Assembly: GCA_009926305.1 (NCBI GenBank)
Contig: RFPC01000019.1
Location: forward strand, 1 to 37,650
DNA length: 37,650 nucleotides
Direction: 5' to 3'
From: a bacterium
GTDB taxonomy: Bacteria > Bdellovibrionota_C > UBA2361 > RFPC01
The notes beneath the pieces were generated by a model. The model searched no databases and had not been told where the DNA came from. It was given only the letters and a program-made list of their open reading frames with translations. The first letter of the stretch is position 1. The number at the start of each line of letters is the position of its first letter. Shown in pieces: positions 1 through 37,650 of this stretch. Made by a program: the position numbers and the translations under genes.

Positions 1-2
1 TC

Positions 3-785
3 TCATCGTAAGGATGGAGAAGATTCAGCAGAGATTCCTGCTATCCATCCTTGGCTCTGCCTGAGGAGTTGTGGTTTATCAAGGAGTTTAATCCCTGCGG
101 GAACCGTTACATCGACGAAACCATCGAGGTAAGCCTGCTGAATAGGAGAAGTATCTTCAATTATGATACTTCCATTTAAGGATATAATTTCGATGATGCT
201 CTCTGTGCTTTGTGCCGTGAGTTGTCTTAGATGCACATCTCCTCCTGCGATAATAAGTAGAGACTCTCGAGCATGTAGCGTGCCGCTCGAAGAGAACGAG
301 CCATTTACGGTAAAGATCTGCTCTCTTTGTATCTTCAGATAATCTGAGACCTTGAGATTGTGTCGTGTTCTAAACGGCGATGAAATCGCTCCTTCCTCTT
401 TGATGCAAGTGAAATGAGAGCGAAAGTTTTGGAAGCGTAACGGGGTGCTGAACGATTCGAGCTCCTGTTTAGTGCAGTTCTCTGGCAGATTGAGATATTC
501 GTCGAGCTGATACACCGAATAACCAGGAAGAGGAAGGGAAAGCTTTCTTGACATGCTGATCTCAGTTAACCCGATGCTCCCTTTTTCTATGAGCAACGGC
601 GTTGATTTTTTTTGTGTTAGAATTGCTTCTTGGAGGCGATGATACATTCTTTGTCGAAGAGTGTAATGTTGAGCACGTTGCAGAGTAGCATGAGTGTTGC
701 TTGCCCGGTCTTTTAGAAACACCCCAAGGAGTGTAAGAATAATTAAAATACTAATGAGAACGGAGCCAGAATCTTTCATATTCAC
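3..785 (-). CDS. PilX/GspK-like minor pilin (260 aa)
   Basis: Probably a minor pilin or pseudopilin of a type IV pilus or type II secretion machine. The N-terminus has a short leader (MNMKDSG) followed by a 17-residue hydrophobic helix beginning SVLISILIIL, the usual prepilin layout with Gly at -1. Position +5 of the mature form is Ser rather than Glu, which is normal for GspK but not for most pilins. The rest is a soluble domain with two cysteines and no family I can name. It is the last of four genes read in the same direction in the order expected for fimU-pilV-pilW-pilX or gspH-I-J-K. The GTG at 785 overlaps the TAG of the upstream gene by one base; an ATG two codons later is an equally good start. 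The stop is at the window edge, so a downstream pilY1-like gene cannot be seen. Confidence 0.6.
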   Translation of the reverse strand: MNMKDSGSVLISILIILTLLGVFLKDRASNTHATLQRAQHYTLRQRMYHRLQEAILTQKKSTPLLIEKGSIGLTEISMSRKLSLPLPGYSVYQLDEYLNLPENCTKQELESFSTPLRFQNFRSHFTCIKEEGAISSPFRTRHNLKVSDYLKIQREQIFTVNGSFSSSGTLHARESLLIIAGGDVHLRQLTAQSTESIIEIISLNGSIIIEDTSPIQQAYLDGFVDVTVPAGIKLLDKPQLLRQSQGWIAGISAESSPSLR

Positions 786-1594
786 TAAAACTGTATTCGC
801 TTTGTTTGTAACAAGAGCTGATCGAAGCTGTGGCGAGAAAGAACGAGCGGGAAATATTGCTTAAATTGCTTACGTGATAGTGAAGAGAAAAGAGTGACGG
901 AAAGCTCTCCTGCACTATCGCTTTGCCGATTCAGTTCAAGCATGAAGGTTGGAGAATCGTTAAGGAGTGGCTGATTCTCGATTACGGAATCTCCTCTATG
1001 CTGGACTAGGCGAAGAACATCCTGTTTGCTTACGTAAAGTGTTGTAATTGAACGTAGAAGAAGAAAAGCATTGGGAGATGGTAGGAATTCGCTATCAAGT
1101 TGCTGCGTAATCAAACTATTTGTTGGGATCTTCGAGATGCGAGGAGAGCACCCTTCTTGCCAGAAAATTATGGCTTCGAAGATAAAGTCGCCGGTGTAAG
1201 CTAGGGAGTGGTGGGGAATGCCTGTTTGCATGCATGGTGTCTGGTTTGAGCGAGGAACGATAGGAGCGATGTGGGATAGCTGTACGAACGTTATCGCATC
1301 AGAGTTTAATTTTATAGCGAGGTGATCGTTACGAAGCGAAAGCTCATGAGGAGAGCCATCGAAATAAGTGACTCTTCCTTCTCTATGAATAACGGGCAGA
1401 AGCGGATAGCGATGAGTATCAAGTTGGTTTTGGATGTGGGTGATGATGCTATAAATTCGGATCGTATTATGGAGCTCGCGATTTAGATTCCGATTCTGAT
1501 GCGATAAAGTATGTTCTCCGTTGAGGAAATAGGCAAATCCAGTTAAAAGTGTGCCCGTTAAGAATAAGGCGATAAGTTTTTCGAGAAGAATCAT
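785..1594 (-). CDS. PilW/GspJ-like minor pilin (269 aa)
   Basis: The start reads MILLEKLIALFLTGTLLTGF, which matches the mature N-terminus of a PilW/GspJ pilin: hydrophobic helix with Glu at position 5. The Met sits exactly where residue 1 of the processed protein should be, so there is no leader peptide. Reading upstream in frame gives only eight sense codons (S N E S A L A A) before a TAA, and none is a usual start codon, so the leader is absent rather than mis-annotated. The remainder is a long beta-rich soluble domain with two cysteines near the middle. It starts 5 bp after the stop of the PilV-like gene with no clear ribosome binding site, suggesting translational coupling. Family call rests on the N-terminus and gene order. 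Confidence 0.55.
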   Translation of the reverse strand: MILLEKLIALFLTGTLLTGFAYFLNGEHTLSHQNRNLNRELHNTIRIYSIITHIQNQLDTHRYPLLPVIHREGRVTYFDGSPHELSLRNDHLAIKLNSDAITFVQLSHIAPIVPRSNQTPCMQTGIPHHSLAYTGDFIFEAIIFWQEGCSPRISKIPTNSLITQQLDSEFLPSPNAFLLLRSITTLYVSKQDVLRLVQHRGDSVIENQPLLNDSPTFMLELNRQSDSAGELSVTLFSSLSRKQFKQYFPLVLSRHSFDQLLLQTKRIQF

Positions 1595-1599
1595 TGCCG

Positions 1600-1839
1600 C
1601 TAACGCACTCTCATTCGATTACTGCCACTTGAAGTAGTGCAATGCAGTATATGCTCGCTTAAAAAATCTGTTGCTTTGCAGGTAATACTCTGATTTTCAG
1701 CATATTGATCAATGGAGATCTCCTGAGAAACTCTTTGCAATGTTTGATGAAGGAGAGAGGTTGTTGCGCTAGAGCATGCAATGGTCAATATCATGAGCGT
1801 AATACCGACCAGGGATTCGATAAGCGTTATACTACTCAC
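1600..1839 (-). CDS. PilV/GspI-like minor pilin (79 aa)
   Basis: Short pilin-like protein. After a three-residue leader (MSS) comes ITLIESLVGITLMIL, a typical pilin helix with Glu at +5; position -1 is Ser instead of Gly. Two candidate GTG codons exist. The one at 1848 overlaps the AAGGAG ribosome binding site (1848-1853) and is unlikely; the one at 1839 lies eight bases after it and is chosen here. The gene then overlaps the end of the FimT-like gene by 8 bp. At 79 residues it is shorter than PilV or GspI usually is, with a C-terminal part holding two cysteines. It occupies the second position of the minor pilin operon. Confidence 0.5.
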   Translation of the reverse strand: MSSITLIESLVGITLMILTIACSSATTSLLHQTLQRVSQEISIDQYAENQSITCKATDFLSEHILHCTTSSGSNRMRVR

Positions 1840-2275
1840 TGCACTCACTCCTTAAGCGACCTCTGAGCGAAAGGACTATTTCACAGATATGATGATTCAA
1901 TTCAATGAGTATACGGGCTGGTGTGTTGACCAGATGAGGATAAAAGACGATGCCATTACTTGGAAAAGTAGCAGTAATATGTGGAGAAAGCTGAGCTTGT
2001 CGTCGGATAACGCCTCCATCCTGTGACAGAAGGCGAATGGTATGAGTTTGTGATTGCAAAGTCATAGGTTTGTGCTCCAAAAGCGATATGGCTTCCCCCT
2101 CCTCAATCAGCCATTTGATTTTTTGTACATCTCCGTATAGCACAGCTCTTTGACGGGCATCTGTGAGTCCTCTACCAGTAAGTACAATTGTAGTCGTACT
2201 CATAAAGAGTACGAGAAGAAGCGAAAGGAGAGATGCTCCATTCTGTCTTCCGAAGTCATACCTATAATTCTTCAT
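1832..2275 (-). CDS. FimT/GspH-like minor pilin (147 aa)
   Basis: The leader (about 13 residues ending RQNG) is followed by ASLLSLLLVLFMSTTTIVL, a pilin-type helix with Gly at -1 but Ser at +5. The C-terminal half has the strand pattern typical of FimT/GspH proteins: a predicted strand with FPSNGIVFYP, then a strand ending near SLRGRLRSE, where these families carry a conserved GRxR-like end. GspH/FimU is the first gene of the minor pilin set in known operons, and it is first here too. Its ATG at 2275 has no strong ribosome binding site, and a 12-bp inverted repeat lies immediately upstream. The E5 replacement is unusual for this family. Confidence 0.5.
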   Translation of the reverse strand: MKNYRYDFGRQNGASLLSLLLVLFMSTTTIVLTGRGLTDARQRAVLYGDVQKIKWLIEEGEAISLLEHKPMTLQSQTHTIRLLSQDGGVIRRQAQLSPHITATFPSNGIVFYPHLVNTPARILIELNHHICEIVLSLRGRLRSECSE

Positions 2276-2280
2276 ACCGC

Positions 2281-2312
2281 ATCTCTATACCTATTCGATA
2301 AGGTATGGAGAT
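2281..2312. repeat. Inverted repeat before the pilin operon
   Basis: Arms at 2281-2292 (ATCTCTATACCT) and 2301-2312 (AGGTATGGAGAT) are separated by 8 bases. Eleven of 12 positions pair; the odd one is a G-U pair in plus-strand RNA. There is no T run on either side, so it is not a standard terminator. It lies between the stop of the flagellin D1-like gene and the start of the FimT-like gene, so it could form a hairpin in the leader of the pilin mRNA or act as an operator. Confidence 0.45.
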
Positions 2313-2345
2313 ATGTTTCGTGTACGGTCTGGCTATAAAGAGTGG

Positions 2346-3089
2346 TTATTCACCTTGAGCAAAAATGAACTCGATGAGCTCGCTTTCAAGTCTATGTACA
2401 TCGATGGGAGAATGGAGGGAAGATATTTGAGAGGCAATTTCCTGAGAAAGCTGCTCCATTGCACCATCGCTGACCTGTGAGTGTGAGTTGATGTATCGCG
2501 TCGTAGCTACCTGGAGGATATCTTGTGCGCGCTCAAATGAGGCTGCTGCTGACTCTCTTCCGCTAATTGCAATTTGCGTCAGCGATTCAAGCGTTTGTTC
2601 AGCACTGATTGCTCCAGCAGTGCTAGATATATCAACTCCAGAAAGCTGCCCAATACCCTGAAGATCTGCAAGTGAGACGACGAGGTTATCGTCAATCGTA
2701 TACGTGCTTCCAGATAAAACATTTATGCCATTTTCATCGGTAGCCTCACTAATAATACGAGTTATCTCACTTTCAATGCTACTTAACTGTGATTGAAGAG
2801 ATTGTTGGAGAGTTGGATTGCTTGTTTCTCGTGCTGCTTTTGCCACGGCTTCTTGGCTTTTTCGAAGTGCTACGATTTCATCTACGGCGGTTAAAGCAAT
2901 AAGAGCATTACTACTGGCTTTACTTGCAAGAAGGTGAGGACTAGTCACTTTTTGCTCTGTGGTATTGAGTTCGATAATGTCAGTCATTGAAGATGGGGCT
3001 TGTGAGGCACTCAGTGCGACTCTACCAGACTGTAGGCTGGAAGAGGTGCCGGGAAGCTGAGCTAAACGGAGAAATAATGAGATTTTCAT
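2346..3089 (-). CDS. Flagellin D1-like helical protein (247 aa)
   Basis: Residues about 58-135 resemble the N-terminal D1 helices of flagellin: an ALTAVDEIVALRKSQEAV-type helix, then LQSQLSSIESEITRI, then a turn with NGINVLSG. Flagellins carry I..EI..L..EI.RI followed by NG..LL.G at this point. A later helix (about 168-205, ISGRESAAASFERAQ) could match the C-terminal D1 helix. The conserved flagellin start with RLSSGLRIN and the C-terminal D0 tail are both absent. The gene overlaps the upstream gene by 4 bp (ATGA), and that gene supplies a D0-C-like tail. It is therefore probably a secreted filament or hook-associated protein rather than a normal flagellin. No other flagellar gene is visible. 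FlgL-like is an alternative reading. Confidence 0.5.
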   Translation of the reverse strand: MKISLFLRLAQLPGTSSSLQSGRVALSASQAPSSMTDIIELNTTEQKVTSPHLLASKASSNALIALTAVDEIVALRKSQEAVAKAARETSNPTLQQSLQSQLSSIESEITRIISEATDENGINVLSGSTYTIDDNLVVSLADLQGIGQLSGVDISSTAGAISAEQTLESLTQIAISGRESAAASFERAQDILQVATTRYINSHSQVSDGAMEQLSQEIASQISSLHSPIDVHRLESELIEFIFAQGE

Positions 3090-3913
3090 TTTAAGAGTTG
3101 AAGTACCCGCAGTTGATTTTGATTAGCTTGCGCAAATAGTCCTTTAGACTGTTGGCTTACGATTTGAGTATAGGTTTCAGATGCAGAGTTTTCAGCGCTT
3201 GCAATGTCTCGAATACGCTCTGCTGATAATTCTAAAGAAGATTCGCCTTGTGGCGTAGTCTGGCTGCGTATTCGTAGCTCCTCCAGTGCACTCTGTTCAG
3301 ACATTCGAATATTTGAGATGGCAGTCTTTTCCTCTCGTACGAGAGAGAGAATTTTTCGCATGTCTTCTGATGAACTATTCATCTGAATATCGAGGGGCTC
3401 TGGTCTGTACTGGATGACTGGGGGTTTGGTAAGAGCGGGAAGTAAAGGACTTGCTGGATCAAGAGGTGAATCAGCTGAGCTTGGCTCGGTTGAAGCAAGA
3501 CTTCTTCGAGTCTCTTCTTCAGTCACGAGTAGTCGTCTCGTCTCGTTTTCAAGATCCTTAAATTGAATCAGCTGTTCAAATGCTTCCTTTTCCTGAATTT
3601 TCTCTTTTAAGAGTCGTTCGATAATCTTCTCTTGTTTTTCGCGTATCTGAACGATTTTAGCATTAATCATTTCTCGACGCTCAAGAAGTACTGCGAGCAT
3701 ACGGGTAGTTTTTTCGGAGCGTTGCTCAATGAGGGTCAGAAATTTTTCAAAAGCCTCTTCATTTTCTGAGGCTGCATTATCCTGCTGGGGTGAGGAAGAT
3801 GAGTGAGAAGGTCTCTCTGTCTCAGAATTCTTGATCTTATCTGAGCCTTCGGACCGAGTCGTACTTTTAGGAAGGCGGGCGGAAGCCCCATCGAGAGTGG
3901 AAAGCACAGCCAT
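3086..3913 (-). CDS. Coiled-coil protein with flagellin C-terminal D0 tail (275 aa)
   Basis: Three parts are visible. Residues 1-50 are Ser/Pro-rich and look disordered. Residues 52-145 are a long charged coiled coil (many Glu, Lys, Arg with heptad leucines). A Pro-rich linker follows to about 178. The last 47 residues match the flagellin C-terminal D0 segment closely: SAERIRDI, then LFAQANQNQLRVLQLLK, compared with the familiar SRIRD...LAQANQ.P..VLQLL ending. In flagellin this tail packs in the filament core and is needed for export and polymerisation. The start is well supported: AAGGGG seven bases before ATG 3913. It is the first gene of the pair with the D1-like gene, and the 150 bp upstream probably hold the promoter. 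I know of no described family with this architecture. Confidence 0.6.
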   Translation of the reverse strand: MAVLSTLDGASARLPKSTTRSEGSDKIKNSETERPSHSSSSPQQDNAASENEEAFEKFLTLIEQRSEKTTRMLAVLLERREMINAKIVQIREKQEKIIERLLKEKIQEKEAFEQLIQFKDLENETRRLLVTEEETRRSLASTEPSSADSPLDPASPLLPALTKPPVIQYRPEPLDIQMNSSSEDMRKILSLVREEKTAISNIRMSEQSALEELRIRSQTTPQGESSLELSAERIRDIASAENSASETYTQIVSQQSKGLFAQANQNQLRVLQLLK

Positions 3914-4067
3914 TTACTACCCCTTCGCACCAGGACAACAGATACCTATTTTTCCGATCCGTGGGGTAATATCCGAGACGGTGCACTTATAACGTCACCA
4001 TTCGTTCTGAAGTATGAAGGGGAAGTCGGTATTTAGGCGAAAAACTAAAGAGTTGAACTCAATTTCT

Positions 4068-4535
4068 CTAATTTATGGGAGTTTCCTCTAAGCCTAGCAT
4101 TTTCTGTAATTTATGACGTAGGTAAGTCTCATAGCCATCTTCCACGCCGTCTGCTTGAATTACCTGTTCAATAATACGCATTATTGACATTCGCTCATCG
4201 AGACTGAGATTGTCGGTCAAGAGCTTGCCGAATTGACTCACTCCTCTCAGGTTTCGAAGAATAGTCTGAGCTTGATTAATAAGAGCCGATACTTCATGTT
4301 TCTGAGTGCCAAACATTTCCATAAGGCCATGGACAATTACTTGATATTCACGAGGATCAAATTCTTGATCCGAAGCAGCAAGGTCAACGAGTAAAACGGT
4401 AACAGCGAGTTCAATGTCTCTTTTTTTTGCCTTCCCATTAAAGCGTCTTCTTGCCTGCGTTGATTTCTGTGTTAATCCGGATTGTTGTCCGAGAAGCTGA
4501 TAAACTGTCTCTTTTAGCTTTGAAGATGAATCCAT
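4068..4535 (-). CDS. TerB-like protein (155 aa)
   Basis: An all-helical TerB-type domain covers about residues 35-150. It shows the two acidic ADG-like sites of the family: AASDQEFDPREY in the first half and QADGVEDGYE in the second, which in TerB bind metal. TerB-like domains occur in tellurite-resistance loci but also widely in envelope and unknown roles, so tellurite resistance is not implied. An ATG at 4535 with GAGG eight bases upstream is preferred over the TTG at 4559, which would add eight residues. The gene follows kdsD on the same strand with a 157-bp gap that includes a hairpin, so it may be transcribed separately. Confidence 0.7.
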   Translation of the reverse strand: MDSSSKLKETVYQLLGQQSGLTQKSTQARRRFNGKAKKRDIELAVTVLLVDLAASDQEFDPREYQVIVHGLMEMFGTQKHEVSALINQAQTILRNLRGVSQFGKLLTDNLSLDERMSIMRIIEQVIQADGVEDGYETYLRHKLQKMLGLEETPIN

Positions 4536-4696
4536 TTCCGTAACCTCTGATGGTGGCAAAACACGCGTTCTTTAATAGAGTTATGGGGTTATCGAGACAG
4601 GAAGTATCACAAAAATTCGATCGGAACGTGAAAGGCTAGCCAGATAACTATCGAGTATGATGACAATTTTTCTTGTTTTCAGAGATTTTCTTAGAA

Positions 4697-4714
4697 CGAA
4701 GCTGAACAGCTTCG
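4697..4714 (-). terminator. Hairpin after kdsD
   Basis: A perfect 8-bp stem (CGAAGCTG at 4697-4704 and CAGCTTCG at 4707-4714, two-base spacer) begins two bases beyond the kdsD stop codon. The minus-strand RNA continues with only TTCT, so the U tract is weak; this may be an attenuator or an RNA 3'-end stabiliser rather than a strong terminator. Confidence 0.45.
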
Positions 4715-4716
4715 CT

Positions 4717-5706
4717 TTATTTCAGCCTGACGGAGGCTGCATCTTGAATATCAAGGAGTCCAATCGGTTCACTCTGTTCATTAATAACAATCAGTTGATC
4801 GACTCGGTGCTCTGTCATCATGGCAGAAGCTTCTTTCACAAGCATGTTTGGTGCGATGGTCTTTGGACTCCTCCCCATGTATTTTTCGACTGGTTCTTTA
4901 AGAAACTCTTCTCCAGTGTTCAGGCATCTCCTAAGATCTCCATCTGTATAAATACCAACGAGAGTTTTTGTATTATCAATAACGGCAGCGGCTCCAGGAC
5001 GACCTCGTGTATTTGATATTTTCTCTAATACATCGCGACAGGAGGTCTCTTTCGTCACGATACACAGTTCATCTCCTCTTCGCATGATTTCGTTAACGCT
5101 GAGGAGTGAGCGACCGAGTGAGCCGGCCGGATGGAATCCGGCGAAGTCCTGCTCAGAAAGACCTTTTACGTCAAGGAGAGCCATTGCTAAGGCATCGCCA
5201 AGAGCGAGCATCGCGGTCGTTGATGTCGTAGGGGCTAAGCCTAAGGGTCCAGCCTCCTTGTGTTTTCCGAGCGCTAGAGTGATAAGCGAGTTTCTGGCAA
5301 GAGTTGAGTCTTCACACGCCGTCATGCTAATGACGGGACATCCAACTCGTGTAAGAAATGGAAGAAGCTCTAGAATCTCCCCGGTTTCCCCTGAATTTGA
5401 GAGCAAGAGCGCAATGTCGTAAGGGGTAAACCGCCCCAGATCTCCATGCACGGCCTCTGCTGGATGAAGAAAAAAAGAGGGAATGCCAATACTTGCAAGA
5501 GTTGCAGAGATCTTCATTCCAATAAAACTGCTTTTCCCCATGCCGCTCACGATCACACGCCCAATATCTTCCATCTGACTGATGGTACGAACTGAATTCT
5601 CAAACTCCGAGTTTAGCCGTTCTGCAATGGTTTGTAGTGCAGTTGCTTCTTCAAGAATTACTTCTTTAGCAATACTCATAATGGAATTTGTTTCATTGTT
5701 TTTCAT
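4717..5706 (-). CDS. kdsD: Arabinose-5-phosphate isomerase, KpsF/GutQ family (329 aa)
   Basis: Interconverts ribulose-5-phosphate and arabinose-5-phosphate, the first step towards Kdo for lipopolysaccharide. The N-terminal SIS domain has SGMGKS, then HPAEAVHGDLG and LSNSGETGE, all signatures of this family. Two CBS domains fill the C-terminal half (from about residue 205, beginning IMRRGDE and ending near GLLDIQD). The reading frame extends 39 codons upstream, but the ATG at 5706 gives 329 residues, almost the length of E. coli KdsD, and lies just after the stop of the upstream gene. Kdo synthase kdsA is in this window about 22 kb away, so the pathway is complete except for an obvious kdsC. 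Confidence 0.9.
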   Translation of the reverse strand: MKNNETNSIMSIAKEVILEEATALQTIAERLNSEFENSVRTISQMEDIGRVIVSGMGKSSFIGMKISATLASIGIPSFFLHPAEAVHGDLGRFTPYDIALLLSNSGETGEILELLPFLTRVGCPVISMTACEDSTLARNSLITLALGKHKEAGPLGLAPTTSTTAMLALGDALAMALLDVKGLSEQDFAGFHPAGSLGRSLLSVNEIMRRGDELCIVTKETSCRDVLEKISNTRGRPGAAAVIDNTKTLVGIYTDGDLRRCLNTGEEFLKEPVEKYMGRSPKTIAPNMLVKEASAMMTEHRVDQLIVINEQSEPIGLLDIQDAASVRLK

Positions 5707-5719
5707 ATCGCTATAACCA

Positions 5720-6070
5720 TTATTGTTCTGGAATAAGAGATGTTGAGATTGTTCCTGATAGCACCAAAATGACCATAAAGCAGATGTAGAGAAAGGCTCT
5801 GTCTTTTCTTCTGCGATAACCAATCAATAGTCCCGCAAACCCAAAGCCTATGACTATGACTGGCGCAAGTGTAGGGGATTGTGTTTGAGCAACGGGTAGT
5901 CCAATAAGAAGACCGCTGAGCGTTCCCAGAGCAAGTGAAGAAAGCATTTGAAAACGAAGAAGGCGATTTTCGCTGTTCATCAGAGCATCTTGGTAATCGG
6001 CCCCAGCAACAGAGGTTGAATCCATTTGCTTGTTTTCTTCGTCATGTAAAGAGTTGCGCTCAGGCATCAT
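5720..6070 (-). CDS. Small membrane protein, unknown (116 aa)
   Basis: Residues 1-40 are polar and probably cytoplasmic. Three hydrophobic helices follow at about 41-60, 66-84 and 92-110, with RRRK between the second and third. The topology resembles small envelope proteins without a named family. It starts 13 bp after the TraB-family gene and ends 13 bp before kdsD, so the three are likely co-transcribed. Two tandem ATG codons at 6070 and 6067 are possible starts. I do not recognise a function. Confidence 0.6.
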   Translation of the reverse strand: MMPERNSLHDEENKQMDSTSVAGADYQDALMNSENRLLRFQMLSSLALGTLSGLLIGLPVAQTQSPTLAPVIVIGFGFAGLLIGYRRRKDRAFLYICFMVILVLSGTISTSLIPEQ

Positions 6071-6082
6071 AGCTTGCGATCC

Positions 6083-7261
6083 TTATCGCAGGATAGAAGT
6101 AATTCGTTCGATTCCGATCACCGTTCCAATTGTGCCACATAGGTTCGTTAAGGCAATAATAAGCAGGATTCGAGTTACTCGATTTTTCCAAATTCCCGAA
6201 AAATGTTGGCTTATATCTTCAGCAACGGTTTCGAGATCGGAGACGCGTGGTTTACGAATAATTGCCTCTACGAGACCAGCAACCCAGCCTGCGGCAACAA
6301 AGGGATTTAAGGAAGTGAATGGTGATACGACAAATGCAGCAAGAATCGTAACGGGATGAGCCAACGCGAGCAAAGAGCCCAGAGCACCAAAACATCCATT
6401 AATCAAAAACCATGTCCACGCCATTGAGGCCACGGTCTCTATTCCCGATCCAAGAAATCCGAAGATAAAAATAGCAATTACGAGAATTGGAATCGTCCAC
6501 TGAATTATTTTCCAAAAAGGGCTAGGGGAGGGGATTTTTTCGAGTGCAGCTCGGTCAATAGTCGTTCCAATTTTTTTCCGAATTCCAGGTACGTGTCCTG
6601 CCCCAACAATAGCAACAACGGTATCTCCTTCAGCCTCTTGAATTTTAGAAGCGAGATAAGAGTCTCGTTCGTCAATGAGTGCTACGCGAACCTCCGGTAG
6701 TAATTCCGAGAATTCTTTCATCATTTCTTCAAGAGCATCACTTTTCTTCAGTCGCTCAATTTCTTCAGCTTCGATTTTTTGCTCAGAGAAAAGGCTAAAG
6801 ACCATGCTAGAGATCAGTCGGAATGTTCCAATAAATCCAAGCGCCGACCAGCTTCGTTTCAATGTTGTTCTAACGTCTCTATCAGCAAGAACTAATGTTG
6901 TTCCCAGCTCCTGAGCCACTTCAGCACTTCGGAGCATCTCGCTGCCAGGTTTTATCTTGAGTTGGTCCCCGAGTTTTTTCTGAAAGCTTGCAAGTACCAA
7001 CTGTGCCATGAGCACATAGGCCTTGCCTGAGCGGATAACAGATACGATATCCGTATTTTTCCATCGTTCTGGATCCAAAAGGGATGCGTGTCTACTCTCG
7101 CATAGCTCAATAGCTACAGAGTCAGGAGTATGCTCTCGAATAACCTGCTCAGCTAGGTCAACGCTCGCTTGCGAGATGTGAGCAGTGCCCACGAGAAATA
7201 TTGTTTTCTCACCGAGGACAATCTTATCGACATTTTCATCAATAGAGGTAATCTCTGTCAT
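6083..7261 (-). CDS. TraB/PrgY-family membrane protein (392 aa)
   Basis: The N-terminal domain carries the family motifs: GTAHIS at residues 25-30, a conserved ELCESR, then ADRDVRTTL and, near residue 220, VGAGHVPG. These His/Glu/Asp positions are those proposed as a metal-protease-like active site in the Tiki/TraB/GumN superfamily. The C-terminal third has four to five membrane helices, as in PrgY, which lowers pheromone activity in Enterococcus. The substrate of chromosomal bacterial members is unknown. It starts divergently from the glycosyltransferase gene and appears to lead an operon with the small membrane protein and kdsD. Confidence 0.8.
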   Translation of the reverse strand: MTEITSIDENVDKIVLGEKTIFLVGTAHISQASVDLAEQVIREHTPDSVAIELCESRHASLLDPERWKNTDIVSVIRSGKAYVLMAQLVLASFQKKLGDQLKIKPGSEMLRSAEVAQELGTTLVLADRDVRTTLKRSWSALGFIGTFRLISSMVFSLFSEQKIEAEEIERLKKSDALEEMMKEFSELLPEVRVALIDERDSYLASKIQEAEGDTVVAIVGAGHVPGIRKKIGTTIDRAALEKIPSPSPFWKIIQWTIPILVIAIFIFGFLGSGIETVASMAWTWFLINGCFGALGSLLALAHPVTILAAFVVSPFTSLNPFVAAGWVAGLVEAIIRKPRVSDLETVAEDISQHFSGIWKNRVTRILLIIALTNLCGTIGTVIGIERITSILR

Positions 7262-7323
7262 AGCCTTGTTGTACCGCGAATAGCTGGCAATTGGGAGTTG
7301 AAGGGGATATTTATCTACTCAGA

Positions 7324-8850
7324 ATGAAAAAATCTTGGATCTTTAACATTTTGGCGATACTTCTGTCTGCGGTCTTTGGGGTCTTCTGCGCCTCAGAGCG
7401 GCTCATTGCTCGAGATGAAGGCTTTTATGCCTACGCGGCACAACTAGTGGCTGAGGGGAAAACGCCATATCAGGATTTCTTTTTCCCACAAATGCCGCTC
7501 ACTCCCTATTTTTACGGTTTAGGCGGGTTCCTGGCAGGCTCCTCCTGGGAAGTCTATCGAATGGGCTCTGCCTTATGTTTCATAGGAATACTTTGGCTGG
7601 TATATCGTATCATTGCTCGTTCTAGTACTCGCTTCGTCGGTTTGTTCGCGCTGCTCGCTACGGCTACTTGTCACCTCTCTTTTGGATGGTTTCCGGTTAT
7701 ACAGACGTATGCGCTCTCGACCTTTTTATTATTGGTGGGAGTGTATTGTCTCAGTCAAGGAGTGGCCTATCCTGCACGGAGTTCATCAGAAATCAAATCG
7801 TATCCAGGTTGGGTATTATTGAGTGGCGTTGCTTTCTCTCTCGCTGCTCAAGCTCGACTCTTTTTTCTCCCCCTATGTGTTATTCCGTTGTTCTTTTTAT
7901 GGAATACGCCGGCACGCCAGAAATCTTTTAGCTATTTTTTCAGTGGAGTGCTGCTTGGCTCTATTCCTTCTTTCACACTATTTTTTGTCAGTAAAGACTC
8001 GTTTCTTTTTTCTAACGTTGCATATCATCTTCACCGCTCAGATTTGTCTTTTCAGGATGCAGTTGCAGGAAAGTGGCGTATTTTTGAGGTATTATTTTCC
8101 TTAGGTCTCCCTAGTCAAAAGTTTAGTGGCTTCCAAACTCCAATTTTATTCGGTGGTCTTTTCTTGGGGCTTCTGTCAATGTGGCGCTTCCTTCCATTTG
8201 CGGCGAGACTTTCTGGGGTGGTTGGTGTACTTCTATTTTTCATTAGCTTTATTCCGACCCCTACGTATGTGCAGTATTTTGTAACAGTCATACCGTTCGC
8301 CGTTATAGTTCTCTTCACGAGTCTTTCAGCACTGCTATATCAAAAAAAGGGACTTCCTCGATTTATAATCGGGATGGGAGTCGTGGTATGCGGAATTGTG
8401 TATGAGCGCCATCTATTTACAGATATTGAGCGTTATACGAAAAGTGGTACTGGGGTAATCGGCATAGGGAATGAGAGAGGCGCTGAGGATTGGAATATCA
8501 GTAAAGTTCAAGAGATTGGTCAGCAAATTGAGGATTATACAGAGCCTGCAGATGTGGTGCTTGCGTTATGGCCTGGATATCTTGTCGGAATAGAACGTAC
8601 CACTGCAAAAGGGAGTGAGAATCATTTTGGCAGAGGTATTGTTACGGAACGCCTGAGTGAAATAGACCAGAGGCGTTTTCATCTCTTATCACAAGCTCAC
8701 CTGGAATCACTTCTCTTTGAGAGGAGTATCTCACTTGTTGTTGGGCATAGAGCGTACCTCTCTGATGAGCTGCGTATTGCTCTTAAGGAGCATCAATATG
8801 AACTACGAGAAAAGCGTGGAGAGGTGGAGATATATCGGAGCAAGAGCTAA
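7324..8850 (+). CDS. Membrane glycosyltransferase, ArnT/PMT type (508 aa)
   Basis: A GT-C type enzyme using a lipid-linked sugar donor. After the first membrane helix comes the acidic pair in ARDEGFYAYAAQ (Asp31-Glu32), the catalytic and metal-binding loop of PMT/ArnT proteins, and then a PYQDFFFPQMPLTPY-type segment typical of the family. About ten further hydrophobic helices follow, and a soluble C-terminal domain of about 140 residues faces the periplasm. The acceptor is not known; lipid A, another glycan or a protein are possible. ATG 7324 starts directly before MKKSW and the first helix; a TTG at 7291 would add 11 residues. No strong ribosome binding site is visible for either. Confidence 0.75.
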   Translation: MKKSWIFNILAILLSAVFGVFCASERLIARDEGFYAYAAQLVAEGKTPYQDFFFPQMPLTPYFYGLGGFLAGSSWEVYRMGSALCFIGILWLVYRIIARSSTRFVGLFALLATATCHLSFGWFPVIQTYALSTFLLLVGVYCLSQGVAYPARSSSEIKSYPGWVLLSGVAFSLAAQARLFFLPLCVIPLFFLWNTPARQKSFSYFFSGVLLGSIPSFTLFFVSKDSFLFSNVAYHLHRSDLSFQDAVAGKWRIFEVLFSLGLPSQKFSGFQTPILFGGLFLGLLSMWRFLPFAARLSGVVGVLLFFISFIPTPTYVQYFVTVIPFAVIVLFTSLSALLYQKKGLPRFIIGMGVVVCGIVYERHLFTDIERYTKSGTGVIGIGNERGAEDWNISKVQEIGQQIEDYTEPADVVLALWPGYLVGIERTTAKGSENHFGRGIVTERLSEIDQRRFHLLSQAHLESLLFERSISLVVGHRAYLSDELRIALKEHQYELREKRGEVEIYRSKS

Positions 8851-8861
8851 GAAGCGTTTTG

Positions 8862-8887
8862 AATTCGGATGAAAATTTATCCGAATT
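8862..8887 (+). terminator. Hairpin after the glycosyltransferase gene
   Basis: A perfect 9-bp stem (AATTCGGAT at 8862-8870, ATCCGAATT at 8879-8887) with an 8-base loop starts 12 bp after the stop codon. Only TCTCC follows it, so the U tract is poor and the terminator call is tentative. Confidence 0.4.
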
Positions 8888-8961
8888 TCTCCAGTGAGTC
8901 CTATAATATGCCGATAAAAGCGATAGCCGCAGAGGGAGACAGTTTAAAGTAAGAGGTTCTC

Positions 8962-9135
8962 ATGACAATAGAAGGGGTATCTTCTGAGGATAAAAAGGCG
9001 GCAAGGCGAGAACGTGCAAGGGCAAGTGCTGCAGAGGAACAGCAGCGCGAGGCCCAAGCAGCAGAGCAAGCTCAAAAGCGAGAGCAGCGACGAGACGACG
9101 CGGTACAGGTCGAAATTTCATCGAATAGTTCTTAG
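8962..9135 (+). CDS. Small highly charged protein (57 aa)
   Basis: Opened by AAGAGG six bases before ATG 8962. The product is almost wholly helical and polar: a run rich in Lys, Arg, Glu, Ala and Gln (KKAARRERAR, then repeated EQ/AQ pairs), followed by a short tail ending VEISSNSS. There is no hydrophobic segment and no cysteine. Its last 18 bp overlap, tail to tail, the end of the DNA methyltransferase gene on the other strand. A TATAAT lies at 8902-8907 upstream but has no good -35. I do not recognise a family. The evidence for it being real is the ribosome binding site and its position behind a hairpin. Confidence 0.45.
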   Translation: MTIEGVSSEDKKAARRERARASAAEEQQREAQAAEQAQKREQRRDDAVQVEISSNSS

Positions 9136-11001
9136 CGAAGATTCAACGTCTTCAATACGGAGACCATAGAGAGAGGCAATCTCTCGATTCATCGAGGCAG
9201 GAAAAGCTTCATTGGGAGCGCGTAAGCATCGTTTGCATTCTACGGCAAGCTCAGTCGCGCATTCTCGAAAGTTTAGTGGTATTGGAAAGGCACTAAGATC
9301 CTCAAGAACTACTTTAGGAAATAGTGTCCGCGAGGTCTTTCGACCACATGTTTTTAAGTACAGAGTACCTACTTTTGAGTTCAGAAGGAGCAAAAGCCCA
9401 AGTAGAAAGCGTTCTGGATAAGGGCAGTCATTGTCGGGAATAATGTGGAGAATGGAGCGATTGTAGAAAAATTCCTCCTCGGTATATGTCGCAACAAAGG
9501 AATAGGGTGCTGGATTAATTATTTCTCGCACTAAGAGTCTCGGACCTCGAAATCGGTCTTCAGGTTGATGCTCCGCCACCCATGGTCCATACATAAGCCA
9601 TTCTCCTGCCCAACATAGGGAAAATCGTGAGACAGAGTTGCCGCGAAGGTATTTTTTGGAATTCTTGCCATCTGGAGAAGCGGAATGAAATGGATGACTT
9701 CGCACAATCTCTCCTGTTTGGGGTGGAGAGCCTTTTCCAGTTGCATAGACTTGTAATGCTATTTTAGGGGTAACACAGAGCTCGGCATCGCTTAGTGTGA
9801 TTGAGTTTCCTAGGAGGGCTCGTCGAATGGCGATAAGATCATTACTAAAGCCTGTCGGAATGATAGCCTGGTTATCCTCTTTCAGAAGTTCCTGACAACT
9901 GATCACTGCTTTCAATGACGGCTCGGTTGATTGAATGGAGCGAAACGTTCTGGTCAAAAAGGTCGAACGAAAGCTTTTTTGTGCTGTAACAATGACTGCC
10001 TCAACACCTTTGGTTGGAAATATTCGCTTCTCGAAAGTATCAATGGCTATCAGATGACCGTCATGCAGAATTTTCTGACGAAACCTTCTTGCAGACCGAA
10101 TACCAAGCCATGAATTAGGAATGAGAAAGGAGAGTCTGCCTTCCTGCACGAGATGTGAAAGGGCGGCTGCAAAAAAGAGAAGATATTTATTGGGTTTACC
10201 ACAAAGAATTGCATTAAACTCGGCTTTATATTTCTTGAGAATATCTTCTCGAATTTGACCATTACGAGAAAGACCGTATGGCGGATTGGCAACGATATGA
10301 GAGAACTGTGCGGGAAGATTCGAATTTTTCCACTCAAGGGAGTCGAAGATTCGTTTCTGATCACTTTTTCGAAAAGAAAGAAAGTCTCCACAATAAAAAT
10401 TCCCTTTCCATTCCCGGTAACTCCTAAGATGTTCAGACATGTCTTCAGGAAAAAGTTGGGAGAGTGTGAGAAGGAGAGCAAACCGCGAAAGCGATACGGC
10501 TACGGGATCTCGATCGATTCCATATATGGAGTGCCGTATAAAGTTCGCTGCTTCTTGAGATGTGGAGAAGAGTTTGTTTCGATATGCCCAAAGAAGCGAG
10601 CGACAAAGCAGGATGCCTGTGCCACATGCTGGATCAAGAATGGTAAGGGACGAAGGAGTTGGAGTATCGATAAAGCATCGCTCGATTACCGCGTCTGCGG
10701 CATCTTCTGGGGTGAGAATAACGCCGTGCTGATTATTGTTGTCTTTCCAATATCCGAATTCGTGTAAGGCATTCAGCGCCGCTATTGGTGTGGTTTGTGA
10801 CGAAGACGAGTGAAGTGTCTGTAATTCATTACCACGTAAAGGCGTAAATAGAGGCTCTGCAAGGAGAAAGGACCCTGGAATGTGGGGGGTCAGAATCGAG
10901 AAAAGGCGCGTGATAAAGTGAATAAAGGCAGAATCCTCTGTCCAACCCCCGTTCAGTAGGTGGTCTTTTTCTTCTTCTCTTGAGAGACTGTGCTCTTGCA
11001 T
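9118..11001 (-). CDS. N6-adenine DNA methyltransferase, solitary (627 aa)
   Basis: Transfers a methyl group from S-adenosylmethionine to adenine in DNA. Motif I is DPACGTG (residues 123-129), and motif IV is NPPY (239-242), followed by GLSRNGQIRE; this order is the gamma class found in type I HsdM, Eco57I-like type IIG and PglX-like enzymes. Downstream, a TaqI-like target-recognition domain is suggested by LNSKVGTLYLK followed by LEDLSAFPIPL. No restriction nuclease, specificity subunit or BREX gene is next to it, so it may be an orphan methyltransferase. ATG 11001 is preferred; a TTG at 11061 would run into the divergent TPR gene. Confidence 0.75.
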   Translation of the reverse strand: MQEHSLSREEEKDHLLNGGWTEDSAFIHFITRLFSILTPHIPGSFLLAEPLFTPLRGNELQTLHSSSSQTTPIAALNALHEFGYWKDNNNQHGVILTPEDAADAVIERCFIDTPTPSSLTILDPACGTGILLCRSLLWAYRNKLFSTSQEAANFIRHSIYGIDRDPVAVSLSRFALLLTLSQLFPEDMSEHLRSYREWKGNFYCGDFLSFRKSDQKRIFDSLEWKNSNLPAQFSHIVANPPYGLSRNGQIREDILKKYKAEFNAILCGKPNKYLLFFAAALSHLVQEGRLSFLIPNSWLGIRSARRFRQKILHDGHLIAIDTFEKRIFPTKGVEAVIVTAQKSFRSTFLTRTFRSIQSTEPSLKAVISCQELLKEDNQAIIPTGFSNDLIAIRRALLGNSITLSDAELCVTPKIALQVYATGKGSPPQTGEIVRSHPFHSASPDGKNSKKYLRGNSVSRFSLCWAGEWLMYGPWVAEHQPEDRFRGPRLLVREIINPAPYSFVATYTEEEFFYNRSILHIIPDNDCPYPERFLLGLLLLLNSKVGTLYLKTCGRKTSRTLFPKVVLEDLSAFPIPLNFRECATELAVECKRCLRAPNEAFPASMNREIASLYGLRIEDVESSLRTIR

Positions 11002-11037
11002 TCTTGTAGAAATTGCGACGGTTTGTAATATGATTGT

Positions 11038-12873
11038 ATGACTGAAAGAATGAGGGAGCAATTGAGAATTTCTAATATCATATCTTCATCACCAATTTGG
11101 TTATTCTTTTGTATTTTGTCTCAGCTAGTATGGTTCTCTGGATGTAGCAGTATGTTGCATCCAGAGAGTAGTCCTTCTTCATTCGAGTCAGAAATAAGAA
11201 ATGCACAAACTACGAATATGGACCAAGAGCTAGAGGAGCGCTCGAATATTCTCTTTCGATACGTCGCTGGTAATTTATCTTATCTGAATGGTCAGTATGA
11301 CGAGGCTCTTGAGTACTTAAAGGATGTGAGCAATCAAATACCTTTCCCAGTAGAAAAACTTCACTGGACTCTCTCAGAGCTGTATATGCGAAACGAGCAA
11401 AGAGAAGATGCCAGACGAGAGGTTGAAAAGGCACTGTTAGCAAATCCGAATAATTCTCGTTACCACTTTATGTTGGCTATTCTCCTCGCTTCGGCTGGAG
11501 AACTCGAGGAGGCAGAGAAGCACTATAAGGAAATGCTTTCAGCTTCTGAGGATCCAATTCAAGGAGCTTTTTTTTACTACGCAGAATTCCTTCAGGAGCA
11601 AGGGAGGAGGGAAGAGGCAATCAGTCTTGTCGTAGACCATATTGATGAAGCTGAGGATGTTGGAATGGCACTATGGGTGCTTGGAGACTTATATGAATCC
11701 TCGAATGATCTTAAGAAAGCCCAAGAAGTATATGAAGATGGTATTAAAAGAGGTGGCTTGAATGAGAAGTTATTCAGCTCTCTCGGCCGGCTCTATATGT
11801 TGAATAATGATATTCAGGCGGCACGTGAGTTGTGCGAGCAGATGGTAGAGTTAGAGCCTTTTAACTATCGCGCAAATCTTCTTCTCGCGCAGTTATTGGT
11901 TGCAGAGAATAAGCTAGATGAAGCAGTCGTACAGTTTAATAGATTGCTAGAAGACACTACTGCGCTCGAAGGATATGAATATAGTAAAATCAGAGATGTT
12001 CGTCTTGAATTGGCTCAGCTTGAAGCAAGGAGGGAGAATTACGGAGAAGCAGAAAGACAACTTTTATTGATTCTCACAGATGAGCCTCAAAATGACTCCG
12101 TCCGATATGAACTCGCAAGCCTTTACGTGAGTACAGGCCGGCGTATTAAGGCCTTTGACCTTTTAGAAGAGATTCCTCATGAATCTAGTTTTTACCTTCA
12201 TGCACGCTATTTGTTGGCATTTATTCTTCGAGAAGATGGCAATCCAGTTAGAGCAGTAAAAGAGCTTCGTCTCCTTCTGGAGCACTATCCGGAACATTCT
12301 GCCATTTGGGCTCGTTTAGTAACAATTTTATCAGAAATGAATCGTGAAGATGAGGCACTTGAGGCAGCTCGTGAAGGATTAGTATTACATGGAGATAATG
12401 AGAGTCTGCTGTTTGAACAAGCGCGAGTTTTGGATAAGCTTGGTCAGCAGGCTGGGGCGCTCGAAATCATGGAGCAGATTATAGCTCTTAACCCAGATCA
12501 TGCTTATGCTTTGAATTATATTGCGTATGCTTTGGCTGAGAGAGAGATAGAGCTTGAGCGAGCAGAGAAATTAGTCGTTCGCGCGTTAAAAATACGGCCT
12601 GAGGATGGATATTTCTTAGATACACTGGGTTGGATTCACTTCAAGCGCGGGAACTTAAAAGCAGCGAAGCAATACATTGAAAAAGCGGTTCAGCTCACAG
12701 AGGGGGATATTGTTATCCTGGAACACATTGGCGATGTTTTACAGGCGCTCGGTGAGACTGCAAAGGCTGAGGAGGCCTATGGGAAGGTGCTTCAGAGGGA
12801 AGCAGAAGATCTTTCGGCAGATGAGCGCGAAGCCGTAGAACGTATCAGACGGAAAAGACAGAGAGAAATATGA
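11038..12873 (+). CDS. TPR-repeat lipoprotein (611 aa)
   Basis: A lipoprotein signal ends in FSGC, making Cys36 the likely lipidated residue; Phe at -3 is slightly unusual. The rest is a superhelix of about a dozen tetratricopeptide repeats, for example the units beginning ALLANPNNSRYHFMLA near residue 135 and IALNPDHAYALNYIAYALAE near 485. TPR lipoproteins act as scaffolds at the envelope. It shares a 4-bp ATGA overlap with the LolB-like gene, a pairing I know from deltaproteobacterial genomes, suggesting a joint role in outer membrane lipoprotein or LPS handling. An ATG at 11050 is an alternative start. Confidence 0.8.
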   Translation: MTERMREQLRISNIISSSPIWLFFCILSQLVWFSGCSSMLHPESSPSSFESEIRNAQTTNMDQELEERSNILFRYVAGNLSYLNGQYDEALEYLKDVSNQIPFPVEKLHWTLSELYMRNEQREDARREVEKALLANPNNSRYHFMLAILLASAGELEEAEKHYKEMLSASEDPIQGAFFYYAEFLQEQGRREEAISLVVDHIDEAEDVGMALWVLGDLYESSNDLKKAQEVYEDGIKRGGLNEKLFSSLGRLYMLNNDIQAARELCEQMVELEPFNYRANLLLAQLLVAENKLDEAVVQFNRLLEDTTALEGYEYSKIRDVRLELAQLEARRENYGEAERQLLLILTDEPQNDSVRYELASLYVSTGRRIKAFDLLEEIPHESSFYLHARYLLAFILREDGNPVRAVKELRLLLEHYPEHSAIWARLVTILSEMNREDEALEAAREGLVLHGDNESLLFEQARVLDKLGQQAGALEIMEQIIALNPDHAYALNYIAYALAEREIELERAEKLVVRALKIRPEDGYFLDTLGWIHFKRGNLKAAKQYIEKAVQLTEGDIVILEHIGDVLQALGETAKAEEAYGKVLQREAEDLSADEREAVERIRRKRQREI

Positions 12874-13613
12874 AAACTGGAGTTTTCAGTAGATTGATTC
12901 TTAGCTCCGTTCTTGTTCTTTCTGTAGGATGTTCCCTACAACATCCTTCGCATCGTAGTCATTCATCTGAGAATGTGTTCTCAAAGGAGGAGATTCTTAA
13001 TGTAGAGAGAGCCTTTGTAATGGCTGATGAAAGTCCACTTCCGATAATCTTCGGACGGCTAAGGATAGATCTTGGCAGCCAGCATACAACTATTCGGGTC
13101 ATTATAACGCCTGTCTCGAAGGAGTCGTTCCGAATACAAGTTCTTCCTCTTACTTCGCTTACAATATTGGAAGAGTTCTACATCTCTACTAAATCTGATG
13201 AGGCATTGGATTTTGAAGAACAAGGAAGCGCTTCTCAAGAGAAGATTTCACATAGAGATATCTTTAGAGCTGTGGGAAGATTGGTAAAGCCTTCAGATTT
13301 TCTTCGACTATTTCTTGGAAGAATTCCAGAAAGTATCTGGCGAGAAGTAAATTCGGAAGGAACGTTCCTGTGGTCTCAAGAAAAGGGGCTTGTATCCTCC
13401 CGCTTAATAAAGATGGAACTGGGCAAAAGTGATGGAGGAATACTGGAATTCCTTGAACTCTCAGATCAGTTTAGAGAAAAGCCCGTACTTTCATTTCGTT
13501 ACATTGGAGGTCAGATTCACGGACAGCAGCGTTATCCAGAGCAGATCACAGTTTCCCTTCTGCGACGAGGTATTAAACTGGAGCTCGCTCCACTTACGAT
13601 ACGCGTACCTTAG
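12870..13613 (+). CDS. LolB-like outer membrane lipoprotein (247 aa)
   Basis: The signal peptide ends VLSVGC, with Cys21 as the lipidated residue. Beyond it the pattern fits the LolB/DUF4292 fold, an unclosed beta barrel that binds acyl chains: GRLRIDL strand, FRIQVLPLTSLTILE strands, then the helix ending FLGRIPE that recurs in these proteins. LolB inserts lipoproteins into the outer membrane; whether this one does the same is inferred. It is cotranscribed with the TPR lipoprotein and converges with the ABC ATPase gene, leaving only 3 bp between the stops. Confidence 0.6.
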   Translation: MKTGVFSRLILSSVLVLSVGCSLQHPSHRSHSSENVFSKEEILNVERAFVMADESPLPIIFGRLRIDLGSQHTTIRVIITPVSKESFRIQVLPLTSLTILEEFYISTKSDEALDFEEQGSASQEKISHRDIFRAVGRLVKPSDFLRLFLGRIPESIWREVNSEGTFLWSQEKGLVSSRLIKMELGKSDGGILEFLELSDQFREKPVLSFRYIGGQIHGQQRYPEQITVSLLRRGIKLELAPLTIRVP

Positions 13614-13616
13614 CCT

Positions 13617-14375
13617 TTAATTATTAGGTGGACGAGAACTACGCGTTTGAGTTTCGTTTTGAGTAAGTTTTAAAAATATCTCTTCGAGCCCGTGAGTTTG
13701 ACTACCCGTTTGCTCCTGAAGCTCCTCGAGAGTGCCTATAGTAAGAATTTTCCCCTGGTCCATAATGGCAATTCGATGTGAGAGTTCTTCAGCAACATGG
13801 AGAGAGTGAGTTGAAAGGAGAATACTCATTCCCTCCCTTGCAAATTGTTTTAATGAGCTCTTTAGTCGTTGTGCGCCATGTGGATCTAGCCCTACCATTG
13901 GCTCATCAATTACAAGAATTTTTGGTTCTGCGATAAGCGCAGCTGCGGTTGCAAGACGTTGTTTCATACCGTGTGAGAATTGCTCGATAAGCTGTGCTCC
14001 CCACTCTGAAAGCCCAAAATGCTCAAGTAAATCTTCTATGCGCTTACGAAGAAGGCTCGAGGGTACGCGGTAAAGCTCTCCCATAAAAGAGAGAAATTCT
14101 ATAGCTGTGAGTTTAGGGTAGAGATATGGGCGATCAGGAATATAGCCAGTAATCGCTTTCGCTTTTTCTGGCTCAGAACTCATATCAAAAGTATCAAGTA
14201 GAATCTTCCCTGAGGAGGGAGCAAGGACTCCTGAAATCATTCTCAGCGTAGTCGTCTTTCCTGCTCCATTGATCCCCAGGAATCCAAAAATCTCACCGGG
14301 ATTGACATGAAGCGATACAGAATCAACCGCAATGAAAGAACCAAAATGCTTCGAAACAGACTCAAGAGTAATCAC
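13617..14375 (-). CDS. ABC transporter ATP-binding protein, ABC-2 type (252 aa)
   Basis: Motor subunit of an exporter. Walker A is GINGAGKTT (34-42), the signature is FSHGMKQRL, Walker B is ILVIDEP, and the switch histidine lies in STHSLH. The GMKQR form of the signature is usual in the NatA/DrrA/CcmA branch, whose partner is a separate ABC-2 permease. No permease is next to it: the downstream gene converges and upstream is a 61-residue cytosolic protein. The start is a GTG at 14375, since no in-frame ATG lies upstream nearby. The substrate cannot be told. Confidence 0.85.
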   Translation of the reverse strand: MITLESVSKHFGSFIAVDSVSLHVNPGEIFGFLGINGAGKTTTLRMISGVLAPSSGKILLDTFDMSSEPEKAKAITGYIPDRPYLYPKLTAIEFLSFMGELYRVPSSLLRKRIEDLLEHFGLSEWGAQLIEQFSHGMKQRLATAAALIAEPKILVIDEPMVGLDPHGAQRLKSSLKQFAREGMSILLSTHSLHVAEELSHRIAIMDQGKILTIGTLEELQEQTGSQTHGLEEIFLKLTQNETQTRSSRPPNN

Positions 14376-14516
14376 GTTAGTGCTCTTTAAATGCGCTTGG
14401 TAGTCTGGTAAGGACTAGATATATACCCTGCTTACCGTATCTCATCGAGATAAAAGAGGGAAAGCACATTCTCAAGTGAGCAAGAAAGAATCTGAAATAA
14501 TCCCTAAAGAAAGCAC

Positions 14517-14702
14517 TTAGGCATTGAGACGGTTCAGATCAAAGTTTTGTCGTGTAAGAATCTCACCGAGCGTCTGTGCTGCGAGCTCGTAGCTTTCTAT
14601 CTCGGTATCACTGTCCTCTCGAGCGACTTCAGTAAGAACTTCAACAAGCTCTCCGATAGTGATTTCAATTGTACTGATGGACTTCTGAACATCTTTTTCC
14701 AT
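14517..14702 (-). CDS. Small acidic helical protein, unknown (61 aa)
   Basis: A perfect GGAGG seven bases upstream of ATG 14702 marks this as a real, well-translated gene. The product is acidic and mostly helical, with heptad-like hydrophobic spacing (IEITIGELVEVLTEVA, then ELAAQTLGEIL), so it may form a helical bundle or bind a partner. It has no cysteine and no membrane segment. The 140 bp upstream on the same strand contain a palindrome and a possible 27-codon ORF. I do not recognise a family. Confidence 0.65.
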   Translation of the reverse strand: MEKDVQKSISTIEITIGELVEVLTEVAREDSDTEIESYELAAQTLGEILTRQNFDLNRLNA

Positions 14703-14765
14703 CGTTAAACCTCCTTACAACCCAAAAAATAACTGGTACTCACCCCGTGTGACTACCGAACCCCT

Positions 14766-14849
14766 TTAAGATGGAAAAATCGCCCCCGCGAATGTAATAA
14801 AAGTGTAAACACTTGCTCTACATGAGAAACGATGACCTATCTCCTTCAT
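14766..14849 (-). CDS. Possible leader peptide (27 aa)
   Basis: AAGGAG (14854-14859) sits four bases before ATG 14849, opening a 27-codon frame that ends at TAA 14766-14768. The product begins MKEIGHRFSC and then becomes hydrophobic (VYTFITFAGAIFPS). It lies 63 bp before the 61-residue gene on the same strand, so it might be a regulatory leader peptide or a tiny membrane protein. The same bases also read as a TATAAT box, so the ribosome binding site may be coincidental. Confidence 0.2.
   Translation of the reverse strand: MKEIGHRFSCRASVYTFITFAGAIFPS
14801..14814. promoter_or_regulatory. Palindrome upstream of the 61-aa gene
   Basis: AAGTGT and ACACTT are perfect 6-bp inverted arms with AA between them, about 100 bp upstream of ATG 14702. 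It has the size of an operator half-site pair. No regulator gene lies nearby, and no known consensus is matched. Confidence 0.25.
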
Positions 14850-15044
14850 TATACTCCTTGTTTCTGGTTGGCTCTACTAAAAGCGAATGGAAAATGAGGT
14901 TGAAGAACGAACCATTCGTCTATTTTGGGAGTGAATCGTACAAGAGCTAGGCGAGTATGAGAGAAACAGGATATGGCGGGAAGAGGTAAAAGGGAGTGGT
15001 TCTTCTGATGACTGGAGAGAGGGAAGAGCAATAAAAACAGGAGC

Positions 15045-15704
15045 TTATAGTCGCTTTAGGGTAAGAGCCTTTAACGGCACTCCCTGTGAGAAGAAGAGGG
15101 CTTCAAATTCAGATGATGGAATGAAAGTTGCGGGAGAGTCTTGATAAAGATGTCGAGAGAGGGTTTTCACAGAAAATTCCTCTGATGCGTCTACGAGGGT
15201 CAGTACTTCTTCGAAATATTCCGTATGATCGGTACGAAATGAAATTATTCCTTCCGCATGGAGCAGATTGGCTAGAGAGTGCAGAAAATCTTTTTGAAGA
15301 ATTCGATGTTTTTGCCACCGTTTTTTTCTCCATGGATCGGGATAATGAATGTAGATAGCAGAGAGCTCTTTCGGCTCAAAAAGTTCTTGAATCAGGCTCG
15401 CGTTCCCTCGAATTATAAATACATTCGAAAGACCCTGTTTTTCCGCTTTCTCAATTGTCTTAAAGGCTCGTTTGTAGCGTAGCTCGACTCCAACATGTAG
15501 AGTATCAGGGTGCTGTTTTGCCTGATTAATGAGGTGCATTCCTGAACCAGATCCAATCTCTAGCACGAATTGAGAAAATTGTTGCTTCAGAGCTTTAAAT
15601 GCCCCAAGTGCCTTAGGACTAAAGCTTCCCTTGGATTCTTCAAGAATTCGATCACTTGAATGTGATAAGGGAATGTATTGGTTAATCCATCTTTTCTCCA
15701 TCAT
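15045..15704 (-). CDS. trmB: tRNA (guanine-N7)-methyltransferase (219 aa)
   Basis: Methylates N7 of G46 in the tRNA variable loop. The SAM-binding motif is EIGSGSG (49-55), and the family hallmark PDPW (122-125) is followed by RKKRWQKHRI, which is where TrmB proteins contact substrate. FRTDH near residue 155 and the C-terminal SEFE complete the expected set. The length is normal. Two adjacent ATG codons at 15704 and 15701 are possible starts, and no ribosome binding site is evident. It appears to be a single-gene unit. Confidence 0.92.
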   Translation of the reverse strand: MMEKRWINQYIPLSHSSDRILEESKGSFSPKALGAFKALKQQFSQFVLEIGSGSGMHLINQAKQHPDTLHVGVELRYKRAFKTIEKAEKQGLSNVFIIRGNASLIQELFEPKELSAIYIHYPDPWRKKRWQKHRILQKDFLHSLANLLHAEGIISFRTDHTEYFEEVLTLVDASEEFSVKTLSRHLYQDSPATFIPSSEFEALFFSQGVPLKALTLKRL

Positions 15705-15824
15705 TTAATAATAATGAATCCAAGCAAGTTCTCAAGTCAAAGTCATCTTGAAAGTGGATCTTTGTAGCAGCCAAAACGCTCTTTGTTGAAAAAGCTTAGA
15801 GCTGAGAGCTAAGAATTAACCATA

Positions 15825-17867
15825 TTATGGTACGAATAGTTGCCAACTCTTTTGTGGATCTCTCAGGTTGGCTCCGACCGGAGTCCAGTTCGGATTGTTC
15901 CAATTTGGGATGATATCAATCGATACTATTGCTTGCTTTTCCCTATCATAGAAAGCTATTGAGACTCGGTCTTCCATTGTCCAGTCAAGGTTAGAGTTTA
16001 ATGATTTATGCTCAGAGAGTTTCTTTTCAAGGCTTTCTAAGACTTTTCCTTGCTGGCTCTTTGAGAGCGAAATATTCGTTACTATCGCCTCTTCATGCCT
16101 TCCAAGAAGATATCGGTCAACAATAGTCTCAAGCTTCTTTTCCACATCTTCGCGTTGTAGATACAAATTGTTTTTATCGTCTTCAGTAAGTTGAATTTCA
16201 GAATCTTTTTTGTTTAATTCTATCCACTTTTCTTTTGCCTCTTTTTCTTTCTCCGAATCTATTTCGCCAATTGTGGTTTCCAGTTGTCTAAGGGCTTGAG
16301 ATAGAACTGCAGCTTCTTGTAAGATTGCGGAAGCAATTGAATCTGGTTTAAAAGAATCTTGAAATATATCTTTTGCTTTTTCTTTCGTTATCTCCGTATT
16401 GTTAGCTATCAGATCATATAAACTGGGTTTATCCTCTGGTTTCTGTGGTTCCTCTTGTTCCTGTGACTCCTCTTGTTCCTGTGACTCCTCTTGTTCCTGT
16501 GACTCCTCTTGTTTCTGTGACTCCTCTTGTTTCTTAAGAAGCTCATTAATTTGAATATCAAATATATCTTTAGCAGTATCCCCGTTTACTGTTAAGTCTG
16601 TTTGTAGCTTTTGAGCTAGTTCATAAATCATTTGAGTTTTTTCTGCTTTAGAAAGTGTATCCCCCTGAAGCTTGTCTAGCGTCTCCTTGGCTGTTGTAGC
16701 AATGGATTCTTGTGAAATCGCGGACTCTTCTGTAGAGTTTTTTAAGGACATCCTTATTTGTTCCTCTAATTCTTCAGGAATTACTTCAATTCCATCAAAT
16801 CGTTCTCGGATTGCCTGTTTCTGGCTTTCAGAGAGTCCAGCGGTCAGTCGTTCGATATCTCGATACAAATTATCTTTATCGACTTGGCCGAATTCTTTCA
16901 TAACGGTATCAGCCACCAAGGCGGTGCTTGCTCCCAAGACAATAGGGTTCAGTCCGGTTTGACGACCAATGAGCATTGATATCCCCCCAATACCCCCAAA
17001 AAGTGCCGCGGTTCCTAAATGTTCCCACAAACCACTTGTTCGATATTGACTGGGGAGTTTGCTTAGTGCTTCTGTTAATTGTTCAGTAGTTCGAACCGCG
17101 TTAAAGCCGTCTAAGCCTTCGATAGTTCGTACGATATGATTCTTTAGATCATCACTTAATGGTTTTTCTTTCTTTTCATAGTGAGCTGTTAATTTTTCTT
17201 CGATGTAGTCGCTAAAAGACTGCTCTTTCAGTCCATGCTCTTCCAGTCGGTTCTTAAATTCACGTCGGATAAGATCTCCTTCACGCTTGCTTTGAATAGA
17301 ATTTAAAACCTGATAGACGGTAGTTATATCTCCAGTCTCAAGGGCATTTCCAATCATGTCCAAGCGGGATTGAGACAGCTTTATTTGTCGTTGGTACTCA
17401 GTTTTAAACTTAATATGATTTTGTTCCCTCGTTTCAAAATTGTCATTGCAGAGTATGCCTATAATATCCTCGTTAGAAAGTTCACCAGTGATGTGACGTT
17501 GAGCAATCTCTGACCATGATGCCTCTCCCTCAGGAGTTGGCAGCATCTCGTTGCCACTAAAGCCCGTGAGGATTTGTCTCAGCTGATCCTGTGAAGGAGC
17601 TGTCTTTAGGAAAGAATTAATAAAGGGATGTTCAAGCTCAGACATGAGCTTTGAATCATGCCCTGCCCCATAATCAATTAAGATTTCATTTCCATCAAAC
17701 TGGATATCTCCGAGCACAGCGTTGACTCTTGCAGTGGCACCATAGCCGAAGGGATCCGTTCGTTTGCTGACAGCTTCGCGATTAAATGCTCCCAATGTGC
17801 CAGGAGCATTTTCCTCTGGCTCATCAGAGACATCATGATGCCGTGGAGGTTGAAAAAGAGTAGACAT
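15825..17867 (-). CDS. Large protein of unknown function with QEESQE repeats (680 aa)
   Basis: No family recognised. Residues 1-60 contain a Gly/Phe segment (TDPFGYGATARVNAVLGD). Residues 165-225 and 330-378 are helical segments of similar pattern (for example LSESQKQAIRERFDG followed by EELEEQIRMSL), faintly like the annexin-type helical repeats in large deltaproteobacterial proteins. Residues 284-322 form two short hydrophobic stretches rich in Gly and Ala, long enough for a membrane hairpin. Residues 446-474 are a low-complexity Gln/Glu/Ser tract made by an 18-bp DNA repeat. The rest is charged and helical. There is one cysteine and no signal peptide, so any export would need a leaderless route. 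It is transcribed divergently from a glycine-zipper lipoprotein. Confidence 0.7.
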   Translation of the reverse strand: MSTLFQPPRHHDVSDEPEENAPGTLGAFNREAVSKRTDPFGYGATARVNAVLGDIQFDGNEILIDYGAGHDSKLMSELEHPFINSFLKTAPSQDQLRQILTGFSGNEMLPTPEGEASWSEIAQRHITGELSNEDIIGILCNDNFETREQNHIKFKTEYQRQIKLSQSRLDMIGNALETGDITTVYQVLNSIQSKREGDLIRREFKNRLEEHGLKEQSFSDYIEEKLTAHYEKKEKPLSDDLKNHIVRTIEGLDGFNAVRTTEQLTEALSKLPSQYRTSGLWEHLGTAALFGGIGGISMLIGRQTGLNPIVLGASTALVADTVMKEFGQVDKDNLYRDIERLTAGLSESQKQAIRERFDGIEVIPEELEEQIRMSLKNSTEESAISQESIATTAKETLDKLQGDTLSKAEKTQMIYELAQKLQTDLTVNGDTAKDIFDIQINELLKKQEESQKQEESQEQEESQEQEESQEQEEPQKPEDKPSLYDLIANNTEITKEKAKDIFQDSFKPDSIASAILQEAAVLSQALRQLETTIGEIDSEKEKEAKEKWIELNKKDSEIQLTEDDKNNLYLQREDVEKKLETIVDRYLLGRHEEAIVTNISLSKSQQGKVLESLEKKLSEHKSLNSNLDWTMEDRVSIAFYDREKQAIVSIDIIPNWNNPNWTPVGANLRDPQKSWQLFVP
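16451..16540. repeat. 18-bp tandem repeat inside the 680-aa gene
   Basis: Unit CCTCTTGTTCCTGTGACT occurs at 16451, 16469 and 16487 exactly, at 16505 with one change, and at 16523 as a partial copy; a decayed fragment precedes it at 16441. In frame it encodes QEESQE on the minus strand. Because the unit is a multiple of three, copy number can change without breaking the gene. Confidence 0.9.
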
Positions 17868-17911
17868 AATCCAAAACTAACCTTTCAGAGAGCCTGATTA
17901 AAAGAATCCAG

Positions 17912-18016
17912 CCCTGTATACGTATTATGCGGTTAAGAGTACGGGCGTGATGTTACGGGGTCTGAAATATTCGTAGGACATCTGTGAAATTAGAGAATCT
18001 AACTGTTTATACAGGG
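17912..18016. promoter_or_regulatory. Spaced inverted repeat between divergent genes
   Basis: CCCTGTATA (17912-17920) and TATACAGGG (18008-18016) are perfect 9-base inverted arms 87 bp apart, in the 241-bp region separating the starts of the 680-residue protein and the lipoprotein. A shared regulator binding two half-sites is possible; the spacing is too long for a simple operator. Confidence 0.25.
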
Positions 18017-18108
18017 GGTTATGTTCTTTCGGAAAAAACAGAAGATTCTGTTACTCCTCCCGAAAAAACCTCATAACAAGAGAAGGAAAGAATGTACAGG
18101 AGTAATGA

Positions 18109-18552
18109 ATGAGGTCCTTTTTGTTCACCATGAGTATGTTGGGTCTTATCCTCAGCTTTGGGACGGGATGTGCCCTTTCACGAACAGAACCGCGTGATGT
18201 TGCCAAGGTGGGTGCTGTACGGGGAGGCCTTGCTGGTGCAGGCACCGGTGCACTGATTGGTGCAGTTATTCCAGCAGGAGATGTCGCGGCAAGCGCTTTA
18301 CTTGGTGCCACGATAGGTGCCCCAGCAGGAGCTTTGCTTGCGTACTATGCCGTTTCTTCCGAAAATGATCGTGAACTGGCGAAGCTAGATCGAGCTATCG
18401 ACAATAACGCAGAAGAGTTAAGGAGAAAACGGTTAGAGTTGATTGAGATGAGACGCCAGGTAAATGATGAAAGCGCCTTAATATCTCCAGATCCGTCACG
18501 AAAAGTATACGATCCTTTTCCAGGAGCAACACTCGGACGCTCTCGCCCTTAA
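18109..18552 (+). CDS. Glycine-zipper lipoprotein (147 aa)
   Basis: The signal ends FGTGC, so Cys21 is lipidated. Residues 36-78 form a Gly/Ala-rich hydrophobic region with GxxxG spacing (GGLAGAGTGALIGAVIP, then ALLGATIGAPAGALLAYY), the glycine-zipper fold seen in outer membrane lipoproteins of the YMGG/SlyB type. A charged helix with RRKRLELIEMRRQ follows, then a Pro-rich tail. AGGAG six bases before ATG 18109 fixes the start. It is divergent from the 680-residue protein and converges with metK. The role is probably structural in the envelope. Confidence 0.7.
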   Translation: MRSFLFTMSMLGLILSFGTGCALSRTEPRDVAKVGAVRGGLAGAGTGALIGAVIPAGDVAASALLGATIGAPAGALLAYYAVSSENDRELAKLDRAIDNNAEELRRKRLELIEMRRQVNDESALISPDPSRKVYDPFPGATLGRSRP

Positions 18553-18631
18553 CTTCCTATTTCGCGATAAATGATATTCGACGTGCTGCCCTAGTTTTCG
18601 GAATATACCTCTTTGAATTTGGTCATTCTCT

Positions 18632-19801
18632 TTAGAGCAGCGCCTGAAGCTCAGACGTTTTATCAAGTTTTTCCCAACTAAAGTGACCGTCTTTCGTCGC
18701 TTCTCTACCAAAGTGACCATAAGCTGCAGTCGCTGCATAAATGGGATTTAAGAGATTTAGCGAATCAATGATTCCCCTCGGAGTAAGGGAGAAGTTTTCT
18801 CTTACTGCCGATTCGATTTTCTCTTCAGAAACTTTGCCGGTACCAAAGGTGTCTACTAAAACTGATACTGGTTCAGCTACTCCAATCGCATACGCAAGCT
18901 GTACCTCAGCCTTATCAGCAAGCCCAGCAGCCACGATATTCTTTGCGACATAACGACACATATAAGCAGCAGAGCGGTCTACTTTTGAGGGGTCTTTCCC
19001 TGAAAATGCACCTCCACCATGTCGGCTGTATCCTCCATAGGTGTCAACAATTATTTTTCGACCGGTAAGTCCTGCATCTCCTACCGGACCTCCGATGACA
19101 AAATTTCCAGTCGGATTGATTAGGTAAGTGGTGTCTTCAGACAAGAGGTGTTCTGGAACGATTTTCTTTACAACAGTCTCTATGACGTACCTTGAAAGTT
19201 GTTGTTGATTGTATCCCTCCTGGTGTTGCGTGGAGATAACAACACAGTCAACATGTACTGGACTACCATTTTCATAGCGGACCGTAACTTGAGATTTAGA
19301 ATCTGGCTTTAGGTAATGTTCTCCAGCTTTTCGTTGAAGTGCAAGCTCATGGACAAGGCGATGTGAGAGTGAGATAGGGAGTGGCATGTATTCTGGCGTT
19401 TCATTGCAGGCAAAGCCAAACATTAATCCCTGATCTCCTGCGCCCTGTTCTTTGAAAGCGCCCTCACCTTCCGTAACTCCCTGACTAATATCGGGAGACT
19501 GTGCGTTTATAAAAGTAAGTATCTCACACGAAGAGTGATCAAAACCAAGTACAGGATCCGTATAGCCAATCTTCTGGATCGTTTCCCGAACAATATCTTC
19601 ATAGGCTACGGAGTGATTCGACGTAATTTCGCCAGCGAGTACGACTACTCCATTTTTCACGAGGGTCTCACATGCGACCCGGCTGTTTCTGTCTCCTGCC
19701 AAGTGTGCATCGAGTATTGCATCGCTTATCTGATCACAGACTTTATCTGGATGACCCTCTGAAACGGATTCTGAAGTAAAAAGATATGTTCGATGATTCA
19801 C
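18632..19801 (-). CDS. metK: S-adenosylmethionine synthetase (389 aa)
   Basis: Makes S-adenosylmethionine from methionine and ATP in the cytoplasm. Recognised by [13 protein letters not shown] at the N-terminus, [16 protein letters not shown] in the middle, and [19 protein letters not shown], the substrate-loop motifs of the family. Length is normal. The start is GTG 19801 with an AAGGG about ten bases upstream. The 170-bp leader upstream does not show a SAM riboswitch that I can recognise. It lies last in the minus-strand block, after rapZ, and supplies the methyl donor used by trmB and the DNA methyltransferase in this window. Confidence 0.97.
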
Positions 19802-19974
19802 GACGATATTCCCTTTGATAATTCCTGTCTTTCTGGATCGAGGTTTACTACGACTGCAAAGTTGATTTGTAATCTCGTAAGAATCCTAAAATTTTTCGCA
19901 TAGGTCAAGGCAGATGCCATTGGCTGTGTCGATGAGAGGGAGACAAATTGTGCACTCAGCGGCTCGCTACTCGA

Positions 19975-20925
19975 CTAGCTCTTTTCTCGATCTCTATCGG
20001 TGCTCCTAATATCACATTGAGCACTGGAAAGCCGTGCTGCGAGTTCTTGAGCAATTGCCACAGAGCGATGTTTGCCTCCAGTGCAGCCGATTCCGATGTT
20101 TAAATATGCCTTTCCCTCATGAATATAGTGAGGGAGGAGAAACTCAAGCAAGTTAAGATAGCGTTCTATAAACTCTTGCGTCACGGTAGAGCCAAGAACG
20201 TATTCTTTTACAGGCGCATCTCGGCCAGTCAGAGGACGAAGCTGCTCGTCAAAATGAGGATTGGGAAGGAATCGGACGTCAATAATGAGATCGCAGTCGG
20301 TTGGGGCGCCAAACTTGAAACCGAATGACTGAAAGTGAACTTGTAGCTTTCTTCCTTGCTGTTTGTGGAAGGAGGCTATTGTGGAGCTGATTTGCCGTCT
20401 GAGATCGTGCGGAGAGAGTCTAGAGGAGTCAATGATAACGCTTGCCCGCTCTTTTAGTGGGTGGAGTAGGGTCCGTTCCCACTCGATGGCCTCTGGTAAC
20501 GAGGTGACAGACAAGGACATATTATTTTCAGAAGTCGGGGGAGGATTTGAGGAGAGTGCAGGATGCGGACGTCGTGTCTCGCTGTACCGTTTTTGTAGTG
20601 TCTGGGAGTCAGTATCGAGGAAAATTATTTGCCATGAGGGAGAGTCTTGTGGCAAGTCCTCTATAAATTCAATGAATTGCTCTCGTTGTTCCTCTGAGAT
20701 GATATCTAACAGGACACTTGTTTTTTTAAATCGCGTTGGATTGCTACGAGACAGGGAAAGAAAGTTTGGTAGGAGTGCTATGGGAAGATTATCAATCGAG
20801 TAATACCCTTCATCTGAAAATGCTCTATTCGCACTAGACTTTCCAGCTCCTGAAAGTCCAATAAGAAGAACGAGGCTCTCAATATGTTGTATGTCCTCAG
20901 AAAATGGTATCGAAGAAGATGGCAT
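19975..20925 (-). CDS. rapZ: RapZ/YvcJ nucleotide-binding protein (316 aa)
   Basis: P-loop protein. Walker A is GLSGAGKSS (23-31), followed by the family signature YYSIDNLP, and the C-terminal domain has GIGCTGGKHRSVAIAQ. In E. coli RapZ controls glucosamine-6-phosphate synthase through small RNAs and RNase E; in other phyla the partner is less clear. At 316 residues it is about 30 longer than E. coli RapZ, with an extra 15 at the N-terminus and a Ser/Pro-rich insertion near residue 130 (NPPPTSENN). The neighbours hpf and rpoN match the conserved rpoN cluster, but ptsN is absent. Confidence 0.93.
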   Translation of the reverse strand: MPSSSIPFSEDIQHIESLVLLIGLSGAGKSSANRAFSDEGYYSIDNLPIALLPNFLSLSRSNPTRFKKTSVLLDIISEEQREQFIEFIEDLPQDSPSWQIIFLDTDSQTLQKRYSETRRPHPALSSNPPPTSENNMSLSVTSLPEAIEWERTLLHPLKERASVIIDSSRLSPHDLRRQISSTIASFHKQQGRKLQVHFQSFGFKFGAPTDCDLIIDVRFLPNPHFDEQLRPLTGRDAPVKEYVLGSTVTQEFIERYLNLLEFLLPHYIHEGKAYLNIGIGCTGGKHRSVAIAQELAARLSSAQCDIRSTDRDREKS

Positions 20926-21200
20926 GAACGTGATGGAACTCGTAGTAAGACAGTTAATTCAACGGCGGATGATAATTACCAGTGTATGATCTTAGTCTGG
21001 TCTCGTCACCTTTAAAAGAATTCTTTTGCTCAGGAATCGAGCGCAGCAGATGCTACTAGCCAACGAGTCGATAGTTGAAGTTTTCTCACCTAAAGCTGGG
21101 CGCCTCTTCAGGTTCCGTTTGTCAGGCACTTCAAAGTTCAAGTAGGACTGCTATACCTTGGGTAAAGCGACTCCATTCGCACCTCTGTTCAATAGAGAGG

Positions 21201-21518
21201 CTATCGTGCCGTGTGATTTGTCATTTTTTCTTTGTGCCGGCGCATCTGGCTTCCTAGCGAATCAACAAGCTTATCTATTGATGCATACAAATTCTCACAT
21301 TCTTCTCTACAAGCGAAATCTGCGCCATCTACATGAAATGAAATATCAGCCGTATGTCTATTCTTTTCTACGAGTAGCACCAAGTGTGCTTCAACATCGT
21401 GATGAATAAACTTTTTTAGGCAGTTTGCTATTTTCTCATTGGCATAGGCTTTAATAGGTTCAGTGGACTCAGTATTTCGGAAATTAATATTGAGATTAAC
21501 AACTTTTGACTGAACCAT
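21201..21518 (-). CDS. hpf: Ribosome hibernation promoting factor, short form (105 aa)
   Basis: Binds the decoding region of idle 30S subunits and helps form inactive ribosome dimers. The beta-alpha-beta layout is clear: a VNLNINFRNTE strand, a basic helix with KAYANEKIANCLKKF, and the DLYEAID-like motif here as NLYASIDKLVDSLGSQMRRHK. Its length is that of short HPF/YfiA proteins. GGAGG four bases before ATG 21518 fixes the start. It follows rpoN in the usual order. Confidence 0.93.
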   Translation of the reverse strand: MVQSKVVNLNINFRNTESTEPIKAYANEKIANCLKKFIHHDVEAHLVLLVEKNRHTADISFHVDGADFACREECENLYASIDKLVDSLGSQMRRHKEKMTNHTAR

Positions 21519-21638
21519 ATTGCCTCCTTTAGGTGATAGAAAACTCTAGTTTTTATTGTAACGTATTTTTCGGAAATGAGAATAAGAATCATGAGTAGAA
21601 AATAACAAAAGCTAATGATATGAGCCCTATTTGGGGTC

Positions 21639-23096
21639 TTAACATACCCGTTTTCTTCGAGAAGAGGAGGCAATCCCTAGGCTTTCTCGGTATTTTGCTA
21701 CTGTTCTCCGTGCGATTTGAACGTCATCTCCCTCTAACATCTCAACAATTTTCTGATCGCTGATAGGTTTTTTAGGGTTCTCTTCAGCAATAATTTGGCG
21801 TATTCGCTCCTTGACGCTAGATGAAGAAATCTCTCCATTGCCGGTCTTAATACCTGGTGTGAAGAAGAATTTTAACTCATATACACCTTGAGGGGTATGA
21901 ACATACTTATTTGTCGTGACCCGACTAATGGTGGATTCGTGCATGCCGATATCGTCTGCAATATCTTTAAGTACTAGTGGCTTTAGTCGCTCGATTCCAT
22001 AGGTAAGAAACTCTTTCTGATATTTTACTATGCTCTCTGTGACCTTGTAGATCGTTTGTTGACGCTGATGAATGCTCTTGATGAGCCAAGAAGCAGACTT
22101 GAGCTTGTCATTAAGATAAACTTTGTTTTCTGGCTCGTTTTCACTGGCGCGCTTGAGTGCCTCTAGATAGTACGGACTTACCCGTAGTTTTGGTAAACCG
22201 TCTTCATTCAGCGAGATAACCCATTCGCCTCCGACGGAATAAACGTAAATATCCGGCACAACATATCGTGTTTCTTCTTCGGCGAATTGCCGTCCAGGTC
22301 TTGGCTCGAGAGCAAGGATAACTTTTACGGCAGCATGAACTTCAGATAATTCAACCCCCTCTTCCTTTGCTATCAAGTCATAGCGCCGGCGCTCGAGCTT
22401 GTCTAAATGCCGGTCTACCATTTTCGCAGCAAGTGACTCTTCTAGTCCGAGATCTTCGAGTTGAAAAAGTAGACATTCACCGAGATTTCTTGCGAATGCA
22501 CCTGCCGGCTCCAGATCTCTCAGTGTTTCCCGAATAACGGAATGAACTTGCTCAGGGGTGCTATGGGAAAGTTCAGCAATCTCTTCATAGGTTAGGGTAA
22601 GGAAACCATTCGGGTCTATATTTCCCAGTATATTTATAATGATTTCTTTATCTTCTTGCTGAACATCACTCATGCGAATCTGAGAGAGGAGAAATTCTCG
22701 AAATGTTATCTCCTTGCTGAGAGTGGCTTCAAGCGATGGTTGATCTTTATCACCTGAGACCTCGCGAGTTCCCGCGCTACTGCTATAGTCTCCCAGGTTC
22801 TCGAGGTAGCGTTCCCAGTCTACGGGGCTATCTTGAGGTTCTAGTCCAGTTACAGTATGAAGCTCCCCAGAGGTATCATCAACGTCACTCGATGTTGCCT
22901 CTCTTGGAAGTGGCTCATCATCGGCACCATCTTCTTCTCGTATTTCCTCTAGAACCGGATTTTCCAGAAGTTCTTGTTGTATTGCATCAATGTATTCTAG
23001 TCGTCCCAGTTGTAGCAGCTTGATAGCTTGCTGCAACTGGGGAGTCATCATCAGTGACTGACTCATTTTTTGGACAAGTTTTGCTTGTAGTGCCAT
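21639..23096 (-). CDS. rpoN: RNA polymerase sigma-54 factor (485 aa)
   Basis: Directs RNA polymerase to -24/-12 promoters that need AAA+ activators. Region I is the Gln/Leu-rich start (SQSLMMTPQLQQAIKLLQL). An acidic region II occupies about residues 55-115. The core-binding and DNA-binding parts follow, with the helix-turn-helix GMHESTISRVTTNKYVHTP near residue 385 and the RpoN box ARRTVAKYRE at 462-471. No activator gene and no clear -24/-12 promoter was found in the window. It lies between lptB and hpf, as in many proteobacteria, with a 325-bp gap before it. Confidence 0.97.
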   Translation of the reverse strand: MALQAKLVQKMSQSLMMTPQLQQAIKLLQLGRLEYIDAIQQELLENPVLEEIREEDGADDEPLPREATSSDVDDTSGELHTVTGLEPQDSPVDWERYLENLGDYSSSAGTREVSGDKDQPSLEATLSKEITFREFLLSQIRMSDVQQEDKEIIINILGNIDPNGFLTLTYEEIAELSHSTPEQVHSVIRETLRDLEPAGAFARNLGECLLFQLEDLGLEESLAAKMVDRHLDKLERRRYDLIAKEEGVELSEVHAAVKVILALEPRPGRQFAEEETRYVVPDIYVYSVGGEWVISLNEDGLPKLRVSPYYLEALKRASENEPENKVYLNDKLKSASWLIKSIHQRQQTIYKVTESIVKYQKEFLTYGIERLKPLVLKDIADDIGMHESTISRVTTNKYVHTPQGVYELKFFFTPGIKTGNGEISSSSVKERIRQIIAEENPKKPISDQKIVEMLEGDDVQIARRTVAKYRESLGIASSSRRKRVC

Positions 23097-23421
23097 ACGC
23101 TTCCGAAAAACCTCTTTCTTCCTAGCCTCTTAAGGAAACCCTAATGACATCCAGTTAAGAGAGCGCTCTTGTCTTTCCAATTGAATGCCTCTCTTTTGAT
23201 GTTTCTGTCTAGGATAGAGTGCGGAAAACAGGAGAAAACTATGCCAATTCTCCTAATATGCTGATAATACATCGAAAATCCATAGAACGATTGTAACAGT
23301 GGTGTCTTTTTCATGTGACAAATGGCTGGTGTAAGAGCATGCGGAGGAGGGAAAGCAGAGTGTTCGGGTATCGTAGTGGAAGAGAGAGGACTCTTTGAGT
23401 TGATAGGACGACTTCACTCTC
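23097..23421. other. Gap between lptB and rpoN
   Basis: The 325 bp contain a hairpin (23230-23254) that could end the lptB transcript, and presumably the rpoN promoter nearer to 23100. A 57-codon frame (23141-23314, minus) starting MKKTPLLQ spans the hairpin, but it has no ribosome binding site and I do not call it. Nothing else was recognised. Confidence 0.5.
23230..23254 (-). terminator. Possible terminator after lptB
   Basis: AGGAGAA (23230-23236) and TTCTCCT (23248-23254) form a perfect 7-bp stem with an 11-base loop. The minus-strand RNA then continues GTTTTCC. It is about 170 bp past the lptB stop. Confidence 0.45.
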
Positions 23422-24153
23422 TTAATTGAGCACAAAGCCTTCTCCAAGATAATACTTTTGCGCATCTGGATTCGAAGCGATTTCTTTCGGGCTACCTTCA
23501 ACCATGACCTTGCCGTCTACTAAAATATAAGCACGATCACAAATCCCTAGAGTCTCACGCACATTATGGTCAGTAATCAGAGTTCCAATGCCCTGATTCC
23601 GTAATCCGTCTATAATAATTTGCAGATCTCCTACTGCTATTGGATCGATACCAGCGAAGGGCTCGTCGAGAAGTAAAAAAAATGGATTCAGTGCAAGTGC
23701 TCGAGCAATTTCCACTCGCCGACGTTCGCCACCTGAGAGAGCACTGGCTAAGCTGGTACGCAGCTCTGCTACTCCTAGCATCTCCAACAACTCTTCAAGA
23801 CGTTCTTTACGACTATTATCCGTAGCGAGTGTTGGAATTGTCTCCAATATCGCCATGATATTTTGCTCAACAGTCAGCTTTCGAAAGACAGAGGGCTCTT
23901 GAGGAAGATATCCTATACCCTTCCGCGCCCTCTCATAGACTGGTTGTTGAGAGACATCTTCACCATCAAGTAAGACTCTTCCAGAGGTTGGAGCTACCAG
24001 TCCAACACACATATAGAAGCTTGTGGTTTTCCCAGCACCATTGGGTCCCAGGAGGCCTACGGTTTCTCCTGAATGAACAGAAAGAGAAACGCCCCGCACA
24101 ACAGGTCGTTTAGCGTAGCTCTTTGTTATGGCTTCTGCTGCTAGCGTGTGCAT
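23422..24153 (-). CDS. lptB: LPS export ABC transporter ATPase (243 aa)
   Basis: Cytoplasmic motor of the LptB2FG machine that extracts LPS from the inner membrane and drives it across the Lpt bridge. Walker A is GPNGAGKTT (36-44), the Q-loop is in [16 protein letters not shown], the signature is [15 protein letters not shown], Walker B is [14 protein letters not shown], and the switch is TDHNVRETL. The last three are characteristic of LptB. Upstream lie the yceI-like and HAD genes, which separate it from lptA and lptC; lptF and lptG are not in the window. Confidence 0.95.
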
Positions 24154-24261
24154 CTGCTCTCTCTTATGTCCACAATCTCCAACATAGGGAAATTCTATGC
24201 CTGTACACTAACTCGAGTCAGCTATAAACGAAAGCCATGCAGCATCTTTCGTGAGGATTCA

Positions 24262-24897
24262 CTAAGATGGAAGAGTTACAATATTGACTTCAATTTCTAT
24301 ATCATCATAGATCAGTTTGTCACCGAGGATGGCGGGATCAAACCACTTTCCTGAGTTATATCGAATCTCCCACTTTGTTCTATCAATAGTTGCGGTGCCT
24401 TTTGCTGTATAGATCCCTTTGTCTTCGATAATAGAAGCTGTCAGAGTAACAGGAAGAGAGATTCCCTTTATTGAAAGATTGCCATTAATCAGAGTTGAAT
24501 GTTCACCGCCTTTTTTCGCATTACTTATTGAGAAAACTCCCTCGGGAAATTTCGATACATTAAAAAAGTCTTCTGATTTTAAATGGTCTTCTAATTTCTT
24601 TCTCCACTTCGGACTTTCTATATCCTCATTTTCTATTGTCTGCATATTAATTACGAAGTTGCCACCGATGATAGCGCCTTCAGATAGTGTCACGGCACCA
24701 GATTTTAGCTTTACGATTCCATTATGTTGTCCAGCTAACTTTTTGCCGAGCCATTTTACTGAACTTTGCGCAGTATCAATTTTGAGTACCGTTTTATCTT
24801 CTGCTTGCGCGAGTTGAGGCAAATGTAAAAATCCAAAAGCAGCCAAAGCGAAGATTGTTATGAAGAATAGATTTCGGAAAAAAGAGGAGTTTTTCAT
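24262..24897 (-). CDS. YceI-family periplasmic protein (211 aa)
   Basis: A lipocalin-like barrel that in known members binds a polyisoprenoid chain. A signal peptide (residues 1-32) ends AQA before EDKTVLKID. The mature part shows the family pattern: SSVKWLGKK, then GGNFVINMQTIENED, LKSEDFFNVSKFPEGVFSI and GNLSIKGISLPVT. The ATG at 24897 has AAGGA six bases upstream and is chosen over an earlier Met 23 codons before. It sits in the lpt cluster between the HAD phosphatase and lptB, which is not a usual place for yceI; a role in envelope lipid handling is plausible but unproved. Confidence 0.88.
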   Translation of the reverse strand: MKNSSFFRNLFFITIFALAAFGFLHLPQLAQAEDKTVLKIDTAQSSVKWLGKKLAGQHNGIVKLKSGAVTLSEGAIIGGNFVINMQTIENEDIESPKWRKKLEDHLKSEDFFNVSKFPEGVFSISNAKKGGEHSTLINGNLSIKGISLPVTLTASIIEDKGIYTAKGTATIDRTKWEIRYNSGKWFDPAILGDKLIYDDIEIEVNIVTLPS

Positions 24898-24990
24898 TGT
24901 AATCCTTTCTAATGACACTATGGGGAGTAGTCTTCCACACGCGAAAGGATAATTCCACCTCTTCATTGGGAGGGAATAAGAAAGCGAAAT

Positions 24991-25836
24991 TTAGGGTGTA
25001 TTCTCGTTGCCAACGGTGGACAGGAAGTTCGAGAGAAACTGATAAACGCCCTGGTCTTCTACCGATGGTGCCGTATAGCTAGCTGTAGATTTCACTTCAT
25101 CTGCAGCATTATCCATGGCAATGCCCCATTTTACCGTTGATAGAAAGTGAATGTCTGAAGCCCCATCACCAAATGCCATAAGTTCTTTTGGGGTACACGA
25201 TAGAGCATCGCAAATATAGTTGAGCCCATGAGCTCTGCCAGTATTCGCATGGGTCAGATTTAAGAAGTGAATATGAGGATGAGCTGCTCCATGACCAATT
25301 CCTATCTCAATATCTGGCACTCTGCGTAGGATTTCAGAGATGCATTCAGGGGAAGGGCTTCTCTCAAAGACAATCACCGCTTTCAGAAACGGTCCTTTTA
25401 TCTGATTGGGATCCTTAAAATCGAGAATCTGAGGAAGTTTATGTAGGTACTCTTTGTGTATAGTTGAGATGTGATTCAGTGCCTTTACATAATACGCATC
25501 AGAATCATAGAGTTCGACGTACCAATCGAACTCAGCGCAACAGGTTAGAATCGCCCTTATTTGATTTATCTCGAGCGCTTGTGAGTGAATCTCTTTCCAA
25601 TTTTCAGGACTCGTGAGTAGCGCTCCAGAGTAGCTCAAACACGGTACTGTTGCACGGATCTTTTCAGCAATTGGCTTCGCCGCAAACCAGGGGCGTCCTG
25701 TCGCAACTCCAACTCCGATGTTCCGAACATGAAGCCAGTCAATACTCTCTAGAACTTTCGGATGAATGGCTCCACTGCTGTCAACAATGGTTCCATCAAT
25801 ATCAAAATAGCAGGCTCTCGGGAGCATTCCGTTCAC
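24991..25836 (-). CDS. Cof-type HAD phosphatase (281 aa)
   Basis: Haloacid dehalogenase hydrolase, subclass IIB. The nucleophile motif FDIDGT gives Asp12 and Asp14; motif II is VATGRP, a conserved Lys lies in the FLKAVIVFE region, and motif IV is FGDGASD followed by GIAMDNA. Subclass IIB members dephosphorylate sugar phosphates and similar compounds. The GTG start at 25836 overlaps the lptA stop by 4 bp, so the two are translationally coupled. Its position inside the LPS operon suggests it could remove phosphate from Kdo-8-phosphate, a step otherwise done by KdsC, but no sequence feature proves the substrate. ATG 25827 is an alternative start. Confidence 0.85.
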   Translation of the reverse strand: MNGMLPRACYFDIDGTIVDSSGAIHPKVLESIDWLHVRNIGVGVATGRPWFAAKPIAEKIRATVPCLSYSGALLTSPENWKEIHSQALEINQIRAILTCCAEFDWYVELYDSDAYYVKALNHISTIHKEYLHKLPQILDFKDPNQIKGPFLKAVIVFERSPSPECISEILRRVPDIEIGIGHGAAHPHIHFLNLTHANTGRAHGLNYICDALSCTPKELMAFGDGASDIHFLSTVKWGIAMDNAADEVKSTASYTAPSVEDQGVYQFLSNFLSTVGNENTP

Positions 25837-26393
25837 GGGCTCTCCTGCGTCTTTTGCTTATTTTCCTCAGCTTGCTCTACTTTTTTCTTTTCTTTTGCTC
25901 CAGAGGCAGGACTCTTCTGCACGAGCTTTACTCGGACTTCACCCTCTGCTTCGCTGCGGTCTTCTTTTAAAAAGATTCTTATTTTATCTGCGTTAACGAT
26001 ACTTCCTTTCTCTTGTATCTCTGGATTTATGGTTAGGGTAATCGTCTCGGTTGCTTTTTCATAAATAGCGAGTTCACTGCGCGCTTGGGTGCCTTCTTCG
26101 CGAACAATAAAGACGTTATCGCGAGCGGTGATTTGTTGAATAACATTTTCAGCAGAATATGAAGCCTCGAGCTGATCACACGTCAGAGTCATATCTTCAT
26201 GAATGAGTTCAACATTACTTCGATACTGCACCTCGCGCCTTGATGCTGAAAGAGTCATCTCGTCTGCCTTAATGTACGTTGGTGCATTCTCAAAATCTGC
26301 ACGAAAAAGGGGCTGTTCAGCTTCCGGCACGTTTGCCAGTAGCGCTGGGGAATAGAGGAGGATGATGAGTATGATTAGCTTCGGTGCCTTCAT
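25833..26393 (-). CDS. lptA: LPS transport periplasmic protein LptA (186 aa)
   Basis: Forms the periplasmic beta-jellyroll bridge carrying LPS between membranes. The signal peptide covers residues 1-20 (ending ALLANVPE). The OstA/LptA repeat is visible as YIKADEMTLSASRREVQYRSNVELIHEDMTL-type strands (given here from residue 40 to about 70), then LEASYSAEN and the ITARDNVFIVREEGTQARSE run. The C-terminal 30 residues are a charged Lys/Glu tail that most LptA proteins lack. It is seven bases downstream of lptC and overlaps the HAD gene. Confidence 0.88.
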   Translation of the reverse strand: MKAPKLIILIILLYSPALLANVPEAEQPLFRADFENAPTYIKADEMTLSASRREVQYRSNVELIHEDMTLTCDQLEASYSAENVIQQITARDNVFIVREEGTQARSELAIYEKATETITLTINPEIQEKGSIVNADKIRIFLKEDRSEAEGEVRVKLVQKSPASGAKEKKKVEQAEENKQKTQESP

Positions 26394-26399
26394 ATTTGA

Positions 26400-27077
26400 C
26401 TAACCCCTTCGTTTTTTAGGCTCAAGAATGCTCGTGACATTTCGTAATATTTTATATTGTTCTATATCAAGACGGGCATGGAGACCGTCCCCTTCAACTA
26501 TAAACCAATTTCCTATTACCTGAACATGCGCAGATGTCGAAACGAGAGCTTTCTTATGATCATAAGAAGCCTCTGATGTTACTATTCTCATTTCACGTCC
26601 ATAGGTCACACGGACATCTTTCGGAAAGAATACGGACTGGAGTTCAGGGCCTTTGAGAATCAGGGTTGCCTCATTTGCCTTTAAAACAATTTTTTGCCCT
26701 TTCTCATCATTTGTGAAAAACAAGCATGCATCAATGTCTATGCGATTCTCTTCTGGAAAATAGCGCGCGTTTTGGCCTGTGACCTCCCATAAGACCTTCC
26801 CATCTCGAGTTTCACTCCGATGGAAATTCTCCAGAGCAAATCCCTCTGCTGGTTGTTCGCTCATGTCTCCGATTTCGGCTTCATGGGTTGTTTTTTTGAG
26901 CGGAGGTTCATCCGAAGGAAGAGTTGATTGCGATACTTGATCCTGATTTTCCAGCGGCGTAGTCGGCGCAAGAGATGACTGTTGATACCCGGTATTGAGA
27001 AAAAGCGCTCCAATAAAGAAAAAGAGAAGGACCAGAAGAATTGCTAGGAGATAGCTTGTTTTCCTATTGAGATACAT
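26400..27077 (-). CDS. lptC: LPS export protein LptC (225 aa)
   Basis: Single-pass inner membrane protein that receives LPS from LptBFG and hands it to LptA. A helix at about residues 9-28 is followed by a Ser/Pro/Thr-rich linker to about 75. The LptC domain then shows RDGKVLWEVTGQNARYFPEE and later VTSEASYDHKKALVSTSAHV, the repeated strands of this fold. It is roughly 35 residues longer than the E. coli protein, mainly in the linker. It ends 6 bp before lptA. Confidence 0.88.
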   Translation of the reverse strand: MYLNRKTSYLLAILLVLLFFFIGALFLNTGYQQSSLAPTTPLENQDQVSQSTLPSDEPPLKKTTHEAEIGDMSEQPAEGFALENFHRSETRDGKVLWEVTGQNARYFPEENRIDIDACLFFTNDEKGQKIVLKANEATLILKGPELQSVFFPKDVRVTYGREMRIVTSEASYDHKKALVSTSAHVQVIGNWFIVEGDGLHARLDIEQYKILRNVTSILEPKKRRG

Positions 27078-27097
27078 AACGTTACAGTCGGTGGGGC

Positions 27098-27976
27098 TTA
27101 TAATCCAACATCTTCATCTTGAACCACCTGAAAGATCTTTTGAAGGCTCTTTAGGAGGCGCGGCAGTTCGTCAAGTGGCAACATGCTATCACCGTCTGAT
27201 GGGGCAGATCTGGGATTTTGATGTGTTTCGATAAAAATGCCATCAACTCCAGTGGCAACAGCTGCTCGGCAGAGGGGATGACTGAAACGAGCATCCCCAC
27301 CAGATACCCCTTTTGCTCCTCCCATAGACTGCACAACATGTGAGCCGTCGAATATTACGGGGAAGCCGCTATTTCTCATCTGAACAAGAGAACGCATATC
27401 TACGACTAAATCTCGATATCCAAAGAAGGTTCCTCGTTCACAAAGGAGCACAGTAGCAGACTCTGAGTCTTGGCGAACTTTCTCCCCCGCGAAGGCAAGA
27501 TCTTGAGGGTGAAGGAATTGCCCTTTTTTGATGTTTACGATACGACCTGATCGTCCAGCTGCTCGTAAGAGGTCTGTCTGACGGCAGAGAAAAGCTGGAA
27601 TCTGCAGAATATCAACGCATCCATCAAGTATCGCTGGGTGATCTGGTAGGTGGATGTCGGTGAGCGTTGGCAAGTCTAATTGTTCTTGAATCTCTTGAAA
27701 GACAGGTATCGCTTCCTCAATTCCAATTCCGCGTGGGCTGTCAGCTTTAGTTCGATTTGCCTTATCGAAAGATGCTTTGAATACTGGGGCGAATCCATAC
27801 TGACTTGCAAGTTCTGCTATTCTTTCAGCGAGGGAAAGAGCATGATCTCGACTTTCAAGTTGACAAGGACCACAAAAGAGAAATGGCTTTGTGGGAACTG
27901 GCGTAGCAGATCGAGTCTCTGCCATCTTTTGAGCATGCGAAACGATGCTTTGAATAGTATGTGTTCGGTTACTCAT
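27098..27976 (-). CDS. kdsA: 3-deoxy-8-phosphooctulonate synthase (292 aa)
   Basis: Condenses arabinose-5-phosphate with phosphoenolpyruvate to make Kdo-8-phosphate. Signatures in order: FCGPCQLES, KASFDKANRTK, LTDIHLP, LQIPAFLCRQTDLL, NIKKGQFL, and GVDGIFIETHQNP at the end. Both Cys in the FCGPCQ region and the ETH histidine suggest a metal-dependent form, but the Cys pattern alone cannot settle it. It follows pyrG with a 76-bp gap and precedes lptC by 20 bp. It uses the product of KdsD at 4717. Confidence 0.96.
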   Translation of the reverse strand: MSNRTHTIQSIVSHAQKMAETRSATPVPTKPFLFCGPCQLESRDHALSLAERIAELASQYGFAPVFKASFDKANRTKADSPRGIGIEEAIPVFQEIQEQLDLPTLTDIHLPDHPAILDGCVDILQIPAFLCRQTDLLRAAGRSGRIVNIKKGQFLHPQDLAFAGEKVRQDSESATVLLCERGTFFGYRDLVVDMRSLVQMRNSGFPVIFDGSHVVQSMGGAKGVSGGDARFSHPLCRAAVATGVDGIFIETHQNPRSAPSDGDSMLPLDELPRLLKSLQKIFQVVQDEDVGL

Positions 27977-28052
27977 ATCGACCTGTATAGTTTGATTCAG
28001 ACGTCCTTCAACAACCAGTCTGTTTACATGAGTCGAAAGCGGGTATTACTCA

Positions 28053-29786
<1,734 letters not shown>

Positions 29787-29832
29787 TCAGTTTGGGATAT
29801 GGTACATGAAACGTAGGATTAAAGCATGTCTA

Positions 29833-29851
29833 GAAAGAAAGATTTTCTTTC
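29833..29851 (-). terminator. A/T-rich hairpin between the 289-aa gene and pyrG
   Basis: GAAAGAAA (29833-29840) and TTTCTTTC (29844-29851) are perfect 8-base arms with a 3-base loop, 11 bp past the stop of the membrane protein gene. The stem is weak because it is nearly all A/T, and the T-rich part lies within the arm. Confidence 0.35.
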
Positions 29852-29861
29852 CTATAAAATG

Positions 29862-30731
29862 CTAGAGAGTTTGAGGGGATACCGCAGTCCGTAGATATAG
29901 CTCTAGCCGAAACAAACTGAGGTAGAGAACCAGCAATACGCCAAGACCACTTCCCAAGAGAGGATACTGGATAAAGATATTTTGGACTACGGTGTGAAGG
30001 GTTTCAGTCGGATAAATTGGGTCTGAGAGCGATGCAAGGGAGATGAGCTCTGAGAGGATGTTCGGTGACACGCTCATGGGACTGGCGATAAGTTTTAGGG
30101 CGACTGGTAAAAGTATGGGAAACAGCCAGATACAGAATCGTCGACGCATAAAGTCCAACACCTCTTTGAAAGCATCAAGGCCCGTTAGGGATGAGGCGAT
30201 GATTACTTCTGGCAATGGATTAAGGAATACAAAAGCGGAGAGAGAGAAGGTGATCAGGAGCACATTATTATCAAGAACCGATAGTAACAGATGCACGATA
30301 AAAAGAGGAAATGCCACTGAGAGAAGGGCAAAGAAGAGTTCCGAATTAAAGCGAAGAACATCCATATAACTCTCTTTGCGGGCTGCTCTTCTTACATGTA
30401 TCCATGGATCCTGTTCTTCAGTGATTTTTTTTAATGAAAAAAATCCTCTACCCGTTGAGAGCTGAGCCTTAGTTGCCATCGTCAGCCATTGAAAAAGGTA
30501 GGTGAGCCAGACTAATTGGATAAGAGCGAGCAAGAAGCCGCCACTCACTCCCAGTCTGGAATAGTGTATAACACTCCCCAGGAATTGGTAGAGAACGAAT
30601 GCAGAAAGAAAAAGAGGAATGAGAATTGGCTGACGAAGAAGCGTCTTGGCTGCTTTCATTGCAGCCTGAAAATAGAGTGAGATAGTAGCGAATGGCTCTT
30701 TCGAGTTCATCATTGATAATCTCTTTTCCAT
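29862..30731 (-). CDS. Integral membrane protein, unknown (289 aa)
   Basis: Six or so hydrophobic helices at about residues 37-55, 63-88, 130-150, 152-172, 195-215 and 250-272, with a polar loop rich in Lys/Arg at 100-125 (RRAARKES). The second half has PEVIIASSLTGLDAFKE before the fifth helix. This layout resembles DUF-type membrane proteins of the YihY/DUF4013 size class, but I cannot assign a family. It lies between pcnB and pyrG on the same strand, 29 bp from pcnB, so it may share the pcnB transcript. A second Met at residue 7 is another possible start. Confidence 0.6.
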   Translation of the reverse strand: MEKRLSMMNSKEPFATISLYFQAAMKAAKTLLRQPILIPLFLSAFVLYQFLGSVIHYSRLGVSGGFLLALIQLVWLTYLFQWLTMATKAQLSTGRGFFSLKKITEEQDPWIHVRRAARKESYMDVLRFNSELFFALLSVAFPLFIVHLLLSVLDNNVLLITFSLSAFVFLNPLPEVIIASSLTGLDAFKEVLDFMRRRFCIWLFPILLPVALKLIASPMSVSPNILSELISLASLSDPIYPTETLHTVVQNIFIQYPLLGSGLGVLLVLYLSLFRLELYLRTAVSPQTL

Positions 30732-30760
30732 GATACCACGTATGCTAGTTCACTTGGTGG

Positions 30761-32029
30761 CTATCCACGTGCCCTTCGCTTCGGAGGGGAACGCCTTCCT
30801 TTTCGAGTACGAGTTCTGGTCCCATGCCCTTTTGTCCTAGCGATAGCCGCTTGAGATACGAGCTCGAGAAGCTTTCCGTCTGAATCATCACCTTCCAGCC
30901 ACCGTAAAAGGTGCTCCAGATTTCTTATAGATTTTCTTCTTTCAAGATTAAGCTTCTTTACTTTTTCAATTGGCATCTGGCGTAGCCGAAGCCAAAGGGC
31001 GAGTAGGTCATCAATCCGTTCACGTTCTTTTCTCGGAACCATCAGTTTAATGAAACAGCTCTTTAAGTGATCAACCAACTCTTCTCGCTCAAGCTCCTGC
31101 TCAAGAAGCTGTTCTTTCGAACTCGGATAGGCAACAAGAAATATAGCAAAGAGCCCAAGAATTGCAGTTAAGGGCTCTTCAATTTTATGTTCTCGTAAGT
31201 GCGAATCCATACGTTCGACAACAGTAGAAAAGTAACTATTTTCGGTGAGTAGGGCAGCATCATTGAGTAGCAACTCGGGTAACAAGTGTGTCAGGAGTCC
31301 TGTGTGTCGCAGAAGACGCAGTGTCGGCAGCGCAGCGCCGCCTGAGAGGTCTCTCTTAAACTCTTCGTAGACCCGTACTTGAGAAGCCGTTGTTAGCAGC
31401 TCATGGTGATGTTTTATCGCGTCAACACTCTTTTTCTCGATTTCAAAGCCCGCTCTAGCAGCATGTCGAACCGCACGGAGCATTCTTACTGGATCTTCTT
31501 CAAATCGGACTGCAGGTTCCCCAATTATTCGGATGGTGCCTGACTGCAGGTCTTTCATTCCTCCTACATAATCAATAATTGAAAATGTTGAGAGCTCATA
31601 AAAGAGAGCATTGATCGTAAGGTCACGGCGATACGCATCGGTCGAAGGTGTGCCGTATGTGTTGTCTTGCTCCTCTATGTCTTTTTCTTGGCTATCATTT
31701 TGAGAAGATGCTTTTGAGGAATCGCGAAATGTTGAAACTTCTATAATTTTCTGGTTTCTAAAATAGATGTGGGCGAGCTTGAATCTACGTCCAATAATCC
31801 TACAGTTACGAAACAGATTTTTTATTTTTCTGGGTGTTGCATCAGTTGCAATATCAAAGTCTTTCGGTTTTTTGCCGAGTAATAAATCTCGCACGCCACC
31901 TCCAACGAGGTACGCTTTATAGCCGTGACGAATGAGTCGATACATAATCTTCAGAGCATCGGTGTCGATATCTGCTCGAGATACGCAGTGATCATTTCGC
32001 GGATATATCTTGGGTGAGGTAGAGTTCAT
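30761..32029 (-). CDS. pcnB: Poly(A) polymerase I-like nucleotidyltransferase (422 aa)
   Basis: Adds A tails to RNA 3' ends to promote decay, or adds CCA to tRNA in some lineages. The catalytic site is GGGVRDLLLGKKPKDFDIAT, with Asp57 and Asp59 as metal ligands. IGRRFKLAHIYF and RRDLTINALFY follow, the PcnB-type pattern (the RRFxLAH block separates bacterial poly(A) polymerases from CCA enzymes). The C-terminus is a basic tail of about 20 residues rich in Arg and Lys, typical of PcnB. AGGA five bases before ATG 32029 fits the start. A sigma-70-like promoter is visible upstream. Confidence 0.88.
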   Translation of the reverse strand: MNSTSPKIYPRNDHCVSRADIDTDALKIMYRLIRHGYKAYLVGGGVRDLLLGKKPKDFDIATDATPRKIKNLFRNCRIIGRRFKLAHIYFRNQKIIEVSTFRDSSKASSQNDSQEKDIEEQDNTYGTPSTDAYRRDLTINALFYELSTFSIIDYVGGMKDLQSGTIRIIGEPAVRFEEDPVRMLRAVRHAARAGFEIEKKSVDAIKHHHELLTTASQVRVYEEFKRDLSGGAALPTLRLLRHTGLLTHLLPELLLNDAALLTENSYFSTVVERMDSHLREHKIEEPLTAILGLFAIFLVAYPSSKEQLLEQELEREELVDHLKSCFIKLMVPRKERERIDDLLALWLRLRQMPIEKVKKLNLERRKSIRNLEHLLRWLEGDDSDGKLLELVSQAAIARTKGHGTRTRTRKGRRSPPKRRARG

Positions 32030-32047
32030 GAATCCTTTGGGTTCAAT

Positions 32048-32075
32048 TTGAAGATGATTTTGTAGTCCCTATACT
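32048..32075 (+). promoter_or_regulatory. Possible plus-strand promoter
   Basis: TTGAAG (32048-32053), a 16-base spacer and TATACT (32070-32075). Four of six and five of six positions match the sigma-70 boxes. It points towards the hairpin at 32112. Confidence 0.3.
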
Positions 32076-32095
32076 ACCGTAGCTTTTCGTCTCAA
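32068..32095 (-). promoter_or_regulatory. Possible promoter for pcnB
   Basis: On the minus strand: TTGAGA (32090-32095), a 16-base spacer and TATAGG (32068-32073). It would start transcription about 30 bp before the pcnB ATG. It overlaps the plus-strand candidate. Confidence 0.35.
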
Positions 32096-32111
32096 TTCTT
32101 TATACTTCACG

Positions 32112-32150
32112 ATAATCGTTTTCTCTGCAGAGGATTATCCCGCCTTTTTT
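32112..32150 (+). terminator. Hairpin and T run with no gene upstream
   Basis: ATAATC (32112-32117) pairs with GATTAT (32133-32138) around an inner CTC/GAG stem, and a six-T run lies at 32145-32150. A GC-rich CCCGCC separates hairpin and T run, so this is a poor intrinsic terminator. The pcnB gene on its left is read the other way. Confidence 0.25.
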
Positions 32151-32420
32151 GGGCTCACGTTTCACTGCATGCCTGCGGTAAGAGCCTTACTCTTTTAGAC
32201 GGGAGAGGCAACGCATAGGACAAAAGGCTGGTAACAGACTGAAAATGCTATGCTTATTGCAGCTGTGAATTTCCTTAAGTTTCCGCAGAAAGCGGTCGAA
32301 TTACTCTCTGTGTGTGAGATGTGTGCGAATTCTAATTTTCTATTACGAAGATACCCATGCTTTTGTGAGTTCAGAGACCTCTGAGCACGCTTGAGATCGG
32401 TATGAAAAAGGAGAGGAAGC

Positions 32421-32657
32421 ATGGCCAGGCCCGTGTATCCATACGAGTTGAGTGACCCCGATTTTGTTTGGTTGATAGAGACCTTTCTTGAGGCACGTTC
32501 GGATTTCGTGACGCTTCAAGAATCATGTCTGCCTGTAATCTTATTTCAAAGAACGATGGCGCAAGTAGATCCTGAAGAGATGCTCCTTGGTCTTGACTCA
32601 CCATTTGAAAAGCTTCTCTTGCCGGAGACAGAAGAAGAGTCAAACAAGGAGGAGTGA
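32421..32657 (+). CDS. Small protein, unknown (78 aa)
   Basis: AAGGAG (32408-32413) seven bases before ATG 32421 supports translation. The product starts MARPVYPYELSDPDFVWLIE, then has a helix (TFLEARSDFVTLQ) and a segment CLPVILFQRTMAQVDPEE, ending in a very acidic tail. The mix of Trp, Tyr, Phe and one Cys suggests a folded domain. The YPYELSDPDF start gives an impression of a conserved small family, but I cannot name one. It ends 25 bp from the convergent phosphomannomutase gene. Confidence 0.65.
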   Translation: MARPVYPYELSDPDFVWLIETFLEARSDFVTLQESCLPVILFQRTMAQVDPEEMLLGLDSPFEKLLLPETEEESNKEE

Positions 32658-32682
32658 GCTTTTGGCTGGAAGTAGAGAGATT

Positions 32683-34068
32683 TCACTGTAGTCCAGCTAA
32701 AATCTCATCAACGCCTTGTCTCATAATGGCTTCGTAGGATGCGAGTAACTCGGGGGTTTCTGCTTCAAATCGCATTACTAGAGCTGGCTGGGTGTTTGAA
32801 GCCCTCACTAATCCCCATCCTTTCTCGAACTCGACTCTTACTCCATCGGTGAGATCGGTTTTGTAGTCAGAGAATTTACGTTGAGCCTCCTCTGGTACCT
32901 GGAACTTGATATGGTCAGGGCAATCGACCCTAATTTCAGGAGTTGAAATCGCTTGTGGAACATCTCGAAGGAGTCCTGAAAGTGTCTCCTGTGTATTGCT
33001 GAGCAGCTCAATGAGGCGACCTGATGCGTACATTGCATCGTCGAATCCGAAAAAGCGATGTTTGAAAAACATGTGACCGCTCATTTCCCCTGCAAGATCA
33101 GCATCTTCCTCGTAGAGCTTCTGTTTAATGAGTGAGTGGCCAGTCTTCCACATTATCGCTCTGGCCCCTTCTTGAGCCAGCGTATCAAACAGTCGAGATG
33201 AACATTTTACATCTCCAATAATGGTTGGTTTCGAGATGTCTCTTAAGAGCGCTTGTCCATAAATTAAGAGAAGCATATCGCCAAATACAATATCCCCTTT
33301 TTCATCTACCACCCCAATGCGATCGGCATCCCCGTCCCATCCGATTCCACAATCAGCATTTTCACGGATAACGGCAGCTTTTAAGTCTTTGATGTTTTCA
33401 AGCACTGTTGGATCTGGATGGTGATTTGGAAAGTTTCCGTCGGGGTCACAATAGAGTTCAATTACCTCAACGCCGAGTTGCTTGAGAAGCTCTGGACCGA
33501 CCATACCGCCTACTCCATTGCCGGCGTCAACGACGACCTTTAGCTTTCGAGGACCCATATGGGGTTTGATATTCTCTATGAGATAGCTCAGATATTCAGG
33601 CAAGATAAGATTTTCCTTGATTAAGTGGGGTATAGGTGTGATCTGAGCTTCTTGATGACATTTCATTAAAGCGAAAAGTTCTTGAATAGCACTTCCGGAT
33701 AGAGTGGTTTTCCCCCGACATATTTTGAACCCATTCATGTTAGATGGGTTGTGGCTGCCGGTAACCTGAATGCCACCCGCAAGCTCTCGCTGATAGAGCG
33801 AAAAGTAGACTTGCGGTGTTGGACCCATACCAAGCAGTTCCACGGGTCTGCCAGTCGCAGAGATTCCTTCTGCTAGTGCTTGCGCATATTCTGGAGAACT
33901 TAACCGACAATCGTATCCAATGCTGACTGGTAGTTCGGTTTTCTCACGAAGAGTTTTTCCAAACGCAAACCCTAGAAGTCGAGCAAATCCTGCATTGAGA
34001 TCTTCATCAACATTTCCTCGAATATCATATTCCCGAAATGCTTGGGGGTTGAGGTGAATTGCTGACAT
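32683..34068 (-). CDS. Phosphomannomutase/phosphoglucomutase (461 aa)
   Basis: Alpha-D-phosphohexomutase of the AlgC/ManB type. The catalytic phosphoserine is Ser105 in TGSHNPS, the Mg-binding loop is DGDADR (245-250), the sugar-specificity loop is GEMSGHMFF, and the phosphate-binding site is RASNTQP near residue 430. GEMSGH is the PMM/PGM form, so the enzyme likely supplies mannose-1-phosphate and glucose-1-phosphate for LPS or other glycans. AAGGAG a few bases before ATG 34068 supports this start over the longer frame, which overlaps surA. It lies 25 bp after surA in the same direction. Confidence 0.92.
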   Translation of the reverse strand: MSAIHLNPQAFREYDIRGNVDEDLNAGFARLLGFAFGKTLREKTELPVSIGYDCRLSSPEYAQALAEGISATGRPVELLGMGPTPQVYFSLYQRELAGGIQVTGSHNPSNMNGFKICRGKTTLSGSAIQELFALMKCHQEAQITPIPHLIKENLILPEYLSYLIENIKPHMGPRKLKVVVDAGNGVGGMVGPELLKQLGVEVIELYCDPDGNFPNHHPDPTVLENIKDLKAAVIRENADCGIGWDGDADRIGVVDEKGDIVFGDMLLLIYGQALLRDISKPTIIGDVKCSSRLFDTLAQEGARAIMWKTGHSLIKQKLYEEDADLAGEMSGHMFFKHRFFGFDDAMYASGRLIELLSNTQETLSGLLRDVPQAISTPEIRVDCPDHIKFQVPEEAQRKFSDYKTDLTDGVRVEFEKGWGLVRASNTQPALVMRFEAETPELLASYEAIMRQGVDEILAGLQ

Positions 34069-34093
34069 ATTTCTCCTTAATGTTCGGCTAAAT

Positions 34094-35101
34094 TTATATT
34101 TTCTTGTCCACAGCAAACTTAGAGGTCAACTCTCGAGCGAAATATAGCTTCATTCGCTCTTGGAGTTTTCTCTCTTCTAGTTGAGCTCGTATTTCGCTTC
34201 TGAGCTCTGTATTTGTCGTGTTACTTTTATGACCAAGAAAGCGGTTTTCAATAAAGAAGAGGTGAAAGCCAATAGGTGTCTCAATAATCGAAGAAACCTG
34301 CTGCTCTGGTAGTTCAAACAGGGCCTCAAAAATAGCTCCATGAAGGTCCTCTTCGCTAAGAACGCCGAGTAGTCCTCCGTCGACTGATTCTGGCCCGTGA
34401 GAAATTTTTGAGGCCTCTCGTTTAAAGTCATCCAGAGACGACGCGTCACTTCGTACGCGCTCAAGAGTCTCTTTTGCTGCTGTCTCTGACTGCCGCTCCC
34501 GGTAGAGTACTATTTGCCGTAACTTCATTTTTGTTCCGCCAGTCTTGAGCTCTGGATGCTGAGCAAGATACTCGTTGATTTCTTGCTCACCAATGCTGGT
34601 TCCTTCTCGCATAATTTGATTGGCGAGCTTGGTTTTTAAAATGTCGATTTCTACCTGTTCCTGCAATTGTTCAATGGTCGTATTCTGCTCCTGTAGTGCT
34701 CTTTCAAACGTTTCACGAGATAGGCCATTTTGTTGAGCAAGGCGGTCGATATAAAGTTGAATCTCGTCATCGCTTACGCCGATTCGTCGATCTCTGCTTT
34801 CAGCTCTTAGGAGATGTTCAGTAATGAGCTGTTGAAGAGCATTTTGAATTTGTTGGTTCTGAGCAGCATCAGAGAGGGAGGTCGGATAAGCCACGCCTGA
34901 CCTTTGCACAACGTCAGTTAGAGTAATAGGAGTGTTATCGACGGATGCTACAACAGCATCAAGTAGTTCAGCGAAGGCAGGAGGAGATAAGGTTACAAAG
35001 ATTCCTATTACAATAGAGAGCAGAGATTTGTGTATGAAAGGTATGTTTCGAGATACTTCCTCAGAAGCGGATGATACTCGTGAGTCATGGTTGTCGATCA
35101 T
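34094..35101 (-). CDS. surA: SurA-type peptidyl-prolyl isomerase/chaperone (335 aa)
   Basis: Periplasmic chaperone for outer membrane proteins. The signal peptide has an unusually long polar start (residues 1-25) before the hydrophobic core and the cut site after AFA (about 44). The SurA N-terminal domain follows: VVASVDNTPITLTDV and LLRAESRDRRIGVSDDEI. One parvulin domain (about 190-290) contains MKLRQIVLY and ESVDGGLLGVLSEEDL and ends with the ETPIGFHLFFIENR motif. E. coli SurA has two parvulin domains; this one has one, as in many other phyla. It is next to mfd in the same direction, a pairing seen in several proteobacterial groups. Confidence 0.88.
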   Translation of the reverse strand: MIDNHDSRVSSASEEVSRNIPFIHKSLLSIVIGIFVTLSPPAFAELLDAVVASVDNTPITLTDVVQRSGVAYPTSLSDAAQNQQIQNALQQLITEHLLRAESRDRRIGVSDDEIQLYIDRLAQQNGLSRETFERALQEQNTTIEQLQEQVEIDILKTKLANQIMREGTSIGEQEINEYLAQHPELKTGGTKMKLRQIVLYRERQSETAAKETLERVRSDASSLDDFKREASKISHGPESVDGGLLGVLSEEDLHGAIFEALFELPEQQVSSIIETPIGFHLFFIENRFLGHKSNTTNTELRSEIRAQLEERKLQERMKLYFARELTSKFAVDKKI

Positions 35102-35195
35102 GAAGGTGGTTCCACAAAATTGAGCGTAATGGCTGAGAAAATTGTGACAGATAGTGCAAAAAGTTCAAGGTATAACCGATGAAAAACCATAATTA

Positions 35196-35212
35196 CCCAC
35201 AACGAATGTGGG
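35196..35212 (-). terminator. Hairpin between mfd and surA
   Basis: CCCACA (35196-35201) and TGTGGG (35207-35212) form a perfect 6-bp stem with a 5-base loop. The minus-strand RNA continues TAATTATGGTTTTTC, so a T run comes ten bases later. It lies 75 bp after the mfd stop and before surA, which suggests that surA has its own promoter. Confidence 0.4.
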
Positions 35213-35286
35213 AATAAGTATTTGCGTCATACATTTCATGAAAAGTTCGAGTTGTCATCCATTTCTCATGTTTTGAGTCAGATGCC

Positions 35287-37650
35287 TCAGGTTTGAATTT
35301 GGTCAAGGAGTTCAAAAACTCGATCGAACGTCTGAGCTAGCGAGCCTTTGCGAAGTGTTGGCTCATGAACGGTAAACGAGTCATTTTTCCCGAGTTTGAA
35401 CTTTTTAGAGTTTGATCGAACAAGCTCCAGCGCTTTTTTTATACTGATAGGAGCTGAAGGCGCAAAGGCGCACGAAAATGTTTCATCGCCAATTTCACAT
35501 CGTGCAACCCCATATGGTTTTAGTTGACCTCGAAAAGTCATTATGTCAATCAGTTGTTCCGTCGGAGTGCTGAGAGGGCCGAATCGGTCTTGGAGTTCGT
35601 CCCGCATACCGTTTGCATCATCATTACTGCGTAGTGCTGTTAAGCGCTGATAGATAACCATACGTTCTTGGATGTCTGGTATGTATTCAGGCGGAAGAAA
35701 TGCATCGAGCTCAATCTTAACCTCTGGCTCAACCAGAAATTCATGAGAAAGGGCTTCACCAGTGAGATGGTGAACGGCTTCATCAAGAATTTTTGTGTAT
35801 AATTCAAAGCCAACTGAAATAACACTACCGGATTGTTGACGTCCTAAGAGCTCTCCGGCTCCTCGGATTTCCAGGTCGCGTATGGCGAGTTGAAAGCCGT
35901 GTCCTAATTCATCGAGAGACTGTAAAGCAGCAAGACGTTCTTGTGCCTCGCCTGATAATCGCTTTTTTGTTGGGGTGAGAAAGTAGCAATATGCCTGTCG
36001 AGTGCTTCTGCCTACTCGCCCCCGAATTTGATAGAGTTGGGCCAGTCCGAAGGTATTAGCCCGATGAATGATGATAGTATTAGCATTCGGGATATCTATT
36101 CCAGATTCAATGATCGTTGTTGCAACAAGGATGTCGATTTCATGCTGTAAGAACCGACGCATAATATCTTCGAGTTGCGATTCACTCATTTGCCCATGGG
36201 CGAAGACAATTCGAGCGTCTGGTAACAGCTGCTGTAGTCTTTCCGTGACAATCTGTATCGACTGTACCCTGTTATGCAGAAAAAAAGCCTGACCTCCACG
36301 CTGCATTTCCCTCAAAAGAGCATCTCGAATCGTATTGTCGTCATCAGGTGTGACAAATGTTCGAATCGTTTTTCTATTGACTGGGGGTGAGCTAATAATA
36401 CTAATATCGCGAATCTGAAGGAGCGACATGTGTAGGGTTCGCGGTATGGGGGTAGCAGTCAGGGTAAGTACATCAATATCCCCCTTCATTTGTTTGAGCT
36501 TCTCTTTTTGCCTCACTCCAAATCGATGCTCTTCATCAATTATCAACAGTCCTAAATCATGAAAGGTAACATCACGTTGCAAAAGTTTATGAGTGCCGAT
36601 GATAATGTCGAGTTGACCTGATGACAGTTGCTCCAGAGTATTTTGATTTTGCTTACTTGAATAGAAGCGACTCACGATTCCGATGTTGACTGGGAATTCA
36701 GCGAGCCTGCTATTAAATGTTTTGAAATGTTGCTCCGCAAGTATTGTTGTAGGACATAAAATTGCCACTTGTTTTGAGTGCTGAGTCGCTTTAAATGCTG
36801 CTCGAAGTGCGACTTCCGTTTTGCCGAAACCGACATCTCCGCAAATAAGACGGTCCATGGGTTGTTCACTGGACATATCGAGGAGAGTTTCTTCGATTGC
36901 TTTTAGCTGATCGCTTGTTTCCGTAAATGGAAATCCATCTGCAAACTCTTCATCTTGAGCGCCAGCAGGGTCAAAGCGCCAACCCTTGGCGAGCTTCCGT
37001 TTCGCATAAAGGTCTACAAGCTCGCCCGCAAGAAGCTCCACTGAAGCTCGTACTTTTGCCTTCGTCTTATTCCATCTTTTAGAGCTCAGGCGATCAATTT
37101 GAGGTGGAGTTCCATCAACACCGCTATACCGTTGGACCTTAGCGATATTGGTCATGGGGAGAAATAGCGTGCTATCGGCATACTCAATTTCTAAGAGGTC
37201 GACTCGCCCCTGCTTTACGTCTCGCTGCGTAAACCCACGGTACCGTCCAATACCATAATCAATATGCACGATGTAGTCGCCTGGAGTGAGCTGAGAAAGA
37301 GAGTTGAGAAGTTTTCTCATCGAGACGGATGGTGTCGGAGCGATATGACTTGCTTCCCCAAAAAGGTCTCTTTCACTGATAAATACCAGCGCTTCGTCTG
37401 GTAACAAGACCCCAGATGAAAGATTCCCGGATAAAATAACAATCGGTAGCCGCTGAAATTCATATGCCCACGTATATGCCGATAAATCTGTACGAATTGG
37501 CACCTCGATGTCGAAATCATTCAAGATTCTTTGCAGGCGACGAGAGCGATGCTCAGAGCCGATCAGAAATGCCAGTCGATAGTTTTTATTACGCCACTCG
37601 CGAATCTTATCGCGAAGTGGCTGAAAGGGATGCTCCAGTCGTTTTACTTT
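35287..37650 (-). CDS. mfd: Transcription-repair coupling factor, C-terminal 787 residues
   Basis: Partial: the frame runs on through the right edge of the window, so the N-terminal third is not visible. The visible part begins in the N-terminal UvrB-like region, then has the RNA polymerase interaction domain (PGDYIVHIDYGIGRYRG). The translocase follows, with Walker A GDVGFGKTEVALRAA, the DEEH box (IIDEEHRFGVRQ), the TATPIPRT motif and RGRVGRS. The TRG and C-terminal domain 7 come last. Mfd pushes stalled RNA polymerase off damaged DNA and recruits UvrA. A TTG at 37524 is only an internal codon. Confidence 0.95.
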   Translation of the reverse strand, partial: KVKRLEHPFQPLRDKIREWRNKNYRLAFLIGSEHRSRRLQRILNDFDIEVPIRTDLSAYTWAYEFQRLPIVILSGNLSSGVLLPDEALVFISERDLFGEASHIAPTPSVSMRKLLNSLSQLTPGDYIVHIDYGIGRYRGFTQRDVKQGRVDLLEIEYADSTLFLPMTNIAKVQRYSGVDGTPPQIDRLSSKRWNKTKAKVRASVELLAGELVDLYAKRKLAKGWRFDPAGAQDEEFADGFPFTETSDQLKAIEETLLDMSSEQPMDRLICGDVGFGKTEVALRAAFKATQHSKQVAILCPTTILAEQHFKTFNSRLAEFPVNIGIVSRFYSSKQNQNTLEQLSSGQLDIIIGTHKLLQRDVTFHDLGLLIIDEEHRFGVRQKEKLKQMKGDIDVLTLTATPIPRTLHMSLLQIRDISIISSPPVNRKTIRTFVTPDDDNTIRDALLREMQRGGQAFFLHNRVQSIQIVTERLQQLLPDARIVFAHGQMSESQLEDIMRRFLQHEIDILVATTIIESGIDIPNANTIIIHRANTFGLAQLYQIRGRVGRSTRQAYCYFLTPTKKRLSGEAQERLAALQSLDELGHGFQLAIRDLEIRGAGELLGRQQSGSVISVGFELYTKILDEAVHHLTGEALSHEFLVEPEVKIELDAFLPPEYIPDIQERMVIYQRLTALRSNDDANGMRDELQDRFGPLSTPTEQLIDIMTFRGQLKPYGVARCEIGDETFSCAFAPSAPISIKKALELVRSNSKKFKLGKNDSFTVHEPTLRKGSLAQTFDRVFELLDQIQT

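Follow-up and report, generated by a model that had tools for sequence, protein, structure and literature searches.

A divergent flagellin lineage encoded beside minor pilin genes in an order of uncultured Bdellovibrionota_C

The DNA analyzed here (the window, 37,650 nucleotides of contig RFPC01000019.1) contains two overlapping genes, A and B, followed by four minor pilin-like genes. Comparison of related genomes at the sequence level indicates that this association of flagellin homologs with minor pilins is a real, conserved arrangement across the order, and that the window is its most remodeled member. A represents, in the window, a distinct lineage of flagellins that we designate FlaA. B, designated FlaB, is a flagellin homolog separate from A; it is diverged and has a predicted D1 domain of its own. 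Both had been predicted to derive from flagellin, neither being a normal flagellin, in agreement with the flagellin profile matches obtained for each. The evidence for the flagellin identity of A and B is strong; their function we infer.

The locus and its conservation in the order

All genes of the locus are on the minus strand. Gene A (3086..3913, 275 aa) was identified as a remodeled FlaA ortholog from its open reading frame, in-frame codon statistics, position, and the match of its C-terminal half. It is located upstream from gene B (2346..3089, 247 aa) since both genes are read leftward, and the two overlap by 4 bp, the stop codon of A overlapping the start codon of B. B was assigned to FlaB from its match to PF00669, a score of 270 bits with the FlaB profile, and its AlphaFold2 model. 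As originally predicted, minor pilins are directly downstream: 70 bp separate B from a series of four small genes for pilin-like proteins (positions 2275 to 3), which overlap one another by up to 17 bp or are separated by a gap of 5 bp. These genes occupy the positions of FimT/GspH (1832..2275; synteny and profile), PilV/GspI (1600..1848; a short hydrophobic N-terminus with an ITLIES motif, and synteny), PilW/GspJ (785..1594; synteny), and PilX/GspK (3..785, at the contig edge; synteny), the first encoding a putative minor pilin or pseudopilin and the others putative minor pilins. In relatives, the protein at the FimT/GspH position of L073 matched GspH (PF12019, 1.9e-6), and those at the PilW/GspJ position of L073 and L113 gave weak matches to N_methyl (PF07963), under the cut-off. 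Upstream from A, at a distance of 154 bp, a conserved neighbor encodes a TerB-domain protein (4068..4559; PF05099, 1.1e-12, and synteny). The short gaps between A, B, and FimT, or between A and FimT, suggest a single transcript. No other flagellar gene was seen among the portion of the window ORFs that was scanned. Elsewhere in the window, a 680-aa ORF (15825-17867, minus strand) contains a run of QEESQEQEESQEQEE-type repeats.

FlaA was detected in 23 of the 29 genomes of the order, counting the remodeled ortholog of the window, and the order-wide gene succession is TerB-FlaA(-FlaB)-FimT-PilV-PilW-PilX. In 20 of these 23 genomes, a distance of about 5.5 kb or less separates FlaA from the FimT-PilV-PilW-PilX cluster, the most common location of FlaA being directly between TerB and FimT. 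Departures from this organization comprise a divergent FlaA (G016), hslV/hslU genes (G010) or other genes (G003, G005, and G012) intervening between FlaA and the pilin cluster, and a contig ending shortly past FlaA (G011). FlaA has been relocated away in G017 and G027, leaving the TerB-pilin cluster by itself. G014, in which TerB adjoins FimT, has no FlaA, no flagellin, and no canonical FlhA, and has kept two other FHIPEP proteins; it is the only genome in which the absence of FlaA accompanies missing flagellins and canonical FlhA. The passages of the Pelobacter genome paper obtained in a limited literature search deal with pilins and flagellins separately, which is not proof of novelty.

The conserved neighborhood with four minor pilins raises the possibility that A and B act with these pilins at the tip of a pilus or pseudopilus, replacing a tip protein such as PilY1. 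No PilY1 match was found in the window's genome, although the PilY1 control matched in no genome. Pilins leave the cell by the Sec pathway, whereas no Sec signal is evident in A or B, and the TerB-pilin clusters of G014, G017, and G027 are devoid of FlaA. We regard a role at the pilus tip as improbable.

FHIPEP (FlhA-family) proteins were also observed elsewhere. In the window's genome, the gene for one of them immediately follows a set of Tad/Flp pilus genes (those for RcpC/CpaB, a ParA-like ATPase, T2SSE, and two T2SSF; L197:8526-10628, G000:C8), and G014 encodes one in a similar gene order with TadE nearby (L199:7013-9124). A third family member of 638 and 619 aa, respectively, is present in the same two genomes (L198:682-2598, G000:C107; L200:7752-9611, G014). 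It matches the profile in two pieces and is adjoined in both genomes by a gene for a small TPR-like lipoprotein.

The FlaA orthologs located at the position of A in members of the same genus, family, and order are proteins of about 259-298 aa with both flagellin ends, and all 11 orthologs scanned with Pfam matched both Flagellin_N and Flagellin_C. Their FlaA profile scores range from 289 to 364 bits versus at most 265 bits for the other flagellins of the order, the exception being FlaA of G010 (250 bits), which was assigned by position. Members of the class outside the order have short flagellins scoring 247-286 bits, with no minor-pilin cluster nearby in the stretches read. In the phylogenetic tree, 26 ordinary flagellins formed one clade (100/99) and FlaB another (100/99). 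FlaA fell outside the clade of ordinary flagellins, long branches leaving its inner order unsure.

The original prediction that A and B might form a two-part filament subunit is not supported by these comparisons. A is a short flagellin on one chain in 22 relatives, B stands as a separate homolog, and A and B together fall short of one flagellin because the N-terminal D0 segment is absent from both. As to the accompanying proposal to survey the pair and coexisting flagellins, FlaB was found in only 3 of 13 families (f1, f8, and f13, the G005 copy being on a different contig) in a search confined to the phylum, which as grouped here consists of 46 genomes of a single class; in some families it is placed between A and the pilins. 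Normal flagellins do coexist with the pair, six short and two large ones being encoded by the window's genome. The large flagellins are of 616 and 654 aa (G000:C20:15108-15503 and G000:C4:3858-4265). Flagellin families are large in the class, with up to 36 Flagellin_N matches per genome (G005) and many frames of 600-700 aa. A 76-aa ORF (L036:3231-3461) fuses a flagellin N-terminal segment to the C-terminal end, as if the middle had been deleted.

Structure of the A and B proteins

Residues 184-275 of A (3089..3364, minus strand) correspond to the D1-C and D0-C segments of flagellin. Residues 185-275 matched the profile built from the orthologs of A (hmmsearch, 1.9e-12), which identifies a Flagellin_C end, and the C-terminal half matched flagellins of the PDB (phmmer, 2.4e-4). 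For every sequence tried, none of 300 shuffles reached the match of this half. In Pfam, residues 226-274 matched positions 38-86 of Flagellin_C with an E-value of 0.0024, the score of 18.6 bits being under the curated cut-off of 23 bits. The ortholog-profile match and the shuffle test indicate that the flagellin part of A comprises about 91 residues. The tail of 47 residues initially attributed to flagellin was thus correctly recognized as such, its extent, D1-C plus D0-C, being larger than that.

The N-terminal half of A is of a different nature. AlphaFold2 predicted a helical hairpin or coiled coil (residues ~42-141; 3491..3790, minus strand), composed of helices 42-102 and 108-141, at the place of D1-N in relatives. 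It is followed by a Pro-rich linker apparent from the sequence (residues ~143-180; 3374..3487, minus strand), with low pLDDT over most of its length. The body of A had been described in the same terms, a coiled coil and a Pro-rich linker, and the prediction is similar, with modest confidence in the model (pLDDT of 64). A fold search with this low-confidence model returned no match below an E-value of 0.001, and no Pfam match to Flagellin_N, the N-terminal D0-D1 part of FliC, was found in A. Weak collinear similarity was detected between the N-terminal half of A and the same-genus ortholog L026_A (59 versus 34±6 for shuffles, 1/300); the remaining orthologs gave two weaker signals, the others none. 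This half of A may have diverged from D1-N or may have been substituted. A recognizable N-terminal half has been lost in the A protein of the window's species only.

A frameshift or an assembly error hiding the N-terminal half of A was considered and rejected, since tblastn searches in all frames gave matches solely in the frame of A. A might instead be a decaying gene, a pseudogene in progress, its N-terminal half being unrecognizable in comparison to most relatives and both A and B evolving fast. This we consider most improbable, as the frame is open, coding statistics are normal and support the frame of A along nearly all its length, the stop codon overlaps the start of B, and the C-terminal motif LFAQANQ...VLQLL is well preserved.

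B matched Flagellin_N (PF00669) with an E-value of 7.1e-6, just on the cut-off, and the match begins at position 23 of the profile, i.e. the start of D0 is missing. The AlphaFold2 model contains a D1 core (residues 51-203; 2481..2939, minus strand) with pLDDT values mostly above 90, made up of helices 51-88 and 92-115, a hairpin at 129-139, and a helix at 157-203. Residues 1-48 are predicted to be disordered and the C-terminal end is of low confidence. Flagellins were the top matches of the model in a Foldseek search of the PDB, and the best match of the FlaB family profile to solved flagellins was 9.8e-13. Together, the AlphaFold2 core, the Foldseek matches, and the PF00669 match at the cut-off indicate a D1 fold, while the model and the late start of the Flagellin_N match indicate that B lacks D0 helices at both ends. 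The initial description of B as flagellin D1-like helices devoid of D0 ends is thereby corroborated.

D0 erosion, a candidate promoter, and proposed function

In the ordinary flagellins of the class, D0-C is the most conserved segment (81% mean pairwise identity), followed by D1-N (74%) and D0-N (59%). The corresponding values are 31%, 52%, and 33% for FlaA, and 20%, 31%, and 16% for FlaB, in a comparison of unevenly sampled groups with 42-residue D0 boundaries that we set. D0 has thus undergone erosion in FlaA, FlaB is devoid of it, and the D1 core has been retained. In the A protein of the window, change has gone furthest on the N-terminal side. Since D0 packs the core of the flagellar filament, its erosion points away from filament building.

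FlaA, with FlaB as a partner, could nonetheless be a minor component of the filament, a junction or short-segment subunit similar to FlgL at the filament base or tip. Most FlaA proteins are complete short flagellins with Flagellin_N and Flagellin_C, and the presence of several flagellins in one filament is common. The candidate promoter described below would also fit a late structural gene. However, D0-C shows some of the lowest conservation within FlaA, D0-N is absent from both FlaB and the A protein of the window, and the window's genome encodes a separate FlgL. We view this role as a real possibility, albeit a doubtful one.

Flagellin chaperones bind the C-terminal end of flagellin, as established for FliS. 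The A protein of the window mainly retains D1-C and D0-C, the segment bound by these chaperones, and the flagellin-FliS complexes 6gow and 5maw of the PDB were among the matches. A and B might function inside the cell as regulators of the traffic of flagellins, e.g. by occupying FliS or FliW. This role is quite unlikely in our judgment, as it leaves the link to minor pilins unexplained and D0-C is poorly conserved in other FlaA proteins.

A weak match to a sigma-28-like element, TTTAG-N14-ACCGA (4026..4049, minus strand), is located 136 bp upstream from A and is the sole such match in the window. Similar elements are present 134 and 130 bp upstream from A in two genomes of the same genus. The pattern T..AG-N14-[GA]CCGA, which was written after inspection of FlaA upstream regions, was found within 250 bp upstream from 11 of 18 FlaA genes for 0.19 expected (background of 0.0105 per 250 bp), the strict pattern being absent upstream from the other seven. 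The FlaA gene of G010, which had been held out, is preceded by TAAAG-N14-GCCGATA. Among FlaA genes found later, that of G016 is one base off the pattern and those of G007, G017, and G027 have none. No sigma-28-like element was detected upstream from 27 ordinary flagellin genes, for 20 of which just 40-130 bp were available. Since the ordinary flagellins checked show no such element, it is the consensus itself that assigns the sequence to sigma-28. No consistent pattern of sigma-54 sites was found.

The reading that we favor, and to which we give close to an even chance, is that A and B are flagellin homologs that have moved past filament building, being expressed late in flagellar assembly, exported by the flagellar apparatus, active outside the cell, and co-transcribed with the minor pilins. 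The original suggestion of a flagellum-exported device is retained as part of this reading. A sigma-28-type promoter would make A and B late flagellar products, so that they would appear when the flagellar export channel is ready. The proteins, whose N-termini are predicted to be disordered, could exit through this channel and serve as surface or matrix proteins in the extracellular space. Co-transcription would provide simultaneous production of the minor pilins, which may link flagellar completion to attachment. Export by the flagellum and co-transcription with the pilins are, taken by themselves, probable. Against this favored reading, most FlaA proteins match both flagellin ends and could still enter the filament. 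A coupling of flagellum to pilus by the operon as such, the flagellar sigma factor driving production of both D0-less flagellin homologs and minor pilins, with the former exported as an adhesive or matrix partner, appears unlikely. If it were true, completion of the flagellum would trigger attachment.

Comparison with known systems

The similarity to FliC and FlgL lies in the homologous D1 fold of B, the Flagellin_C match of A, and the presence of both ends in FlaA orthologs; the window proteins differ from FliC and FlgL by the lack of D0-N, and their lineage by the erosion of D0. The closest precedents that have been tested are FlaE and FlaF of Vibrio and FlaC of Campylobacter. The Vibrio proteins FlaE and FlaF are excreted via the flagellin channel, have no flagellar role, and bind exopolysaccharides in the biofilm (PMC6692518). 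As is the case for the window pair, they are flagellin homologs in excess of what the filament needs (PMC6692518), an excess also apparent from the six ordinary short flagellins and the two large ones that accompany A and B. In contrast to FlaE and FlaF, B has no D0 and A has no recognizable flagellin N-terminal half. FlaC of Campylobacter is a secreted flagellin-like protein that is not involved in motility (PMC4863622). Unlike the window pair, FlaC is one protein, with an effect on host immune signaling. The matches obtained for B in the fold and profile searches include the flagellin homolog of Sphingomonas sp. A1 (PDB 2zbi and 3k8v), named a cell-surface protein by its depositors. This homolog has kept longer chains, unlike the window proteins. 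We know of no pilin operon associated with FlaE and FlaF, of no pilin neighborhood for FlaC, and of no link to pilins for the cell-surface flagellin of Sphingomonas sp. A1. Non-filament flagellins are known from a few pathogens; here, conservation of a flagellin lineage apparently of this type, tied to pilin genes, extends across an uncultured order of bacteria. FlaA and FlaB display several stages in the loss of filament-building parts, and the locus offers a test of the wiring between appendage systems and of the capacity of the D1 fold alone.
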